From Leucobacter musarum subsp. musarum (lineage in GTDB: Bacteria; Actinomycetota; Actinomycetes; Actinomycetales; Microbacteriaceae): a stretch of 64,000 nt of DNA. Location: contig NZ_JHBW01000062.1 in NCBI RefSeq assembly GCF_001273845.1, forward strand, positions 62,001 to 126,000, given 5' to 3'. The notes beneath the pieces were generated by a model that was given only the letters and a program-made list of their open reading frames with translations, made no database searches and was not told where the DNA came from. The position numbers and the translations under genes were made by a program. Shown piece by piece: positions 1-64,000 of this stretch. Within the stretch, counting starts at the first letter, position 1. The number at the start of each line of letters is the position of its first letter.

Positions 1-2
1 AA

Positions 3-737
3 CCGCGCATTGAAGCCGTGTCGGGCGCCGAGCGGTTGACGTGGACGCCGGTCGACGGTGGGGCGAGCCTCGCCGTGGACGACACCATTGCGGTCGACCT
101 GCAGGTGCGCGTGGACGACACGCTCTTCTCAGCCCAGGGCGTCACGAATGTCGCATCGGTGCGTTCGGACGACGACGCGAACCCGGCGAACAACGTCGCC
201 GACGCGACCGTGGTCATCGACCCCGTAGCGACGCTCGTGGTTGAGAAGACCGCGGTGGGCGACTTCCAGGTCGGCGGAACGGGCGAATACCGCATCACCG
301 TCGAGAACCAGGGCCCCACTGCGGACCCCGGCCCGATCACGGTGATCGATCAACTGCCCGATGGGCTGCGGTTCGCTTCGTCGCCGTCTGCCGAGGTCTC
401 CGTCGACGGACAGCGCGTTGCCTGGACGATCGAGCACGGGTTGCAGGTGGGCGAGCGCGCGGAGTTCACGCTGTTCGTGCACGTGGATCAGGGGGCCTAC
501 CCATCGGTGACGAACACGGTCACCGTATCGAGTCAGACCACGCAGACCGATGGAGCTCGGTTGACCGACGACGCCACCGTCGAGGTGCGCGCCGCTGACG
601 GGCTGGCGACGACGGGAGGCGACGCGGCACCCCTGGCTGCGCTGGCAGCCTTGCTCCTCCTGGTCGGTGGAGCGGTCGCCCTGATGCTCGCTCGCCGCCG
701 TCGTGGTCGAGCCGCCGCTGAGGTGACGACCGCCTAG
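3..737 (+). CDS. Cell-wall-anchored DUF11-repeat protein, C-terminal part (5-prime partial)
   Basis: The reading frame is open at the window start, so only the C-terminal part of a longer surface protein is seen. It shows at least one complete DUF11-type beta-sandwich repeat (roughly visible residues 80-195: VEKTAVGDFQVGG through the TNTVTV strand), preceded by the end of another. Then comes a sorting signal: LATTGG, a hydrophobic stretch of about 20 residues and an Arg-rich tail. The LATTG pentapeptide fits the LAXTG pattern used by class E sortases of actinobacteria, so covalent attachment to peptidoglycan is inferred. The stop overlaps the convergent S4-domain gene by 4 bp. No function beyond surface display or adhesion can be assigned. 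Confidence 0.85.
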   Translation, partial: PRIEAVSGAERLTWTPVDGGASLAVDDTIAVDLQVRVDDTLFSAQGVTNVASVRSDDDANPANNVADATVVIDPVATLVVEKTAVGDFQVGGTGEYRITVENQGPTADPGPITVIDQLPDGLRFASSPSAEVSVDGQRVAWTIEHGLQVGERAEFTLFVHVDQGAYPSVTNTVTVSSQTTQTDGARLTDDATVEVRAADGLATTGGDAAPLAALAALLLLVGGAVALMLARRRRGRAAAEVTTA

Positions 738-1114
738 TCGTCGGACTCCCGGCCTCGGAGCCGATCGATCTCGCGCCGTTCGCGCTTGGTCGGTCGGCCC
801 GCGCCGCGATCCCGAATGATTTCGGCGGGCCGCTCGACGCGAGGCGGCGGGGGCGGCGTGAGATCTTCGAAGTGCTTCGCCGCTTCGGCAGCGCTGCCCC
901 GGCGCACGGGCAGGCCGGTCGCGCGGTAGATCGTGTCGAAGCCGTGCTGACGCACGCGCACCTCGTCGCCGATGCGCACCGGCTGGGCGGCCTTCGCGGT
1001 CACACCGTTGACACGGACGTGGCCGGCGCGGCACGCCGTCGTCGCCTGGCTGCGGGTCTTTGCGAGGCGCACGCCCCAGACCCAGGTGTCTACCCGTACG
1101 CTCTCGCCCGCCAT
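734..1114 (-). CDS. S4 RNA-binding domain protein (HslR/Hsp15-like)
   Basis: A 126-residue protein whose first 60 or so residues form an S4 RNA-binding domain (VRVDTWVWGVRLAKTRSQA, then GHVRVNG and IGDEVRV). A basic tail contains RPTKRERREIDR. This is the Hsp15/HslR pattern; family members bind the 50S subunit with a stalled peptidyl-tRNA. I chose the ATG at 1114 because the S4 domain begins there and a TACGAT box lies 7 nt upstream (1122-1127), which fits a leaderless mRNA. A longer frame upstream has no similarity to the family. The gene converges on the wall protein, with a 4-bp overlap. Confidence 0.85.
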   Translation of the reverse strand: MAGESVRVDTWVWGVRLAKTRSQATTACRAGHVRVNGVTAKAAQPVRIGDEVRVRQHGFDTIYRATGLPVRRGSAAEAAKHFEDLTPPPPPRVERPAEIIRDRGAGRPTKRERREIDRLRGRESDD

Positions 1115-1121
1115 AGACTCG

Positions 1122-1127
1122 ATCGTA
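1122..1127 (-). promoter_or_regulatory. -10 box, leaderless S4-protein gene
   Basis: TACGAT on the minus strand ends 7 nt before the ATG at 1114. It matches TANNNT and fits transcription starting at the start codon. Confidence 0.5.
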
Positions 1128-1165
1128 GTCGGCGCTGTCGGGGCGCTGCATGAGATCGAGGGGCT

Positions 1166-1810
1166 ATGGAGTACGAGACGATCGTCACGGCCGTGGACGC
1201 CGAGCAGGAGATCTCGCGCTCCCGGTTTCTGGTGCGGCTCGAACGCGTCGCCGATGAGGCCGAAGCACGCGAGGTGATCGCCCGGGTACGCGCCGAGCAT
1301 CCGCGCGCCCGCCACCATTGCTCAGCGTTCGTGCTGGGGCCAGACGGGCGTGTGCAGCGCTCGAACGACGACGGTGAGCCCAGCGGTACGGCGGGCGCTC
1401 CCATGCTCGATGCGCTGGTTTCGGCGGGGCTCAGTGACGTCGTCGCTGTCGTCACTCGCTACTTCGGCGGTGTGCTGCTGGGGGCAGGTGGCCTGACCCG
1501 CGCGTATCGCTCGAGCGTCGCGAGCGCCACGCAGCGGGCGCGACGTCAGCCGCGCGGGCTGCGACGATCCGTCACCGTGCACTGCGCCTACGACATCGCG
1601 CCGCAGATCGAGGCCGAGGCGCGTCGTCGCGGGTACGGGATCGGCTCGGCCGAGTACACCGATCGCGTGGCGCAGCGCTTCGCGCTCGCTGAAGACGAGG
1701 TGTCTAGGCTCGCCGCACTCGCCGCCGAGGTGAGTGCCGGTTCGGCCGAACTCGAGACGGGTGCCGCCGAGTACGTCGACCTGGAACGCCCGGTCGGCGC
1801 TGCGCGGTAG
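1166..1810 (+). CDS. YigZ/IMPACT family protein
   Basis: A 214-residue member of the UPF0029/IMPACT family. The N-terminal domain has the family signatures CSAFVLGPDG, SNDDGEPSGTAG and TRYFGGVLLGAGGL, followed by the small C-terminal DUF1949-like domain (about residues 135-200). The length is normal for bacterial YigZ. Related proteins bind nucleic acid or ribosomes, but the bacterial role is not settled. The start has a short G-rich Shine-Dalgarno (GAGGGG) just upstream. The gene stands alone; the next gene on the same strand is about 290 bp away. Confidence 0.9.
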   Translation: MEYETIVTAVDAEQEISRSRFLVRLERVADEAEAREVIARVRAEHPRARHHCSAFVLGPDGRVQRSNDDGEPSGTAGAPMLDALVSAGLSDVVAVVTRYFGGVLLGAGGLTRAYRSSVASATQRARRQPRGLRRSVTVHCAYDIAPQIEAEARRRGYGIGSAEYTDRVAQRFALAEDEVSRLAALAAEVSAGSAELETGAAEYVDLERPVGAAR

Positions 1811-1844
1811 TCGAGGGCGCGCGCCTGTTGCACGTCTCGGGCAC

Positions 1845-1967
1845 GAAAAAGCCCCCGGTAGCCTGGGGGACAGGTCCGGGGGCATGCCTCCCGCGTGGTA
1901 GGGGAAGTACCGTTGCGGGAGATGGTTTGAACTCGGGGGAACGAATCTTCAACCACTGAAGAGCTTA
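1845..1967 (-). ncRNA. Candidate structured small RNA with C-rich hairpin loops (6C-like)
   Basis: Read on the minus strand, this gene-free stretch folds into three successive hairpins: a 5-bp stem (1957-1961 with 1947-1951), a nested stem of 7 bp (1915-1921 with 1888-1894) plus 4 bp (1908-1911 with 1897-1900) closing a CTTCCCC loop, and an 8+4-bp terminator stem with a TCCCC loop followed by TTTTT. Two hairpins with C-rich loops, the second acting as terminator, resemble the actinobacterial 6C RNA, although the C runs here are shorter than six. Promoter and 5-prime end are uncertain; TAAGCT at 1962-1967 would place the start inside the first hairpin. Confidence 0.4.
1846..1883 (-). terminator. 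Intrinsic terminator (minus strand)
   Basis: An 8-bp perfect stem, GCCCCCGG (1876-1883) with CCGGGGGC (1851-1858), plus an inner CCTG/CAGG pair, is followed on the minus strand by five T residues (1846-1850). There is no T run on the plus side, so it does not terminate yigZ. It implies a minus-strand transcript from the gene-free region. Confidence 0.75.
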
Positions 1968-1992
1968 TGCGTCGTGTGCCGACCGTGGGTGT

Positions 1993-2027
1993 GATTCACC
2001 TCGGATTCACCCGAGGATTCACCCGCT
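1993..2027. repeat. Three tandem GATTCACC repeats upstream of holB
   Basis: GATTCACC occurs at 1993, 2004 and 2016 (period 11-12 bp, about one helical turn), within units GATTCACCTCG, GATTCACCCGAG and GATTCACCCGCT. The repeats lie between the candidate small RNA and holB. Helical phasing is compatible with a protein-binding array. Confidence 0.6.
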
Positions 2028-2091
2028 GGCGAGACTGAGTCCAGGAATCTGTGCGTCGGGACTTCGACCTCGCGTTGTCGGAGGGGCGCGA

Positions 2092-2097
2092 TACGCT
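2092..2097 (+). promoter_or_regulatory. -10 box, leaderless holB
   Basis: TACGCT ends 6 nt before the GTG start of holB at 2104. No Shine-Dalgarno is visible. Confidence 0.5.
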
Positions 2098-2103
2098 TTC
2101 GGG

Positions 2104-3258
2104 GTGGACTACTGGGCAGAAATCGTGGGTCAGCCCGATGCTGTGCGCATGCTCGACGCGGCATCGGCACCCGACGCGGTTCCGGCGCACGCCTGGCTCA
2201 TCACTGGCCCGCCGGGGTCAGGTCGGTCGAATCTGGCCTTCCGGTTCGCCGCCGCGCTCATTGCGCGCGGCCACGACCGCGATTCCGTGTTCGAGCAGGT
2301 GCGCGCGCGAACGCACCCCGATCTCGGCGTGCTCACCACGCAGAAGCTGCTCATCGATATCAAGGCGGCTCGCGAAATCGTCACGACGGCGCACTACTCG
2401 CCCGCCGAGGGGCGCTACCGGGTGATCGTGATCGAAGATGCCGACCGCATGCCCGAGCGCACGTCGAATGTGCTGCTGAAAGCACTGGAAGAGCCGCCCG
2501 AGCGCACCATCTGGGTGCTGTGTGCACCGAGCGAGGCCGATCTGCTCCCCACGATCCGGTCTCGAGCGCGCTCGCTACGCCTGGTCACGCCGAGCCCGAC
2601 CGACATTGCGCGTCTGCTGCATGAGCGCGACGGCATCAACGCTGAGGCGGCGGAGCGCGCGGCGCGGCTCGCGCAGAGCCACATCGGCATGGCGCGCCGA
2701 CTCGCGAGCGATCCCGATGCGATGCAGCGCCGCGAGCGCACGATCGAGATCGCACTCGGCATCCAGACGCTCGGAGACGCCATGCGCGCCGCCGCTGCAC
2801 TGGTCAAAGTGGCCGAGGCCGACGCGGCGGCGATCACCGAGGAGCTCGACGCGCGTGAGCGCGAGGAGGCGATGCGCGGCCTCGGCCTGGCGCCGGGGGC
2901 GGCGATTCCTCCGCAGATGCGGTCGCAGATCCGGGCCCTCGAGGAAGACCAGAAGCGGCGCGCCACGCGCAGTCTGCGCGACGGGATCGACCGTATTCTG
3001 ACCGACTTGCTCTCGCTGTTCCGCGATGTACTGCTGGTCGCGCTCGACGCCGAGCCAGAACTCGTGAACCGCGAGCATGAGGCAGCGATCCGCGAACTCG
3101 CGGCCCGCTGGGGCGCAGAGCGCTCGCTCTCGGTGGTCGCGGCCGTCGAGGCGGCGCGCGATCGGCTGAAGCGCGGCATCACACCGGGTCTGGTGCTCGA
3201 GGCTCTGTTTGCGCTGCAGAGCACGGCAGATTCGCGCACGCTCGAGGGTGCGCGATGA
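2104..3258 (+). CDS. holB: DNA polymerase III delta-prime subunit
   Basis: A 384-residue clamp-loader subunit. It begins with the typical Val-Gly-Gln-Pro region, has a P-loop-like GPPGSGRSN (residues 35-43; Arg replaces the Walker Lys, as usual in delta-prime), the VIVIEDADRM segment, LLKALEEPP, and an SRARSLR element at the SRC-motif position. It takes part in loading the sliding clamp at replication forks. The cysteine cluster of the zinc module found in many delta-prime proteins is absent; the corresponding segment (about residues 52-72) has no Cys. The GTG start follows a TACGCT box by 6 nt, so the mRNA is probably leaderless. The last codon overlaps the next gene (ATGA), implying coupled translation. 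No tmk is adjacent. Confidence 0.9.
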   Translation: MDYWAEIVGQPDAVRMLDAASAPDAVPAHAWLITGPPGSGRSNLAFRFAAALIARGHDRDSVFEQVRARTHPDLGVLTTQKLLIDIKAAREIVTTAHYSPAEGRYRVIVIEDADRMPERTSNVLLKALEEPPERTIWVLCAPSEADLLPTIRSRARSLRLVTPSPTDIARLLHERDGINAEAAERAARLAQSHIGMARRLASDPDAMQRRERTIEIALGIQTLGDAMRAAAALVKVAEADAAAITEELDAREREEAMRGLGLAPGAAIPPQMRSQIRALEEDQKRRATRSLRDGIDRILTDLLSLFRDVLLVALDAEPELVNREHEAAIRELAARWGAERSLSVVAAVEAARDRLKRGITPGLVLEALFALQSTADSRTLEGAR

Positions 3259-4820
3259 GCGCGCGACGACGCCAGGGGCGCGCCGGCCGGGCGCTCGCTG
3301 CGGTGGCCTTGACTGCTGCGGCCGCGCTGGCGCTCAGCGGCTGTGCGCCGATCAGTGCCCTGATTCAGGGCGCGCTGCAGCGCACACCCCAACTTCCGTC
3401 AATTCCTGAGCGCACGGTCGCCGGGTTCGGCGCGCAGCAACCCGAATGGGTGGCGTGCCAGAACGGGTTGCAGTGCGCCGTCGTCAACGCGCCGCTCGAC
3501 TGGGCCGATCCGGCCGGTGAGACCATCACGCTCAGCCTGGTGAAGCAGCCGGCGCTCGGCGGTTCGGCGCTCGGTTCGCTCTTCGTGAACCCCGGCGGGC
3601 CGGGTGCATCGGGCGTCGAGTACCTGTCGGGCGGTGTCGGCGGCGCAGTGCAGAACGACGTGCAGCAACAGTACGACGTGATCGCCTGGGATCCGCGCGG
3701 AGTCGGCCAATCGAGCCCCGTAACGTGTCTCGACGCCGCGGGCATGGACGACTATCTCTTCGGTGATGAGGGTACAGCCGATATCGAGGTCGGCAGCGAC
3801 GAGTGGATCGCGGCATCGAAGCAGATGAGCACCGAATTCGGCCAGGCCTGCCTGCAGCGCACCGGTGACCTGCTGGGGCATGTGAGCACCGCAGAAACGG
3901 TGCAAGACCTCGACATGCTCCGCGCCATCGCGGGCGACCCGAAGCTCAACTACCTCGGCTATTCCTATGGCACGTACATCGGTGCACGGTACGCGGATGC
4001 CTACCCCGAACACGTCGGCAGGCTCGTGCTCGACGGGGCAATGGATCCGTCTACCAGTATCGGTGACGTCGTGCGCGAGCAGACGCGGGGCTTCGAGCAG
4101 GCGCTGCGCGCGTACGCGACGGATTGCCTGACGCGCGACGACTGCCCGCTCAATGGTCCGGTCGACATCGGCATGGCGCAGATCAGTGCGCTCCTCGATC
4201 GCGTTGAAGCCGCCCCGCTGCGGGGGTCAGACGGTCGCGAATTCTCGGTGTCCACGATGATCACCGCTATCATCACCCCACTCTATTCGCAGAGCAACTG
4301 GGGATACCTCGACCAGCTGTTCTCGTCAGTCGCCGAGGGCAACGCCGACATCGGGCTGTCGCTCGCAGATTTCTACTACGATCGCGAGAACGGCGAATAT
4401 CTCACGAATTCGACCGAGGCGTTCTCGGCGATCAACTGCCTTGACTACCCCGCGGGCAACACCGACCCCGCGGTGATGCGCGCAGAAGCGGCGGAGTTGA
4501 ACGAGATCGCACCGACCATCGGGCGATACCAGGGGTACGGTGACCTCTTCTGCGCCTCGTGGCCCGAAGCGCCGGCAGCGGAACGCGGATCTGTCGAGGC
4601 GGCGGGTGCCGACCCGATTCTGGTCGTCGGCACGACGGGTGACCCGGCAACGCCCTATCGCTGGGCGGAGTCGCTGGCAGATCAGCTCGACAGTGGAGTG
4701 CTCGTCACGTTCAATGGCGAGGGGCACACGGCTTACGGCAATAACTCCTGCATCAACGGGGTGATTGACGACTACTTCCTCACCGGTGCGACGCCGAGCG
4801 CGGATCCGCAGTGCCGCTAA
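3255..4820 (+). CDS. Secreted lipoprotein alpha/beta-hydrolase, tripeptidyl aminopeptidase (TAP) family
   Basis: 521 residues. A lipoprotein signal peptide ends in a lipobox (LALSGC, Cys at about residue 30). The hydrolase core has NPGGPGASG (oxyanion region), AWDPRGVG, the nucleophile elbow GYSYGTYIGA, and a C-terminal TAP-like domain with GTTGDPATPY and the His of GEGHTAYG. This is the layout of Streptomyces SlpD/SlpE and tripeptidyl aminopeptidases, which trim N-terminal peptides outside the membrane. It overlaps holB by 4 bp, a pairing I would expect to be conserved in relatives. Substrate is not predictable from sequence. Confidence 0.9.
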   Translation: MSARRRQGRAGRALAAVALTAAAALALSGCAPISALIQGALQRTPQLPSIPERTVAGFGAQQPEWVACQNGLQCAVVNAPLDWADPAGETITLSLVKQPALGGSALGSLFVNPGGPGASGVEYLSGGVGGAVQNDVQQQYDVIAWDPRGVGQSSPVTCLDAAGMDDYLFGDEGTADIEVGSDEWIAASKQMSTEFGQACLQRTGDLLGHVSTAETVQDLDMLRAIAGDPKLNYLGYSYGTYIGARYADAYPEHVGRLVLDGAMDPSTSIGDVVREQTRGFEQALRAYATDCLTRDDCPLNGPVDIGMAQISALLDRVEAAPLRGSDGREFSVSTMITAIITPLYSQSNWGYLDQLFSSVAEGNADIGLSLADFYYDRENGEYLTNSTEAFSAINCLDYPAGNTDPAVMRAEAAELNEIAPTIGRYQGYGDLFCASWPEAPAAERGSVEAAGADPILVVGTTGDPATPYRWAESLADQLDSGVLVTFNGEGHTAYGNNSCINGVIDDYFLTGATPSADPQCR

Positions 4821-4877
4821 CCGGTGACGACGTGGGCGAGCGCGTCGTCGATGTGCAAACAGTGCCCCACATCGTGC

Positions 4878-4883
4878 TAAAGT
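4878..4883 (+). promoter_or_regulatory. -10 box of tRNA-Thr
   Basis: TAAAGT lies 33 nt before the tRNA 5-prime end. The -35 element is weak. Confidence 0.5.
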
Positions 4884-4916
4884 GATTTCTCGTGTGCGAG
4901 AGAGATTTCGCACCGC

Positions 4917-4988
4917 GCCGACTTAGCTCAGGGGTAGAGCAGTTCCCTCGTAAAGAACAGGTCCCGGGTTCAAATCCCGGAGTCGGCT
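4917..4988 (+). tRNA. tRNA-Thr (anticodon CGT)
   Basis: A full cloverleaf is visible: acceptor GCCGACT/AGTCGGC, D stem GCTC/GAGC, anticodon loop CTCGTAA giving anticodon CGT (codon ACG), T arm CCGGG-TTCAAAT-CCCGG, discriminator T. One C-A mismatch closes the anticodon stem. CCA is not encoded. Confidence 0.95.
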
Positions 4989-5002
4989 CCGTTGGAAACA
5001 AA

Positions 5003-5034
5003 GGCCGTCCGCCCGATTGGGTGGGCGGCCTTTT
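5003..5034 (+). terminator. Terminator downstream of tRNA-Thr
   Basis: GGCCGTCCGCCC, a short loop and GTGGGCGGCC, followed by TTTTCG, form a GC-rich hairpin with a U tract 14 nt after the tRNA. Confidence 0.8.
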
Positions 5035-5333
5035 CGTTTCGTGGCCGCATCACCGACAGTTCCCGAAAGGGGCCAGCGAGTCGCGTCTCCTGGGTCAGGT
5101 CTACGGGTGAGCTGGACTCCGGACATGAGCTGCCCCCTCGCCCGGGTGTGGAAACGAGGGGGCAGGGTGTCTCATCTGTGCGAATCGACGCGTCCCGAGC
5201 CTCGACGGTGTATGGGGTACACAAGGACGATCGAGGCTGGACGATAAAAGATCCTGCCATGGTTCTCAAGATTATGGAAGACACAATAATTAACCCAAGC
5301 AGTGAATTGTTTCCTGAATTGCACAACTTGTGT
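5035..5333. other. Gene-free stretch with two hairpins and an AT-rich end
   Basis: No convincing gene. It holds an 11-bp perfect inverted repeat (5130-5140 with 5155-5165) with no T run on either side, and a nested one (5200-5205 with 5231-5236, enclosing GTGTA/TACAC at 5208-5222). From about 5240 to 5345 base composition drops well below the rest of the window (for example ACAATAATTAAC), ending in the promoter of the first DUF7882 gene. Confidence 0.6.
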
Positions 5334-5339
5334 CATACT
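5334..5339 (+). promoter_or_regulatory. -10 box, leaderless DUF7882 gene
   Basis: CATACT ends 7 nt before the ATG at 5347. No Shine-Dalgarno is present. Confidence 0.45.
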
Positions 5340-5346
5340 TTTCGGC

Positions 5347-5679
5347 ATGGGGTACATCACACACGGAAACCGTGAATACGAGTTCGAAGACCGCACATTG
5401 GCCCACCTCAAAGTGGTGATCGGCCAAAAGCTCAGCCGGAGAGAACCGTTCTTCCTGAGTTGGTCACTTCCCATCGCGAAGGGGAGCGGCCGCTACGAGC
5501 TCTGGATCTCAGAGCACTCACCGATTGCGTTCCGCTTCTCGGGCGGGAAACAGCCAGAACTCAACCAAGACTGGCTCCGAGCACTCCTCGCGATCTCGCA
5601 CAGCTCGCGCGGGCTCGTTGTGCTCACTGAGATGGACGCCCTGAAATGGGCAAAGCGTAACCCCGTTCTGGCGGCGTAG
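5347..5679 (+). CDS. Small DUF7882-type protein, copy 1
   Basis: 110 residues beginning MGYITHGNREYEFEDRTLAH. I recognise the family (small Microbacteriaceae proteins sometimes mislabelled as DNA ligase, DUF7882) from the opening G-x2-HG-N-x-EY pattern, the LAHLKVVIGQKL segment, the FFLSW strand, and a C-terminal half with FRFSGG and the SSRGLVVL strand. The function is unknown. The copy at 5990 is a clear paralogue over its whole length. The start is set by homology with the paralogue and by CATACT 7 nt upstream. The gene sits just after tRNA-Thr and an AT-rich patch, and is followed 9 bp later by a small hypothetical gene, so the two are probably co-transcribed. Confidence 0.8.
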   Translation: MGYITHGNREYEFEDRTLAHLKVVIGQKLSRREPFFLSWSLPIAKGSGRYELWISEHSPIAFRFSGGKQPELNQDWLRALLAISHSSRGLVVLTEMDALKWAKRNPVLAA

Positions 5680-5688
5680 GAGAAGGCC

Positions 5689-5916
5689 ATGAGTAATATC
5701 GTCGAAAACCCTGACGTTCGGAAACTCCGTGAACGTTTGCGCGCTGCGTGGGATTATGAGCTCCAGAACCACCCATTCGCGAGCGGTGATTTCGAGAACC
5801 CGTACGGTGCCGATGAGCCATCTTTCGATGAGCTCATTCAGCCCCGGCTTCCCGAGTTCGACTCGGCGAACGAACGGCCGCTGCGATACGCAGACCAATT
5901 ATTCGCTGCGGCCTGA
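5689..5916 (+). CDS. Small hypothetical protein between the DUF7882 copies
   Basis: 75 residues, acidic, rich in Glu/Asp/Pro, with a likely N-terminal helix (VRKLRERLRAAWDYELQNH) and a C-terminal FDELIQPRLPEF segment. There is no membrane segment and no motif I recognise. A strong ribosome-binding site (AGGAGAAGG at 5678-5686) supports it as a real gene, translated from the same message as the DUF7882 gene that ends 9 bp earlier. The pairing may point to a joint function, but none can be assigned. Confidence 0.65.
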   Translation: MSNIVENPDVRKLRERLRAAWDYELQNHPFASGDFENPYGADEPSFDELIQPRLPEFDSANERPLRYADQLFAAA

Positions 5917-5989
5917 CGAAAGACATACCAGTAACAGTATCCTCAGTCAACCACTGGTCAGAACTTTCTCCACTGCCAGTCTGAGCCGT

Positions 5990-6316
5990 ATGGGGTACTT
6001 GATACACGGCAATCACGAGTATGCGTTCGAAGATCGGCTGCTCGCGCACCTGAAGACCGTGATCGGTCAGAAACTGCTCAAGCAGGAAGGGTTCTTCCTG
6101 AGCTGGACGAAGACCGCGGATGAGGGAAGCGGCCGAGTGTCGGTGTGGCTGTCGCCGCACGTCACCGTGGCCTTTCGGCTCGGCGGAGATCGGATCGAAC
6201 TGAATCCCGTGTGGATCCGCGCGCTCGCCGCGCTCTCACACACGCAGCGCGGTCTGGTCGTCGTCAGCGAAGAGGAAGCGGAGAAGTACGCGAAGCGTGC
6301 GCCCGACTTGATCTAG
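5990..6316 (+). CDS. Small DUF7882-type protein, copy 2
   Basis: 108 residues starting MGYLIHGNHEYAFEDRLLAH, paralogous to the protein at 5347-5679 along its entire length (shared LAHLK-x-VIGQKL, FFLSW, GSGR, LN-x2-W-x-RAL and the RGLVV strand). Its codon use looks more GC-rich than copy 1, so copy 1 is either newer or drifting. A CAGTCT box at 5977-5982 lies exactly 7 nt before this ATG, the same geometry as copy 1, which argues for a separate leaderless transcript. A longer frame reading upstream is not supported by the family. Function unknown. Confidence 0.8.
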   Translation: MGYLIHGNHEYAFEDRLLAHLKTVIGQKLLKQEGFFLSWTKTADEGSGRVSVWLSPHVTVAFRLGGDRIELNPVWIRALAALSHTQRGLVVVSEEEAEKYAKRAPDLI

Positions 6317-6348
6317 GCGCGGTGCGTGAGACCGTGAACGCGGAGGCG

Positions 6349-6957
6349 CTACTGCGCCGTGAGTTCGCGTGAGATCTCTTCGGAGGCGAGCTGCGACTCG
6401 GCGACCAGCGCGGCATCTCCTGGGCGATCCGGGTCGAGCCAATCGTCATGGAAATCGCGCGGCAGCACGAGCGGCATGCGCGGCCACACCTCGGCGGCTT
6501 CACCAACGGCGTCGCGAGTGACCATCGAGTACGAGATGAGCTCGGAGCCGTCGTCGAGAGCGACGGTCGAGGTCAGTGCGGCGATGCCGAAGGCCTCATC
6601 GCCGGGCAGCCGGAAGCGGCCCTGCTTCTCCACGTACCAGGTGGCGGGCAGGATCGCCCGGTGCTGAAACGGGCGCTTCCATGAGCGCAGCAGCTTGTCG
6701 TCACGCGAATTGAACGCGGAGAATTTCACGGGCCCACTCGCGTCGAGCCAGAGCCACCACCAGGCGAGCTGCACGGAGCGCTCGCCGACGGCATCGGCGC
6801 GAATCACGGGGTTGAGATTGCGGGCGTTCTTGCCGGTGATCTTCGCGCCCGTCGACCGCTGCTCGATCCAGGCATCGATCAGCGCAGCGTTCTCGGGCTC
6901 GCTCAGCGGATCGAGATCGAGGGGAAGCGACCCGCTGAGTCCATACGACGCGCACAT
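6349..6957 (-). CDS. SRAP-domain protein (HMCES/YedK family), catalytic His replaced
   Basis: 202 residues starting MCASYG, so Cys2 can become the N-terminal nucleophile after Met removal. The family elements NARNLNP, FSAFNSRDDKL (conserved Asn), ILPATWYVEK (Glu aligned with the PADGFYEW motif) and RMPLVLP are present. SRAP proteins attach covalently to abasic sites in single-stranded DNA and protect them. At the usual active-site His (consensus H-x-RMP) this protein reads VWPRMP, with Trp. The start lies 6 nt after TAGCCT, consistent with a leaderless mRNA divergent from the acyltransferase gene. It probably still crosslinks, but release by the His-assisted route may be altered. Confidence 0.85.
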   Translation of the reverse strand: MCASYGLSGSLPLDLDPLSEPENAALIDAWIEQRSTGAKITGKNARNLNPVIRADAVGERSVQLAWWWLWLDASGPVKFSAFNSRDDKLLRSWKRPFQHRAILPATWYVEKQGRFRLPGDEAFGIAALTSTVALDDGSELISYSMVTRDAVGEAAEVWPRMPLVLPRDFHDDWLDPDRPGDAALVAESQLASEEISRELTAQ

Positions 6958-6963
6958 GTAGTC

Positions 6964-6969
6964 AGGCTA
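6964..6969 (-). promoter_or_regulatory. -10 box, leaderless SRAP gene
   Basis: TAGCCT on the minus strand ends 6 nt before the ATG at 6957. Confidence 0.5.
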
Positions 6970-6986
6970 CGCCTCAAGACGTCGCT

Positions 6987-6992
6987 TAGCCT
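6987..6992 (+). promoter_or_regulatory. -10 box, leaderless acyltransferase gene
   Basis: TAGCCT ends 7 nt before the ATG at 7000, mirroring the box of the divergent SRAP gene. Confidence 0.5.
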
Positions 6993-6999
6993 AGAAGTT

Positions 7000-8139
7000 A
7001 TGAGTGCTTCGACGGCAGTTCTCCCGACGAAACCCGGAAAGCAGCCTCGCGTCGCCTTCTGGGACAACGCGCGGTTCTCGCTGATCGTCCTGGTGGTCAT
7101 CGGCCACATGATCTCGACGGTGCGGGGCGACACCCCGCTCGCCTACGGCATCTACACCTACATCTACCTCTTCCACATGCCCGCGATGATTCTGCTGAGC
7201 GGCTACTTCTCGCGTGCAAACGCGTCGGCGAAGACGGTGCGATCGACCGTGCAGCTGGTGGTGCTCTGGATCATGTGGGAGGCGATCTGGGCGGCCATCG
7301 ACTTCGTGGCCTGGGACAGCGCGCCGGGTGATTCGTTCCTCGTCTCGCCGTCGTGGACGCTGTGGTTCTTGGTCACACTGGTGACGATGCGCATCATTTT
7401 GCCCTACATCTCGCAACTGCGTCATCCGCTGCTGTGGTCGATCGGTCTCGCGCTCGTGGGCGGTGCGATTCCGGTCATCAACTCCGACTTCTCGGCCGCG
7501 CGCACGCTCACGTTTCTTCCGTTCTTCGTCGCCGGGTGGCTCGCCCGAGAGCGCGGATGGCTCGACGGAGACTGGTTTGCCAGGCCCGCACGATGGGTGC
7601 GCGCGGCGTCGTGGGCGCTGCTCGGAGCCGTGGCGGCCGCACTCGCCCTGATCCCGGGGCTGCAATCGTTCTGGGGTGTCGACGATTGGTTGACGTGGCG
7701 CGACGGGTACGCCTGGAAATTCGAGAACGCCCCCATCGGTGACTGGGAACCGCACCTGTGGATCGAGACGACGCTCGGAGGCATCGCCGTCGCCGCCGGC
7801 CTCCTGGCGCTCGCGGCAGCCATGACGTTCGCGCTGCTCGGAGTGACCTCCCGGCGCAAGCGATTGACCACGGCGTGGGGTGCGCGCACCCTGTCGGTGT
7901 ACCTGCTGCACGGCCCAGCTGTCTGGGGGCTGCGGCAACTCGGCGTGATCGATGCCATCGGCTCGCTCGGGGAGGCCGGTATCGCGATCCTCATCGTCAT
8001 GTCGATCGCCCTGGCAGCGCTGCTCGCACTCGCCCCGGTCGAACGCCTGTTCTCGTGGGTGCTGACTCCGAACATCGATTGGATGCTGAAGCGGCGCGAC
8101 GAGGGCGAGCGCCAGAACGGCAGAATCAAGGGGGACTGA
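7000..8139 (+). CDS. Acyltransferase family integral membrane protein
   Basis: 379 residues with about ten hydrophobic segments. The start of the domain (FWDNARFSLIVLVVIGHMI, residues 24-42) contains the R-x10-H pattern of acyltransferase-3/OafA-like enzymes, which move acyl groups from a donor across or at the membrane onto sugars or wall polymers. LFHMPAMILLSGYF and a late YLLHGP segment also fit fucose-4-O-acetylase relatives. The C-terminus is cytoplasmic and basic. The acceptor is unknown; the neighbouring polysaccharide deacetylase suggests a surface glycan. The ATG has no Shine-Dalgarno but lies 7 nt after TAGCCT. Confidence 0.8.
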   Translation: MSASTAVLPTKPGKQPRVAFWDNARFSLIVLVVIGHMISTVRGDTPLAYGIYTYIYLFHMPAMILLSGYFSRANASAKTVRSTVQLVVLWIMWEAIWAAIDFVAWDSAPGDSFLVSPSWTLWFLVTLVTMRIILPYISQLRHPLLWSIGLALVGGAIPVINSDFSAARTLTFLPFFVAGWLARERGWLDGDWFARPARWVRAASWALLGAVAAALALIPGLQSFWGVDDWLTWRDGYAWKFENAPIGDWEPHLWIETTLGGIAVAAGLLALAAAMTFALLGVTSRRKRLTTAWGARTLSVYLLHGPAVWGLRQLGVIDAIGSLGEAGIAILIVMSIALAALLALAPVERLFSWVLTPNIDWMLKRRDEGERQNGRIKGD

Positions 8140-8154
8140 CCGGCACAGAACCGG

Positions 8155-8160
8155 TAGGCT
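8155..8160 (+). promoter_or_regulatory. -10 box upstream of the deacetylase gene
   Basis: TAGGCT lies 40 nt before the ATG at 8201, giving a short leader that contains the GAGAGGGA ribosome-binding site. Confidence 0.4.
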
Positions 8161-8200
8161 CAGCATCAGCTATGGATGACCTGAGCGAGAGGGATCTGGC

Positions 8201-9850
8201 ATGGTGCAGGCACGATCTGCGTCGCAGTCGGGGATGTCGCTGTGGCGACAGCGCCTCCGAGCTCGCCGGGGTGTGCTCGTGGCCCTGCTGGCCGCGGGGA
8301 CCGCGACGCTGGTCGGTTGCGCGTCGATTCCCGTCGATCATGCGTGGCAGCCGCCGCAGTGGCAGGATCGCGCAACGGGTGCGGTGACGATCGAGACGAC
8401 CGCCGCCACCGCAGCATCGACTGATACGGCTCCCGTCGCGACGGAGAGCGCGCTCTCCCTGCAAGACACCGTCGGGCCGGGGGCGACATCGGGGCGCATC
8501 CGCAACGACGGCATCCACCTGCAGGCGCGATACATCGAGATCGCCGGTGCAGCGGCCTTCAACGCCCGGGTGCGCGGGTTGCTCACCGAGGCAATTTCGA
8601 GCACCGGCGCCACCTACGTTCCCGAGGTGTTTCCGGCCTCCGCGGGCCTGGGAGATCGCGGCTGCATCGCCGGTGCGCTCACGTGGCCTGCCGCGCAGGT
8701 GCTCTCCGACGAGCGCACCGGCCCCGCGGGCGGCACGGGCAGCGCCGTCGTCTGTGAAATCACCTCGGCGTTCTACTCCGTGGTCGGGGTCTCGTTTCGC
8801 ACGGTCGTGGGCACGCCGACCGATGTGACCGCCGACCGTACGCGCACCTTCTTCATCGATGTCGCCACCGACACGCTCACCGAGAGCGCGGCACTGTGGG
8901 AGCCGGCAGCGGCGGCCGATCTCTGGACGCGTGTCGCGGAGTCCCTGCGCCGTGACGCCGGGGCGCTGAGCGCCGCGCCGCTCGCCGAACCCGACGCCGC
9001 GCAGCTCGAGCTCGCACAGCGTGCGCTCGAGACTGCGGGGTACACCCCCGAAGGCGGGGCGACCTTCGTGATGCCTGCAGGCCTCACCTCACCCGAACTC
9101 GAACAATTGGGCGTCGAACCCGCGACCGAGCCCATTCCGGTGACCATCGACGCCGAGGTGCTCGACGAGTGGGATAGCGATACCGCGGAGTCGTTGTTCG
9201 CCAGGCGCGGCACCCCGTTCTCGGGCCTGCCCGAGTGGCGAGCCGATCTTCCGGTCGACTGCGCGCTCGTCGCCTGCGTCGCCGTCACCTATGACGACGG
9301 CCCGTCGTCGCACACCCAGCAGCTGCTCGACAGTCTGCGCGCCGAGCGCGCACCGGCCACGTTCTACATGCTCGGACCAGCAGCGCAGCAGCAGCCGGAT
9401 CTCGTGCGCGCCGCTGCCGCCACCGGCTTCGAGATCGGCAGCCACACGATGACCCACACCGACCTGACCACGCTGAAGCCCCGCGCCGCGCGTGCCGAAG
9501 TGCTCGATGCCGAACGCATTCTGAGCGACCTCGTGGGGGCTCCCGTGCGTACGTACCGCCCGCCCTACGGTGCGGTGAACGACGCAGTGCTGCGCGCGGT
9601 GCAGCAACCCGCGGTGCTCTGGACGATCGATACGCTCGACTGGAAGGACCCGGGGGTCGACGAGCTCGTCGCCCGGTCGGCCGATGTGGCGAAGCCCGGA
9701 GACATCATCCTCTTCCATGACACGCACGGAGACAGCGTCGAGGCGGTCGGGCCGGTGATGCGCGGTCTGCGCGATCGGGGGCTGACCCCGGTGACGGTGA
9801 GCACGATGTTCGGCGGTTCGCTGCCGAACGGCAAGGTGTTCGGACGATGA
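8201..9850 (+). CDS. Lipoprotein polysaccharide deacetylase (NodB family)
   Basis: 549 residues. A lipoprotein signal ends at TLVGC (about residue 40), followed by a Ser/Thr/Ala-rich linker. A roughly 230-residue middle region resembles the extracellular accessory domains found ahead of some deacetylases. The C-terminal NodB domain (about 350-540) has all the metal and catalytic motifs: TYDDGPSS, SHTMTHTDL, RPPYG and LFHDTH. It should remove acetyl groups from GlcNAc or MurNAc in peptidoglycan or another surface glycan, outside the membrane. GAGAGGGA supplies a ribosome-binding site. Translation is coupled to the next gene (ATGA overlap at 9847). Confidence 0.9.
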   Translation: MVQARSASQSGMSLWRQRLRARRGVLVALLAAGTATLVGCASIPVDHAWQPPQWQDRATGAVTIETTAATAASTDTAPVATESALSLQDTVGPGATSGRIRNDGIHLQARYIEIAGAAAFNARVRGLLTEAISSTGATYVPEVFPASAGLGDRGCIAGALTWPAAQVLSDERTGPAGGTGSAVVCEITSAFYSVVGVSFRTVVGTPTDVTADRTRTFFIDVATDTLTESAALWEPAAAADLWTRVAESLRRDAGALSAAPLAEPDAAQLELAQRALETAGYTPEGGATFVMPAGLTSPELEQLGVEPATEPIPVTIDAEVLDEWDSDTAESLFARRGTPFSGLPEWRADLPVDCALVACVAVTYDDGPSSHTQQLLDSLRAERAPATFYMLGPAAQQQPDLVRAAAATGFEIGSHTMTHTDLTTLKPRAARAEVLDAERILSDLVGAPVRTYRPPYGAVNDAVLRAVQQPAVLWTIDTLDWKDPGVDELVARSADVAKPGDIILFHDTHGDSVEAVGPVMRGLRDRGLTPVTVSTMFGGSLPNGKVFGR

Positions 9851-10494
9851 GCGCCGCGCCGACGACGCAGGCAACACCCGAGCCGCGTCGCGCGCGACGC
9901 TGGCCCCGCGCGCTGCTGCTCTCAGCCCTCGCGTTCGTCGTCGTGCTCGTCGGCTACGGAGCCACGCTCGCCCCGGCGCACGTCGCACACCTGCAGGAGC
10001 GCGTCGCAGACGGATCGGAATCGATCGATCTCGGAGGCGACGCCGCGCTGATCGCACCCGAGGGGTGGGTGGTGCGGCCACTCGTGCGCGAACTCATCTC
10101 GTGGCCGCCGCTGCCGCCGCTGCTCGACTGGTCGGTCGTGTTCGGTGCGCAAACCGGCGTCGTGCTCACGTCGCCCGACGGGGTGCTGGCGGTGGAACTG
10201 CTCGAAACCGCGGAGACGACGCCCGGCGCGGTCCGTGCCGAGTTCGGGGCGGCGCGCGGGTCGGAGGAACAGGCCGACCTCGGCGATGACCACCGACGCA
10301 GCGAGCAACTCGCCTCGGGCCTTCGCCTCACGCACTTCGACGGCGACACCGTCGTCTTCGCGATGCTGATGCCGAGCGACGAGGCTGAGCCGGGCCAGAC
10401 CGTCGGGGTGCTCGCCCGAACGAACGGCGCGGATATCGACGGGTACCGTCCCGCGCTGAGCGAGCTGCTCGAGAGCGTCGCGCTCGCAGACTGA
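9847..10494 (+). CDS. Hypothetical membrane-anchored protein, partner of the deacetylase
   Basis: 215 residues: a short basic cytoplasmic tail (RRARRWPR), one membrane segment (about residues 24-45, LLLSALAFVVVLVGYGATLA), then an extracytoplasmic domain of about 165 residues. I do not recognise the domain; it has a beta-rich pattern (GVVLTSPDGVLAVELL, VVFAMLMP) and no conserved catalytic motif. It overlaps the deacetylase gene by 4 bp, so the two proteins are probably made together and may act in the same surface process. The 70 bp after it contain three CCGCCGCCCG repeats before the convergent ABC gene. Confidence 0.7.
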   Translation: MSAAPTTQATPEPRRARRWPRALLLSALAFVVVLVGYGATLAPAHVAHLQERVADGSESIDLGGDAALIAPEGWVVRPLVRELISWPPLPPLLDWSVVFGAQTGVVLTSPDGVLAVELLETAETTPGAVRAEFGAARGSEEQADLGDDHRRSEQLASGLRLTHFDGDTVVFAMLMPSDEAEPGQTVGVLARTNGADIDGYRPALSELLESVALAD

Positions 10495-10564
10495 GCGCAG
10501 CGCGCCGCGCGCCACCGCCGCCCGGGCCGGAACCGCCGCCCGATCCGCCGCCCGTGACCGGCGC

Positions 10565-12571
10565 TCAGTCGTCTTCGGGCACCAGCAGCTGGTGCTGTGC
10601 GAGCTCGCGGTACAGCGGTGTGTTTTCGACCAGTTGCTCGTGGGTGCCCTCGCCGATCACGCGGCCTTCGTCGAGCACCACGATTTTGTCGGAGTCGATC
10701 ACGGTCGAGAGGCGGTGCGCGATCACGATGAGCGTGCGGCCGGTCGACACCGCGTCGAGCGCCTCGCGCATGAGGCGTTCGTTCACACCGTCGAGGCTCG
10801 CGGTCGACTCGTCGAGCAGCAGGATCGGCGGAGCGGTGAGCAGTGCGCGCGCGATGGCCAGGCGCTGCTTCTCGCCGCCCGACAGCATCACGCCGTTCTC
10901 GCCGACGGGCAGGTCGAGCGCCCCGGCGAGCCCGCTGCTCGCGGGGCCGGACTGCCAGGAGCCGGCGCGATCCAGCAACCCACCAAGGTTCACCGCGCGC
11001 AGCACCCGCTCGCACGCGGCGTCGGTCGCGTCGGGGGCGGCGAGCAGCAGGTTCTCGCGCAGCGTGCCCGCGAGCACGGGCGCGTCTTGCTCGACGTAGC
11101 CGAACTGACGGCGCAGCTCGGCGCGGTCGAGCGACCGGATGTCGGCACCGTGCAGAGCGACGACGCCCGATTCGGGATCGTAGAACCGTTCCACGAGGCC
11201 CAAGATCGTCGACTTGCCCGCGCCCGACGGCCCGACGAGCGCAACCCGCGACCCGCGAGGCACGGTGAAGCTCACGCCGCGCAGCACGTCGGTCTCGATG
11301 AGGTCGGCGGGCGCGGCTTCGGCGTCGCGACGCGAACCGCGGCCGCCTCGCACGAGCTCGCGGGCGTCGGCGCGCTCAGGGGCGGCGGAGCGATACGTGA
11401 AGTGCACGTCGCGCAGCTCGATGGCGGGGGCGGTGTCGTCGCATGCCTCATCGAGGGGCACGAGGCGGCCGGCGGGGGATCGCTCGGCGTCGTGCTCGGT
11501 CTCGGTCTCAAGGCCCGCGATCTCTTGGATGCGGCCCAGCGCGCCGAGCGCCTGGTTGATCGCGGCGATCGCGCCGAACGCCTGGCCGAGCGGGGTGACC
11601 ATCAAGAATAGGAAGATGATGAAGGTCACGAGCTGCGCGATGGTGATGGCACCGGTGGCGACGCGGTAGCCGCCGAGCCCGAGCACCACCAGGAATGACA
11701 GCTGCAGCGCGAGGAACGACACCGGCACGATGAACGCCGAGATGCGGGCGACCTTCACGCCGAGCACGTACGCCTCGGTCGCGTCGCGCTCGGTCGCCGC
11801 CTGCTCGCGGTCGGCCGCGCCGGCGGCCCGAATGGTGCGGATCGACGAGATGGAACGATCCACCTGCGCGGCGAGGTCGCCCACCTTCTCTTGCGCCCGA
11901 GCCACGGCCGGGCGAATGCGCGACGACACGGCGACCACCACGACGAGCGCGACGGCGATGACGCTGAAGGTGATCCCGAACAGTGCCGGATCGATCACGA
12001 GCATCCCGACGAGCGCACCCACGAAGATGAGGAGGCCGCTGATCGCCTCGACGAGCCCCTGGGTGAGTACGGCGCGCAGCAGCGTCGTGTCGCTGCCGAC
12101 GCGCGAGACGAGGTCGCCCGTGCGGCGGCGGTCGAACTGCGAGATCGGCAGGTGCAGAATCTTCGCGATGAGGCGCTTGCGGCTGGTGAGCACCACACCC
12201 TCGCCCATGCGCTGCAGCACGTAATGCTGCAGGCCGCTGAGCACGGCGCCGACGACCACGATCGCCGTGAGTGCCGCCAGGAAGCCGCCGAGCGGCAGAC
12301 CTTCTTGCACCCGCGTGATGATCTGGCCGAGCATTGGCGGCTGCACGAGCGACGCGACCGCGGCGACGAGGCCGAGTACGAGAGCGATGACGAGCAGGCG
12401 GCGCTGCTCGAAGAGGTACGGGATCAGCTGGCGGATTGACGCGCGCGGGCCGCGGGGCGTCTGGTCCGTCGCGTCAGCGCCCCCGCGTCGGCCGCGCGTG
12501 CGGGGCCCGGGGCCGCCGCCCGAAGTGCTGTCGGCTGAAGAAGAAGCTGCTGGTGCTGCTGACCCGGTCAC
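10565..12571 (-). CDS. ABC exporter, fused membrane and ATPase domains
   Basis: 668 residues. A Gly/Pro/Arg-rich cytoplasmic head (1-45) is followed by a six-helix exporter membrane domain (about 50-335) and one ATPase domain (about 370-660) with GPSGAGKST, a Q-loop, LSGGEKQRLAIARAL, ILLLDESTASLD and AHRLS. It should work as a homodimer, exporting a lipid, drug or peptide. A polar insertion of about 35 residues (APERADARELVRGG region) separates the first ATPase strand from the Walker A strand, which is longer than usual. The GTG start at 12571 is supported by TAGGCT 6 nt upstream (leaderless). The substrate cannot be inferred. Confidence 0.88.
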   Translation of the reverse strand: MTGSAAPAASSSADSTSGGGPGPRTRGRRGGADATDQTPRGPRASIRQLIPYLFEQRRLLVIALVLGLVAAVASLVQPPMLGQIITRVQEGLPLGGFLAALTAIVVVGAVLSGLQHYVLQRMGEGVVLTSRKRLIAKILHLPISQFDRRRTGDLVSRVGSDTTLLRAVLTQGLVEAISGLLIFVGALVGMLVIDPALFGITFSVIAVALVVVVAVSSRIRPAVARAQEKVGDLAAQVDRSISSIRTIRAAGAADREQAATERDATEAYVLGVKVARISAFIVPVSFLALQLSFLVVLGLGGYRVATGAITIAQLVTFIIFLFLMVTPLGQAFGAIAAINQALGALGRIQEIAGLETETEHDAERSPAGRLVPLDEACDDTAPAIELRDVHFTYRSAAPERADARELVRGGRGSRRDAEAAPADLIETDVLRGVSFTVPRGSRVALVGPSGAGKSTILGLVERFYDPESGVVALHGADIRSLDRAELRRQFGYVEQDAPVLAGTLRENLLLAAPDATDAACERVLRAVNLGGLLDRAGSWQSGPASSGLAGALDLPVGENGVMLSGGEKQRLAIARALLTAPPILLLDESTASLDGVNERLMREALDAVSTGRTLIVIAHRLSTVIDSDKIVVLDEGRVIGEGTHEQLVENTPLYRELAQHQLLVPEDD

Positions 12572-12577
12572 CCGCCC

Positions 12578-12583
12578 AGCCTA
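12578..12583 (-). promoter_or_regulatory. -10 box, leaderless ABC exporter gene
   Basis: TAGGCT on the minus strand ends 6 nt before the GTG at 12571. Confidence 0.45.
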
Positions 12584-12681
12584 CGCGCTCGGGGCTGGGT
12601 GATCCGCCGTGCTGCTCCGCCGCCCCCAGCTGTCCCACCGACCGCTCCCAACCGCCCTCACTGCCCGCCCCCAACCGGATT

Positions 12682-12743
12682 GGGGCAACTTCGGACCAGT
12701 GTGGGCGCCGAGAAGCGCCGAAACACCGGTCCGAAGTTACCCC
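12682..12743. repeat. 62-bp intergenic palindrome (element A)
   Basis: Arms of 21 nt (12682-12702 and 12723-12743) pair at 19 of 21 positions and enclose a second hairpin, GGCGC-CGAGAA-GCGCC (12704-12719). It lies between the end of the rib operon and the start of the ABC gene, both on the minus strand, so it may stop rib transcription, but no T run follows. Fifteen bases of one arm recur at 41107-41121. Confidence 0.75.
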
Positions 12744-12776
12744 GATCGCAGAAGTGCGGGTGGGGCGGCGCCGCCG

Positions 12777-13265
12777 CTACGCCGTGATGGCGCGCAGTTG
12801 CATGGCGAGGTGCAGTGCGGCTTCGGCGGCCTCGCGGCCCTTCGACTCCGGGGCTCCGGGGCGGCCCGAGCGGTCGATCGCCTGCTGCTCGGTGTCGGTG
12901 GTGAGCACGCCGAAGCCGACGGGCTTGCCGGTGTCGAGCTGCACGCGCGTCAGGCCGTCGGTCACCGACGAGCTGATGTACTCGAAGTGCGGGGTGCCGC
13001 CGCGGATCACGATGCCGAGGCAGACCGCAGCGTCGAACCCGCCGCCGCCCGATTCGCGCGGGGTGAGCGCGATCTGCGCCGCGAGGGGCAGCTCGAACCC
13101 GCCTGCCACAGTGAACGTCTCGTGCTCGGCACCGGCGGCCGAGACCGACTGCTGCGCGCCCGCGACGAGGTGATCCATGATCTCGGCGTGCCAGCTGCCG
13201 CCGATGATGGCGACCCGCAGGCCGGTGGCGTCGACGGTGAGATCCGGGGCTCCGGCTCCGCTCAT
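12777..13265 (-). CDS. ribH: 6,7-dimethyl-8-ribityllumazine synthase
   Basis: 162 residues. Lumazine synthase joins 5-amino-6-ribitylaminouracil and dihydroxybutanone phosphate, the penultimate step to riboflavin, as a multimeric shell. Visible motifs are IIGGSWHAEI, VAGGFELPLAA (substrate loop), CLGIVIRGGTPHFEYI, and GFGVLTTDT followed by a conserved Gln and Ala (EQQA). The catalytic His is in HFEY. The ribosome-binding site AAGGAG sits 7 nt before the ATG. It is the last gene of the minus-strand rib operon, 46 bp after ribBA. Confidence 0.95.
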   Translation of the reverse strand: MSGAGAPDLTVDATGLRVAIIGGSWHAEIMDHLVAGAQQSVSAAGAEHETFTVAGGFELPLAAQIALTPRESGGGGFDAAVCLGIVIRGGTPHFEYISSSVTDGLTRVQLDTGKPVGFGVLTTDTEQQAIDRSGRPGAPESKGREAAEAALHLAMQLRAITA

Positions 13266-13311
13266 GTGGTGCTCCTTCGAAAGGGGTGGGTGGGGTGCAG
13301 GATCGCCGAGC

Positions 13312-14607
13312 CTACTGGCTGTCGCGCACGTTCTCGGGCAGCTGGTGCCCCATGCGGTCGCGCTTGGCGGCGAGGTAGTTGAGGTTCTGCTCGGTCACGC
13401 CGATGAGCAGCGGTACGCGCTCGGTGACGGTGATGCCGTGTGCTTCGAGCTGCGCGACCTTCTCGGGGTTGTTCGTGAGCAGGCGCACGTGGTCGATGCC
13501 GAGGTCGGCGAGGATCTCGGCCGCGGCGATGTAGTCGCGGGCGTCGGCGGGGAATCCGAGCTGCAGGTTGGCGTCGAGCGTATCGACGCCCTGCTCCTGC
13601 AGCTGGTACGCGCGGAGCTTGTTCGCGAGTCCGATGCCACGCCCCTCGTGACCGCGCAGGTAGATCACGACGCCGCCGACCTCGTGCACGCGATCGAGTG
13701 CGGCGTCGAGCTGCGGCCCGCACTCGCACTTCAGCGACCCGAAGGCTTCGCCCGTGATGCACTCGGAGTGCACGCGCACGAGCGCCTGACCGCTGGGCAG
13801 CGAGCCATCGGGGAGCGGGGCGACCAATGCGACGTGGTCGATGCCGGCGCGGCGGTCGCGGTAGGCCATCGCGCGGAACTCGCCGTGCTCGGTCGGCAGC
13901 AGGGTGTCGGCGCGCAGGCTCACCCCGCGTCGGATCTGCTCTTCGGCCGCGGGGGCGCCCTCGGGGTCGTGCGTGTTCAGGTAGGCGATGAGCTGCTCGA
14001 TGGTGATCACCGGCACGCCCTCGCGCGCGCCGAGCTGGATGAGCTCGGGCAGACGCATCATCTCGCCGTCTTCGGCGACGATCTCGGCAATTGCGGCGAC
14101 CGGGCGCAGGCCCGCGAGCTGCATGAGCTCGACGCTGGCCTCGGTGTGCCCGTCGCGGGCGCGCACGCCCCCGTCGACCGCGCGCAGCGGCAGCACGTGG
14201 CCGGGGCGGCGCACGTCGGTCGGCACGGCGTTCGGGTTCGCGAGCGCGCGCAGCGTCGTGGAGCGGTCGCTCGCGCTGATGCCGGTGGTGACGCCGTGCG
14301 CCGCATCGACGGTCACGGTGTACGCGGTGCCGCGCACGTCTTCATTGCGCGACACCATCATCGGCAGCTCGAGCTCGTCGGCGATGGCGTTGGTCATCGG
14401 GGCGCAGAGCAGGCCCGACGACCAGCGCACGGTCCAGGCGATCCACTCGGCCGATGCGAGCTCCGCCGAGATGATGATGTCGCCCTCGTTCTCGCGATCC
14501 TCATTGTCGGCGACGATGACCGGGCGGCCCTCGCGGATCGCGGCGACGGCCTCTTCGATGGTGGAGATGCCGGGCGTGCGCGGGGGTGCGGACTCGGTGG
14601 TGCTCAT
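13312..14607 (-). CDS. ribBA: Bifunctional 3,4-dihydroxy-2-butanone-4-phosphate synthase / GTP cyclohydrolase II
   Basis: 431 residues with two domains. The N-terminal DHBP synthase (about 20-215) carries the acidic ADNEDRENEGD loop that binds Mg and the sugar phosphate, and DGHTEASVELMQLAG. The C-terminal GTP cyclohydrolase II (about 225-425) has the zinc Cys set in CITGEAFGSLKCECG and the RGHEGRGIGL signature. It supplies both precursors of riboflavin, from ribulose 5-phosphate and GTP. The start overlaps the ribE stop by 4 bp. It belongs to the FMN-riboswitch-controlled operon. Confidence 0.95.
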   Translation of the reverse strand: MSTTESAPPRTPGISTIEEAVAAIREGRPVIVADNEDRENEGDIIISAELASAEWIAWTVRWSSGLLCAPMTNAIADELELPMMVSRNEDVRGTAYTVTVDAAHGVTTGISASDRSTTLRALANPNAVPTDVRRPGHVLPLRAVDGGVRARDGHTEASVELMQLAGLRPVAAIAEIVAEDGEMMRLPELIQLGAREGVPVITIEQLIAYLNTHDPEGAPAAEEQIRRGVSLRADTLLPTEHGEFRAMAYRDRRAGIDHVALVAPLPDGSLPSGQALVRVHSECITGEAFGSLKCECGPQLDAALDRVHEVGGVVIYLRGHEGRGIGLANKLRAYQLQEQGVDTLDANLQLGFPADARDYIAAAEILADLGIDHVRLLTNNPEKVAQLEAHGITVTERVPLLIGVTEQNLNYLAAKRDRMGHQLPENVRDSQ

Positions 14608-15293
14608 GCGCGGGTTCCTTCGGTGGTGGCGGACAGCTCGGAAGCGGAGTCGAGGTCGACGGCCGTAGGGCCGACGCCGAGGCGCAGCATGCGGGCGACG
14701 TGGCGGGCGAGGATGTCAGTCTCGACGTTCACCCGGTCGCCGGGCTGCAGGCCGCCGAGGATCGTGGCGACGAGCGTCTCGGGAATCAGCGACACCTCGA
14801 ACCACTGCTCGGGCTCCGACTCCGCCGAGATCGACGAGACGGTGAGCGAGACGCCCGAGAGGGTGACCGAGCCCTTGTCGACGAGCAGGGGGGCGAGCGC
14901 GGCGTCGAGCGAGAACCGCAGCACGCGCCAGGCCTCGTGCTCAGTCGCCGAGATGAGCGTGGCCGTGCCGTCAACGTGGCCCTGCACGATGTGGCCGCCG
15001 AGGCGCGTGTCGACGCGTACGGCGCGCTCGAGGTTGACCCGGGTGCCGGGGGCGACGTCGCCGATCGTCGACATCTTGATCGACTGCGCCATCACGTCGG
15101 CGGTGAAGGTCGCACGGCCGTCGGGGGTTTCACCGCGATCGATCACGGTGAGGCAGACGCCGGAGACGGCGATCGAGGCGCCGTGCGCCGCGTCGCTGGT
15201 GACGGTCGGGCCCGCCACGACGAGCCGCAGTGAGTCGTCGACCGGTTCCACGGAGACGATCTCGCCGATTTCTTCGATGAGTCCAGTGAACAT
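14604..15293 (-). CDS. ribE: Riboflavin synthase, alpha subunit
   Basis: 229 residues, two lumazine-binding barrels in tandem: MFTGLIEEIGEI and SGVCLTV in the first, GVSLTVSSI and LARH in the second. It converts two lumazine molecules into riboflavin plus the pyrimidine precursor. It overlaps ribD by a single base and ribBA by four, so the operon is tightly coupled. The length is slightly over the usual 200-215 because of the C-terminal tail. Confidence 0.95.
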   Translation of the reverse strand: MFTGLIEEIGEIVSVEPVDDSLRLVVAGPTVTSDAAHGASIAVSGVCLTVIDRGETPDGRATFTADVMAQSIKMSTIGDVAPGTRVNLERAVRVDTRLGGHIVQGHVDGTATLISATEHEAWRVLRFSLDAALAPLLVDKGSVTLSGVSLTVSSISAESEPEQWFEVSLIPETLVATILGGLQPGDRVNVETDILARHVARMLRLGVGPTAVDLDSASELSATTEGTRA

Positions 15294-16498
15294 CAGGATC
15301 CTTCCGTGGAGATGCCGCGAGCGGCGTGGGGTGCAGTGTCGGTGGGCAGTGCAGTGTCGGTGTGCGGTGCAGTATCGGGGCGGGCCGCGAGTCGGGCGGT
15401 GACGAGCAGATCGTCGCCGAGCGCCGTCGTGGTCGCGTCTGACAGGCGAGCGATCGCGTCGATGCTCGGGATGCCGAGGTCGCCGATTGCGAGCTTCGGC
15501 CCGCCGAGCAGCGCGGGGGCGACATAGACGAGCACCTCGTCGGCGAGCCCGGCGGTGAGCAGCGCGCTCGCGACCGCGGGCCCACCCTCGACGAAGACGC
15601 TGCGGATGCCGCGCGCCGCGAGGGCCGCAAGATCGGCGGCGAGGTCATCACCGGTGAGCTGGATCGGCGCCGCGAGACCGTGCGCCGCCAGCGCCGGGTG
15701 CTGCCGCAGGCGCGCGGCCTCGGGGATCGCGCGATGGCCGAGCACCACCGGGACCGGTTGATCCGCCGCGGGCACCAGCAGATCACCCTGCGCGTCGCGT
15801 GCCGTGAGCGTCGGGTCGTCGGCGAGCAGCGTGCCGGTGCCGATCAGGATCGCGTCGGCCGCGGCGCGGCGCACGTGCACGTCGGCGCGGGCTTCGGGCC
15901 CGGTGATCCACTGGCTCGACCCGTCGGTCGCCGCAGCGCGCCCGTCGAGGGTCTGCGCCCACTTGACGATGACGCGCGGCCGTGTGGTGGCAAGGTCGTC
16001 CGTCGGTTCGGGGGCGGCATCGGTGGCAGTGACGGGAGTGCCGGCTCCGCCCTGCGCCGCCAACCACGGCCCGAGCAGCGCGCGCGCCTCACCGGGCAGC
16101 ACGTCGCCACGCACCTCGATGCCGGCGTTGCGAAGCGTGTCAGCGCCTCCCGATGAGGCCTGGCCCGGATCGGAGAGCGCGTACGCGACCGCGCCCACGC
16201 CGAGCTCGACGAGCGCGACGGCGCAGGGGCCGGTGCGGCCGGTGTGGTTGCAGGGCTCAAGGGTGACGACGGCGGTCAGTTCGCGGGTGCGGGATCGCCA
16301 CTCTGCCGGGAGGTGCGCGATCGCGTCGACCTCAGCGTGGGGGGTGCCGGCGCCGCGGTGCCAGCCCTCGGCGACGATGCGCCCCTCGGGGTCGAGCAGC
16401 ACGCACCCGACCTGCGGATTCGGGGTGTCAGAGGGGCCGCGGTGGGCGATCGTCAGCCCACGCCGCATGCCGTCCTCGATGAGGCTCTGATCGAGCAT
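15293..16498 (-). CDS. ribD: Bifunctional diaminohydroxyphosphoribosylaminopyrimidine deaminase / 5-amino-6-(5-phosphoribosylamino)uracil reductase
   Basis: 401 residues. The N-terminal deaminase holds its zinc with HAEVDAI and PCNHTGRTGPC. The C-terminal NADPH reductase (about 170-370) begins KWAQTLDGR and has the GSSQWITGPEAR substrate loop. A low-complexity tail (about 375-395, alternating DTAPHTDTALPTDTAP) follows; it is likely disordered and repetitive at DNA level too (15330-15390). First gene of the rib operon, about 60 bp after the FMN riboswitch. The ribosome-binding site is poor at 16498, so a start at Met11 is also possible. Confidence 0.92.
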   Translation of the reverse strand: MLDQSLIEDGMRRGLTIAHRGPSDTPNPQVGCVLLDPEGRIVAEGWHRGAGTPHAEVDAIAHLPAEWRSRTRELTAVVTLEPCNHTGRTGPCAVALVELGVGAVAYALSDPGQASSGGADTLRNAGIEVRGDVLPGEARALLGPWLAAQGGAGTPVTATDAAPEPTDDLATTRPRVIVKWAQTLDGRAAATDGSSQWITGPEARADVHVRRAAADAILIGTGTLLADDPTLTARDAQGDLLVPAADQPVPVVLGHRAIPEAARLRQHPALAAHGLAAPIQLTGDDLAADLAALAARGIRSVFVEGGPAVASALLTAGLADEVLVYVAPALLGGPKLAIGDLGIPSIDAIARLSDATTTALGDDLLVTARLAARPDTAPHTDTALPTDTAPHAARGISTEGS

Positions 16499-16560
16499 CC
16501 CGGTCCGCCGTTCTCCACTGCGTGCCGGGTGCGCAGGGTCGACGGACGCCCGTCACCCGC

Positions 16561-16696
16561 GCGTTCCTCTCATCCGGACTCGAACGCCGTGAGGCGTCCA
16601 TCACCGTCGGTATCGGAATTTCACCGATTCAACATCGTGGGTACGACGCTCGCGGACTGTCACCGCCGGTTCGGAATCACACCGACCCCGGAACAC
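16561..16696 (-). promoter_or_regulatory. FMN riboswitch (RFN element)
   Basis: On the minus strand the RFN consensus is nearly complete: GTTCCGGGGTCGGTG, ATTCCGAACCGGCGGTGACA, CCGCGAGC, TGAAATTCCGATACCGACGG, GAGTCCGGATGAGAGGAAC. It precedes ribD by about 60 nt. Family knowledge: FMN binding turns off the downstream riboflavin genes by termination or by blocking translation. No clear U-tract terminator follows, so control at translation initiation is more likely here. Confidence 0.95.
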
Positions 16697-16807
16697 GATC
16701 ATCATCGTAGTCCGCATCGACACGAAGCGTGAATGCGGTCGCATTGATTTCGCCCGGGGCGCAACACGGCGCAACATTGCGTGGGGTCGATGGGGTCGAG
16801 AGCGGGA

Positions 16808-17545
16808 TCAGTCGAACAGATCGGCGAGCAGCTTGCCGCTCGCGATCACGTTCATGGTGAGCACGATGATGAGCGCGTTGAAGAAGAACGCCATCGAGGT
16901 GTGCCACACGATGGTCCAACGCATGCGGGTGCTCGTGATCTGCACGTCGGAGACCGCAAACGTCGTCGCGTTGGTGAACGCGAGGTACACGAAGTCGACC
17001 AACCGGGGCTCGGGGGTGCCGGGGAACACCAGCGTGGGCTCTGCCGCACGGTGGTACCTCGAGTAGTAGATGCGGGCGAACCCCCAGTTGAAGATCGCCC
17101 ACGACAGCAGCATGGCCCAGACCGCGGAGAATTCAGCGATCGGCTCATGCGTGCCGAGGCCGAGTTCTGAGATGAGGTCGAGCGCGACGACGAGACCGAT
17201 CGCGCTCGCGCCGAACGTCACGATCGTCGACAGCGCGCGGGTGATCGGGTGGCCGACGATGATGCGCACCGCGGCGGGGTCGGGCCGGTCGACCCGCACG
17301 AGTACGTTGAGCGCCACAATCGTCGCGCCCAGGTAGAGCGACGCGATGATGCACCACACGATGAGCTGCACCGTCGACGTCGCTTCGTCATCGGTGCCCC
17401 ACACGACCGAGGCGCCCACCCACACGAGCAGCAGCTGCACGAGCAGGCCGCCGATCTCGTTGGTGACGGAGAACGCGGTCGATGCGCGGGCACCCCGCGA
17501 TGCCCGTGCCGAGACCGCGGCGCTCGCCGCAGCCGGCTCAGTCAT
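16808..17545 (-). CDS. DUF1345 integral membrane protein
   Basis: 245 residues with five to six membrane helices. The pattern fits DUF1345: a first TM pair, the WAIFNWGFARIYYSRYH segment, LVDFVYLAFTNATTFAVSD and a final pair. That FTN-x-TTFAVSD segment resembles the pore loop region of two-TM ion channels, so an ion-conducting role is possible but unproven. I start it at the ATG at 17545, which overlaps the preceding gene by 8 bp, implying one transcript with the DUF2156 gene. A GTG-started extension of six residues is possible. Confidence 0.8.
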   Translation of the reverse strand: MTEPAAASAAVSARASRGARASTAFSVTNEIGGLLVQLLLVWVGASVVWGTDDEATSTVQLIVWCIIASLYLGATIVALNVLVRVDRPDPAAVRIIVGHPITRALSTIVTFGASAIGLVVALDLISELGLGTHEPIAEFSAVWAMLLSWAIFNWGFARIYYSRYHRAAEPTLVFPGTPEPRLVDFVYLAFTNATTFAVSDVQITSTRMRWTIVWHTSMAFFFNALIIVLTMNVIASGKLLADLFD

Positions 17546-19673
17546 GGCCCGAACCCGACGCACCGGCGGCCGCCGACGACACGAGGTCGCGCATCGACGC
17601 GTCGGGCAGGTAGGCCCGCGTCAGCGCGATGCCGATGCGAGGCAGGTCGCCCTCGTCCCTGAAGAGCAGATGCAGCGACTCGGATCGCGGATTGAACTTC
17701 TGCTTGAAGCGATGGAGCGAGGAGAAGCCGTAGAGGGGTTCGAGCAGACCGCCGAGCTGATCCAGCACCTGATCGACCGGGCCCGCCTCGGCCGCCGACG
17801 GCCGCACCAGCGGCGCCCCCGACAGCGAGACGAAGTCGAACCCCTCATCAGAGAAGTGCTTGGCCGAGGAGGCGATCAAGAACTCCATGACCGGGCCGAA
17901 GCCGCCGTCACGGCGGCGCATGAGATCGAGGGTCCACCCGACGATGCGGGGCTCGCCGGAGTCGGCGGCGGCCGGCCCGTACACGGGCAACCACGAGGTG
18001 ACCCCGTGGAGGTTGCCCTCGGGGTCGACGGCGAGGCCCACGCGCACATCGCGATCGAGCGCCTCCTCGACCGTGCCGAGCGTGAACTTCATCTCGGGGA
18101 GCCCCTTGTCGCCCGCCCACTGCTCCGAAATCGCCCGAACCTGCGCGAGCACGTTCCACGGCTCGTCGGCGAGGGTGACCATGCGGAACGAGATGTCTTC
18201 GCGGCCCGCCCGATTGATCGCGGTGCGCACGGCGCCCCAGGCCTTGCCGGTGAACGCGAGCCCGGGAAGATCGACGATGGTGTCTTCGGCCACGACGACG
18301 GAGCGCCACCCGGCCGGCTTCGCGGCGGCCGAGGCCGCGCTGGCCGAGAAGGCGCACGGGATCAGCCCGGCCTGCTGCGTCGTGTGCGCGAACTGCTCGA
18401 GCGCGTCGGCGCGCTCGGTATCGGGCACGATCGGGTCGCCGAGAACGATGGCGACGCCCGCGTGCGCCTGATAGGCGATCGCGCCCTCGCCCGCGGCGAT
18501 GCGCTGGTTCGCCTCCCACGTGGTCATCCACGAGATCGTGCCGCCGCCGAACTGCTCAAGTCGGTCGATGAGCTGGTCGCGGGTCAGCGGCTCGGCGGCG
18601 AGTTTGCGGCGCGACTGCCGCAGGCGCACGCGGAACGCGCTGCGGCTCACGATGAGGAACACGACGATGGCGAGCCACAGTAGGGCAGGGGCGAGCAGCA
18701 GTGCGAAGAGTTCGCGCGGCGAGTCGATTGCGCCGGCCGCGACCGCGGTCGGAATCAGGATGAAGCCGAGGATCGCGGTCGCCAGGTTGAAGAGGCCGAG
18801 CACGAGCGCCGCGATCCAGGCCACTCGATAGCCCTTGCGAATGCCGTTGGCGATCAGCGCGATGACCACGATGTCGATCGCGACGTCGACGAACGACGCC
18901 GCGGGCTGGTTCGAGCCGAGGGGGCCGTCGAACGGAACGACGAGGTCGATGATCTGGATCACGCCGACTGCGATGAGACCCGAGAGCCCGATGAGGCGCC
19001 ACTCGCGCTGCGTGGGCCGCCCCGCTGGGTGGCGGAAGGCGGGCAGCCAGCCGCTCGCAACGAGGCCGACCGTCATCGCCACTGCGTGCTCCAGATCGTA
19101 GAGCTCGCCGAGGTAGAGCACCGAAATGCCGACCCACAGGCCGATCGCGATGCGGGCGCGCAGGCGCCACGGGGCCGGGAGCGTCGCGATCGCGAACACC
19201 AGGGCGGTGAACGCCGCGCACGACGGACCGACGTCGAGATCGTTCGAGAGTCGCACCGCCCACACCCAGCCCGTCTGAGAGACGAGCAGCAGGATGCCGG
19301 CGGCGCCGAGCACGCCCAGCACGTGCCCGCCGAGCGCGAGGGCCGCGGTGCGCAGTGCGCCGAAGCACCATTCGGCCCAGCCGAGGCCGCCGACGACGAG
19401 CGGGAGAAGCGTCAGGTAGACGAGCGGGTGATCCACGAAGAACGGCGAGGTGAAGATCGTCCACCAGCGGCCCTCTTGGAATGCGGGGAGCCCGGTGGCG
19501 ACATCGGCGTACCAGGGCTGATCGACCGTCGGCTGCCACAGGGTGCCCGTCGAGATGCCGACAATCAGGAGCGCGAGGATGAACGCGATGGTGAATGGTG
19601 TGCGGCGCGCAACCGCGATGACCCGGTTCGGAGTGCGTACGTCGGGTCTCGCTGGGGCCTCGGCGGCAGTCAT
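17538..19673 (-). CDS. Membrane protein with rhomboid-like N-terminus and DUF2156 (LPG synthase C-terminal-type) domain
   Basis: 711 residues. The first 390 or so are hydrophobic: a rhomboid-like six-helix bundle, then three to four further helices. The last 320 form a DUF2156/GNAT-fold domain (GGGTISWMTTWEAN, GAIAYQAHAGVAIVLGDPI, EFLIASSAKHF, GLLEPLYGF, LHRFKQKFNP), the domain that in MprF transfers lysine or another amino acid from tRNA to phosphatidylglycerol. Inferred role: modification of membrane lipid charge, or a related acyl transfer. The rhomboid part lacks an obvious GxSG serine motif, so it is unlikely to be a protease. TAGACT lies 6 nt before the ATG. Confidence 0.8.
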   Translation of the reverse strand: MTAAEAPARPDVRTPNRVIAVARRTPFTIAFILALLIVGISTGTLWQPTVDQPWYADVATGLPAFQEGRWWTIFTSPFFVDHPLVYLTLLPLVVGGLGWAEWCFGALRTAALALGGHVLGVLGAAGILLLVSQTGWVWAVRLSNDLDVGPSCAAFTALVFAIATLPAPWRLRARIAIGLWVGISVLYLGELYDLEHAVAMTVGLVASGWLPAFRHPAGRPTQREWRLIGLSGLIAVGVIQIIDLVVPFDGPLGSNQPAASFVDVAIDIVVIALIANGIRKGYRVAWIAALVLGLFNLATAILGFILIPTAVAAGAIDSPRELFALLLAPALLWLAIVVFLIVSRSAFRVRLRQSRRKLAAEPLTRDQLIDRLEQFGGGTISWMTTWEANQRIAAGEGAIAYQAHAGVAIVLGDPIVPDTERADALEQFAHTTQQAGLIPCAFSASAASAAAKPAGWRSVVVAEDTIVDLPGLAFTGKAWGAVRTAINRAGREDISFRMVTLADEPWNVLAQVRAISEQWAGDKGLPEMKFTLGTVEEALDRDVRVGLAVDPEGNLHGVTSWLPVYGPAAADSGEPRIVGWTLDLMRRRDGGFGPVMEFLIASSAKHFSDEGFDFVSLSGAPLVRPSAAEAGPVDQVLDQLGGLLEPLYGFSSLHRFKQKFNPRSESLHLLFRDEGDLPRIGIALTRAYLPDASMRDLVSSAAAGASGSGHD

Positions 19674-19679
19674 GGACTC

Positions 19680-19685
19680 AGTCTA
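19680..19685 (-). promoter_or_regulatory. -10 box, leaderless DUF2156 gene
   Basis: TAGACT on the minus strand ends 6 nt before the ATG at 19673. Confidence 0.5.
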
Positions 19686-19784
19686 GAGATCGCGGTGTGA
19701 GGCGGCTAGCGTTGATTCCGGGCGGGAACTCCGCCCGTCTGCAACGCGAGGTCGCGGGCTGCCGCGGCCGGAACTGGAGTGGTG

Positions 19785-20825
19785 ATGCGCGCCGTAACGT
19801 ACGTCAGAAACAACACCGTCGAGATCCATGACAAGCCAGTACCCGAGATCGCGCCCGATGAGGTGCTGCTGAAGGTCGGTGGTGCGGGGCTCTGCCACTC
19901 CGACATCGCGATCATCGGCTTCGGCGACGACAACCCGCTCATCGGCAGCACGCTCGGGCACGAGGTCTCGGGAACGGTCGAGCAGCTCGGCGCCGACGTG
20001 CGGGGCTGGCAGGTGGGGGATCGCGCGCTCGTCGCCCTCATTCTCGCCTGCGGGCAGTGCCGCGAATGCCTCGCGGGTCGCGACAACCAGTGCGAGACGG
20101 TGTACCCGCGCGAGGCCCTCGCGCCGCTGTCGCCCGGCATCGGCAGCCCCGGCGGCATGGCCGACTACATCGCTGTGAAGTCGCACCACCTCGATCCGAT
20201 CGGCGACCTCGACCTCGTCGCCGCGGCGCCGCTCGCCGATGCGGCGCTCACCCCCATGCACGCCATCAATACGGTGCGGGATCGCATGACCGGCGATTCC
20301 ACCGTCGTGACGATCGGGCTTGGCGGCCTCGGTCACATGGCGCTGCAGATTCTCGCCGCGACGACCGGTGCACGCATCATCGCGCTCGATACCGACACCG
20401 AGAAGCTCGCCTTCGCCGAGTCGCACGGCGCCGACCTCGCACTGCCGAGCAACGGCGACGCTGCTGCGCGCATTCTCGCGGAGACCCGGGGCGTCGGCGC
20501 CGATGTCGTCTTCGATTTCGTCGGCGTGCAGCCCACCGTCGACCTGGCGCTCGCCGTGGTGCGCGGCGGCGGGGCGATCCGATTCGTCGGGCTCGGTGAG
20601 GGCGCGTTCAGTTATGTCGCCGGCAGCGGCACCCCACTTCCGTGGGGCGTCAACATCGAGCGCGCGTACGGCGGCACCCGGTCGGATATGCGCCAGGCGG
20701 TCGCGCTCGCACGCGCCGGCAAGATCGGCGTCGAGGTGGTGCGCTACTCGCTCGACGACGCGGTGCAAGCATTCGACGACCTGCACCACGGGCGTGTGCA
20801 GGGGCGCGCGGTGCTCGTGCCCTAG
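19785..20825 (+). CDS. Zinc-dependent alcohol dehydrogenase (MDR family)
   Basis: 346 residues. The catalytic-zinc Cys is in GLCHSDIA, the conserved LGHEVSGTV follows, the structural-zinc Cys set is CGQCRECLAGRDNQC, and the nucleotide fold has GLGGLGHMA with an acidic residue at the next strand end (ALDTD), which suggests NAD. It should oxidise an alcohol to an aldehyde or ketone, or the reverse. I place the start at the ATG at 19785, with GGAG a few bases upstream; two GTG codons before it are in frame. It converges on the LysR gene. No link to a pathway is visible. Confidence 0.88.
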   Translation: MRAVTYVRNNTVEIHDKPVPEIAPDEVLLKVGGAGLCHSDIAIIGFGDDNPLIGSTLGHEVSGTVEQLGADVRGWQVGDRALVALILACGQCRECLAGRDNQCETVYPREALAPLSPGIGSPGGMADYIAVKSHHLDPIGDLDLVAAAPLADAALTPMHAINTVRDRMTGDSTVVTIGLGGLGHMALQILAATTGARIIALDTDTEKLAFAESHGADLALPSNGDAAARILAETRGVGADVVFDFVGVQPTVDLALAVVRGGGAIRFVGLGEGAFSYVAGSGTPLPWGVNIERAYGGTRSDMRQAVALARAGKIGVEVVRYSLDDAVQAFDDLHHGRVQGRAVLVP

Positions 20826-20864
20826 CAGGCGACTGCTGCGGGCGCCCGGCGATCCTGCGTGCGC

Positions 20865-21794
20865 TCAGGCCGCCGCAGCCGTCGGCGCCCGCAACTCCGC
20901 TGCCGATGCGCGCAGGCACGCGAGGAATGCGCGGATCGCTGCACCGTGATCGCTGCGCACGCGCCGTGCGGCCAGCAACTGCGTGGTCGGTGAGCCCGCA
21001 AGCGGCACCGTCACGATCGTCGGAGGCACGAGCTGCCCGATCGACTCGGGAAGAATGCTCGTGCCGACCCCGGCGGCGACGAAGCCGATCGCGGTCTCCT
21101 GATGCACGACCTCCTCGGCGACACGGGCGACGCTGCCCGCCTCGCCGAGAACCTGGGTGACGCGATCCACGAACCCTGACATCATCGCGCGAGGGTAGGT
21201 GATCATCGGCACGGCACTGATGTCGTGCGCGGTGACCTCCTGCGCGGAGGCCAGCGGATGCGTGCGGGGGAGGCAGGCGACGAGGCGCTCTTCGTAGACG
21301 ACCTCGGTGCGGATCGCCGACGCTGCACGGCCGCTCACCCCGGGGGCCTCGTCGCGCACGATCGCCACATCGAGCGAGCCGTCGCGCAACCGCTCGAGTT
21401 GCTCGGACGAGGTGAGGGGCACGAGCTCGAGCGTGACGCCGGGGCGTTCCGCGCGGAACCGACGGGCCACTCCCGGCAGCACGGTCGAGTTCGCCGAGCT
21501 GACGAAGCCGACGCGCAACGTGCCGGTGAGTCCGTCGGTGAAGTCGCGCAGCTCGCCGCGCACCTCGTCGAGTTCGGCAAGTACTGCACGGGCCCGCGTT
21601 TGCAGGTGTCGACCGGCGGCGGTGAGGCGCACACTGCGCGTCGAGCGTTCGAACAGGGTGACGCCGAGCTCGTGTTCGAGGCGCGAGATCTGCAGGCTCA
21701 GCGGGGGCTGCGACATGTGCAGCTGTTCGGCCGCGCGGCCGAAATGGAGCTCGTCTGATACGGCCAAGAAGTAGCGCAGCTGACGGAGTTCCAT
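20865..21794 (-). CDS. LysR-family transcriptional regulator
   Basis: 309 residues. N-terminal winged HTH (MELRQLRYFLAVSDELHFGRAAEQLHMSQPPLSLQISRLE) followed by a periplasmic-binding-like effector domain (about 90-300). It is divergent from the amine/nitrogen cluster that starts at 21943, with a 148-bp gap holding an inverted repeat, so it very likely controls that cluster in response to a pathway compound. The start at 21794 is chosen because the HTH begins there and TATCGT lies 6 nt upstream. An upstream in-frame Met would add ten residues with no counterpart in the family. Confidence 0.9.
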   Translation of the reverse strand: MELRQLRYFLAVSDELHFGRAAEQLHMSQPPLSLQISRLEHELGVTLFERSTRSVRLTAAGRHLQTRARAVLAELDEVRGELRDFTDGLTGTLRVGFVSSANSTVLPGVARRFRAERPGVTLELVPLTSSEQLERLRDGSLDVAIVRDEAPGVSGRAASAIRTEVVYEERLVACLPRTHPLASAQEVTAHDISAVPMITYPRAMMSGFVDRVTQVLGEAGSVARVAEEVVHQETAIGFVAAGVGTSILPESIGQLVPPTIVTVPLAGSPTTQLLAARRVRSDHGAAIRAFLACLRASAAELRAPTAAAA

Positions 21795-21800
21795 GGGGTC

Positions 21801-21806
21801 ACGATA
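21801..21806 (-). promoter_or_regulatory. -10 box, leaderless lysR-type gene
   Basis: TATCGT on the minus strand ends 6 nt before the ATG at 21794. Confidence 0.5.
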
Positions 21807-21822
21807 CGCCGCGAATGTTCCC

Positions 21823-21857
21823 ATTCCGTTACCGGTTGATTACGAGCGAAACGGTAT
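21823..21857. promoter_or_regulatory. Candidate LysR operator
   Basis: ATTCCGTT (21823-21830) and AACGGTAT (21850-21857) form an imperfect inverted repeat (7 of 8) spaced 19 bp apart, in the divergent intergenic region next to the LysR promoter. A TTGACT hexamer at 21880-21885 may be the -35 of the rightward promoter. Confidence 0.4.
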
Positions 21858-21942
21858 GAATTCCCGGTCAAAAGGGTATTTGACTGGGGGATGAAACCTG
21901 GCTTTTCTGGGTTGCACCGACCCGGATTCGAAGGAGTTCACC

Positions 21943-23106
21943 GTGACCGCACTGACCCCGCAGGCCGCCCCCAGTACGCGCATCGACATGCTCTATCTCA
22001 GCGAGCCAGAGGTCATCGCCGCGGGGGTGAAAGACATGGAGCGCTGCATGGAGGTCATGGAAGAGGTGCTCGTGCTGGTTGCCAAGGGCGACTACCGTAT
22101 GGCCGGCAACTCGGCCAACTCGCACGGTGCGCAGATCAGCTTTCCGCAGTCGTCACCGTTCCCCGGGATGCCGCTCGACGCCGCCGACCGCCGGTTCATG
22201 GCGATGGCCGCGTACCTCGGCGGGCGCTTCGATGCGGCCGGGGTGAAGTGGTACGGATCCAACATCGACAACCGCGAGCAGGGGCTGCCGCGCTCGATCC
22301 ACCTCATCGTGCTGAACGACAAAGAGACGGGCGCCCCCTTTGCCATCATGTCGGGCAACCTCGAGAGCGCGTACCGCACGGCGGCCGTGCCGGGTGCGGC
22401 AGCGAAGAAGCTCGCGCCGATCAACGCGAAGTCGCTCGGCATCATCGGCCCGGGCGCGATGAACAAAAGCGCGCTGCATGCCATGACCACCGCGCGGCCC
22501 TCGCTCGATACGATCCGCATCAATGGGCGCCGCAAGGAATCGTCGGAGGCGTTCGCCGACTACGTGAAGCTGCACTACCCGCAGTTCACGACCATCGAGA
22601 TCGCTGAGACGGCCGAGGCCGCAGTGCGCGACTCCGACATCGTCTCTGAGGCCGTGACCGGGCTCGTCGGCTCCGAGAACTACCCCTACATCGATGGCGA
22701 CTGGATCAAGCCGGGTGCATTCTTGAGCCTGCCGGCGAACCTCAAGATGGACGAGGCCTACACGGTGTCGGGTAAGGCGCGGCTCATCGCCGACGCGAAG
22801 AAGATCTACGAGGCGTGGGCAGAGGAGTACCCGGCACCCTCGCACGAGACGGCGTTCGGCATGATCGGTCTCTACTGGCAAGATCTCATCGACGCCGGCA
22901 AGCTCGACGAGTCGCGCGTCGTCAACATCGGTGATGTCTTCGACGGCACCGCGCAGGGGCGCGAGTTCGACGAGCAGCCGGTGCTCTTCAGCGTCGGCGG
23001 CATGGGCGTCGAAGACGTGGCCTGGGCCAAGACCGTGTACGAGAATGCGGTGGAGCTCGGCATCGGCACGAAGCTCAACCTCTGGGAAGCACCGGATCTC
23101 GCATGA
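21943..23106 (+). CDS. Ornithine cyclodeaminase / mu-crystallin family protein (tyramine oxidase subunit B type)
   Basis: 387 residues with the ornithine-cyclodeaminase fold: an N-terminal substrate domain (YLSEPEVIAAGV, KWYGSN) and a Rossmann domain starting LGIIGPGAMNKSALHA, with the late VFSVGGMGVEDVAWA-type motif. Close relatives are annotated as tyramine oxidase subunit B. Such proteins are NAD(P)-dependent imine reductases, cyclodeaminases or amino acid dehydrogenases. The GTG start has AAGGAG 6 nt upstream. The stop overlaps the FAD oxidase gene (ATGA), so the two likely work on the same amine: one oxidises it to an imine, the other handles the imine or a keto product. The exact reaction is not certain. 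Confidence 0.8.
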   Translation: MTALTPQAAPSTRIDMLYLSEPEVIAAGVKDMERCMEVMEEVLVLVAKGDYRMAGNSANSHGAQISFPQSSPFPGMPLDAADRRFMAMAAYLGGRFDAAGVKWYGSNIDNREQGLPRSIHLIVLNDKETGAPFAIMSGNLESAYRTAAVPGAAAKKLAPINAKSLGIIGPGAMNKSALHAMTTARPSLDTIRINGRRKESSEAFADYVKLHYPQFTTIEIAETAEAAVRDSDIVSEAVTGLVGSENYPYIDGDWIKPGAFLSLPANLKMDEAYTVSGKARLIADAKKIYEAWAEEYPAPSHETAFGMIGLYWQDLIDAGKLDESRVVNIGDVFDGTAQGREFDEQPVLFSVGGMGVEDVAWAKTVYENAVELGIGTKLNLWEAPDLA

Positions 23107-24281
23107 CCTCCGAATCTGCAACCTACGTCATCATCGGCGCGGGGCTGAGCGGCGCCGCGACCGCGTGGCGTCTCGCCCAGACCGGTGCCGAGGTCATCGT
23201 GCTCGAGCGCGACATCCCCGCTTCGGCACAGGGCAGTTCGCACGGCTCCGCGCGCATCTTCCGCTACGCCTACCCCGATGCGTTTTACACCGACTTGGTG
23301 GTGCGATCGAAGCCGGGGTGGGATGAGCTCGAGGCCGCAAGCGGCAAGCGACTCATCACCCCGAGCGGCGCGCTCGACTTCGGCGCGGTGCGCAACCCGC
23401 GCGGTCTCGCCGCAGTGCTCGAGGCAGCCGGTATCGAGCACGAACTCATCAGTGCGGTCTCGGCCGAGGCGCGCTGGCCGCAGCTGCGCTTCGACACCGA
23501 GGCGCTGTGGCATCCGGGCGCCGGAGTGCTCGATGCGGAAGCCTCGGTGAAGGCGATGCTCGACCTCGCCCAGGGCGCGGGCGCGCAGGTCTACATCGGC
23601 TGGGAGGCGGCGCAGGTGCGGGTCAAGCCGGGCGGAGCCGGGTACGTCGTGACCTCGACGCGCGGTGATACGGTGCACGCCGAACAGGTCATCGTGGCCG
23701 CCGGCGGATGGCTGCCCGCGCTGCTCGGCGATCTCGATCTGCCAACCGGATTCGCCGACGCGATGCCGCAGTTCGACGTGCGCCAGGAGAACGCCTACCA
23801 CTTCCCGTACCGCGACATTCTGCACCGCGGCGAGACCGCCGCGTACGGCTCGACCTCGTGGCCGACGTTTATCTACAAGGGCGAAGAGATGCAGACATAC
23901 AGCCTGCCGGGCGGTCGTGACGCCGGCTTCCGCGGGCAGAAGATCGCGGAGTACAACGGCGGGCGGGCGATCAGATCGGCGCGCGATCAGGATGGTCAGA
24001 TCGATCCGGCGAACCGCGACCGCATCGTGCAGTTCGTGCGTGATTTCACTCCTGGACTGATCCCCGAATCGTACGAAGAGACCACGTGCCTGTTCACGAA
24101 CGTGCCGGGCGAAGACATGATCATCGACCGGGCCGAGGGCATCACGATTCTCTCGCCGTGCTCGGGTCAGGGCGCGAAATTCGCCCCGTTGCTCGGTGAA
24201 CTCGTGGCCGATCTGGTCGCGGGCTCGCAGGTGCCGCACGAGCGTTTCCGCGCCACCGGTCAGCGATTTGCGGGGGTGTGA
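23103..24281 (+). CDS. FAD-dependent amine/N-methyl amino acid oxidase (SolA/sarcosine oxidase family)
   Basis: 392 residues. N-terminal dinucleotide-binding motif VIIGAGLSGAATAWRLA with a GSSHGSARIFRYAY segment typical of monomeric sarcosine oxidase and N-methyltryptophan oxidase. The C-terminal CLFTNVPGEDMIID holds the Cys that carries covalent FAD in this family, followed by SGQGAKFAPLLGEL. It should oxidise a secondary or primary amine with O2, releasing H2O2. Start and stop overlap or abut both neighbours, so it belongs to one operon with the OCD-family gene and the M20 hydrolase. The substrate is unknown. Confidence 0.85.
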   Translation: MTSESATYVIIGAGLSGAATAWRLAQTGAEVIVLERDIPASAQGSSHGSARIFRYAYPDAFYTDLVVRSKPGWDELEAASGKRLITPSGALDFGAVRNPRGLAAVLEAAGIEHELISAVSAEARWPQLRFDTEALWHPGAGVLDAEASVKAMLDLAQGAGAQVYIGWEAAQVRVKPGGAGYVVTSTRGDTVHAEQVIVAAGGWLPALLGDLDLPTGFADAMPQFDVRQENAYHFPYRDILHRGETAAYGSTSWPTFIYKGEEMQTYSLPGGRDAGFRGQKIAEYNGGRAIRSARDQDGQIDPANRDRIVQFVRDFTPGLIPESYEETTCLFTNVPGEDMIIDRAEGITILSPCSGQGAKFAPLLGELVADLVAGSQVPHERFRATGQRFAGV

Positions 24282-24282
24282 G

Positions 24283-25515
24283 ATGGGCGCCATCACGACG
24301 CCCGGCGACGCGAACGCGCTCTTGGCAGAGATCGCCGACATCGGCACCGACCCGGTGCGCGGCGGCTACACGCGCCCGGTCTTCTCCGCACCCGAACTCG
24401 AACTGCGCACCTGGTTCGCGCGTCACGCAGCCGATCGTGGGCTCGCGCTCGAGACCGACGGCAACGGCATCATCTGGGCGTGGTGGGACGTGCCGGGCGG
24501 TGACCGCAGCGGTGCCATCGTCACCGGCTCGCACCTCGACTCCGTGCCGGGCGGCGGCAACTTCGACGGCCCGCTGGGAGTTGTGAGCGGCCTCGCCGCA
24601 GTCGACCGCCTGCACGAGCGCGGTGTCGCTCCGCAGCGTCCCCTCGCCGTCGCGGTGTTTCCCGAGGAGGAAGGCAGCCGCTTCGGCGTCGCGTGCCTCG
24701 GGTCGCGCCTGCTCGTCGGGGTGACCCCGCCGAGCCGCGTGCGCGAGCTGACCGATGAGGCGGGTGTGAGCTATGCCCAGGCCGCGACTGCGGCCGGGTT
24801 CGATCCGGATCGCATCGGCCCCGACCCCGAGCGTCTCGCCCGCATCGCGGCGTTCGTGGAGTTACACGTGGAACAGGGCCGCGGGCTCGAAGATCTCGGG
24901 CAGCCGGTCGCGCTCGCCGGGGCGATTCTCGGACACGGCCGCTGGCACGTGATCATCGAGGGTCGCGGTGATCACGCCGGGGCGACGCGCATGAGCGATC
25001 GCCAAGACCCGGTGGTGGTCGCGGCTGAGATGATCCGGAGCACCCGCGAGCGTACGCTCGCCGTGCCCGACGCCCGCGGCACGGTCGGTCGTATCGCCGT
25101 CGTGCCCGGCGGCACCAACGTCATCGCCTCGCGTGCCGAAACCTGGCTCGACGTGCGGCACCGCGACGAAGCATCGGTGCGTCGCATCGTCGCCGAGATT
25201 CGCGCCGATGTGCAGCGCGCCGCCGAGACCGAGGGGTGCACCGTGCGGGTCGAGGAGCAGTCGTTCTCGCCCACCGTCGATTTCGACCCGAAGCTGCGCG
25301 CGCATCTGCGGACGGTGCTGCCGGCCGCTCCGGTGCTCGACACCGGCGCCGGCCACGACGCCGGGGTGCTCGCCGCGGCGATTCCGACCGCGATGCTCTT
25401 CGTGCGCAATCCGACCGGCGCCTCCCACACCCCGGCCGAGACCTCCGCGCCCGCCGACGTCGACGCGGGAGTCGAAGCCCTCACCGACGTGTTGCACTCG
25501 CTCCTGACGTACTAA
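24283..25515 (+). CDS. M20-family N-carbamoyl amino acid / allantoate amidohydrolase
   Basis: 410 residues of the Zn-dependent carbamoylase type. Metal ligands sit in GSHLDSVPGGGNFDGPLG (His, Asp), FPEEEGSRFG (Glu pair), ELHVEQG (His) and ASHTPAE (late His). The dimerisation domain contains GRGDHAG. Such enzymes split N-carbamoyl amino acids or allantoate and release ammonia and CO2. I start at the ATG at 24283, one base after the preceding stop; the longer frame lacks family similarity. It sits ahead of the ammonium transporter, so the cluster appears to liberate and recapture ammonium. A specific substrate cannot be named. Confidence 0.85.
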   Translation: MGAITTPGDANALLAEIADIGTDPVRGGYTRPVFSAPELELRTWFARHAADRGLALETDGNGIIWAWWDVPGGDRSGAIVTGSHLDSVPGGGNFDGPLGVVSGLAAVDRLHERGVAPQRPLAVAVFPEEEGSRFGVACLGSRLLVGVTPPSRVRELTDEAGVSYAQAATAAGFDPDRIGPDPERLARIAAFVELHVEQGRGLEDLGQPVALAGAILGHGRWHVIIEGRGDHAGATRMSDRQDPVVVAAEMIRSTRERTLAVPDARGTVGRIAVVPGGTNVIASRAETWLDVRHRDEASVRRIVAEIRADVQRAAETEGCTVRVEEQSFSPTVDFDPKLRAHLRTVLPAAPVLDTGAGHDAGVLAAAIPTAMLFVRNPTGASHTPAETSAPADVDAGVEALTDVLHSLLTY

Positions 25516-25590
25516 CCCCCTGCGGGCGGGCCCCAGCCGGGCTCGCCCGCAGTGCTTTCCCCTCCCGAAACCGCCCCCGAAAGGACCGAT

Positions 25591-26862
25591 ATGGATATCA
25601 CCTCGCAAGTGAACACGGCGTGGATGCTCACCGCCACCGTCGCCGTCACCCTCATGCTGCCCGGGCTCGCGCTCTACTACGGCGGCCTCTCGCGCACCAA
25701 GAACATCCTGAACACCATCATGATCGTCTTCGGCGGCTTCGCCGTGACCGCCGTGCTGTGGGTGCTCGTCGGCTACGGCCTGACGCTCGGCGACTCGGTC
25801 GGCGGGGCGGGCATCATCGGCAACCCGGCGGGCCTGATCGGCATCGGCGAGCTGCTCGGCGCCGAAACGCCTGAGGGGGCAGTGCCCGCGATTCTCATCG
25901 CCGTCTTCCAACTGATCTTCGCCGGCCTCACCGTCGGCATCATCGGCGGCGCCGTCGAGGGGCGCATGAAGTTCTCGACGTGGCTGATCTTCAGCGGCCT
26001 GTGGGCGACGCTCGTCTACTTCCCCGTGGCGCACTGGGTGTTCGCGTTCGACGCGGCCGATGGATCGACGATCGGCGGGTGGATCGCCAACAAGGTGCAC
26101 GCCATCGACTTCGCCGGCGGCACCGCCGTGCACATGAACGCCGGCGTCGCCGCGCTCGTGCTCGCGCTCTTCCTCGGCAAGCGCCGCGACTTCCCGCACG
26201 TCGGCCGGCCCGGCAACCTGCCCATCGCGGTGCTCGGCGGCGGCCTGCTGCTCGTCGGCTGGTACGGCTTCAACGGCGGGTCGTCGGGCGGCATCAACGA
26301 CAGCGCGGGCGTCGCCCTCACCAACACCCTCGTCGCCGCGTGCGCCGGTCTGCTCGGCTGGCTCGTGATCGAGCGGATCGTGCGCAAGGCGGCCACTTCG
26401 CTCGGCGCGATCTCGGGCGTGCTTGGCGGTCTCGTCGGCATCACCCCGGCCGCGAATTCGGTGTCGCCGCTCGGTGCGCTCGGCATCGGCTTCCTCGCAG
26501 GCATCGTCGCGTTCGCGACGCTCGGCCTGAAAGAGAAGCTCGGCTACGACGACGCGCTCGACGCGGTGGCGATCCACATGTTCCCCGGCATCTTCGGCAC
26601 GATCGCGATCGCGTTCATCGCCGACCCCAGCTCGCCTGCGGGGGCGACCGGCATCTTCTTCGGCGGCGGTTGGGAACTGCTCGGCGCGCAGCTCACCGCG
26701 GTCGGCGCGGTCTTCGCCTACACGTTCATCGTCACGGCGATCATCGCGTTCGTGCTCAAGGTCACCGTCGGGCTCCGCGTGCCCGACGGTGAGGAGCGCG
26801 CGGGCCTCGACACCTCACTGCACGTCGAGACCGCGTACGAGTTCGACGATACGCGGCCGTGA
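25591..26862 (+). CDS. amt: Ammonium transporter
   Basis: 423 residues, eleven membrane helices. The family signature near the N-terminus (LALYYGGLSRTKN) and the twin-His pore region (DFAGGTAVHMNAG, then DAVAIHMFPG) are present. It moves ammonium inwards through a pore with Phe and twin His residues. GAAAGG precedes the ATG. It is followed 59 bp later by the PII gene, the classic amtB-glnK pair in which PII plugs the channel when nitrogen is plentiful. A 75-bp gap separates it from the M20 hydrolase, so it may be in the same transcript. Confidence 0.95.
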   Translation: MDITSQVNTAWMLTATVAVTLMLPGLALYYGGLSRTKNILNTIMIVFGGFAVTAVLWVLVGYGLTLGDSVGGAGIIGNPAGLIGIGELLGAETPEGAVPAILIAVFQLIFAGLTVGIIGGAVEGRMKFSTWLIFSGLWATLVYFPVAHWVFAFDAADGSTIGGWIANKVHAIDFAGGTAVHMNAGVAALVLALFLGKRRDFPHVGRPGNLPIAVLGGGLLLVGWYGFNGGSSGGINDSAGVALTNTLVAACAGLLGWLVIERIVRKAATSLGAISGVLGGLVGITPAANSVSPLGALGIGFLAGIVAFATLGLKEKLGYDDALDAVAIHMFPGIFGTIAIAFIADPSSPAGATGIFFGGGWELLGAQLTAVGAVFAYTFIVTAIIAFVLKVTVGLRVPDGEERAGLDTSLHVETAYEFDDTRP

Positions 26863-26921
26863 GTCGCGCATGCGCTCGCACCCGCTCCGCTCCTGCCTGA
26901 AACCTTGAAAGGATACGCATC

Positions 26922-27263
26922 ATGAAGCTCATCACCGCAGTGCTGCAAACCAGTGCCCTCGAACCCGTGAAGCTCGCCCTCGCCGAAGTCGGCGTGAAGG
27001 GCATGACGATCTCGGATGCGAAGGGGCATGGCACCCAGACCGGCAAGGTCGAGGTCTATCGCTCGCAGAAGGTCAAAGTCGACTTTCTTCCGAAGCTGTA
27101 CATCGAGATCGTGGTCGCCGATGACGTGCTCGAACCCGCGCTGACCGCGATTCAAGACGCCGCGCGCACCGGCTCGATCGGCGACGGCAAGATCTGGGTC
27201 ACTGACGTGCTCCAGGTGATTCGCGTGCGCACCGGCGAGACCGGGGAAGACGCGACGAAGTAG
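26922..27263 (+). CDS. glnK: PII nitrogen regulator lacking Tyr51
   Basis: 113 residues, aligning without gaps to GlnB/GlnK. Conserved are EVGVKGMT, the Tyr46-Arg47 of the T-loop, VDFLPK, IEIVV, GSIGDGKIWV and the RVRTGE end. The T-loop reads V43-EVYRSQKVKVDF: position 51, the tyrosine that is uridylylated or adenylylated in most bacteria, is Val. Position 49 is Gln, so the cyanobacterial Ser49 phosphosite is missing as well. Regulation by 2-oxoglutarate and ATP/ADP could remain, but covalent modification by GlnD at this site cannot occur. No glnD follows. The ribosome-binding site is GAAAGGA. A strong terminator follows. Confidence 0.92.
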   Translation: MKLITAVLQTSALEPVKLALAEVGVKGMTISDAKGHGTQTGKVEVYRSQKVKVDFLPKLYIEIVVADDVLEPALTAIQDAARTGSIGDGKIWVTDVLQVIRVRTGETGEDATK

Positions 27264-27284
27264 GGGGACGCCGGGCCCGAAGGC

Positions 27285-27317
27285 ACGAAACCCCCGCAGC
27301 GGTTGCGGGGGTTTCGT
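27285..27317. terminator. Bidirectional terminator between glnK and trpS
   Basis: A 14-bp perfect stem (27285-27298 with 27304-27317) with a 5-nt loop, ending in GGGGGTTTCGT on both strands, sits between two convergent genes. Confidence 0.85.
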
Positions 27318-27346
27318 ACGTTCGTGAGTTGCGAAGCCGGCTGGAG

Positions 27347-28444
<1,098 letters not shown>

Positions 28445-28478
28445 TCACGGCAGCCGGCCCGAGCGCCGAGGAGTGGGC

Positions 28479-29336
28479 CTAGGCGCGGTAGTCGACGACG
28501 GTGGCGGCGTGATCCGACCAGCGGGCGTCGTACGACTCGGCCCGGTCGACCGTGTAGTGCTCGACGCGCTCGGCGAGCGCCGTCGTGACGACCTGGTAGT
28601 CGATGCGCCAACCCGTGTCGTTGTCGAACGCCTGGCCGCGGTTCGACCACCACGTGTACGGGCCGTCGACCTCGCCGTGGAAGCGGCGCCCGACGTCGAC
28701 CCAGCCGTAGCCGGCGCCCTCGGTGCCGTCGACACCGGTGATGGTCTCGCCTTCAGCCCCGAAGAACCGGTCGAAGTAGGAACGCTCGCGCGGCAGGAAC
28801 CCGGCGCGCTTCACGTTGCCCTTCCAGTTCTTGATGTCGAGCTCGCGGTGCCCCACGTTGAAGTCGCCGACGATTGCGACGAGCTCGCGCTCGGCCGAGA
28901 GCTCGCGCATGCGCTCACTCATCGCGTCGAGGAACGCCCACTTCGCCTCCTGGCGCGGCGTATCGACCTCGCCCGAGTGCGTGTAGTTGCTGATGACCGT
29001 GAAGGGGGTGCCACCGAGATCGAAGTCTGCTTCGATCCAGCGACCCGACGACTGGATCTGCTCCTGGGCGTCGAGTGCGCCGAGGCCCACGCGGTGGGCG
29101 GTGGCGGGAACGCGGCTTGCGATGGCGACGCCGGCGCGGCCCTTGATCTGGCAGGGGTCGTGCAGAAAGTGCCAACCCTCGCCGAGCAGCTCGGTGAGGT
29201 GGGCATCATCGGCGCGCACCTCTTGCAGGGCGAGCACGTCGACGCCGCGTGCCTCGAGCCAGTCGCCCATGCCCTTCCGGTACGCGGCCCGGATGCCGTT
29301 GACGTTGACGGATGCGAGACGCAAGGTTTCAGCCAT
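28479..29336 (-). CDS. xthA: Exodeoxyribonuclease III, paralogue 1
   Basis: 285 residues of the EEP/AP-endonuclease family: SVNVNGIRA (Asn), LALQEVRAD (catalytic Glu), GDFNVGHRELD (Asp-x-Asn), GYGWVDVGRRF, WRIDYQV and the final SDHAATVV with the catalytic His. It cuts at abasic sites and trims 3-prime ends in base excision repair. The upstream reading frame can be extended, but the ATG at 29336 fits the family and lies 7 nt after TAGACT (leaderless). A second family member is at 40190-41068, closer to E. coli XthA in its N-terminus. Confidence 0.92.
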   Translation of the reverse strand: MAETLRLASVNVNGIRAAYRKGMGDWLEARGVDVLALQEVRADDAHLTELLGEGWHFLHDPCQIKGRAGVAIASRVPATAHRVGLGALDAQEQIQSSGRWIEADFDLGGTPFTVISNYTHSGEVDTPRQEAKWAFLDAMSERMRELSAERELVAIVGDFNVGHRELDIKNWKGNVKRAGFLPRERSYFDRFFGAEGETITGVDGTEGAGYGWVDVGRRFHGEVDGPYTWWSNRGQAFDNDTGWRIDYQVVTTALAERVEHYTVDRAESYDARWSDHAATVVDYRA

Positions 29337-29343
29337 GCCCGCC

Positions 29344-29349
29344 AGTCTA
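29344..29349 (-). promoter_or_regulatory. -10 box, leaderless xthA
   Basis: TAGACT on the minus strand ends 7 nt before the ATG at 29336. Confidence 0.5.
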
Positions 29350-29686
29350 CTTCGGCAAGGCCCCGCCGGTCGCGCCGGAGAAATTTCGTCGTGCGGATCC
29401 CGCACCTGCGACTGCACCGTGTGCACGAGGTTCGCCGCCGCGACGGAAGGCCGCGGCCGTTGCTCACACGCTCCCCAGACCAGTGCCGCCGCGTCACAGT
29501 TCGTTGCATCCCGTAACGCGACGACGCGCACCGCACCGAAGCACGTCGCACCCGTGCGGTCGTGCGCACCGGGAGATCCCTGTCATCGCGCCGATCTGCG
29601 CACGGCGTCGCCGATCATCAGGGTCGTCGATGCGGCCCCATTACTGCTGGATATTGGACGCTCCCGCGAGCCCTCGGGCACCGTGA
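29350..29686. other. Long divergent intergenic region upstream of the LLM operon
   Basis: No frame here has a ribosome-binding site or family similarity. It should contain the promoter and regulator sites of the large operon that starts at 29730, although I see no convincing -35/-10 pair. ATATTGGACG near 29651 is the most promoter-like stretch. Confidence 0.5.
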
Positions 29687-29702
29687 TGTTTCACGTAGAA
29701 CA
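29687..29702. promoter_or_regulatory. parS-like 16-mer
   Basis: TGTTTCACGTAGAACA matches the ParB site consensus TGTTTCACGTGAAACA at 14 of 16 positions; the two differences are adjacent in the right half (AG for GA). It lies 28 bp before the first LLM gene. It could be a weak ParB site or an unrelated repressor operator. Confidence 0.4.
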
Positions 29703-29729
29703 CCCGATGCTCCAGGAGAGGTGCACCCC

Positions 29730-30893
29730 ATGCCGGTCGAATTCATCAGCCTGACGTACCCGAACGCGTCGACCGAACTCGCGCCGATTCCGAACGCGCA
29801 GATCGACCGCGATTACCTGATCCGCTACGCCCGAGCCGTTGAGGACGCCGGGTTCGACTACACGCTGCAGCCATACGGATCGTCGTCGTTCGACCCATTC
29901 ATTACGGGGGCGACGCTGGCGCAGTACACGGAGCGTGTGCGGCCGATCATCGCGCTGCGCCCGAACAACATCCACCCGACGTACGCGGCGAAGACCCTCG
30001 CGACGCTCGACCAGGTGAGCGGCGGCCGCGCCGTCGTGCACTTCATCTCGGGCGGCAACGCGATCGAGCAGGCCCGCGAGGGCGACTTCCTCTCGAAGGA
30101 GGCCCGCTACGACCGCACGGAGGAGTACATTCGCATCCTCCGACGGGCGTGGGAGTCGGACGAGCCGTTCGACTGGGACGGCGAGCACTACCGGTTCACG
30201 GGGTTCTCGAACCGCGTGCGCCCCGTACACGGCACGATTCCGATATCGGTCGGAGGATCCTCCGCCGACGCCTACCGCGTCGGCGGAGCGCTCGCCGACA
30301 TCTTCGGACTCTGGGGCGAGCCGCTCGCCGAGACGCAGGAGCAGATCGACCGGATCGCGGCGGCGGCCGACGCGGCAGGGCGCACGACGCGGCCGCGTAC
30401 GTGGGTGACGTTCCGCCCGATCATCGCGCCGACCGAGGCGCTGGCGTGGGAGAAGGCGGAGCGCGTGCTTGGCGCCCTCACCGGGCCGGCCGCGGGGGCA
30501 TCGCCCCGCCCCGAACGCGCGAACGGCACCCCCGAGAACGTCGGATCGCAGCGCCTCCTCGACATCGCGGCCCGGGGCGACCTGCACGACCGCGCCCTCT
30601 GGACCTCGCCCGCTGCGGCGACGAACGCGGCGGGCGCCTCGACGGCGCTCGTCGGCACACCCGAGACGGTGGCGGCGGCGATTCTCGACTACGTCGACCT
30701 CGGCGCCGAACTGTTCTCGATTCGCGGCTACGACAACCTGAACGACGTCATCGACTACGGCCGGTACCTGCTGCCGCTCGTGCGCGAAGAGCTGGCACAT
30801 CGGGCCGCGACGGGCCGCTCGGGCGAGATCGTCGCGAACGAACCACTCACCGAGCCCTCACCGCGGCCGGCCCCGGTGCTCGCGGCCGCCTGA
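29730..30893 (+). CDS. LLM-class flavin-dependent monooxygenase (SsuD-like)
   Basis: 387 residues, luciferase-like TIM barrel. SsuD-type features are the VEFISLTYPN opening strand, IALRPNNIHPTYAAKTLATL, DQVSGGRAVVHFISGG, YDRTEEYIRILRRAW, PISVGGSSADAYRVGG and the late LVGTPETVAAAILDYVDLG. Family members use FMNH2 and O2 to attack C-S bonds in sulfonates and related molecules. The start is set by AGGAGAGG 9 nt upstream. First gene of an operon running to 40131. A partner flavin reductase is not encoded nearby. Confidence 0.88.
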   Translation: MPVEFISLTYPNASTELAPIPNAQIDRDYLIRYARAVEDAGFDYTLQPYGSSSFDPFITGATLAQYTERVRPIIALRPNNIHPTYAAKTLATLDQVSGGRAVVHFISGGNAIEQAREGDFLSKEARYDRTEEYIRILRRAWESDEPFDWDGEHYRFTGFSNRVRPVHGTIPISVGGSSADAYRVGGALADIFGLWGEPLAETQEQIDRIAAAADAAGRTTRPRTWVTFRPIIAPTEALAWEKAERVLGALTGPAAGASPRPERANGTPENVGSQRLLDIAARGDLHDRALWTSPAAATNAAGASTALVGTPETVAAAILDYVDLGAELFSIRGYDNLNDVIDYGRYLLPLVREELAHRAATGRSGEIVANEPLTEPSPRPAPVLAAA

Positions 30894-30947
30894 GCGATAC
30901 CGCCGCGCCCGCACCCCACCCACAACTTCCCCGAAAGGACCGTCATC

Positions 30948-32300
30948 GTGACCTCCTCACCCCGTCAGGTGCACCTCAATCTGCTGGTCTCTGGTTTCGG
31001 CACCCATGGCGGCGCCTGGCTGCACCCGTCTGCGCAGGGCCTCGATCCGCGCGACCTCGAGCACTACGTGCGCATCGCCGAGACAGCGGAGCGCGGCACG
31101 TTCGACGCGCTGCTGTTCGCCGACGCCCCGGCCCTCGGCGCGGGCGCGGGTGCCTACCTCGGCAACCCGTTCGAGCCGATTACGCTGCTGGCCGCCTTGG
31201 CAGCGCGCACGTCGCACATCGGGCTGATCCCGACCGCCTCGACAACGTTCAACGAGCCGTACAACCTGGCCCGCTTCGTGGCGTCGCTCGACCTGATCAG
31301 CGGCGGCCGTGCGGGCTGGAACGCGGTGACCACGTCGAACCTCGACGCCGCCCGCAACTTCGGGCTCGACGCCCATCTCGCGCACGAGGTGCGATACAAG
31401 CGAGCCGACGAGTTCATCGCGGTGGTGCAGCAACTCTGGCATAGCTGGGAGCGCGGCGCGGTCGACGTGATGCCCGAGCAGCGTCAGCAAGTGCGTCCGG
31501 GCAGCGTGCACCGCATCGAGCACGCAGGCGAGATCTTCTCGGTCGAGGGGGCGCTCAACGTGCCGCCGAGCCCGCAGGGTCGGCCGGTGCAGGTGCAGGC
31601 CGGCGGCTCCGGGGCCGGCATCCGCCTGGGCGCGCGCTACGCCGAACTCGTGTACGCGAACGCGGGGTCGCTCGAGTCGTCGCGCGCCTTCCTGCGGGAG
31701 TTCAAGGAGACCGCGGCGTCGTACGGCCGAGATCCGGAGCACATCGCCATTGCTCCCGGGGTGGTGCCCTTCGTTGCCGGCACCGAGGAGGAGGCCCGTC
31801 GCGTGAAGCGCGAGATCGAGGCCGGTATCGACGTCGCCGCGCTTCTGCCGGAGGCCGAGAAGCGGTTGTTCGTCGACCTGTCGGGGTTCGATCTCGATGC
31901 ACCCTTCCCGGCACACCTGTTGCCGGACGTGGCGGAGGCAACGAACTCGATTCGCACCTACGCCGAGCTGCGGGCCACGCTGCAGGCCGGTGACTACACG
32001 GTGCGCGAGGCGCTGCTGCGCGTGAGCGGCGGGTCGATCCACCGCGAGTTCGTGGGCTCGGTCGAGCAGTTCGCCGGCGAGCTCGAAACCTGGTTCGCCG
32101 CGGGCGCCGCCGACGGTTTCACGCTGATGCCGCCACTGGTGCCCGATCAGCTCGACGCGCTCGTGGACGGCGTCGTGCCGATCCTGCGCGAGCGCGGCCT
32201 CTTCCGCGAGGCATACGAGGCGACCACCCTGCGTGGGCACTACGGCATCCCGGAGCCCGAGGCTCCGATCGGACGCGCGCGCGAGCGGGTGCCCGCGTGA
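30948..32300 (+). CDS. LLM-class flavin-dependent monooxygenase (NtaA/SnaA/DszA type)
   Basis: 450 residues of the larger LLM subgroup: HLNLLVSGFGTHGGAW at the start, ETAERGTFDALLFAD, then TTFNEPYNLARFVASLDLISGGRAGWNAVTT, and EVRYKRADEFI. This subgroup includes nitrilotriacetate and dibenzothiophene-sulfone monooxygenases and Bacillus YtnJ/YxeK, which act on S-substituted N-acetylcysteines. The GTG start has GAAAGGA upstream, and the stop overlaps the permease gene by 4 bp. Substrate specificity is inferred from operon context only. Confidence 0.87.
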   Translation: MTSSPRQVHLNLLVSGFGTHGGAWLHPSAQGLDPRDLEHYVRIAETAERGTFDALLFADAPALGAGAGAYLGNPFEPITLLAALAARTSHIGLIPTASTTFNEPYNLARFVASLDLISGGRAGWNAVTTSNLDAARNFGLDAHLAHEVRYKRADEFIAVVQQLWHSWERGAVDVMPEQRQQVRPGSVHRIEHAGEIFSVEGALNVPPSPQGRPVQVQAGGSGAGIRLGARYAELVYANAGSLESSRAFLREFKETAASYGRDPEHIAIAPGVVPFVAGTEEEARRVKREIEAGIDVAALLPEAEKRLFVDLSGFDLDAPFPAHLLPDVAEATNSIRTYAELRATLQAGDYTVREALLRVSGGSIHREFVGSVEQFAGELETWFAAGAADGFTLMPPLVPDQLDALVDGVVPILRERGLFREAYEATTLRGHYGIPEPEAPIGRARERVPA

Positions 32301-33295
32301 GCGCGGCCGTACTGACCCGCGTCGGCCTCGGCGCGAGTGCGGGCACCGCTGCTCGGGTCGCGTGGCGCATCGCCCGCTCCCTCATCTCGCTCGTGCTCGT
32401 GCTGTTCGTCACCGCGTCGCTCACCTTCGTGGTGATGGAGCTCGCGGGCGGTGATCCGGTATCTGCCGTGCTGGGCGAGAACGCGGTTATCGACGAGGCG
32501 ACGCGGCAGGCCGTGATTGCGCAGTACGGGTTGGATCAGCCGATCTGGATTCGCTACCTCGACTACCTGTCGGGGCTGCCGTTCGGCGACTTCGGCCTGT
32601 CGTACGTGCAGCGAAAGCCGGTGAGCGAGGTGCTCGCGGTCGGCTTCGCCCCCACCGCGCAGCTCGCGCTCGCCGCAGCGGTGGTCGCGATCGTGATCGC
32701 GCTCTTCGTCGGGCTCGGCACCTCGCGCACCCGCCCGGTGCCGCGCTTCATCGCGCAGGCGCTCGAGCTCGTGCTCGTGTCGACGCCGACGTTCTGGCTT
32801 GGCATCATCTTGCTGACCATCTTCGGATTCGGGCTGCGCTGGTTCCCGATCTGGGGCGACGACGGCTGGCAGAGCCTGGTGCTGCCCGCGTTCGCGCTTG
32901 GACTGCCGATCGCGGCGATGCTCGCGCAGGTGATTCGCGAGGGGGCGGATCGCGCGGAGTCCGAACCCTTCGTGCTCTCGGCGCGAGCGCGTGGCACCAG
33001 CGACACCCGTGTGCGGTACGTGCACATCCTGCGCCACGCGGCCGGGCCGGCGCTCAACGTCGCGGGCCTCGTGATCGGCGGGCTACTCGGCGGCGCCGTG
33101 CTGACGGAAAGCGTCTTCGGTCGTGCGGGCCTCGGATCCATCGCCCTGCAGGCGATCGTGCGCCGCGACCTGCCGGTGGTGCTCGCGGTGGTGCTCGTCT
33201 CGGCCACCGTCTACGTGATCGTGAGCACGATCACTGACCTGCTGCAGACCCTGCTCGATCCGCGCACCGCCCACGCCGAACGGAGGGCCGTCTGA
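32297..33295 (+). CDS. Peptide-type ABC transporter permease 1 (DppB-like)
   Basis: 332 residues, six membrane helices. Typical DppB features are the first helix followed by GDPVSAVLGENAVID, a periplasmic loop, the GLPFGDFGLSY segment, the EAA loop (VLSARARGTSDTRVRYVHILRHA) and GAVLTESVFGRAGLGS. It forms the import channel with the next gene product. A 4-bp overlap upstream and a 1-bp overlap downstream indicate strict co-expression. Confidence 0.92.
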   Translation: MSAAVLTRVGLGASAGTAARVAWRIARSLISLVLVLFVTASLTFVVMELAGGDPVSAVLGENAVIDEATRQAVIAQYGLDQPIWIRYLDYLSGLPFGDFGLSYVQRKPVSEVLAVGFAPTAQLALAAAVVAIVIALFVGLGTSRTRPVPRFIAQALELVLVSTPTFWLGIILLTIFGFGLRWFPIWGDDGWQSLVLPAFALGLPIAAMLAQVIREGADRAESEPFVLSARARGTSDTRVRYVHILRHAAGPALNVAGLVIGGLLGGAVLTESVFGRAGLGSIALQAIVRRDLPVVLAVVLVSATVYVIVSTITDLLQTLLDPRTAHAERRAV

Positions 33296-34281
33296 TGACC
33301 GCCTCGACCCTGCTCGACACCGAGACCCGCACCGTTGCGCCCGCCGCCCCCGCCGCTTCGGGCACCGTCGCGAGTTCAACGCCGACCGCGCCGCCGACGC
33401 TCGCGCGCACCGTCGCCGATGCCGCGGCCGCTGAGGTCGCGGTCGGGCCCGGCACCGCACCGCGCTGGCGCCGGATCGCGCACCTCGCCGGGGTGATCGC
33501 TCTGGGCCTGCTGCTCGCCCTGCTCGCCGCCGCGGTCGCCGTTCCGGGGTGGCTCGCGCCCTACCCGCCGCTTGCCGCCGATACGCAGGCGACGCTGCAG
33601 GCACCGAGCGCCGCGCATCTGCTCGGCACCGACCCGATCGGCCGCGATGTGCTCTCGCGACTCATCTACGGTGCCCGCTACTCGCTGTCGATCGGCGTCG
33701 GCGCCACGCTCCTGGCCGCGATCATCGGCACCGTGCTCGGCACCCTCGCGGGCATCGCGCCGCGCGCGGCCGACGAGTTCATCGTTCGCCTGCTCGATGT
33801 GGTGAACGCCGTTCCCGAGATTCTGCTCGCCCTCGTCGTCATCGCGATTGTCGGGCCCGGACCGCTCAACATCATCATCGCCATCGGCATCGCCGCGATT
33901 CCGCGCTTCGCACGCGTGGTGCGCGTGCAGGTGCGGGCGCTGCAGCACAGCGGCTGGGTCGAGAGTGCGGTGACGCAGGGCCTCGGCTTCTGGCACCGCG
34001 TCGGCAAGCACATCGTGCCCAACACGATCGGCCCCGTCGTCGTGCTGGCGACGATTGGCACCGGCACCGCGATTCTCAACGCCGCCGGCCTATCGTTCCT
34101 CGGGCTCGGTCCGCAGCCTCCCGCCCCCGAGTGGGGCGCCGTGCTCGCCGAGAGCCGCGACTACTTCAACCTCGGCTGGTGGGTCGCCGTATTCCCAGGT
34201 CTCGCCGTGCTCGGCACCGTGTGCCTCATCACCGTTGTCGGCCGCCGCCTGCAGCACCGCTATCAGGGAACGGGAGTCTGA
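33295..34281 (+). CDS. Peptide-type ABC transporter permease 2 (DppC-like)
   Basis: 328 residues. An Ala/Thr-rich cytoplasmic head of about 60 residues precedes the first helix. HLLGTDPIGRDVLSRLIYGAR is the DppC signature, and the EAA loop reads VESAVTQGLGFWHRVGKHIVPN. The final periplasmic stretch has LSFLGLGPQPPAPEWGA. Pairs with the DppB-like permease. The head is longer than in E. coli DppC. Confidence 0.92.
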   Translation: MTASTLLDTETRTVAPAAPAASGTVASSTPTAPPTLARTVADAAAAEVAVGPGTAPRWRRIAHLAGVIALGLLLALLAAAVAVPGWLAPYPPLAADTQATLQAPSAAHLLGTDPIGRDVLSRLIYGARYSLSIGVGATLLAAIIGTVLGTLAGIAPRAADEFIVRLLDVVNAVPEILLALVVIAIVGPGPLNIIIAIGIAAIPRFARVVRVQVRALQHSGWVESAVTQGLGFWHRVGKHIVPNTIGPVVVLATIGTGTAILNAAGLSFLGLGPQPPAPEWGAVLAESRDYFNLGWWVAVFPGLAVLGTVCLITVVGRRLQHRYQGTGV

Positions 34282-34283
34282 CC

Positions 34284-36056
34284 ATGACTGAAACCGCAGT
34301 GCTCGCGGAGCACCCCACGCGCCTCGGGGCCGACGAAGCGACTGCCGACGGTACCGCCACGGGCGCACGCGGGGGAGCCGCGGACGCGGTGGCGACACCG
34401 CTCGCCCGGGTCTCTGACCTGCGCGTCGATTTCCGGTCGCGCGGGGTCACGCACTCGGCTGTGCGCGGCATCTCGTTCGACGTGTGGCCGGGCCGCGTGC
34501 ACGCCCTCGTCGGGGAGTCGGGATCGGGCAAGAGCGTCTCGGCGCGCTCGCTCGTCGGGCTGAACGGGCGCGACGCCCGCGTTCGGGCCCAGGAGCTGTC
34601 GTACCGAGGCAACGACGTGCTGCGCTTCGGCGCGCACCACTGGCGCGCGGTGCGGGGCAAGCAGATCGGGCTCGTGCTCCAAGACGCGCTGCAGTCGCTC
34701 GACCCGCTGCGCACCGTCGGCAAGGAGGTTGCCGAGGCGCTCGGTGATACCAGCCTCGTGCTGAGCGCGGAACGTCGCGCACAGATCGCAGCCCTGCTCG
34801 CGAGCGTCGGCATCCCCGACCCCGAGAGCCGCATCGACCAGCACTCGTTCCAGCTCTCGGGCGGGCTGCGTCAGCGCGTGCTCATCGCGACCGCGATCGC
34901 TCGGCAACCGCGACTCATCATTGCCGACGAACCCACCACCGCACTCGACACCACCATTCAGCGCGAAATCCTCGAACTGATGCGCACCGCCGTGCGAGAC
35001 GAGGTGGGGCTGCTGCTGATCAGCCACGACCTCTCCCTCGTCGCCGAAATCGCCGACACCGTGTCGGTGCTCGAGAACGGGGTCGTCGTCGAGGCGGGCG
35101 AGACCGCCGAGGTACTCGGCGACCCGCGACACCCCTACACGCAGAAGCTGCTGCTGGCGGTGCCCACCGCCGAAGCGCGCGGCAGGCGGCTGTCGCCGGG
35201 AGCAGCCGGTGCGACGGTGAGTACGGCGGCGGTGGCGGATCCGGAACCGCCCGCCGGAGCAGCGCCCCTGCTGCGCGGAGACCGCCTCTCGGTCGCGTTC
35301 CCGACCGGCACCGGTGGGCGTCGCGTCGCCCTCGACGAAGTCTCATTCGAGCTGCACGCAGGGGAGACGCTCGGCGTCGTCGGTGAATCAGGGTCGGGCA
35401 AAACGACCCTGCTGCGCACCATTCTCGGCCTGCAGCGCCCCGACTCCGGCACCGTCGAGCTCGATGGCACCCCCTGGGCGCCACTCGCCGAGCGTGCCAG
35501 ACGCGACCGTCGCCACGAACTGCAGCTCGTGCCGCAGGATCCGCTCGGTTCATTCGACCCGCGCTACACCGCCCTCCGCCTCATCGCCGACGGCGCCCGC
35601 GTCTCCGGACTCCGCGGCGCCGCTGCCCGCGCCCGGGCTGCGGAACTCGGCGATGCGGTCGGACTCTCGACCCGCATGCTCGCCGCCTCGCCGCGAAGCC
35701 TGTCGGGCGGTCAACGGCAGCGCGTCGCGATCGCACGCGCGCTCGCCGCCGACCCCCGCATTCTCGTCTGCGACGAACCGGTCTCGGCACTCGACGTCTC
35801 GGTGCAGGCACAGGTGCTCGATCTGCTGCACGACGTGCGCCGCGACTTCGGCACCTCGGTCGTATTCGTGTCGCACGACCTCGGCGTGATCTACCACGTG
35901 TCCGATCGCGTGCTCGTACTGAAAGACGGGCAGGTCGTTGAGACCGGCGACGTCGTCGACATTTACCAAGACCCGCAACACCCGTACACCCGTCGCCTGC
36001 TCGACGCCGTGCCGAAGCTCGGCCGCGCGCGAGAGCGCACCCGCTCAGCGGAGTGA
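34284..36056 (+). CDS. Peptide-type ABC transporter, fused double ATPase (DppD-DppF)
   Basis: 590 residues holding two complete ATPase domains. The first (about 40-285) has VGESGSGKS, LSGGLRQRVLIATAIA and LIIADEPTTALD. The second (about 335-585) has VGESGSGKTT, LSGGQRQRVAIARALA and ILVCDEPVSALD. Each ends in the oligopeptide-type HPYTQKLL or HPYTRRLL motif, so both halves are of the Opp/Dpp class. Fusion of DppD and DppF in one chain is common in actinobacteria. I set the start at the ATG at 34284, two bases after the previous stop. A long frame running further upstream is a shadow of the permease. Confidence 0.92.
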   Translation: MTETAVLAEHPTRLGADEATADGTATGARGGAADAVATPLARVSDLRVDFRSRGVTHSAVRGISFDVWPGRVHALVGESGSGKSVSARSLVGLNGRDARVRAQELSYRGNDVLRFGAHHWRAVRGKQIGLVLQDALQSLDPLRTVGKEVAEALGDTSLVLSAERRAQIAALLASVGIPDPESRIDQHSFQLSGGLRQRVLIATAIARQPRLIIADEPTTALDTTIQREILELMRTAVRDEVGLLLISHDLSLVAEIADTVSVLENGVVVEAGETAEVLGDPRHPYTQKLLLAVPTAEARGRRLSPGAAGATVSTAAVADPEPPAGAAPLLRGDRLSVAFPTGTGGRRVALDEVSFELHAGETLGVVGESGSGKTTLLRTILGLQRPDSGTVELDGTPWAPLAERARRDRRHELQLVPQDPLGSFDPRYTALRLIADGARVSGLRGAAARARAAELGDAVGLSTRMLAASPRSLSGGQRQRVAIARALAADPRILVCDEPVSALDVSVQAQVLDLLHDVRRDFGTSVVFVSHDLGVIYHVSDRVLVLKDGQVVETGDVVDIYQDPQHPYTRRLLDAVPKLGRARERTRSAE

Positions 36057-36113
36057 GTGTCTCGGCCTCGCCCGAGTCACTTCGCCGCATCACACCACTT
36101 CAGAAAGGAAGTC

Positions 36114-37793
36114 ATGTCTGACCCAACCGAATTCGAGATCACGCCCGAGCGCCGCTCCCGGCGCGGGCTGATCATCGGCGGAGCGATCGCCGTGGTCGCC
36201 GCGCTCGCCGTCGGCGCCATCATCGTCACGCAGCAGGGACCCTCCGCCGACGCCGCCGAGGCCTCGAGCGAGCCCCAGGCCGGCGGATCCATCACCTACG
36301 CCGTCGGTGCGACCACCGACACGCTCGACCCGTCGCTCTCGCCCGGAAACTCGTGGATCACCGGCCAGGTGGTCGACTCCCTCGTCTTCCAGAACGACGA
36401 CTACACGTTCGCACCCTGGCTTGCGAAGAGCTGGGACATCTCCGACGACGGCACCGAGTACACCTTCCACCTTCGTGACGACGTCACGTTCAGTGACGGA
36501 ACGCCCTTGAACGCAGAGGCCGTCAAAGTCAACTTCGACCGCATCGCGAACCCCGACACCCTGTCGTCGTACGCGAAGTCGCTGCTCGGGCCCTACGTCT
36601 CTACCGAGGTCGTCGACGAGTTCACCGCGAAGGTGACGCTTAGCGAGCCGCTCACCTCCTTCTTGCAGGGGCTCAGCCTGCCCTACCTCGGCATCCAGTC
36701 GCCGGAGTACCTCGAGGAAGCCGGCGCCGACACCGCGAACTCCGTCGTCGGATCGGGCCCCTACGTGCTCGCCGACCTGACCCCCGGCCAGTCGTGGACG
36801 CTCGACAAGCGCGACGACTACGCGTGGGCCCCCGAACCCAAGGACCACGGCGCCGCCTACCTCGACCAGGTCACTTTCTCGTACGTGCCCGAATCGTCGG
36901 TGCGCGTGAACGGTGTGGCGTCGGGTGAGTTCGACCTCATCAACAACGTCACCTACTCGCAGTACGACACGCTCGAGAATACTGACGGGGTCACGTTCAC
37001 CGACTACCAGCCGGGCGGCGTGGGCAACGGCCTCGCCCTCAACCTGAAGTCGGGCATCTTCGCCGACAAGAACGTGCGCACGGCCTTCCAGAGCTCGTTC
37101 GACGTCGAGACCCTCATCGACTCGACCTTCTACGGCGCCGTCAAGGCGCAGACCGGCGGCGCGTTCACGCCCAACTCGCAGTACTACGACGCCGAGGTCG
37201 GCAAGCTGTACGGCTACGACATCAAGAAGGCCAATCAGCTGCTCGACGACGCGGGGTGGTCGGAGAAGAACGCCGATGGCATCCGCGAGAAAGACGGCAA
37301 GACGCTCACCGTGCGCCTGCTCTCGTTCCCTGAGCCCTCGCAAGATGTGCTGAACCTCGTCCAGGCGCTGCAGCAGGCAGGCCTCGAGGCGGGCTGGGAC
37401 ATCCAGTACGAACAGCTCGACCGTGCAATCTGGAACGAGCGCATCAACGCCGGCGAGTACGACGTGCAGATCCACAGCTACTTCCGTGCCGAGGCCGACA
37501 TCGCCCGCACCGTGTGGGCGCAGGAGTTCGTGCCGCCGTGGGGATACAGCTTCTCGTGGCCGACCGACGACAAACTCGAGACACTGCTCAACGAGGGCGC
37601 CGAGACTCCCGACGGCGACAAGCGCGAGCAGATCTACCACGACATCCAGTCGTACGTGATCACCGAGGGCCTCGAACTGCCGCTGTACCCGATCTCGCGC
37701 CCCTACGCGTACGGCGACGACATCGAGGGGCTCAAGCTCGGCGGCGCCGCGATTCCCTACGCCTACGACCTGTGGAAGAACGCCGACGCGTAA
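36114..37793 (+). CDS. Solute-binding protein of the peptide ABC transporter, apparently without lipobox
   Basis: 559 residues, SBP_bac_5 family: a GGSITYAVGATTDTLDPSLSP opening, LAKSWDISDDGTEYTFHLRDDVTFSDGTPL (the family hallmark), SVVGSGPYVL and DDYAW. The N-terminus is RRSRRGLIIGG followed by one hydrophobic stretch of about 22 residues and then QQGPSADAAEA. There is no Cys, unlike the lipoprotein binding proteins of most Gram-positives, so it is either membrane-anchored or released by signal peptidase I after an Ala. AGAAAGGA lies 5 nt before the ATG. Family members bind peptides, nickel or small amides. Confidence 0.9.
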   Translation: MSDPTEFEITPERRSRRGLIIGGAIAVVAALAVGAIIVTQQGPSADAAEASSEPQAGGSITYAVGATTDTLDPSLSPGNSWITGQVVDSLVFQNDDYTFAPWLAKSWDISDDGTEYTFHLRDDVTFSDGTPLNAEAVKVNFDRIANPDTLSSYAKSLLGPYVSTEVVDEFTAKVTLSEPLTSFLQGLSLPYLGIQSPEYLEEAGADTANSVVGSGPYVLADLTPGQSWTLDKRDDYAWAPEPKDHGAAYLDQVTFSYVPESSVRVNGVASGEFDLINNVTYSQYDTLENTDGVTFTDYQPGGVGNGLALNLKSGIFADKNVRTAFQSSFDVETLIDSTFYGAVKAQTGGAFTPNSQYYDAEVGKLYGYDIKKANQLLDDAGWSEKNADGIREKDGKTLTVRLLSFPEPSQDVLNLVQALQQAGLEAGWDIQYEQLDRAIWNERINAGEYDVQIHSYFRAEADIARTVWAQEFVPPWGYSFSWPTDDKLETLLNEGAETPDGDKREQIYHDIQSYVITEGLELPLYPISRPYAYGDDIEGLKLGGAAIPYAYDLWKNADA

Positions 37794-37876
37794 CGCTTCG
37801 GGGGCCTGATCCGGCGCCACCATCATCACCGCGGCGGCACACCACCGCATCACCGCATCATTGAAAGGAACTGACC

Positions 37877-38827
37877 ATGCCAGTACTCGGAAAGACCGGA
37901 CTCGACGTCTTCGGACTGCAGCTCGGCGGCAACCCCTTCGGCCACACCGCCGATGAGCCGACCTCGCATGCGATCCTCGATCGCTATCGCGAGGTCGGCG
38001 GCAACTTCATCGACACAGCCGATGTGTACTCGGCGTGGATCGAGGGCAACTCGGGCGGCGAATCCGAACGCATCATCGGCAGCTGGCTCGCGCAGCGAGG
38101 CAACCGCGACGAGCAGATCATCGCGACGAAGGTCGGCGCGCTCGAGCCGTACCGCACCTTCACCCCCGAGAACATACGTGCGGCGCTCGACGCATCGCTG
38201 CAGCGCCTGCAGACCGACTACGTCGACGTGCTCTACCTGCACCGCGACGACGAGGAGACCCCGCTCGAACAGCCGCTCGAAACCCTGCATGAGCTCGTGC
38301 AGGCGGGGAAGGTGCGCCACATCGGCGCCTCGAACTTCTCGGCTGAGCGACTGCAGCGCGCGCTCGAGATCTCGCGCGAGCACGGGTGGACGGAGTTCAC
38401 CGTGATCCAAGACGAGTACAGTCTCGTTAACCGCGAACCCTACGAGCGCGGCACCCGCGACGTGGCGAGCGAGCACGGGCTCGTGAACCTGCCGTTCCGG
38501 TCGCTCGCCAAGGGCTTCCTGGCGGGCAAGTACCGCCCCGGCCAGGAGTTCGAAGCCAGCACCCACTCGGGCATCGCCACCTCGTACCTCGCCGAATACG
38601 GGGAGACGCTGCTGCCCGTGCTCGACGAGCTCGCCGCGCGGTACGAGACCACGCAAGCCGCGATCGGGCTCGCCTGGGTTGCGGCGCAGCCGACGATCGT
38701 GGTGCCGCTCGCCGGAGCGCGAACACTCGACCAGCTGGAGCAGCTGCTGCCCGTCGCGCAGCTCACCCTCGACGCCGCCGACGTCGAGCGGCTCAGCCGC
38801 ATTACCGAGCTGCAGCCGGTCGCGTGA
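37877..38827 (+). CDS. Aldo-keto reductase
   Basis: 316 residues, TIM barrel of the AKR superfamily. Catalytic residues are visible: Asp and Tyr in FIDTADVYSAW, Lys in IATKVG and His in YLHRDDEE; the cofactor region is GASNFS. It would reduce an aldehyde or ketone with NADPH, possibly the carbonyl product released when a monooxygenase breaks a C-S bond in this operon (inference). GAAAGGA provides the ribosome-binding site. Its stop overlaps the amidohydrolase GTG start by 4 bp. Confidence 0.88.
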   Translation: MPVLGKTGLDVFGLQLGGNPFGHTADEPTSHAILDRYREVGGNFIDTADVYSAWIEGNSGGESERIIGSWLAQRGNRDEQIIATKVGALEPYRTFTPENIRAALDASLQRLQTDYVDVLYLHRDDEETPLEQPLETLHELVQAGKVRHIGASNFSAERLQRALEISREHGWTEFTVIQDEYSLVNREPYERGTRDVASEHGLVNLPFRSLAKGFLAGKYRPGQEFEASTHSGIATSYLAEYGETLLPVLDELAARYETTQAAIGLAWVAAQPTIVVPLAGARTLDQLEQLLPVAQLTLDAADVERLSRITELQPVA

Positions 38828-40131
38828 CCGAATCGACTGTGGTCGCCTCGACTGAGACCGGCACCGCGGTGGCGAGCGGAGTGCAGACTCCGCTCGCCGC
38901 CCGGGTCGAGGCGCTGTATCCCGAACTCTTCGCGTTCTTCGCCGACCTGCACTGCCATCCCGAGGTGGGCCACCACGAGTTTCGCACGACCGACCGCATC
39001 GCCGAGGCGCTCGTCGGCACCGGCTTCGAGGTGCGCCGCCCTGAGGGAGCCACCGGGCTCGTCGCGGTGCTGCGCAACGGGGAGGGTCCGGTGGTGGCGT
39101 TGCGCGCCGACATCGATGCGTTGCCGATTCGCGAGGCGAGCGGGGTGCCGTACGCGAGTGAATCGGCGAGTGACGCGGGCGGTGCGGGCTTGGGCGGAGA
39201 GACCCGCGCCCCGGCGATGCACGCGTGTGGGCACGACTTCAACACGACGGCGCTGCTCGCCGCCGCGCGACTGCTCTCAGATGATCTCGATGCCTGGAGC
39301 GGCACCGTCGTGCTGCTCGCCCAGCCCGCCGAGGAGCTCGGCAACGGCGCGCGGCGCATCCGAGACACGGGGGTGCTCGAGGGGCTGCCGCGCCCTGACG
39401 TCGTGCTTGGGCAGCACACGGGCGGGCGCCCGCCGGCGCTGTTCACGAGCCGGCCGGGCACGTACATGGCGGCCGTGCGCGCGTGGAACATCACCGCGCG
39501 CGGACCCGGCGGCCACGGGTCGGTGCCGCACCTCACCGTGAATCCGCTGCTGTTCGCCGCGCAGCTCGTCTCCCGGCTGCACGCGATCCCCGCGACGGTG
39601 CTCTCGACTGAGGAACGCGCGGTGGTCGTGCCGACCGTGGTGCGCGGCGGCACCGAGGCGAACATCATCCCTGACGAGGTGACGATCACTGTGGCGGCGC
39701 GTGCCTTCGACACGGAGGTGCTGGATCGCATCGAGCACGAGATCCTGCGCGTCACCGAGGGCCTCGCCGCCGCCGAGGGGGTCACGGAACTCGTCATCGA
39801 CCAGCACCGCACGTTTCCCCTCAACGTCAACGATCCCGATGCGCTCGACGCTGCCGTGCAGTCGCTCGAAGCAGAGTTCGGTGCGGGGAGCTACGCCGAG
39901 ATTCCCGCGATTCTCGGTGCCGAGGACTTCGGCGAGTTCGCGACCTACTGGGGGGCAGCCTCGGCCTACTGGCACTTCGACGCGGGGGTGTCGCCCGACG
40001 CCGCCCACCCCGAGGAGGCGCGCCGCGGGCACTCGCCGACGTTTGCGCCCGACCCCGAGGTGGGGCTGCGGCGCGGAGCGCGGGCGCTCACCGCGGTGGC
40101 TCTGCGCTTTCTCGGCCCGGGCGCCGGCTGA
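38824..40131 (+). CDS. M20 N-acyl amino acid amidohydrolase
   Basis: 435 residues of the aminoacylase/IAA-amino-acid hydrolase branch of M20: GLVAVLRNGEGPVVALRADIDALPI, the metal ligands in HACGHDFN (His, Asp) and QPAEELGNGA (Glu pair), the ARGPGGHGSVPH dimer-domain region, and the late AEDFGEF motif. It should cleave N-acetyl or similar groups from an amino acid. Homologues (YtnL, YxeP) perform the deacetylation step in Bacillus sulfur-salvage operons that also contain LLM enzymes. Last gene of the operon. A GC hairpin (40137-40169) follows before the convergent exonuclease III gene. Confidence 0.88.
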   Translation: MTESTVVASTETGTAVASGVQTPLAARVEALYPELFAFFADLHCHPEVGHHEFRTTDRIAEALVGTGFEVRRPEGATGLVAVLRNGEGPVVALRADIDALPIREASGVPYASESASDAGGAGLGGETRAPAMHACGHDFNTTALLAAARLLSDDLDAWSGTVVLLAQPAEELGNGARRIRDTGVLEGLPRPDVVLGQHTGGRPPALFTSRPGTYMAAVRAWNITARGPGGHGSVPHLTVNPLLFAAQLVSRLHAIPATVLSTEERAVVVPTVVRGGTEANIIPDEVTITVAARAFDTEVLDRIEHEILRVTEGLAAAEGVTELVIDQHRTFPLNVNDPDALDAAVQSLEAEFGAGSYAEIPAILGAEDFGEFATYWGAASAYWHFDAGVSPDAAHPEEARRGHSPTFAPDPEVGLRRGARALTAVALRFLGPGAG

Positions 40132-40189
40132 ATGGGGGCGGGTGCCGGCGCCGGGTTCCGGCTCCCGCCAGCCGGTCGCGCCGGAGTTC

Positions 40190-41068
40190 CTAGAACACCA
40201 TCGGGCGGTCGTACTCGTCTTCGAAGGTGCCGCCCAGCAGGTCGACATCGATCTCGCAGACGACGGGCACGTGGTCGCTCGGGGCGTCGCCCTTGCGCTC
40301 CTCGCGTTCGATCGTCGCGCCGGTCACCGCGTCGGCAAAGGCGGGTGACCCCATGATGAAGTCGATGCGCATGCCCTGATCTTTCGGGAACTTGCCCGCC
40401 TGGTAATCCCAGAACGTGAACCCCTCGGGCACGATCGGGCGCACCACGTCGGTGACGAGCTCCTCGAACGAGGCGAACATGGAGCGCTCCTCGGGCGACA
40501 CGTGCGTCGATGCGCCGACGCGGAACGACGGGTCGGCCATGTCGCTGTCGAACGGCGCGATGTTCCAGTCGCCCATAAGCGCGATCGGCAGCTGGGGATC
40601 CTCATCGAGCCACGCCCGCGTGTCTTCGCGCAGCGCCTCCAACCAGGCGAGCTTGTACGCGAAATGGGGGTCGTCGAGCGAGCGGCCGTTGGGCACGTAG
40701 AGGCTCCACAGGCGCAGATCGCCCACGGTGACCCCGAGCGCCCGCGCCTCGAGCGGCAGGCCGTTCGGGCCGGTGCCCTGCACGTCTTCCTGGCCCTTGA
40801 CGGGCTTGCCGAAGCCGGGCATCTCAGTGAATTCGCGCGCGACATCGGTCATTTCGTGGCGGCTCGCGATGGCGACGCCGTTCCACTGGTTGAGGCCGTG
40901 AATCTCGACCGTGTACCCGGCCTGCTCGAAGGCCTCGATAGGGAACTGCTCGGGGCGGCATTTGATCTCTTGCATCGCCAGCACGTCGATGTCTTCGCGC
41001 ACGAGCCAGTCGACCACCCGGCCGAATCGAGTGCGGATCGAATTGACGTTCCAGGTGGCGATGCGCAT
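40190..41068 (-). CDS. Exodeoxyribonuclease III, paralogue 2
   Basis: 292 residues. MRIATWNVNSIRTR, AMQEIKCRPEQFP (catalytic Glu), GDWNIAPFDSDM, RIDFIMGS and SDHVPVVCEIDVD show a complete EEP nuclease active site. The sequence layout is that of E. coli XthA, while the copy at 28479 is a more distant relative. Having both may separate AP-endonuclease and 3-prime repair roles. The start is supported by TAGGAT 7 nt upstream. It is divergent from the LuxR-type regulator. Confidence 0.92.
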   Translation of the reverse strand: MRIATWNVNSIRTRFGRVVDWLVREDIDVLAMQEIKCRPEQFPIEAFEQAGYTVEIHGLNQWNGVAIASRHEMTDVAREFTEMPGFGKPVKGQEDVQGTGPNGLPLEARALGVTVGDLRLWSLYVPNGRSLDDPHFAYKLAWLEALREDTRAWLDEDPQLPIALMGDWNIAPFDSDMADPSFRVGASTHVSPEERSMFASFEELVTDVVRPIVPEGFTFWDYQAGKFPKDQGMRIDFIMGSPAFADAVTGATIEREERKGDAPSDHVPVVCEIDVDLLGGTFEDEYDRPMVF

Positions 41069-41075
41069 GCCCGAA

Positions 41076-41081
41076 ATCCTA
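41076..41081 (-). promoter_or_regulatory. -10 box, leaderless exonuclease III paralogue 2
   Basis: TAGGAT on the minus strand ends 7 nt before the ATG at 41068. Confidence 0.5.
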
Positions 41082-41099
41082 CCGGCCGAGTCACGCGCA

Positions 41100-41121
41100 G
41101 ATTTGGACACTGGTCCGAAGT
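41100..41121. repeat. Half copy of the intergenic palindrome (element B)
   Basis: GATTTGGAC followed by ACTGGTCCGAAGT. The 15 bases at 41107-41121 equal the reverse complement of one arm of element A (12682-12743), and GATTTGGAC recurs in element C (62452-62460). It lies in the divergent promoter region of exonuclease III and the LuxR regulator. Confidence 0.6.
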
Positions 41122-41137
41122 CCGCGCTCAGGGCAGT

Positions 41138-41143
41138 TACACT
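41138..41143 (+). promoter_or_regulatory. -10 box of the LuxR-type regulator gene
   Basis: TACACT lies 36 nt before the ATG at 41180. The -35 is not clear; element B occupies that place. Confidence 0.4.
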
Positions 41144-41179
41144 GGTGAACACGATTCCCGCTGGGGAGGAGGTCGGTAC

Positions 41180-43810
41180 ATGGCTGTTGCAGAACCGAGT
41201 CCGAACCTGCCGTCCGTCGCGGTGCCGCGCTCGCGCATTGGCGAAGTCGTCACCGCGGCCCGCGAAGCCGGAGTGTTCGTCACGCTGCTCGGCGATTCGG
41301 GCAACGGCAAGGCCTACCTCGCCGAGCGCGCTGCTGAGGAGATCGCCGCTGACGAACCGGCGACGTCGGTGCACGTGCTGTCCCGTGCCCCGCACCCCGG
41401 CGACGGCCTTATGTCGGTGTTCAGCGCCGAGACGATGACATCCGGCGCCGGCGGCGATACGTGGGGCGGATCACCGGTCGACACTCAGCTCGCCTTGCAG
41501 GTGTTGGAGCGCGATCTTCGCGGCCGCTACCCCGAGCGATCGGTGCTACTCGTTGCGCTGAACGTCGACGAGTACGCGCCGCACGATCTCAGCTTGCTCG
41601 ACGCACTCGCGCGCTCGCGGCGCTACCGGATCATCGCGACGGCTCGCAAACTTACGAGCGCCCTCGAGCGCATCGGTTTGAGCACCCAGGTGCGCCGAAT
41701 CTCAGTGGCACCGCTCGAACTCGACGAGGCGGCGTCGTTCCTCGCGTCGCTGCTCGGCGTCGACAGCATCGACTCGGGCACACTTCGGCGCTGGTACGAC
41801 GCATCGCGCGGCAACGGCTACGCGCTCGCGGTCATCGCGCTCGCCGCCGACCGCAACGGCGAACTCAAGCGCAGCCGAGGCACGGCCTGGGTGGCGTCGC
41901 GAGACGAGCTGATCACCGGCGACTACGCCGAAATGCTCGCATCGTCGTGCACCGCTGAAGAGTGGCGTGCGCTCGAATTCATCGCGCAGGCCGAGCCGGT
42001 GGTCGAAACCGTGCTGCTGCGCACCATCGATGCTGCAGTGCTGACCGCGCTCTTCGAGCGCGGCATGGTACTTTCCCGCCCTCGAGGCGGCAGCTCATCG
42101 CTGGAGACCGGCCACTCGCTGCTCGGCGCATCGATTCGCGCGGGAATGTCGCCGATACGGCGCATCGAGCTGAATGACCGGCTCTACGAACTGCTGAGTG
42201 ACGACCCGGGCATGCCCGACCCGCGTTTCGATATCGAACGGCTCACCCGCATCGTGGTGTTCGGCGTCGCCGCAGATCGCCAGGTGCCGTTCGAATGGCT
42301 CTGGAGCGCGTTCGAGGCGATGGTGCACGGGGGTGACCCGCGGCTCATGCTGCGTCTCGCTCAAGTTATCGCCTTTCGCTCTGAGGCGAACGGGCTGCAG
42401 GCCGGTTCGGCAGCGCTGCACGCCCTGCGCCTCAGCCGGTTGCTCGGCGAAGACGCGTCACGCATGCGTATCGTGGATCGCGTCACCGAGATTCTCGCCG
42501 TCGACGAACTGGTCGAGCAGATGCCTGGCACGCTCGCGGTCTCGCTGCACTCGACGCTGCTGCGCGAGCGCGTGCACGACGGCGCAGACGCCGATGCGGC
42601 ACTCGCCGAACTCGAAGCGCTGCGCGATGCGTACCCGACCTGGCAGGCGACGGAGATGATCGATGCAACCCGCGTGCACCTGCTCGCGCACACCGGGCGT
42701 CTGCGCGACGCCGCCGAGGTACTGCCCCCGGAGCAGATCTCGCACGACCTGCGCACGGAATGGGTGCGTGCTCCGAGCCGAGCGCTGGCAGCGCTGATTC
42801 TTGAGCAGCAGGGGGCGCTCGACGAAGCTGTGCAGAGTACGTCGCACTCGCGCACCCTCAATCAGCTCGGGCCTCGCGCGCGCGGTGACATGGTCGACTT
42901 GCAGGGGTTCGCCTGGCTGATGGGCTTCTGGACGAGCGGCAGCCGCGAGAGCGCACATCGTGTCTACGAGGGCCTCGTCAATGAGGCCGCGACCGACGTG
43001 CACGGCGAATCGCAGTACTCGGGCCTCGTCGAGACCTGCGGGGTGCTGCTCAGTGTGCAAGAGGGCCGTTGGTCGGAAGCCGTACTCGCGGCGGAGCAAC
43101 AACTGAACCGATTCGCGCAGAGCGACCCCTACGGGCTCGCGCCCCTGCTGCAGGCCGCGCTTGCGCTTGCGCTCGCGGTTCTGGGCGAGCGAGATACGGC
43201 GATCCGTGCGATCGTCGCCTCGGAATACCCGGGGCCCGGGCTCGCCATGGTGCTGAGCGGGCACCGGCGCATTCTCGCGCTGCGTGCGCGTCACTGGTTG
43301 CGCGACCCGACCACCGCAGATGAAGCGGTGCGTCTGGCCGAGTGGGCGGCGAAAGAGCAGTTGCCATTCACCGAACTGCTGTCGCGGCACCTGCACGCCG
43401 TGGAAACCGGCTCCGTGAGTGCCAGTGGGCTCGAGCGTGCGCACGAGCTCGCCGGGCACATCGACGACGACCTCGCCAGCGCGTTCATCGCGCACCTCGT
43501 GCGCATCGGGCGCGGAGTCACCGGTCGACCGTCGGAATCCGATGAGCCCGAAATTCGCTTGCTCGCCAACCTCGGCGTGTGGATTCCGATCACCCCGGGC
43601 CCGAACCTCACCCAGCGCGAGCGCGAGATCGTGCTCCTCGCCGGGCTCGGGCACACGAGCCGCTTCATCGCGGAGCGACTCACGATCTCGCCGCGCACGG
43701 TCGAGACCCATCTCTCGAACGCGTTCCGCAAGATCGGCGTCGAGAACCGCGATGAACTGCAAGAGTGGATGCTGCGCAATCGCGCGTCGATGCACTCCGA
43801 CAAGCGCTGA
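41180..43810 (+). CDS. Large LuxR-family regulator with AAA/STAND-type ATPase domain
   Basis: 876 residues: an N-terminal NTPase domain with a P-loop-like GDSGNGKA (Ala where Ser/Thr is expected), LLVALNVDEYAPHDLSLLDAL (Walker B-like) and a sensor segment RIIATARK; a long helical, TPR-like middle (about 300-790); and a C-terminal LuxR HTH (LTQREREIVLLAGLGHTSRFIAERLTISPRTVETHLSNAFRKIG). Such proteins are signal-integrating activators of catabolic or surface genes. GGGAGGAGG sets the ATG at 41180. No target operon is adjacent except the LCP gene. The degenerate P-loop raises doubt about ATP hydrolysis. Confidence 0.85.
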   Translation: MAVAEPSPNLPSVAVPRSRIGEVVTAAREAGVFVTLLGDSGNGKAYLAERAAEEIAADEPATSVHVLSRAPHPGDGLMSVFSAETMTSGAGGDTWGGSPVDTQLALQVLERDLRGRYPERSVLLVALNVDEYAPHDLSLLDALARSRRYRIIATARKLTSALERIGLSTQVRRISVAPLELDEAASFLASLLGVDSIDSGTLRRWYDASRGNGYALAVIALAADRNGELKRSRGTAWVASRDELITGDYAEMLASSCTAEEWRALEFIAQAEPVVETVLLRTIDAAVLTALFERGMVLSRPRGGSSSLETGHSLLGASIRAGMSPIRRIELNDRLYELLSDDPGMPDPRFDIERLTRIVVFGVAADRQVPFEWLWSAFEAMVHGGDPRLMLRLAQVIAFRSEANGLQAGSAALHALRLSRLLGEDASRMRIVDRVTEILAVDELVEQMPGTLAVSLHSTLLRERVHDGADADAALAELEALRDAYPTWQATEMIDATRVHLLAHTGRLRDAAEVLPPEQISHDLRTEWVRAPSRALAALILEQQGALDEAVQSTSHSRTLNQLGPRARGDMVDLQGFAWLMGFWTSGSRESAHRVYEGLVNEAATDVHGESQYSGLVETCGVLLSVQEGRWSEAVLAAEQQLNRFAQSDPYGLAPLLQAALALALAVLGERDTAIRAIVASEYPGPGLAMVLSGHRRILALRARHWLRDPTTADEAVRLAEWAAKEQLPFTELLSRHLHAVETGSVSASGLERAHELAGHIDDDLASAFIAHLVRIGRGVTGRPSESDEPEIRLLANLGVWIPITPGPNLTQREREIVLLAGLGHTSRFIAERLTISPRTVETHLSNAFRKIGVENRDELQEWMLRNRASMHSDKR

Positions 43811-43950
43811 CAGGCGCTGACGCGCTGACACTTCGCGCAGCGTTCGCGATCCTGGTCGTCGTCTCCAGGACTCGCCCAGACGCGTCGAGTACATTGAATC
43901 GTTATTGTCGGGAGCGATTCGCGCGACCCGTGTGACTCTCGGGAAGCTGA

Positions 43951-45336
43951 ATGATGAAGAAACCTGCTGCAACGCTCGAACGCCAGTCGTTCGTGCGCCA
44001 CGGCAAGCTGCGTCGTTCGAGCTCGTGGGGCAACGCGCTTCGCGTGCTCGTCACCGCCGCGATCGTGCTCGGTCTGAGCGGCGTCGCCACCGCCGCATAC
44101 GCCGTGTGGGGCCTCGTACAGAACATCGACACCGTCGATCTCGGCAACGAGGCAGACGGAGTGGGCGTCGGCGATCAGGCGCTCGACGGTGAACTCACCG
44201 TGCTGCTCGTCGGCTCTGATTCGCGCGCCGGGCAGTCGGCGATCGAAGACGGTGAAGAAGGCGAACTGAACGACGTCACGATGCTGCTGCACGTGTCGGC
44301 GGATCACCAGAACGCGACCGTCGTGAGCTTCCCTCGTGACCTCATGCTCGCGATTCCCGGCTGCACGGGCCCGAATGGTGAGGAATACCCCGCCATGAGC
44401 GAGCAGCAGCTCAACTCCACGCTCTCCGAGGGGCTGCCCTGCGTGGCCTCGACGATCAGCGAACTCACCGGTATGGATGTGCCGAATGCCGCGCTCATCA
44501 CCTTTGACGGGGTCGTCGGGGTATCGAACGCAATCGGCGGCGTCGATGTCTGCCTTGCGCAGCCGATTCAAGACGAATATACCGACCTTGATCTGGCCGC
44601 CGGCGAGAACACACTGGTCGGTGTTGAGGCGCTGCAGTTCTTGCGCACCCGCCACGGCGTCGGCAACGGCGGCGATACGAGCCGCATCAGCAATCAGCAG
44701 GTCTTCATGTCGGCGCTGGTGCAAAAGCTGAAGAGTGCAGACACGCTCTCGGACCCGGTGAAGGTCTACGGCCTCGCGAAAGCGGCGGTCGAGAACATGA
44801 CGCTCTCCAAAGGCATGGCGAGCGTGCAGTTCATGCAGCAGGTCGCCAACACGGTGAAAGACATCGACCTGTCGCACATCAACTTCGTGCAGTACCCGTC
44901 GTTTGACCATCCCTACCAAGAGGGTCGCCTGACGCCCGACTACGCGAGCGGCGATGCGCTGTTCGAGCTCATCAAGGCGGGTCAGCCGTTCTCGGTCGAT
45001 AGCCTGGGCGAGGGCGTTGAGGTCGAGGGCGGAACTGCCGCTGACGCAGCTGCCGCCGCCGATGGTTCGGGCACCGCGACAGATGGCACGACGATCGACC
45101 CGACCACGGGTCTGCCGATCGACCCCAACACGGGTATGCCGGTTGACGACTCCAGCGCGACCGCCGACGGCACCGCACCCGTCGACGATTCGAGTGCGGG
45201 CGCGACGGGTGCGGTCGACGACTCGAGCGCTGGCGCGAGCGGCACCGCCGACGGCACCGGCACGGCGCTCTCGGACAATGTCACGGGTGTCACCGCCGAC
45301 AAGTCGATCTGCTCGGCGGGTCGCACGGTCTACTGA
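43951..45336 (+). CDS. LytR-CpsA-Psr (LCP) family cell-wall polymer ligase
   Basis: 461 residues: a basic cytoplasmic tail, one TM helix (about 35-55), then the LCP domain (about 80-330) with LLVGSDSRAG, NDVTMLLHVSADH, VVSFPRDLML, IGGVDVCL, GVEALQFLRTRHG and DTSRISNQQVF, the Arg and Asp residues that bind polyprenyl pyrophosphate. It attaches wall glycopolymers to peptidoglycan outside the membrane. The C-terminus (about 345-445) is an Ala/Asp/Ser/Thr-rich, probably disordered repeat (TGLPIDPNTGMPVDDSSA, with several DDSSA copies), ending in a short VTADKSICSAGRTVY tail. A second in-frame ATG follows at once. Confidence 0.92.
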   Translation: MMKKPAATLERQSFVRHGKLRRSSSWGNALRVLVTAAIVLGLSGVATAAYAVWGLVQNIDTVDLGNEADGVGVGDQALDGELTVLLVGSDSRAGQSAIEDGEEGELNDVTMLLHVSADHQNATVVSFPRDLMLAIPGCTGPNGEEYPAMSEQQLNSTLSEGLPCVASTISELTGMDVPNAALITFDGVVGVSNAIGGVDVCLAQPIQDEYTDLDLAAGENTLVGVEALQFLRTRHGVGNGGDTSRISNQQVFMSALVQKLKSADTLSDPVKVYGLAKAAVENMTLSKGMASVQFMQQVANTVKDIDLSHINFVQYPSFDHPYQEGRLTPDYASGDALFELIKAGQPFSVDSLGEGVEVEGGTAADAAAAADGSGTATDGTTIDPTTGLPIDPNTGMPVDDSSATADGTAPVDDSSAGATGAVDDSSAGASGTADGTGTALSDNVTGVTADKSICSAGRTVY

Positions 45337-45406
45337 TCGAGAATCGGGGGGATCGTCGCCGCGCGCAGCGATCCACCCCGATTTCCACCGGGCCGCATCC
45401 TCCGGT

Positions 45407-45412
45407 TAGAAT
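45407..45412 (+). promoter_or_regulatory. -10 box of tRNA-Ser
   Basis: TAGAAT lies 20 nt before the tRNA 5-prime end. Confidence 0.55.
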
Positions 45413-45432
45413 GGGTGACGTTGTTCGCGTAT

Positions 45433-45523
45433 GGAGACGTGCCGGAGCGGCCGAACGGACTTCACTGCTAATGAAGGGTCGGGGTTAACTCGACCGGGGG
45501 TTCAAATCCCCCCGTCTCCGCCA
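45433..45523 (+). tRNA. tRNA-Ser (anticodon GCT)
   Basis: Class II tRNA with acceptor GGAGACG/CGTCTCC, anticodon loop CTGCTAA (GCT, codons AGC/AGT), a long variable arm, T arm GGGGG-TTCAAAT-CCCCC, discriminator G and an encoded CCA (45521-45523). Confidence 0.96.
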
Positions 45524-45535
45524 GTTGAACAACAC

Positions 45536-45565
45536 GAAAAGCCCCTGCTTCGGTGGGGGCTTTTT
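45536..45565. terminator. Terminator after tRNA-Ser, shared with the convergent gene
   Basis: AAAAGCCCC, a 10-nt loop and GGGGCTTTTT. T runs on both strands make it suitable for tRNA-Ser and for the TMEM175-like gene. Confidence 0.85.
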
Positions 45566-45566
45566 G

Positions 45567-46226
45567 CTACCCGCGACGCGGTCGTGAGCGGGGCAATGGC
45601 AGCACGCGCTCGAAGGCGCGCTGCACGAACGGGTTCGCAAACATGACGAGCATCGAGAAGTAGCCGATGCGTGGAAACATCACGGCGACCAGCAGGGCAA
45701 TGCCGAAGAGGAACGCGAGCGTGAGGTCGACCGCCATGCCGCTGCGCAGCTGCTCGGGGGTCGCGCGATGCAGCTCGGCGTGCCGTGCCAGATAGGTGCG
45801 CACCGCGAATGACAGCAGCGCGGTGAGCATCATGCTGCCCACGTAGATCACCTTTGCGGAGGCATCGTTCGCCGACAGGTGCCCCGAGATCGCCGTCGCG
45901 ACGGGCAGCCAGACGATGGTGAGCATCCACGCGACCAACAGCCAGAGCGCTGCGTTGGTGAGACGATCGACAGCGTTGAAGAGGCGGTGATGGTTCAGCC
46001 AGAACATGGCGATGATGACGAAGCTGAGCACGAAGCTCACGATGAGATCGCTGTGCTCGAACGCCCACTCCATCGCAGTGCCGTTCGACGCGCTGATCTC
46101 GCTGACGCTCTCCATGAGCGGTAAGATCAGCAAGGTCATCGCGATCGCCACGACGGCGTCGATGAAGGCCTTCGGGCGTTCCGCCGCGTAGCCGTCACGG
46201 CTCGTGTGCTCTGCTTCGGTGCTCAC
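45567..46226 (-). CDS. TMEM175-like (DUF1211) membrane protein, putative potassium channel
   Basis: 219 residues with six membrane helices. The first helix has ERPKAFIDAVVAIAMTLLIL, the pore-helix motif of bacterial TMEM175 channels, except that the usual FSD reads FID. HHRLF and a later four-helix part complete the fold. Inferred role: K+ conductance across the cytoplasmic membrane. I start at GTG 46226: a longer frame upstream is low-complexity, and TAGCAT lies 7 nt before this GTG. Confidence 0.8.
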   Translation of the reverse strand: MSTEAEHTSRDGYAAERPKAFIDAVVAIAMTLLILPLMESVSEISASNGTAMEWAFEHSDLIVSFVLSFVIIAMFWLNHHRLFNAVDRLTNAALWLLVAWMLTIVWLPVATAISGHLSANDASAKVIYVGSMMLTALLSFAVRTYLARHAELHRATPEQLRSGMAVDLTLAFLFGIALLVAVMFPRIGYFSMLVMFANPFVQRAFERVLPLPRSRPRRG

Positions 46227-46233
46227 GCGGGTA

Positions 46234-46239
46234 ATGCTA
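46234..46239 (-). promoter_or_regulatory. -10 box, leaderless TMEM175-like gene
   Basis: TAGCAT on the minus strand ends 7 nt before the GTG at 46226. Confidence 0.5.
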
Positions 46240-46564
46240 CTCGGGCGTTGCCGCTGGTGCTGGTGCTGGTGCCGGCGCCACGCTCGAGCGCGCCGGCGCC
46301 GCACTTGAACGGACCGGTGCTGCCCGCGCGCTGCGTGCGGCGCCACCCTCCCCTTTCCACGAACGCACCCATGTGTCTCGAGAGTGCCGGTGATTTACAC
46401 GTGCGCTCGCGCAAAAGGGGTGCATTCGCGGGGAGGGGGCGGGCGCGCCAGGAGCGCTGCGAGTTCAGGCGCGGTGCTCGAGGACGGCGCGGGGGCGGGA
46501 CCGCGCTGAGCCTTGGGGGAAGGGGAAGGGTCGGGCCGGCGCCAGAACCGCAGTGCGCGGTCGG
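46240..46564. other. GC-rich intergenic region with short repeats
   Basis: No supported gene. A CTGGTG tandem (about 46253-46270) is followed by a GC-rich inverted repeat, GCCGGCGC, on both sides of CACGCTCGAGCGC. The rest is unstructured as far as I can see. The LtrA-type gene ends at 46565. Confidence 0.5.
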
Positions 46565-47740
46565 TCAGCCCACCTGCGCGGCGCGGGATCGGTGCGTCTC
46601 AAGCGCGACCACTGCGATGACGGCGCATGCCGCCGATCCGACGACGGTGACGACGGGCAGCAGCGCCGAGGCGAGTACCCCGACCGCGGCGATGAGAAAG
46701 ACGGTCGACGCGGTAACCGAGAGTCGTGTGCGCAGCAGGACCAACCAGACGACGAACATGAACACCGCGACGGGCACCGCGAGAGCGAGCGACGCCGTCG
46801 CCGCGTTGAGATGGTCAGAGGCGTGCGAGAGGAGATCGAGTTCGACTTCGATGCCCGCTGAGATCGCGCCGACGGCCGCGAACAGCAGGTAGTGCGCGTA
46901 TCCGAACCCGAAGCCGGTGCGTGCCGAGTCGAGACGGTCGCCGTATTCGTGCGAGAAGTACATCCACCATACGCCGGCGGCCAGCACGAGGCCGGCTGCC
47001 GCGAGCCCGACGATGCCCTCGATGTGCTCGCCCTCATTGATCGCGTCGATGATGGCGTTCGCCGAGGCGAGCAGGCTTTCGCCGAGCAAGATGAGCACGA
47101 ATAGGCTGTAGCGCTCAGCGATGTGGTGCGGGTGCCACGGAGTGTTGCGGGCACGTTCCGCCCACACGGGCACGAGCACTTCAAACACCATCGCGGGCCA
47201 GAACGTCCAGAACTGCACGTCGGCGGCGAAGGCGATGCGCGCGACCCAGATCGCCTGCACCACCGTGATGCCGATGGCGTAGCGCACGGCGACCGAGCGC
47301 AACTGCGGGTCAGAGACGGCAAGCCGCACCCACTGCCCGACCATGGCGAGTCGCATGATGACGTAGCCCCACGTCACGGTCGCCCACTCGCCCTCGGCCA
47401 TCGCGTCGTGCACGCCGGCGGCGAGCACGAGCACGCCGCCCATCTGCACGATCGTGGTCACCCGGTAGAGCCAGTCGTCGGTGTCGAACGCCGAGGCGAA
47501 CCACGTGAAGTTCATCCACGCCCACCAGATCGCGAAGAAGATCATGGCGTACGACAGCGTGGTGGCTGCAGCGTGACCCTCGACGATGCCGTGATGCAGG
47601 TTTTGCGATGCCTGGGAGACCGCGATGACGAAGACGAGGTCGAAGAAAAGCTCGAGCGGGCTGGCGACGCGGTGGCGCTCGTGAGGATCGCGCCCCGACA
47701 TGCGGATGAGGCCGAACCGGCTGAGCACTGCGGAACTCAT
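46565..47740 (-). CDS. LtrA-like (low temperature requirement A) membrane protein
   Basis: 391 residues with about ten to eleven helices. SPLELFFDLVFVIAVSQ near the N-terminus, FFAIWWAWMNFTWFASAFDTDD and ERYSLFVLILLGESLL are the hallmarks of the LtrA family, first described in Listeria and of unknown biochemical role. I start at the ATG at 47740, which overlaps the preceding SnoaL-like gene by 4 bp; the frame continuing upstream is a shadow. The coupling suggests one transcript. Confidence 0.88.
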   Translation of the reverse strand: MSSAVLSRFGLIRMSGRDPHERHRVASPLELFFDLVFVIAVSQASQNLHHGIVEGHAAATTLSYAMIFFAIWWAWMNFTWFASAFDTDDWLYRVTTIVQMGGVLVLAAGVHDAMAEGEWATVTWGYVIMRLAMVGQWVRLAVSDPQLRSVAVRYAIGITVVQAIWVARIAFAADVQFWTFWPAMVFEVLVPVWAERARNTPWHPHHIAERYSLFVLILLGESLLASANAIIDAINEGEHIEGIVGLAAAGLVLAAGVWWMYFSHEYGDRLDSARTGFGFGYAHYLLFAAVGAISAGIEVELDLLSHASDHLNAATASLALAVPVAVFMFVVWLVLLRTRLSVTASTVFLIAAVGVLASALLPVVTVVGSAACAVIAVVALETHRSRAAQVG

Positions 47741-48069
47741 GCGTGCGGAGGAATCTGGAACGCGGCGATGCGGTCGTCGGCGAGCGTGACGAACGCGGTC
47801 GACTCGCCCGTGAAGACCTGGCTGGTCCAGGTGAAGCGGATCTCGGTGACGTCGCCCTCGGTATCGGCCTCGAGCACCGTCATATGCGCCCCTGCACCGA
47901 TCGCGTCGGATTCCGCCCACTGCCGCACGCCCGTCGCTCCGCGCAGCACGCGCCCCCAGTCGTCGACGTATCCGTTTGCCGTGAACGCCACGACGAACGC
48001 GTCGGTGTCGGCGTCGTTGATCGCATCGACCACCCGTTGCACTGCCCGGGGAACCTGCACCTCGCTCAT
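47737..48069 (-). CDS. SnoaL/NTF2-like small protein
   Basis: 110 residues with the cone-shaped NTF2 fold pattern: a first helix AVQRVVDAINDADTDAFVVAF, Y-x-DDWGRVLRGATGVRQWAES, then the strands MTVLEADTEGDVTEIRFTW and STAFVTLADDRIAAFQI. This fold is used for small-molecule binding, isomerases and hydrolases; no catalytic pair is obvious. AGGAG is 8 nt upstream of the ATG. It is coupled to the LtrA-type gene. Confidence 0.8.
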   Translation of the reverse strand: MSEVQVPRAVQRVVDAINDADTDAFVVAFTANGYVDDWGRVLRGATGVRQWAESDAIGAGAHMTVLEADTEGDVTEIRFTWTSQVFTGESTAFVTLADDRIAAFQIPPHA

Positions 48070-48228
48070 CGCGCACTCCTATTTCTGGTTCGCCCGCCGG
48101 CGAATGCTCGTGTGGATGATCAATTGTAGGATCGCCTGCCGTTCACGCAGATGCCTGTGTCGGGCAGCCCGCCGAGGTGACCCCGGCGTGGGGGTCATTC
48201 GTCGACTCTGGATGTCTGAGGCCTGCGA

Positions 48229-48234
48229 TAGTCT
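48229..48234 (+). promoter_or_regulatory. Possible -10 box of the sensor kinase gene
   Basis: TAGTCT lies 53 nt before the ATG at 48288, in the divergent region shared with the SnoaL-like gene. Confidence 0.3.
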
Positions 48235-48287
48235 CGCGACACGATCGGCTGCCCGTCGCATCCCCGACTCGATTCACGAGGGCCACC

Positions 48288-50792
48288 ATGTTCACTCGCC
48301 TGCGCTCGCTCTTGCTGGCTGACCTGCGTCCGTCGCCGGGTGTGCGTGGTGAGCGGCGCGAGGAAAGCCGCGAGGGGCACAGCGGAAGCGGTAAGCGGCG
48401 CGATGATCTCGGCCAGCAGCGAGATCACATCGGCGACGGGTGGGCCACGGCATCGGTGATCGGTGCGATACGTCAAGTGGTGCTCGCAACCGCCGCAGGG
48501 TGGCAGTTGGTGATGGCGGCCGCAACGCTGACGACACTCGGTGCCGACGGGATCGTGCTCGCGATCGCGCAGATCGTGCTCGCCGCGGTCGCACTGCTCT
48601 CGCTGCGGCGTCGTATCCCGGGTGCGATCGTGCCGCTCGGCATGATGGCGCTCGCGCTCGGGGGGTATTTTGCGAGCGGCAACATCGACTCGACACTGGC
48701 GTTCGCCGCCTGTTGGCAGATCAACTTTGCGAGCTGCATTGCCGCACTGACGATGCTGGGTCGGTCGGTATTCGTCGTGGTACTCGGATCTGCGGCGGTG
48801 ATATCGTGCGCGATGGGCATCGGGCTGCCCGAGTGGGGAGTGCAGTTTCCGATCGCGATCTCGGTGACGCAACTGTCGATCGTGGTCGCGATGCGGCTGG
48901 GGCTTCCCGCTCTGGTCGCGCTGTCGCGAGACGTCGATCTCGCCGCCGCGGCCGAGGAGCGAGCGGAGCAGCGTTTCGAGGTGACGCGGCACGCGAGTCA
49001 GACCATCGCCGAGCAGTCGCGGGTGCTGCACGACACCGCCATCAATACGCTCGGCGCCATCGCGAATGGCACGGCCGGCCTGGTCGACCCCGCTCGGGTG
49101 CGCGAGCAGTGCGCGCGCGACGTACAAATGCTCGAGGCGCTGCGCGGGTCCGAGGCGACGCTCGGCACACTCGGCCTGCTCGACATCTTTGGGCTGCCCG
49201 GGCTGCCGATTGAACGCTCGGGTATCGTCGACGCTGAGCTCGTCGCCATCGAGCAGCGCTGCGGCGCCCGCACGATCGGCGCGATCGTGGGGTGCGTGCG
49301 CGAGGCATTGTCGAATGCGGCGAAGCACTCCGGTGCAGAGCTCGCGCGGGTGCGCATCACGACGGATGTGGATGGCGATGCGCCGGCCAGCAGGCTCGTT
49401 GTCGAGGTGTGCGACAGAGGTCGGGGCTTTGTGGGCGAATCGTTGCACGCCGGTGGTGACGACGGAGCGGCGGCGGTGCCCGGCCCGGACGGTTCGTTCG
49501 AGCCGCGCACCGCCGTGCGCGGCATCGCGGGGTCGATCGTCGGCCGTGCGCATGATGCCGGGTTCGACGCACGCGTCGAGAGCGCACCGGGGCGCGGCAC
49601 ATGCGTGCGGCTCGACGTGCCTATTCCTGCTGATTCCGACGCGGGTTACGCTGCGGGTTACGGTGCGGCGGAACCCCCGGTGGAGGCGGCGCCGGTCGCA
49701 GCTCTGTCGCGCCGGGCGGCAGGGTACTGGGGGCTCGGTGTCGCCGGGGTGAGTATCGTGTTGACGATCGGCGGAGGCACAAATTTGGGGTTTGCGCTGA
49801 TACCGATGATCGCGCTGATGCTCGCGTGCTGGTGGGCGGCGCAGTACTTCGGATTCGATCGGGGCCCGGCGATGCGCGTGTCGCTGCTGATTGCCGCCGG
49901 AGTCGTGTTCGTGCTCTCGGCAGCGGCAACCGGCTTCGGCACAACCGCCCCGGTGCACTGGCAGGCGCTCGCAGCAACCGGTCCGACGGTGCTCTACCTT
50001 GCCTGCGCGCCGAGTCGGCGGGAGGCCGGTTGGGCGGCAGCGGCCGGCGTAGCCCTGGTGGTCATCGTTGCCTGCGCAATGCTGCCCACGGATGCGGTCG
50101 CCGCGAAAATCACGGCGGTGGCCGGAGTGGTCGGCCTCGGGTTTTCGGTGGTCTGGTTCGCCTTTCAGACACTGGTCGTGTCGCGGGCTGAAGCCGCGGC
50201 CCGCGCCCGCCGGCGCGTTTTCGCCGCAGCACTGCGTCGCGAGAAAGAGCTCGCTGCGCAAGCCAGCTATCGGCGCTGGGTCTCGGCCGGGCTCGACGAC
50301 GCGGTGGTGCTGCTCGAGCAGCTCGCGGGCGGCCGCGACGCCGAAGCGGCTGAAACGCAGCTGGCTTGCGCCAACGAAGAGCGATACTTGCGGCAACTCC
50401 TCCAAATCGGCCCAGAACTCGTGCACCTGGGTGGTGGGCTGATGGCGGGGCTGCACCGTGCCAGGCGGCGGGGCGTCGATCTCGAGTTCCGCATGGGCGG
50501 TGCCGATGCCCCCGATGCCCCCACCGCCGACCGCATCGTGGACGCGTTGAGCCAGGTCATTGCCGAGACACCCGCGAGTGAGCGATTGGTCGCCACCCTG
50601 TTCCCGGTGCAGTCCGGGATGCAACTGACGCTGCTGGGGCCCGCGCTCGCGACCGTCGCCGATGGCGTCGAGGCGCGTCACGAGCGACTCGGTCCGCTCG
50701 ACCTGCTTGAGCTGACATACACTGGCGAACAACGCCTCGGCGAATGCGGCGTGACCGGTGAACGGTCGACCGAGTACCGAGGTGCACGATGA
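48288..50792 (+). CDS. Two-lobed membrane sensor histidine kinase-like protein
   Basis: 834 residues. Lobe 1: about six TM helices (45-215), a coiled linker, a dimerisation helix with a candidate phospho-His (LHDTAINTLGAIANG, His248), and an ATPase domain with EALSNAAKHSG (N box) and VCDRGRGF (G box). Lobe 2: another six or so TM helices (about 480-630), an RRVFAAALRREKE coil, then about 190 residues shaped like a kinase dimerisation/ATPase module but with no recognisable His or N box. It overlaps its response regulator by 4 bp. The repeat of membrane plus kinase lobes in one chain is unusual. The start at 48288 is tentative; an upstream frame adds 37 residues. Confidence 0.8.
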   Translation: MFTRLRSLLLADLRPSPGVRGERREESREGHSGSGKRRDDLGQQRDHIGDGWATASVIGAIRQVVLATAAGWQLVMAAATLTTLGADGIVLAIAQIVLAAVALLSLRRRIPGAIVPLGMMALALGGYFASGNIDSTLAFAACWQINFASCIAALTMLGRSVFVVVLGSAAVISCAMGIGLPEWGVQFPIAISVTQLSIVVAMRLGLPALVALSRDVDLAAAAEERAEQRFEVTRHASQTIAEQSRVLHDTAINTLGAIANGTAGLVDPARVREQCARDVQMLEALRGSEATLGTLGLLDIFGLPGLPIERSGIVDAELVAIEQRCGARTIGAIVGCVREALSNAAKHSGAELARVRITTDVDGDAPASRLVVEVCDRGRGFVGESLHAGGDDGAAAVPGPDGSFEPRTAVRGIAGSIVGRAHDAGFDARVESAPGRGTCVRLDVPIPADSDAGYAAGYGAAEPPVEAAPVAALSRRAAGYWGLGVAGVSIVLTIGGGTNLGFALIPMIALMLACWWAAQYFGFDRGPAMRVSLLIAAGVVFVLSAAATGFGTTAPVHWQALAATGPTVLYLACAPSRREAGWAAAAGVALVVIVACAMLPTDAVAAKITAVAGVVGLGFSVVWFAFQTLVVSRAEAAARARRRVFAAALRREKELAAQASYRRWVSAGLDDAVVLLEQLAGGRDAEAAETQLACANEERYLRQLLQIGPELVHLGGGLMAGLHRARRRGVDLEFRMGGADAPDAPTADRIVDALSQVIAETPASERLVATLFPVQSGMQLTLLGPALATVADGVEARHERLGPLDLLELTYTGEQRLGECGVTGERSTEYRGAR

Positions 50793-51460
50793 ACACGCAA
50801 GTTCCCCAGAACATCTGCCGGGTCGCTCTCGTCGAAGACCATGTGCTGCAGCGCGTGCGCACCGAGGAGCTGCTCGCATCGCAGCCCGAGTTTGCCGTCG
50901 TGTTCAGTGCGGCGTCCGCCCCCGAGTTCGTCGCGTGGGTGCGCGATGCGCCCCGTGAGCAGCGACCGCACCTGCTCGTGCTCGACCTCATGGTCGACCG
51001 CCAGCCCAGCGTCGACGTCGCGCTCGTCGAGCAACTGCTCGCGGCCGGCCTCAAGATCGTCGTGCTGTCGGCGCTGGCGTCGCCGCCGTTGGTGCGCGGC
51101 ATCGTGCGCGCCGGAGTCACCGGCATCGTGGGCAAGCGCGACTCCGAGAGCGACATTCTGGCCGCGGTTCGCGCGGTACTGCGCGGGGAAGAGTGGATGA
51201 CCACGGAGCTTGCGGGCATCATTGCCGGTGATCCTGAACGCCCAAAGCTGAGTCTGCAAGAGGAGCGCGCGCTGGTGCTCTACGCATCGGGTCTCACCGT
51301 GGAGCAGGTGGCCGCGGCGATGAACATCGGCCGTGAGACGGCGAAGCAGTACCTCGATCGGGTGAAGCGTAAGTACTCCGACGCCGGGCTGCCGGTGCGC
51401 TCGAAACTCGATTTGGGGCGCATCGCCTGGAGCGAGGGGTACATCGACCCCGCCTTCTGA
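50789..51460 (+). CDS. Response regulator, NarL/LuxR type
   Basis: 223 residues. The receiver domain (about 10-130) has VALVEDH (acidic pocket), LLVLDLMVD (phospho-acceptor Asp), VVLSALA (Thr/Ser switch position) and VGKRDS (conserved Lys). The C-terminal LuxR-type HTH has LSLQEERALVLYASGLTVEQVAAAMNIGRETAKQYLDRVKRKY. It is the cognate partner of the sensor encoded just upstream. Target genes are not evident in the window. Confidence 0.9.
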   Translation: MNTQVPQNICRVALVEDHVLQRVRTEELLASQPEFAVVFSAASAPEFVAWVRDAPREQRPHLLVLDLMVDRQPSVDVALVEQLLAAGLKIVVLSALASPPLVRGIVRAGVTGIVGKRDSESDILAAVRAVLRGEEWMTTELAGIIAGDPERPKLSLQEERALVLYASGLTVEQVAAAMNIGRETAKQYLDRVKRKYSDAGLPVRSKLDLGRIAWSEGYIDPAF

Positions 51461-51530
51461 TGAGTGGAGCCCTCTCCTCACCGGCGTCAAGCCCGGGCGC
51501 TCATGATGCTGGGAGCGCTAGATTTTCCCC

Positions 51531-52040
51531 ATGGAAGACCTGGACGGTGACGGACGCATTGAGACCGAGAATCAGCGCGCTGACCGCAACTGGAACGAAA
51601 TTCTGCAAGAGTTGCGCGTCGCACAGACGGGCACGCAAATTCTCGGCGGCTTCCTCCTCGCGGTCGCGTTTCAGCCCCGCTTCCATGATCTCGACTCGTT
51701 TCAGCTGATGTGGTATCTCGCACTCGTGGGGCTCGCTGGAGTCGCGGCGGTGCTCGGGCTCGCTCCGGTAAGTCTGCATCGCACCTACTTCGGGCGTGGC
51801 CGCAAGCCCGAGATCGTGCGGTTGGGTGGGCGGCTGCTCATCGCCGACCTCGTCGTGCTTGCGCTGCTCGCTGCGGGAGTGACTGGCCTGGTCTTCGACT
51901 TTGCGGTGGGGCGCGTCGCAGGAATTGTCGCGCTCGCACTCGGCGTGCTCATCGTGATCGCCCTGTGGAGCGTGCTGCCTCGGTGGGTGCTGCGTCGCGA
52001 AGGCGTTCCGGATCGCCGGGGGCCGGGCGACGCGGCCTGA
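51531..52040 (+). CDS. DUF6328 family membrane protein
   Basis: 169 residues. A soluble N-terminus with ETENQRADRNWNEILQELRV and TGTQILGGFLLAVAFQPRF, the DUF6328 signature, then four TM helices arranged as two pairs. Homologues are small membrane proteins, some annotated as antiporter-like, with no proven function. It stands between the response regulator gene (70 bp upstream) and a convergent small acidic protein gene. Confidence 0.85.
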   Translation: MEDLDGDGRIETENQRADRNWNEILQELRVAQTGTQILGGFLLAVAFQPRFHDLDSFQLMWYLALVGLAGVAAVLGLAPVSLHRTYFGRGRKPEIVRLGGRLLIADLVVLALLAAGVTGLVFDFAVGRVAGIVALALGVLIVIALWSVLPRWVLRREGVPDRRGPGDAA

Positions 52041-52088
52041 TCTGGCGGTGCGAACGCTGGCAGCTGCCAGGCCCACACCAAATCGAGC

Positions 52089-52424
52089 TCAGTCGGGTGT
52101 ATCGACGTTGATGTGCGGCAGATCGTCTCGCGGCGCGTCAGAATGGGCCTCTGTATCTCGCGCGCCTGCCTCGGCCTCTTCGGTAGTCTCGAACGCATCG
52201 GCGCCTTCGTCGGCATCGAGCTCGGTATCGCTGTCGGGGACGCCGTTCGTGCTGTCCTGCGATTCAGTGGCACCGGCACGCGGCGGATCAGCCGCGTCAG
52301 GGCCAGTCTGCCCAACTCGCTCTGCTGCCTCGGGCACCGAGTGCGCTACCGACTCGGGTGAGGCGGCTGACGGTTGGGCATCGTTGGAGTGCGGTGTCCC
52401 GGAATCGTGCTGCGATGTGTTCAT
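52089..52424 (-). CDS. Small acidic, probably disordered protein
   Basis: 111 residues dominated by Asp, Glu, Ser, Ala, Pro and Thr; no hydrophobic core, membrane segment or Cys. It ends DDLPHINVDTPD. An excellent ribosome-binding site (AAGGAGGATTCCCC before the ATG) supports translation from 52424. It may be a stress, charge-buffer or cell-envelope linker protein; I recognise no family. Confidence 0.6.
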   Translation of the reverse strand: MNTSQHDSGTPHSNDAQPSAASPESVAHSVPEAAERVGQTGPDAADPPRAGATESQDSTNGVPDSDTELDADEGADAFETTEEAEAGARDTEAHSDAPRDDLPHINVDTPD

Positions 52425-52502
52425 GGGGAATCCTCCTTCGCGCGACACGATACGCGCCGCAGAGCGCTCGCACAGCGGGCTTGCCCGGGTGCGGGCAGGC
52501 TG

Positions 52503-53759
52503 TTAGGCGTGGCGATCCTGCTTCGGAATCAGCGGGTAGGCGACAAGCGGGGCGATTGCGACGAGCGCGAAGACCCACGGATACCCGAGCAGTGCGATCG
52601 CCGCGCCGAGGCCGGGCCCGACCGCTGACGAGGCGATGAACTGACCGGTGTTCTGAATGCCGAGCGCGCGCCCGGCCCACCCGCTGCCGGCGGCTTCGGC
52701 GACCGAGGTGTAGGCGAGCCCATTATCGGCGACGCTCACCACGGTCGCGATGATGAGCACGCACCCGCCGATGATGACCCCTCCGGTGAAGTCGTGCCAG
52801 GCGCCGATGACGGCGAGCGCGCCCATCACCGCGATGCCCGAGAGCGCGACCCAGCGCAGCACGCGCACGCGGTCGCCGACGCGGTCGCTGATCGCTCCGA
52901 CGACGATGCGCCCGACGGCGCCGATGAACTGCGCCGCGCCCATGAGCACGCCGGCTGCGGTCGCGCTCCAGCCGAGACCGCTGATGAGCCACACCATGCC
53001 GAAGGTGGAGAGCGCGAACTGGGGCAGCACGAGCAGCACGGAGACGGCGTGAATGCGTACCAGGAAGCTGCTGGTGCGGTACGGGTTGGTGCTCTCGGGT
53101 GCCGGATCGCCGGGAGCGCGGGGAACCACGACCGGTCGGGGCGGATTGCGAACACCGATGGCGCACGCAACGGTAATGACGGCGAGCAGCGCGCCGATGA
53201 GTATGAAGACGCCACTGATTCCGGCGGCAGTGGCGAACGGGGGCACGACGAATGCCGCCGCCGCTGTGCCGAGCGGCTGCGACATCTGGCGAATGCCCAT
53301 TGCCAGACCGCGCCGGTGCCGGGGGAACCAGCCGACGACCACACGCCCGCTGGCGGCGTTCGTGCTGGCGCCGGCAGCACCGCCGAGCACGAGGGCCAGA
53401 GCGAGTGGCACGAGGCCCGATGAGCTGGCTGCGAGAAATGCCGCGAGGGCGGTGAGGCCGAGACCGCCGGCGATGACCCAGCGTTCACCGAACCGATCGG
53501 CCGCGGCACCCCAGAGCACCGCGGTGAGCACCATGCCGGCGGTGGGTGCCGCGGCGAGCGTGCCGGCGGCGGCAAGTGGAATGCCCTGCTCGAGGTGCAG
53601 CATCGGAATGAGGTAGACGGGAGCGGTGATGAGCATGGTCGCGGCCGCCTGCGCGAGGAGCGCCAGAGCGAGCATCATCCATGATTTCGCGGGCACGCGG
53701 GTTGAGCGCGCCGCCGCGTCGGATGCTGCGGGCTGTGGGGCCGATGCCGTGAGGCTCAT
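52503..53759 (-). CDS. MFS transporter (monocarboxylate/oxalate-formate antiporter-like)
   Basis: 418 residues, twelve TM helices. MFS motifs: GAAADRFGERW after TM2 and AISDRVGDRVR after TM8; GWFPRHRRGLAMGIRQMSQPLGTA resembles the oxalate/formate (OFA) and NarK-like subgroups. The substrate is probably an organic anion. AAGGAG precedes the ATG at 53759. It is divergent from an FCD-type GntR regulator with a palindromic operator between them, so it is very likely induced by its own substrate. Confidence 0.88.
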   Translation of the reverse strand: MSLTASAPQPAASDAAARSTRVPAKSWMMLALALLAQAAATMLITAPVYLIPMLHLEQGIPLAAAGTLAAAPTAGMVLTAVLWGAAADRFGERWVIAGGLGLTALAAFLAASSSGLVPLALALVLGGAAGASTNAASGRVVVGWFPRHRRGLAMGIRQMSQPLGTAAAAFVVPPFATAAGISGVFILIGALLAVITVACAIGVRNPPRPVVVPRAPGDPAPESTNPYRTSSFLVRIHAVSVLLVLPQFALSTFGMVWLISGLGWSATAAGVLMGAAQFIGAVGRIVVGAISDRVGDRVRVLRWVALSGIAVMGALAVIGAWHDFTGGVIIGGCVLIIATVVSVADNGLAYTSVAEAAGSGWAGRALGIQNTGQFIASSAVGPGLGAAIALLGYPWVFALVAIAPLVAYPLIPKQDRHA

Positions 53760-53794
53760 GCGAGCTCCTTCGTGATGCGTATGGAACACCGCAA

Positions 53795-53817
53795 TGGTAT
53801 ACCACGCCGGTATGGCA
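53795..53817. promoter_or_regulatory. Operator for the FCD-GntR regulator
   Basis: TGGTATACCA (53795-53804) is a perfect 10-bp palindrome of the kind bound by FadR/FCD GntR proteins, followed by a half site GGTATGGCA (53809-53817). It sits between the divergent regulator and MFS genes. Confidence 0.65.
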
Positions 53818-53827
53818 CGATGGACGC

Positions 53828-54517
53828 ATGACTGACGCCGTCGCCGATACGATCGCCGCAGGCAGCAACGCCTACGCGGAGCTGCGCCGGTCGATTCTCG
53901 AATTCGACCTCATGCCGGGCGAGCGCCTCTCGGAGCGCGGGCTCGAGCAGGCGCTGCGCGCGTCACGCACGCCGATCCGCGCCGCGCTCATGCGGCTCGA
54001 GGTCGAGGGCCTGACCCGTCGCGAGGGGCGCGGATGGGTGGTCGCGCCGATCGACCTGTCGGAAGTGCGGGCGGTGATGGAGTACCGCGAGATCGTCGAA
54101 ATCGGTGTCGTGCAGCGCGTCATCGAGCGCGCCACCGACGCCGAAATCGCTGAACTCGAACCCACGCTCATCACCGAGCACCACGCCGACGACCCGGCAT
54201 CGTGGCTCGAGAGCGGCAGCGCCTTCCACCTCGCGCTCGCCGAGCTCACCGGCAACCTCTTCTTGACCGACGCCGTCGCGTCGACCCTCACGCGTCTTGC
54301 CCGGCCTCGCTGGCTGGTGGTGCGCACGCCCGAATCCCGCGCCCACGTGCGCGACGACCATCGCGCCATCTTCGACGCGGTGTCGGCGCGCGACGCCGAC
54401 GCCGCGACCGCACTCATTGCCGCGCACACGGCGGGCACGCGCGAGCGGCTCGTCGGGTTTCTCGCCGACGAGCGGGCGCGCTTACGCGGCCGGGGATTCG
54501 CGATCGTCGAGAGCTGA
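53828..54517 (+). CDS. GntR family regulator (FCD domain)
   Basis: 229 residues. N-terminal winged helix with YAELRRSILEFDLMPGERLSERGLE and the recognition part SRTPIRAALMRLEVEGLTRR; C-terminal all-helical FCD domain (about 85-220) with an Asp and His set for metal/ligand binding (FHLALAELTGN, DDHRAIFDAVSARD, AHTAGT). It probably represses the divergent MFS gene and itself until an organic acid binds. The 3-prime end overlaps a small minus-strand ORF by 36 bp. Confidence 0.92.
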   Translation: MTDAVADTIAAGSNAYAELRRSILEFDLMPGERLSERGLEQALRASRTPIRAALMRLEVEGLTRREGRGWVVAPIDLSEVRAVMEYREIVEIGVVQRVIERATDAEIAELEPTLITEHHADDPASWLESGSAFHLALAELTGNLFLTDAVASTLTRLARPRWLVVRTPESRAHVRDDHRAIFDAVSARDADAATALIAAHTAGTRERLVGFLADERARLRGRGFAIVES

Positions 54518-54805
54518 GACGCTGCCGCCGCTCCAGCGCAGATACGAGGCGTAGGGGTCGTCGTGCGGTGTGGCACGGGAAGATTCGGTGCGTCGTCGCT
54601 GCTGCAATCCGAAAAACGCAGCGATGCCCGCCAGCTTCAGCGATTGCGGAGGAGGCGTCTCCTGCGGCACCTGCGCGGAGATGCCCGTGGGTGCGCCTGC
54701 GGAGACTGCGTCGCCCGCGCTGACGGGCGAGGCGGGTGCGAGCGTTAACGCAGCGGGAGTCATCTCCGCAGCAAGAGGTGCGGACTCGGGAGAGTGTGAA
54801 GTCAT
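54482..54805 (-). CDS. Possible small protein downstream of ybdK
   Basis: 107 residues: an Ala/Pro/Ser-rich first half, then SLKLAGIAAFFGLQQRRR and DDPYASYLRWSGG. It starts 7 bp after the ybdK stop, so it could be translated from the same message, but the ribosome-binding site is weak and the end runs 36 bp into the gntR gene on the other strand. No family is recognised. It could be an accidental open frame. Confidence 0.35.
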   Translation of the reverse strand: MTSHSPESAPLAAEMTPAALTLAPASPVSAGDAVSAGAPTGISAQVPQETPPPQSLKLAGIAAFFGLQQRRRTESSRATPHDDPYASYLRWSGGSVSALDDRESPAA

Positions 54806-54812
54806 GGCGGTC

Positions 54813-56036
54813 TCAGATCGGCAGTGCATCGAGAAACGGGGACGTCGGAGAGACAGGGCGGTGCGTACGCTCGATGGCGTCGGTGACGAGCGCACGGGCA
54901 CTGCGCCGCTCGCGCATGATGCGGCGCTGTCGCTCGGCTCCCGAACCTGAGGCGAATACCTCATCGACCATCGCGGTGACGCGGTGCAGGTCGTTGGTCG
55001 CGGCGAGTGCGGGTGCGATGTGAGCGAGCAGGGCATCGATCGCGACGCGTGGTTCGCAGGGCTGCCCCAGAATCGGGTTCAGGAGTGGGCCGGTGACGCC
55101 GTGCCGACTCGCCGACCACATGGCGAGGCGGACTACGGTAGTGGGCATCGGGTCGGGAGAAAAGCCCGACTTCCATTCTTGGGCCGCCGTCGACACGAGT
55201 GCGCGCACGATTCCGGCGATCGCCACGGAATGCGCTGCCTCCAGGCAGACATCTGCGACCCGCACCTCGACAGTTGGGAATCTCGCACTCAGTCGCGCGT
55301 CGAAGTACACCATGCCGTCGTCGAGCGGAACACCCGTCGCCAGCAGCGCGTCGACCGCGCGGTGATAGGCGGCGGGGCTCCCGAAAATATCGGTTGGCCC
55401 GGCAGTAGGCCACCGACTCCACACCTGGTATCGCTGACTGGCATAGCCGCTATCTTCGCCGCCCCACATCGGCGAGTTGGCGCTCAATGCGAGCACGAGC
55501 GGCAACCAGGGGCGAATGCGATCGAGTACCGCGACGCCTTCGTCGTCGTCAGCCACGCCTACGTGCACGTGCAGGCCGCAGGTGAGCTGCTCGCGCATCG
55601 TCGATTGGAATTGCTCCGCGATGGCCGCGTACCGTTTCGATGCGGTGAGCTGTGTCTGCGAAACCGTTGCACTCGTTCCCATAGCGACGGCGCGAAGTCC
55701 GATCTGCCGAGCGGCAACATCGGCGAGGGCCCGCCCGAGAGCCACGCTCCGTTCGAGCGTGTCGAGCGACGTGTGGGGCACAGAGATGGCCTCAACTTGC
55801 TCGCGCTTTGCCTCGCGCTCAAGCCGGGTGAGGTCATGCGCCTCGGGTACGAGGGCGCGGACATCGGCTGCCGCGGCTGCCGCGAGCACGAGTTCGATCG
55901 CCGGCGCGATGCGACCGGAGCGGGGGTCGACGAGCAAGAGTTCTTCTTCCACGCCCAGCGTGCGCGGGGCCTCACCGTGCCCATGCGCTGCAGCGATGGC
56001 GAGCGCTTTGCTGTGGTGTGATGATGGGTGATCCAT
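54813..56036 (-). CDS. YbdK-type carboxylate-amine ligase (glutamate-cysteine ligase 2 family)
   Basis: 407 residues. The GCS2/YbdK signature is clear: RTLGVEEELLLVDP, the LTCGLHVHVGVAD metal/substrate segment, LSANSPMWGGEDSGYASQRYQVWSRWP, and VEVRVADVCLEA. These enzymes join the gamma-carboxyl of glutamate (or a similar acid) to an amine using ATP; YbdK itself has weak glutamate-cysteine ligase activity. Whether thiol synthesis is the role here is doubtful, as actinobacteria mainly use mycothiol. The ribosome-binding site is GAGGGAG. Confidence 0.9.
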   Translation of the reverse strand: MDHPSSHHSKALAIAAAHGHGEAPRTLGVEEELLLVDPRSGRIAPAIELVLAAAAAADVRALVPEAHDLTRLEREAKREQVEAISVPHTSLDTLERSVALGRALADVAARQIGLRAVAMGTSATVSQTQLTASKRYAAIAEQFQSTMREQLTCGLHVHVGVADDDEGVAVLDRIRPWLPLVLALSANSPMWGGEDSGYASQRYQVWSRWPTAGPTDIFGSPAAYHRAVDALLATGVPLDDGMVYFDARLSARFPTVEVRVADVCLEAAHSVAIAGIVRALVSTAAQEWKSGFSPDPMPTTVVRLAMWSASRHGVTGPLLNPILGQPCEPRVAIDALLAHIAPALAATNDLHRVTAMVDEVFASGSGAERQRRIMRERRSARALVTDAIERTHRPVSPTSPFLDALPI

Positions 56037-56270
56037 GCCGCTCCCTCTCTCACTCCAGCGGCAAGCACGCGACTCAGCGCGGCTTCCGCAATCGACGTCG
56101 ACCGCGGGAGCGCGGCGAACCAGCGCGGTAGGTGAATCACCGCACTCCCTGTTCCCCGTTCCCCCTCGACCAGATCACCCGAAATCAGGAGCTGGCCGCG
56201 AGATCAGATTACGACGACGCGCCGATCGCGATAATGCCCTTGACGAACTGACCCTGCTTCCGTATGGCTT
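56037..56270. other. Intergenic region between ybdK and crtEb
   Basis: Both neighbours are on the minus strand. I see no gene and no clear terminator for the crt operon. A CATTAT box on the minus strand (near 56233) is a possible -10, but about 200 nt from the ybdK start. Confidence 0.4.
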
Positions 56271-57167
56271 TCAGTGGGTCTGCAGCCACCAGAGGATCAG
56301 GATCATCGTCACCAGCGCTCCGGACCCGTAGTTCAGCCAGATGAAGCGGCGCCACGCGCGATTGGTGCGGCCCGAGTCGGCGTCAGAGATGCGCCAGTGC
56401 GGCGCGCAGTTCGCGAGGTACGGCAGCGCGACGATGGCGGCGAGCGGCCCGGGGAACGGCGTGAACAGCATGAGCACGCCCGCGAGCGCCCACAGCCCGA
56501 GGGCGAGGCGCACGGTGACGGCGGCGCCCAGCACCGTCGCGATGGAGCCGATGCGGGCCTCGCGATCCGGCACCACGTCTTGCACCGCACCGAAGGCGTG
56601 CGCTGCCATGCCCCAGCAGAAGAAGGCCAGCAGCACGAGCCACAGCTGCGGGGTGAACTGCGCCCCCGCGATGCTGAGGCCGACGACGGCCGGGCTCACG
56701 AAGTGCGTGCTTGAGGTCGCAGAGTCGAGGAACGGACGCTCTTTGAAGCGCAGCACCGGCGCCGAGTACGCTACCACCGCGAAGGTGCTGACGGCGAGCG
56801 GCATCCAGGCGGCCGGGCCGCCCGCGGCAGCGAGCACGATCAGAAACGGCGCGTTCGTGAGCAGCGCGAGCCACAGCATCGGCCGGTGGTAACGCGGGGC
56901 GAGCAGTGCACCCTCGATGCCGCCCTTGCGGGGATTGTTGATGTCGGACGCGTAGTCGAAGACATCGTTGATGCCGTACATCGCGAGGTTGTATGGGATC
57001 AGGTAGTAGAACGCTCCGACGATGAGCACCCAATCGACCTCGCGGGTCGTGAGCAGCATCGCCGCGGCGAAGGGGTAGGCGGTGTTGATCCAGCTCACCG
57101 GGCGCGAAGCGACGAACGCCTGGCGCAGCAGGTGCGCGTTCCAGCCGGAGGTCTCAGTCGTCGGCAT
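56271..57167 (-). CDS. crtEb: Lycopene elongase (C50 carotenoid prenyltransferase)
   Basis: 298 residues, UbiA-type membrane prenyltransferase with eight helices. The first Asp motif is NDVFDYASDINNPRKGG, and the second lies in AVQDVVPDREA. It adds two C5 units from DMAPP to lycopene, giving the C50 skeleton (flavuxanthin type). AAGGAG precedes the ATG, and the gene overlaps crtYf by 14 bp. Last gene of the crt operon. Its presence next to crtYe/Yf distinguishes this cluster from ordinary lycopene or beta-carotene loci. Confidence 0.93.
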   Translation of the reverse strand: MPTTETSGWNAHLLRQAFVASRPVSWINTAYPFAAAMLLTTREVDWVLIVGAFYYLIPYNLAMYGINDVFDYASDINNPRKGGIEGALLAPRYHRPMLWLALLTNAPFLIVLAAAGGPAAWMPLAVSTFAVVAYSAPVLRFKERPFLDSATSSTHFVSPAVVGLSIAGAQFTPQLWLVLLAFFCWGMAAHAFGAVQDVVPDREARIGSIATVLGAAVTVRLALGLWALAGVLMLFTPFPGPLAAIVALPYLANCAPHWRISDADSGRTNRAWRRFIWLNYGSGALVTMILILWWLQTH

Positions 57168-57483
57168 CGCGGCGCTCCTTGCGTGCGGTCAGGCGGAACC
57201 AGATGGCCGGAGCGAGCAGCGCGGTGGCGATCGGATAGCAGAAGTCTTCCACGGGAACGAGCCCGATGGTGGGCCCCAGCGTGTGTCCGTCGCCGTAGGT
57301 GAAGAGATCGGACGCGATCATCAGCGAGTCGAAGACGGCGGTCAGGATCGCGAGCGCCGCGGCCGCCACACCGATGCCGGCCCAGAGACGTCGCGCGGCT
57401 GGTCGGTCGCGCCACGGGGTCAGCGCAAGGGCGACCGCGAGCGCGAGCAGCATGAACGGGATGCTGATGAGGGCGTACGTCAC
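57154..57483 (-). CDS. crtYf: C50 carotenoid cyclase subunit
   Basis: 109 residues, three to four TM helices; short heterodimeric lycopene-cyclase-domain subunit. The PVEDFCYP motif corresponds to the PxE(E/D) catalytic motif of this cyclase family. It works with CrtYe to close the ends of the C50 chain into rings. GTG start overlapping the crtYe stop (GTGA). Whether the rings are epsilon (decaprenoxanthin) or beta type cannot be told from sequence by eye. Confidence 0.9.
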   Translation of the reverse strand: MTYALISIPFMLLALAVALALTPWRDRPAARRLWAGIGVAAAALAILTAVFDSLMIASDLFTYGDGHTLGPTIGLVPVEDFCYPIATALLAPAIWFRLTARKERRDADD

Positions 57484-57887
57484 GCGTCACCGTGTTTCTC
57501 GGGATCGCGGTCGCTGCCGCTGCCGCTTTCGCTGCCGGGTGCCTGAGGTTCGTGTCGGCGACGTGCGCGACCACCTCGCACGTTGAGCAGGCGCAGCGCA
57601 CCGGTGAACGCGACCATCGTGCACAGCACGAGGAACGCGAGGAAGACGGGCTCTTCGATCGGCAGCTCGTGCGCGATGAGCACTCCCGTCATGCCGCGGC
57701 TCTCCCCGAGGCGGAAGACGCCGCTCGCGATGCCCCAGAGATCCCAGGCGAGGAGAAACCCGACGCCGAGCACCAGCACCAGCGCGGCCGCGCGCCAGTC
57801 GCGCCAGAAGAAGAGGCGGAACCGCCAGTCGAGCAGCAGCATGCACCCGATCGTGGCGAGCAGGGAGCCGAGATAGAGCAACGCCAT
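57480..57887 (-). CDS. crtYe: C50 carotenoid cyclase subunit
   Basis: 135 residues, three TM helices, with DLWGIASGVFRLGESRGMTGV and the PIEEPVF motif typical of CrtYe/CrtYc subunits; it ends in a polar Ser/Gly/Glu tail. Partner of CrtYf. The ATG at 57887 is two bases after the crtI stop; the long open frame upstream is a shadow of crtI. Confidence 0.9.
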   Translation of the reverse strand: MALLYLGSLLATIGCMLLLDWRFRLFFWRDWRAAALVLVLGVGFLLAWDLWGIASGVFRLGESRGMTGVLIAHELPIEEPVFLAFLVLCTMVAFTGALRLLNVRGGRARRRHEPQAPGSESGSGSDRDPEKHGDA

Positions 57888-57889
57888 GG

Positions 57890-59611
57890 TCAGGCCTGTT
57901 CCTCGACGGTGGCGCCGTTGCGAGCTGCGGTCGCAGCCGACCGCTGACTGGGCTCGGGCAGCGGCCCCGCCGAGTGGTCGCCGCGGAGATGCTTCAGCAC
58001 GAGCTCTGCGCTGATGAGGCACATCGGAATGCCGACGCCAGGTGCAGTCGTCGCACCGGCGTAAAGCAGATTCGCGACCCGCTTCGAACGGTTCTGCGCT
58101 CGGAACATCGCGCTCTGCCGCAGCACGTGCGCCGGACCGAGCATGCCCCCGCTCCACGAGTGGTAGTCGTCGACGAAATCGCGCGGCCCGATCGTCTGCC
58201 GCACGACGACGCGCTCGCCGAGATCGGGCACCCCGGCCCACGCCGCGATCTGCGCGATGGCGGCGTCGGCCGTTCGCTCGACGGCCTCATCACCGGTGCC
58301 GTCGGGTCCGCCGTGGCCGATGCCCGGATCAGCCGGTACGGGGACGAGTACGAAGAGGTTCTCATGCCCCGCGGGTGCGACGCCAGGGTCGGTTGCGCTC
58401 GGCTTGCACACGTAGATCGAGGCCGGGTCGGGAATGCGCGGTGCCGATCCGAAGATGTCGTCGAAATTGCGATCCCAGTCTCGGGTGAAAAACAGCGAGT
58501 GGTGCGGCAGCTCAGGCAGGTCGCCCCGAACGCCGAGCAGCACCAGCACGGCACCCGGGCCGCTCACCTGGCGCTGCCACCACCGTTCGGGGTAACTGCG
58601 CGCGGCCTCGGGCAGCAACTCCGTTTCGGTGTGGTGCAGGTCGGCGCCCGAGACGACGACATCGGCGGGGAGGCGGTGCGCATCACCGTCGGCGTCGCGC
58701 CAGTGCACCGCGGTCGCCGAGTAAGTTTGGGCGGATCCGCCGCGCGCCACCTCGATCTCGGTGACGTCGGCCCCCAGCACGATCTCTGCCCCCGCCTCGC
58801 GGGCGAGCACGGCGAGGCGCTCGACGAGGTGCGCGAACCCGCCCATCGGATAGCGCACGCCCTCATCGAGGTCGAGTGCGCTCATGAGGTGGTACATCGC
58901 CGGCGCGTCTTTCGGGTTCGTGCCGAGGAACACGGCGGGGTAGCCGAGAATCTGGCGCAGCACGGGGTGGGTGAAGCGCTGCGCGGCGAAGGATCGCAGC
59001 GACGTGCCGAGCAGTCGCGCGAGCCGGGGCAGTGCGCGCAGCACAGGCGGGGCGCCGAGCGTGCGCCAGCGCGTGAACGGGTTGTAGAGAAAGTAGCGCT
59101 CGGCCATCGCGGTGGTCTCGGTCGCCGAATCGAGGTAGGCGTCGAACGCCGGCCCGCTCCCGGGCTCGAGCCGCTCGAACAACGCGCGGGCCGCTGCTCG
59201 CCCGGCCGGGATCGTCACGGGCGCCGGGATTGGTGCCGGTGCTGTCGCCGGTGCCGCCGGCTCGCTGAAGACGCGGTAGCCCGGGTCGAGCACCCGCAGG
59301 TCGAGCTGTTCGGCGGTGCTCGTGCCGAGCATTGCGAAGAAGTGGTCGAAGACGTCGGGCATGAGATACCACGAGGGGCCCGTGTCGAACCGGAACCCGT
59401 CGCGGGCGAATGAGCCCGCGCGACCGCCGACGCGCGAACCGCGCTCGAACACGGTCACCGTGTGGCCTTCGCGGGCCAGCAGCGCAGCGGTCGCGAGGCC
59501 GGCGATGCCCGCACCGATCACCACAGTGCGGGTGCCGGCGCCGGTTTCGGTGCTCTGGTCGGTGTTGGGGTTCGAGCCAGTGCCGTCGGCGCGACGGCTG
59601 GCGGTGCTCAT
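57890..59611 (-). CDS. crtI: Phytoene desaturase
   Basis: 573 residues. FAD motif TVVIGAGIAGLATAALLAREGHTVTVFE, RVGGRAGSF, FDTGPSWYLMP, and the C-terminal signature FRAQNRSKRVANLLYAGATTAPGVGIPMCLIS. It introduces the four double bases that turn phytoene into lycopene at the membrane. A Pro/Ala-rich stretch (about residues 118-135) is an insertion relative to shorter homologues. Overlaps crtB by 4 bp. Confidence 0.95.
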   Translation of the reverse strand: MSTASRRADGTGSNPNTDQSTETGAGTRTVVIGAGIAGLATAALLAREGHTVTVFERGSRVGGRAGSFARDGFRFDTGPSWYLMPDVFDHFFAMLGTSTAEQLDLRVLDPGYRVFSEPAAPATAPAPIPAPVTIPAGRAAARALFERLEPGSGPAFDAYLDSATETTAMAERYFLYNPFTRWRTLGAPPVLRALPRLARLLGTSLRSFAAQRFTHPVLRQILGYPAVFLGTNPKDAPAMYHLMSALDLDEGVRYPMGGFAHLVERLAVLAREAGAEIVLGADVTEIEVARGGSAQTYSATAVHWRDADGDAHRLPADVVVSGADLHHTETELLPEAARSYPERWWQRQVSGPGAVLVLLGVRGDLPELPHHSLFFTRDWDRNFDDIFGSAPRIPDPASIYVCKPSATDPGVAPAGHENLFVLVPVPADPGIGHGGPDGTGDEAVERTADAAIAQIAAWAGVPDLGERVVVRQTIGPRDFVDDYHSWSGGMLGPAHVLRQSAMFRAQNRSKRVANLLYAGATTAPGVGIPMCLISAELVLKHLRGDHSAGPLPEPSQRSAATAARNGATVEEQA

Positions 59612-60567
59612 CGCGTTTCCACCGCGGTGCGAGCAATGGCGCGAGCGATGATCTCGGACTTCTGCCAGTCGGGAACGCGCACCCGGCGGGCGTACAGTTC
59701 ATCGATCGACGTTCGGGCGATCCGGCGACTCAGGCAGGCGAAGAGATCGAGTGCGCACCTCACGGCCGTGCGTGCGTCTTTCGGCAGGAGTGGCAGCACG
59801 GCGCGGGCGTCGGCGAGCTCGGCGTCGATGCGACGCAGCCAGTCGACACGGTCGGCATCGGTGAGCCGATCGCCCGAGCCGAGGTAGTTGCGCCCAAGTC
59901 GCTCGGTGTCGTCGGCGAGGTCGCGCAAGAAGTTGACGTTCTGAAATGCGGCGCCCAGGCTGCGCGCTCCGCGTTCGAGTCGGTGCTGCTGCAGTGCGTC
60001 GAGCTGCTGCTCGCGCGTGAACACCCGCAGACACATGAGGCCGACGACCTCCGCCGATCCGTACACGTAGGTGCCGTGCTGCTCAGCGTCGAAGCCGCGC
60101 ACGCGGTGCGGGGCATCCTCTGATGCGCTCGCCGCAGGGTGCTCGGTCGAGTTCGCGACGGGGTGCTCGTTCGCGGGAGCGATCGGCACCAGCAGGTCGG
60201 CGCGCATTGACGCGAAGAAGGGGGCGGTGAGCGACGCGTCGATGCGGGCGGCCCGAGCCGTCTGGGCGAACGCGTGCACGATCAGATCGCTCGAGTAGCC
60301 GGTTGCGACGGCGCGGCCGACCTCGTCTTCCAAGCGATCGAGCGCATCGCGCTGCGCCTCGGCGCTGAGACCGGCTCCGTCGGTGACGCCATCGACCAAT
60401 TCGTCGGCGACGCGCACGAGCGCATAGATGTTGCGCACGTGCGCGCGGTGGCGCGCGCCCAGCAGCCGCGTCGCCGCCCCGAACGAGGTCGAATAGCTGC
60501 GAATCACGACCGCCGACGCGCGCATTGCCGAGCGCGAGTAGCGATCTAGGGGGCTCTGCGGCTTCAT
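59608..60567 (-). CDS. crtB: Phytoene synthase
   Basis: 319 residues, squalene/phytoene synthase family: SYSTSFGAATRLL, RNIYALVRVADELVDG (first Asp-rich motif), YVYGSAEVVGLMCL and AFQNVNFLRDLADDTERLGR (second motif). Joins two GGPP into phytoene. An insertion of about 25 polar residues (EHPVANSTEHPAASASEDA) lies before the YVYGSA helix, probably a surface loop. Start at 60567, overlapping the crtE stop by 4 bp. Confidence 0.93.
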   Translation of the reverse strand: MKPQSPLDRYSRSAMRASAVVIRSYSTSFGAATRLLGARHRAHVRNIYALVRVADELVDGVTDGAGLSAEAQRDALDRLEDEVGRAVATGYSSDLIVHAFAQTARAARIDASLTAPFFASMRADLLVPIAPANEHPVANSTEHPAASASEDAPHRVRGFDAEQHGTYVYGSAEVVGLMCLRVFTREQQLDALQQHRLERGARSLGAAFQNVNFLRDLADDTERLGRNYLGSGDRLTDADRVDWLRRIDAELADARAVLPLLPKDARTAVRCALDLFACLSRRIARTSIDELYARRVRVPDWQKSEIIARAIARTAVETR

Positions 60568-61697
60568 GCGCGCCGGCCCTCGAGTCGGTCGGCGAGGGCG
60601 AGCAGACTGCGTCGCGCCGCGTCGGGCACGCCGTTCGCCTGATCCGCGAGCGTCTCGTGCAGCGCACGCGTCTGATCGTCGATCAGTCGCTGCACGAACT
60701 GCTCGGCGCCGCACTCGCGCAGCAATTCCTGCAGACGCAGGCCGGCGGCGCGCTCGAGCTGCCCGGTGCCGAACGCGGGCTCGATCTCGGGCCAAGCGGT
60801 CGTCATACGTGCGGCCGCGATGACCGCAGTCTCTTTGCCCTCGCGTAGGTCGGAGAACGCGTCTTTGCCGTGCTCGGCAGGATCACCGAAAGTCGAGAGC
60901 AGGTCGTCTTGCAGTTGAAACGCGAGCCCCAGGTGCGCGCCGGCCGCGCTGAGTGCGGCGTGGGTCGTGGGCGAGGTCACTCCGGTGAGAATTGCCGCCG
61001 CGCGCAACGGCAACTCGAACGTGTACGTCGCGGTCTTCAGTCGGCACATCTCGAGCACCGTTGCGGTGTCGGCGATGATCGTGCGGTCTTCGAGCCCGAT
61101 GTCGAGTTGTTCACCCACGACGGATTCAGTGATTGCGTGCGCGAGCAGATCGAGTAACTGCGTGCGCGCCTCGATCGCGACGTCGACGCGCGCGAAAATC
61201 TGGTGCACCTCGGCGAGCAGCAGATCGCCCATCAGAATGCCGCAGCTGCGAGCCCAATGCAGACGCTGCGCATCGGTGGTCGCGATGGGAGACGCGGCGA
61301 TGTGCGCGGGGGTGTCTGCCGCCAGTACGCCGATCAGGTTGGGGGCGCCCCGGCGGGTGAGATCGCCGTCGAAGACGTCGTCGTGCAAGAGGAACGACGC
61401 GTGCAGCAGCTCGATCGCCGCAGCGATATCGATTGCGGCGTCGGGGTCGGCGGGGGAGCCCTCGGGGCTCGACCCCAGCGCCTCCGCGATGTCGAGCATG
61501 AGTCGCGGGCGGATGCGCTTGCCGCCAGCGGTGCGCTCGCCGCAGATCTTCCACAGTCGGGCGTAGGCCGGGTGGTATGCCTCGGCTTCGCGTACGCGGG
61601 TGGCGAAGAAATCGTCGAGGCGGGCGTGCACGCGGTCGAGATCGGTGGGGGGATCGGGGGCGGTGAGTACCGTGCGCACCTCTCGTTGCCTGACCAC
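60564..61697 (-). CDS. crtE: Geranylgeranyl diphosphate synthase
   Basis: 377 residues, trans-prenyltransferase: GGKRIRPRL, LLHDDVFDGDLTRRG (first DDxxD-type motif), GEQLDIG, and LAFQLQDDLLSTFGD followed by GKDAFSDLREGKET (second). Makes GGPP, the carotenoid precursor. GTG start at 61697 with GGGGGA upstream. First gene of the operon, divergent from crtR with a palindromic operator in between. Confidence 0.93.
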   Translation of the reverse strand: MVRQREVRTVLTAPDPPTDLDRVHARLDDFFATRVREAEAYHPAYARLWKICGERTAGGKRIRPRLMLDIAEALGSSPEGSPADPDAAIDIAAAIELLHASFLLHDDVFDGDLTRRGAPNLIGVLAADTPAHIAASPIATTDAQRLHWARSCGILMGDLLLAEVHQIFARVDVAIEARTQLLDLLAHAITESVVGEQLDIGLEDRTIIADTATVLEMCRLKTATYTFELPLRAAAILTGVTSPTTHAALSAAGAHLGLAFQLQDDLLSTFGDPAEHGKDAFSDLREGKETAVIAAARMTTAWPEIEPAFGTGQLERAAGLRLQELLRECGAEQFVQRLIDDQTRALHETLADQANGVPDAARRSLLALADRLEGRRA

Positions 61698-61722
61698 GTC
61701 GTCCCCCGCTCGTGTAGAAATT

Positions 61723-61749
61723 TTGATTACTCACTTAGCGAGTGATCAA
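61723..61749. promoter_or_regulatory. CrtR operator
   Basis: TTGATTACTCAC-TTA-GCGAGTGATCAA: arms match at 10 of 12 positions. It covers the likely -35 (TTAGCG, 61735-61740) of crtR and lies at the crtE promoter, so one repressor can shut both. MarR proteins bind palindromes of this size. Confidence 0.75.
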
Positions 61750-61757
61750 CTTCAGGA

Positions 61758-61763
61758 TAATAT
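61758..61763 (+). promoter_or_regulatory. -10 box, leaderless crtR
   Basis: TAATAT ends 6 nt before the GTG at 61770, 17 bp after TTAGCG. Confidence 0.6.
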
Positions 61764-61769
61764 TCTCCT

Positions 61770-62369
61770 GTGGCGAAAGACAAGCGGGTTGTTGTGGAGC
61801 GCGGCACCGAGGGGAGCCCGGCCGCGCTCTATCGTGTCGACCACACCGATCCGCGGTCTGAGCTCGTCGACAGCGCCGGGCTCGCACCCCGCGATTTCGA
61901 AGAGATCGCGCACCTCATGGACGCGCTGCGCCAGTTGCGCGATGCCGAAGAACGCCTCTCGGAGGCCTCGCTCAAGTACATGAAGCTGAGTAGCGTCGAC
62001 ATGCGCGCGCTGCACTTTCTCATCGTCGCCGGCAACACCGACGTGCTCCCGACGCCGGGCGCGATCGCCGCGCACCTCGGCATCTCGAGCGCCTCGACGA
62101 CGAAACTGCTCGACCGTCTTGAGCGCGGCGGGCACATTTCGCGAGAGCGGCATCCCGAGGATCGCCGAGCGCTCGTGATCCGCATCACTCCCGACACCCA
62201 CGACGCAGCCAAGCGCACCGTCGGCCAGCAGCAGGCGAATCGCTTCAACGCGGCGGCCCGACTCACGTCAGAGGAGCGCGCGGTCGTCGAGCACTTCTTG
62301 CGCGACATGACCCGAGAAATCGACATCAGCGGCGTCGAATGGGCCGAGGCGGCAGAAGCGGCCGGTTAA
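61770..62369 (+). CDS. crtR: MarR family regulator of carotenoid synthesis
   Basis: 199 residues. A variable N-terminus of about 45 residues, then the MarR winged helix (LSSVDMRALHFLIVAG, TPGAIAAHLGISSASTTKLLDRLERGGHISRERHPEDRRALVIRIT) and C-terminal dimerisation helices. Its position, divergent from crtE with a shared palindrome, matches CrtR of Corynebacterium glutamicum, a repressor released by GGPP. GTG start 6 nt after TAATAT, so leaderless and probably autoregulated. Confidence 0.9.
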   Translation: MAKDKRVVVERGTEGSPAALYRVDHTDPRSELVDSAGLAPRDFEEIAHLMDALRQLRDAEERLSEASLKYMKLSSVDMRALHFLIVAGNTDVLPTPGAIAAHLGISSASTTKLLDRLERGGHISRERHPEDRRALVIRITPDTHDAAKRTVGQQQANRFNAAARLTSEERAVVEHFLRDMTREIDISGVEWAEAAEAAG

Positions 62370-62419
62370 CCGCCGCGCCTGCTGCGCCGCTTCGCTTTGC
62401 CTGACTGCCGGCAACCACC

Positions 62420-62490
62420 GAATCGGTGTCACTGTGTGCTGCGCGGTGCCCGATTTGGACTCACACTGCGACACAAATTGACACCGATTC
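62420..62490. repeat. Intergenic palindrome (element C)
   Basis: GAATCGGTGTCA (62420-62431) and TGACACCGATTC (62479-62490) are a perfect 12-bp inverted repeat, with GTGTG/CACAC nested inside. It lies between the convergent crtR and aztD genes, where a terminator is expected, but no T run is present. It shares GATTTGGAC with element B. Confidence 0.7.
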
Positions 62491-62534
62491 AGGGCTGGGG
62501 TTGAGCCATTACGGCCGAGGCCGGCGCCGCCCGA

Positions 62535-63761
62535 TCAGTGCTCGCCGAGCGCGACCGCGAACTCGTTCGGCGTGTGGTCGAGCTCGGCGGTCGCGGTGAT
62601 CTTGCCGCTGCGCAGATCGACCGCGTGCACGGCGTTGGCTGCGGGGTCGGTCAGGTACGCTGTGTCGCCGTCGCCGACGATCGTGGGGTGCGCATCCTGC
62701 CACTCGGCGGGCCCTTCCCAAGCGTCGATGACGGGGAACTCGTTCACGAGCTTGCCCGTCTCGGGGTCGAGCACGTGGATCGATCCGTCGGTCGACAGAA
62801 TGTAGGCGAGATCGTCGGCCCCGCGGGTGACATCACGGTAGGTGAATCGCACGTTCTCGGGCAGGTCGACGACCTCGAACTGTTCGGTCGCCGTGTTGAT
62901 CAGCGTAACGGCGCTCAGCAGGTAGCCCTCGGCGTCGGGGTCCGTCTTGTAGTCGCCGACCACGATCGGGCTGGTCTCTGAGACGTAAGCGTTACCCATG
63001 CGGCCGTAAGCGTCGGGCGCATCGAGCTTCGTGAAGGTGCCGTCCGCGAAGAGCAGCGCACCGTCTTCGCAGCCGAAGATGACGGCCTCGTCGGCCGCGG
63101 TGCCCTCGCCGTGGATGCCCGGGCACTGGTCGCTCGAGGTGATCTCGTGCCAGTGGTCGTCGTGGGGCTCCAGTGCGACCGCCCCGGTGCGCGCGGTTTC
63201 GTCGCCGACGGTGGTCAGCAGCGTGCCGTCTTCGAGTTCGATCGAGACCCCGTGGTGCGGGTGCTCGGCAGTGTACGTGACCGCCTCGGGCAGCGCGCCG
63301 TCGGCGTGCGCCAGGTCATGCGTGTCGAAGACCGTAGTTTCGCCGGCGCCGTCGTCGAACAGCACGGTCTTGCCGCCGTGGCGCACGACGTGGCCCGCTG
63401 CCGAGGCCTCGACGACCAGGTCGGTGAGGGCGGGCTCCGCGGTGTCGAGCAGCTGGAACCCCTGGGAGGTGGTGACGAAGAGGTGGCGGCCATCGCCGGC
63501 GGCGTTCAGACGGGTGAACTCCTCGCTGTCGAACTCCTCGATGACGTCGAGGGTGTCGGCGTCGAGCACGGCGATGCCGCCGTTGTACGAGACGGCGACG
63601 CGGCGGTCGTCGCCGTGCGCCCCCTCGGCGCTGCTCGAGGCGCTGGGTGAGGCGTCGTCGGCCGCGGCGTCACCGGCAGTGCTGGCCGAGCAGCCGGTCG
63701 CGAGAAGCGCGAGCCCGAGCAGCGCTGCGGGAGCCCCGAATCGGAGGTGTCGTCGGGTCAT
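62535..63761 (-). CDS. aztD: AztD-like zinc metallochaperone, lipoprotein
   Basis: 408 residues. Lipoprotein signal ending LLATGC (Cys at about 24), a Ser/Ala/Asp linker, then a seven-bladed-propeller-like series of repeats (GGIAVLDADTLDVIEEF, VFDTHDL, TYTAEHPHHGVSIELEDG, EPHDDHWHEI, CPGIHGEG) with many His residues. AztD proteins hand zinc to the AztC binding protein. The gene follows the zinc-binding-protein gene by 41 bp, as in azt operons. AGGA lies upstream of the ATG. Confidence 0.82.
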   Translation of the reverse strand: MTRRHLRFGAPAALLGLALLATGCSASTAGDAAADDASPSASSSAEGAHGDDRRVAVSYNGGIAVLDADTLDVIEEFDSEEFTRLNAAGDGRHLFVTTSQGFQLLDTAEPALTDLVVEASAAGHVVRHGGKTVLFDDGAGETTVFDTHDLAHADGALPEAVTYTAEHPHHGVSIELEDGTLLTTVGDETARTGAVALEPHDDHWHEITSSDQCPGIHGEGTAADEAVIFGCEDGALLFADGTFTKLDAPDAYGRMGNAYVSETSPIVVGDYKTDPDAEGYLLSAVTLINTATEQFEVVDLPENVRFTYRDVTRGADDLAYILSTDGSIHVLDPETGKLVNEFPVIDAWEGPAEWQDAHPTIVGDGDTAYLTDPAANAVHAVDLRSGKITATAELDHTPNEFAVALGEH

Positions 63762-63802
63762 GGTGGTGTCCTGCTTTCTGTGGTGTGGTGTTACTGGTGA
63801 GG

Positions 63803-64000
63803 TCAGGGGGAGAGCCCGGTGGCGATGCGCTCAGTGTTGGCGCGCATCATCTCGAGGTAGGACTCGGCGCCGCCGCCCGGTTGCGTGAGCGATTCGGTGA
63901 AGAGTTCTTCGACCGCCACGTCGAGATCGGCTTCGCTTGCGAGCACCTGCACGAGGCGGTCGGGCTGCGATGACTCGGCGAAGATCGTGGAGACCCCCGC
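63803..64000 (-). CDS. aztC: Zinc ABC transporter substrate-binding protein, C-terminal end (partial)
   Basis: The last 65 residues of a minus-strand frame that continues beyond the window. The sequence STIFAESSQPDRLVQVLASE and the ending SYLEMMRANTERIATGLSP match the C-terminal part of ZnuA/AztC cluster A-I proteins (the IFAE strand and final helix). It would bind zinc outside the membrane and receive it from AztD. Assignment rests on these motifs and on the aztD neighbour. Confidence 0.75.
   Translation of the reverse strand, partial: AGVSTIFAESSQPDRLVQVLASEADLDVAVEELFTESLTQPGGGAESYLEMMRANTERIATGLSP

Follow-up and report, generated by a model that had tools for sequence, protein, structure and literature searches.

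The question raised by the gap between yigZ and holB in Leucobacter musarum subsp. musarum is whether its hairpins constitute a small RNA gene, whether that RNA is a 6C RNA, and what it might regulate. An Rfam scan at gathering thresholds over the window (the whole stretch of DNA analyzed, 64,000 nucleotides) returned one FMN riboswitch (minus strand, 16558-16699) and two tRNAs, and nothing else. The original prediction, made from the letters alone, placed an unannotated structured small RNA with C-rich loops on the minus strand at 1845-1967 in a gap with no gene and suggested that it may be a divergent 6C or a new class. The gap, from the end of yigZ at 1810 to the start of holB at 2104, is indeed without a recognized gene; some mechanically listed open frames overlap it. 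A literature search found no published account of this RNA, which is called the C-loop RNA here. The features of the locus are collected in Table 1.

Table 1. Features of the yigZ-holB locus and of the start of the window.
Feature	Position	Strand	Basis or remark
Giant DUF11 surface-type protein, C-terminal end	1..737	plus	open frame of about 4,000 codons
yigZ/UPF0029 gene	1166..1810	plus	PF01205; convergent neighbor of the C-loop RNA
C-loop small RNA	1846..1956	minus	fold, covariance-model matches, covariation; transcript limits inferred
Terminator U5 tract	1846..1850	minus	
Hairpin 3, terminator stem	1851..1883	minus	loop GUCCCCC at 1871-1865; inner CCUG-UCCCC-CAGG
Hairpin 2	1888..1921	minus	loop UUCCCC at 1906-1901; fold; helices 3 and 4, paired in 77% and only 65% of cells
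Hairpin 1	1922..1956	minus	loop UUCCCCC at 1941-1935; fold; helices 1 and 2, 8/9 pairs change on both sides
-10-like hexamer TAAGCT	1962..1967	minus	38 nt from the box
Third, extra half-site GGTGAA	1995..2000	minus	11 nt beyond the box
Direct-repeat box GGGTGAA-N5-GGGTGAA	2006..2024	minus	proposed activator site
holB promoter-like element TTGTCGGAG-N8-TACGCT	2075..2097	plus	separate from the RNA promoter
holB (DNA polymerase III delta')	2104..3258	plus	PF13177; divergent neighbor of the C-loop RNA

Folding of the minus strand over 1845-1967 gives three successive hairpins at -51.7 kcal/mol. Dinucleotide shuffles of the same strand gave -35.9 ± 3.3 kcal/mol (z -4.84), and none of the 200 was as stable; the plus strand of the interval is 3.05 standard deviations more stable than its shuffles. 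The three consecutive hairpins that had been predicted are thus borne out. Their C-rich loops are also present, but there are not two of them, as first counted: all three loops hold a C run that includes UCCCC. The mean unpaired probabilities of the UUCCCCC, UUCCCC, and UCCCCC runs are 0.86, 1.0, and 0.83, respectively. The proposed U-tract terminator was located at 1869-1852 on the minus strand with the tail CTTTTTCGTG, and it is the sole terminator-like site found within 1700-2200. The plus strand has no T run past the hairpin, so the terminator does not serve yigZ, in agreement with the original prediction. The RNA lies inside the predicted interval, but the upper limit of that interval does not hold because it takes in the inferred -10 hexamer at 1967-1962. 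The transcript probably starts near 1956, and these limits would give it a length of about 110 nt.

Conservation of the fold was assessed by covariation. With the 12 sequences aligned by MAFFT alone, both partners vary in 14 of 31 pairs, and 0/500 shuffles reach this count; for further pair types this alignment is not above its shuffles (76/500 as high). A model-fitted alignment of 13 sequences, a kind of alignment that leans towards the structure, has 17 of 30 pairs that change on both sides, with 0/500 on all five measures. Covariation exceeds both the shuffled and the slid controls and is best in helices 1 and 2. The terminator is nearly invariant, with four inner pairs constant in 13 rows, and is therefore uninformative for covariation. 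UCCCC is present in loop 1 of 13/13 sequences and in loop 3 of 12/13, with GCCCCCC in G047. Hairpin 2 is the least conserved, and its loop is without UCCCC in G030, G017, and G026. Unconserved stems in relatives had been named as grounds for abandoning the prediction, and the alignment shows stems kept by compensatory change. A protein-coding reading was rejected: the core lengths of 108-117 nt are not all multiples of three, which speaks against coding, and some frames are open. Terminator, promoter architecture, covariation, and noncoding core lengths all agree. On this comparative evidence, we judge the C-loop RNA to be a real, uncatalogued small RNA gene of Leucobacter, and its conservation, covariation, and conserved promoter architecture support the structured small RNA originally proposed.

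The distribution of the RNA was determined with BLAST and with a covariance model built from 12 sequences. BLAST over 199 relatives matched 12 genomes including its own, all in the genus Leucobacter, and an exact-pattern scan with the terminator sequence gave seven records, again all Leucobacter, with L. chironomi DSM 19883 among them. The covariance model, run on the genus with strict filters and 69 candidates scored per genome, matched 14 of 54 genomes, or 13 once the terminator-only match in G032 was removed. A divergent copy upstream of holB in G022, at a locus without yigZ, was recognized by eye and raises the genus total to 14/54; it received no score from a second covariance model at E up to 0.1. 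The C-loop RNA was not found in the other 40 of 54 genomes. The 41 genus genomes that had given no true model match, all but G053, were searched a second time, and five weak matches resulted. The four inspected, including G032, resemble terminators; the fifth is at L187. A search of 398 genomes drawn evenly from the family, with 9 candidates scored per genome, gave 13 matches. Four are in the genus (G000, G017, G048, and the G032 terminator) and nine outside it. Two of these nine (L103 and L104, from one genus) resemble true C-loop RNAs. L105-L108, L110, and L111 were rejected as C-loop RNAs because they look like terminators, some beside tRNA genes; L109 is the ninth. In that other genus of the family, L103, L104, and L183 show a C-loop RNA with UUCCCCCC loops behind a GTCAG...TAGCTT element, separate from a sub-threshold 6C match in the same genome.

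holB is present in 53/54 genus genomes, and 25 of the 30 holB loci compared also include yigZ. The yigZ-holB gap spans 275-493 nt where the RNA sits between the two genes (12 loci) and 49-164 nt where it is absent (13 loci). In G038, the RNA adjoins yigZ and holB is on a different contig.

The direct-repeat box lies upstream of the RNA, with at least 13 of 14 bases matching, in 12 of the 13 model-found loci; G038 has the RNA and no box. Of the 12 box loci, 11 have 38 nt and 1 has 39 nt between the box and the -10-like hexamer, which reads GATGAT in G029 and TANNNT in all the others. In G029, the box and the RNA are flipped as one unit with respect to yigZ and holB, so the box belongs to the RNA and not to holB. 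A tandem repeat centered near -60 suggests an activator of the response-regulator type.

It is unlikely that the box serves holB, or is a PHO box, instead of being the activator site of the RNA. Upstream of a pstS-like gene and a PHO4-family gene in the same genome lie TTCACC repeats that have a period of 11 nt and resemble ordinary PHO boxes, and a Streptomyces study gives the PHO box core as GTTCACC (PMC4415409). The Pho-type 11-nt direct repeats with a GTTCACC core are not what is found at the RNA: its box has a 12-nt period and is without the G of GTTCACC, one extra half-site lies at 11 nt, and both the orientation and the core, GGGTGAA (TTCACCC), weaken the PHO assignment. The box also keeps its 38-39 nt to the -10 of the RNA and travels with the RNA in G029, and holB has a promoter-like element of its own. 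A GTCRG...TAnnnT match to that element lies upstream of holB in 29 of 30 genus loci, including loci without the C-loop RNA. We take the holB element to resemble the PafBC RecA-NDp promoter, which suggests that holB may be under DNA-damage control. A PafBC-type promoter for the C-loop RNA was rejected by eye, as its spacing and core are not conserved among relatives.

The promoter and the inverted unit also bear on the idea of a local role alone, with the hairpins acting as a conserved double terminator or attenuator flanked by convergent and divergent genes and having no function in trans. This idea would account for the minus-strand terminator and for the lack of any other terminator-like site in 1700-2200. 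It is highly improbable, in that it leaves the covarying stems and constant C-loops of hairpins 1 and 2 unexplained along with the fixed-spacing promoter, and it is at odds with the lack of a T run on the yigZ side and with the inversion of the unit in G029.

6C RNA has a pair of hairpins whose loops contain at least six C each, and it reportedly binds several mRNAs through its C-rich loops. The original prediction had named the Rfam 6C model as the check on its 6C proposal. The model (RF01066) gave no match at E up to 10 in 1780-2130 (351 bases) and none in the genome of the window at E up to 0.001, and the gathering threshold of 47 bits was not reached. With strict filters, it matched 34 of 149 relatives, 10 of them above the curated cut-off; 19 belong to the same family outside the genus and 0 to the genus. 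6C adjoins a TadA-like gene in all six family genomes examined, and an acetyl-CoA synthetase gene is on the other side in four. These two genes are still neighbors in the 12/12 Leucobacter genomes checked, and no 6C-like C-run pair was found between them in any of the 12. In nine of these loci, the sought pattern of five C plus flanking letters did not occur. The other three each gave one match: TTCCCCC within the tadA reading frame at L196, and CTCCCCC at both L197 and L198. The 6C of G077 shows two UUCCCCCC runs. The GGGTGAA box was not found before 6C in six family genomes.

The C-loop RNA is like 6C in its compact hairpins with C-rich loops, its last hairpin that serves as the terminator, and its actinobacterial host. 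Unlike 6C, it has three hairpins, its C runs are 4 or 5 long, it lies between yigZ and holB and not beside a TadA-like gene, it is preceded by the box, and it has no covariance-model match. 6C identity is rejected by the model. Without a 6C score, with no pair of C runs at the tad locus of the 12 Leucobacter genomes checked and no box at the six family 6C genes, the C-loop RNA is not a detectable 6C. Of the first reading, 6C or a new class, membership in 6C fails in the comparisons made, with the model, the locus, and the hairpins, and the likeness to 6C holds as an analogy in C-rich loops and a terminating last hairpin.

Descent from 6C is a separate matter. Leucobacter might have lost the tadA-side 6C while a diverged, relocated, three-hairpin copy survived near yigZ and holB. 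Both RNAs have the loop motif UUCCCC/C and end in a C-loop terminator, and 6C was found in 19 family genomes outside the genus and in none of the genus genomes in that search, so the new RNA occurs where no 6C was detected. This history is doubtful: the hairpin number and the locus differ, there is no Rfam 6C score, and the box is not found before the six family 6C genes checked. In addition, G087, from another genus, has both a C-loop RNA and, separately, a 6C match below threshold, so RNAs of this type can arise beside 6C.

The highest bit score in the Rfam scan of 1780-2130 belongs to sX13 (RF02232), which aligned end to end with 21.3 bits (E 0.049) against a gathering threshold of 50. The C-loop RNA shares with sX13 its three stems with C-rich loops and differs from it in its score below gathering and its host of another phylum; we read the likeness as convergence. 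Other sub-threshold Rfam lines for this interval, including U3, 2dG-II, and anti-hemB, were taken as chance. In Xanthomonas, sX13 represses mRNAs that have G-rich motifs near the start and does so independently of Hfq (PMC3771888). LhrC of Listeria has UCCC loop motifs, is induced under envelope stress by the LisRK two-component system through a region upstream of -53, and counts an adhesin mRNA among its targets (PMC4132741). The C-loop RNA also has UCCC motifs in its loops. Unlike the C-loop RNA, LhrC is multicopy, has a low-GC host, and differs in sequence.

The loops could instead be protein-recognition elements, so that the RNA binds a protein and not mRNA. Loops that stay constant while stems vary would fit this alternative, as would the replacement of the C-loop RNA by a GGGG-loop RNA in one clade (see below), which is hard to fit to a single antisense target. 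We consider it quite improbable, since sX13, an experimentally studied C-loop RNA, needs G-rich motifs in its target mRNAs (PMC3771888).

The box was used to search for genes that may be controlled together with the RNA. Exact GGGTGAA-N5-GGGTGAA sites number 60 in 32 of 54 genus genomes, and the reversed-pattern control gave 1. Eight of the 60 precede the C-loop RNA, 4 precede a G-loop RNA, and 20 lie before ORFs whose products we classed by eye as secreted or surface-type. Another eight or more fall within a single long conserved frame, where they are probably a coincidence of the coding sequence, and about 20 are unclassified, near other genes, or were not viewed. TANNNT is found at 38-40 nt in 13 of the 20 surface-type sites and is absent in 7. 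Ten surface-type products were scanned with Pfam: domains of the DUF11, putative-Ig, bacterial-Ig, SpaA, or adhesive type exceed the cut-offs in five, matches in two more stay below threshold, and the other three gave no match. The giant DUF11 gene whose end lies in the window opens about 11 kb upstream of it and has an exact box upstream, one of the 20, with no TANNNT at the usual spacing. By eye, its protein has an LPXTG-like tail, LATTG.

The leaders of the box genes were examined for partners of the C-rich loops. They contain 10 G-loop hairpins compared with 2.2 ± 1.4 in shuffles, and 0/200 shuffles are as high. Six of these hairpins belong to a single orthologue group, from genomes that have the G-loop RNA and where the C-loop RNA was not found. 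The excess is driven by this one group and is thus not used as proof of pairing. The leaders of pAdhesive_15-type genes at L124, L139, and L154 (Pfam match at L124) each carry two GGGG-loop hairpins and GGGGGA runs. The loop-pairing energies of three box-gene leaders in the genome of the window ranked 3rd, 11th, and 24th of 44, each against 43 upstream regions of the window. Target prediction by loop duplex energy is not discriminating.

In G001, G013, G019, and G028, the GGGTGAA box is found in front of another noncoding locus, next to a csoR-type gene (identified by PF02583 in L152). The hairpins of this second RNA carry GGGG loops, the terminator-like one included. A covariance model built from these four matched 7 of 54 genus genomes, adding G012, G015, and G041 (loci L125, L132, L152, L156, and L200-L206). 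A box-like repeat is upstream in 7/7, with the -10-like hexamer about 10 nt farther in G001, G015, and G041. The C-loop RNA was not found in any of the seven, which do not overlap the 14 genomes that have it, and the covariance models found neither RNA in 33/54. On a holB tree built from 30 genomes, in which 9 of 27 inner branches have good support, the seven G-loop genomes fall into one group (87/88 support) and the C-loop RNA is spread over other branches. RosA of Bacillus, a sponge RNA, is a possible parallel to the G-loop RNA: it has G-rich regions and pairs with C-rich sRNAs (PMC8216469). It differs from the Leucobacter case in that the G-loop and C-loop RNAs were not found in the same genome. 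As a tentative possibility, the surface regulon may have a noncoding arm in two alternative forms under the same kind of box, a C-loop form adjoining yigZ, holB, or both (14/54) and a GGGG-loop form beside csoR (7/54). The C-loop form may silence G-rich leaders through pairing of its loops, and the G-loop form may be a leader decoy or a protein sponge, in which case a lineage would have switched riboregulator polarity and kept the transcriptional control.

The best reading of the C-loop RNA, to which we assign a probability of about 0.62, is a trans-acting riboregulator that would form the noncoding arm of a surface-protein regulon and be 6C-like in action. Comparison of the loci supports an RNA of about 110 nt on the minus strand that is structured, exposes UCCCC in its loops, and carries an intrinsic terminator, together with a promoter of fixed spacing whose direct-repeat box also stands before genes for large proteins of secreted or surface type. 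A putative DNA-binding activator would switch on the surface-protein genes and the RNA together. The exposed C-rich loops could then base-pair with ribosome-binding sites or leaders rich in G, which would reduce the translation of a set of mRNAs. The RNA would in this way serve surface remodeling in the manner of 6C, sX13, and LhrC.

The regulatory setting and the G-loop counterpart are the most surprising parts of these results. Riboregulators with C-rich loops have been described in unrelated bacteria, and this locus adds another, from a genus in which no 6C was detected. Its promoter-box tie to giant surface proteins offers a testable case of the replacement of a widespread actinobacterial sRNA, and the complementary distribution of C-loop and G-loop RNAs under one kind of control element would test how pairing polarity evolves. 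Two further products of the analysis are an operator-like motif, GGGTGAA-N5-GGGTGAA, and a candidate Leucobacter surface regulon. Some Leucobacter species live with nematodes. The C-loop RNA probably helps to tune gene expression while the cell surface is rebuilt.
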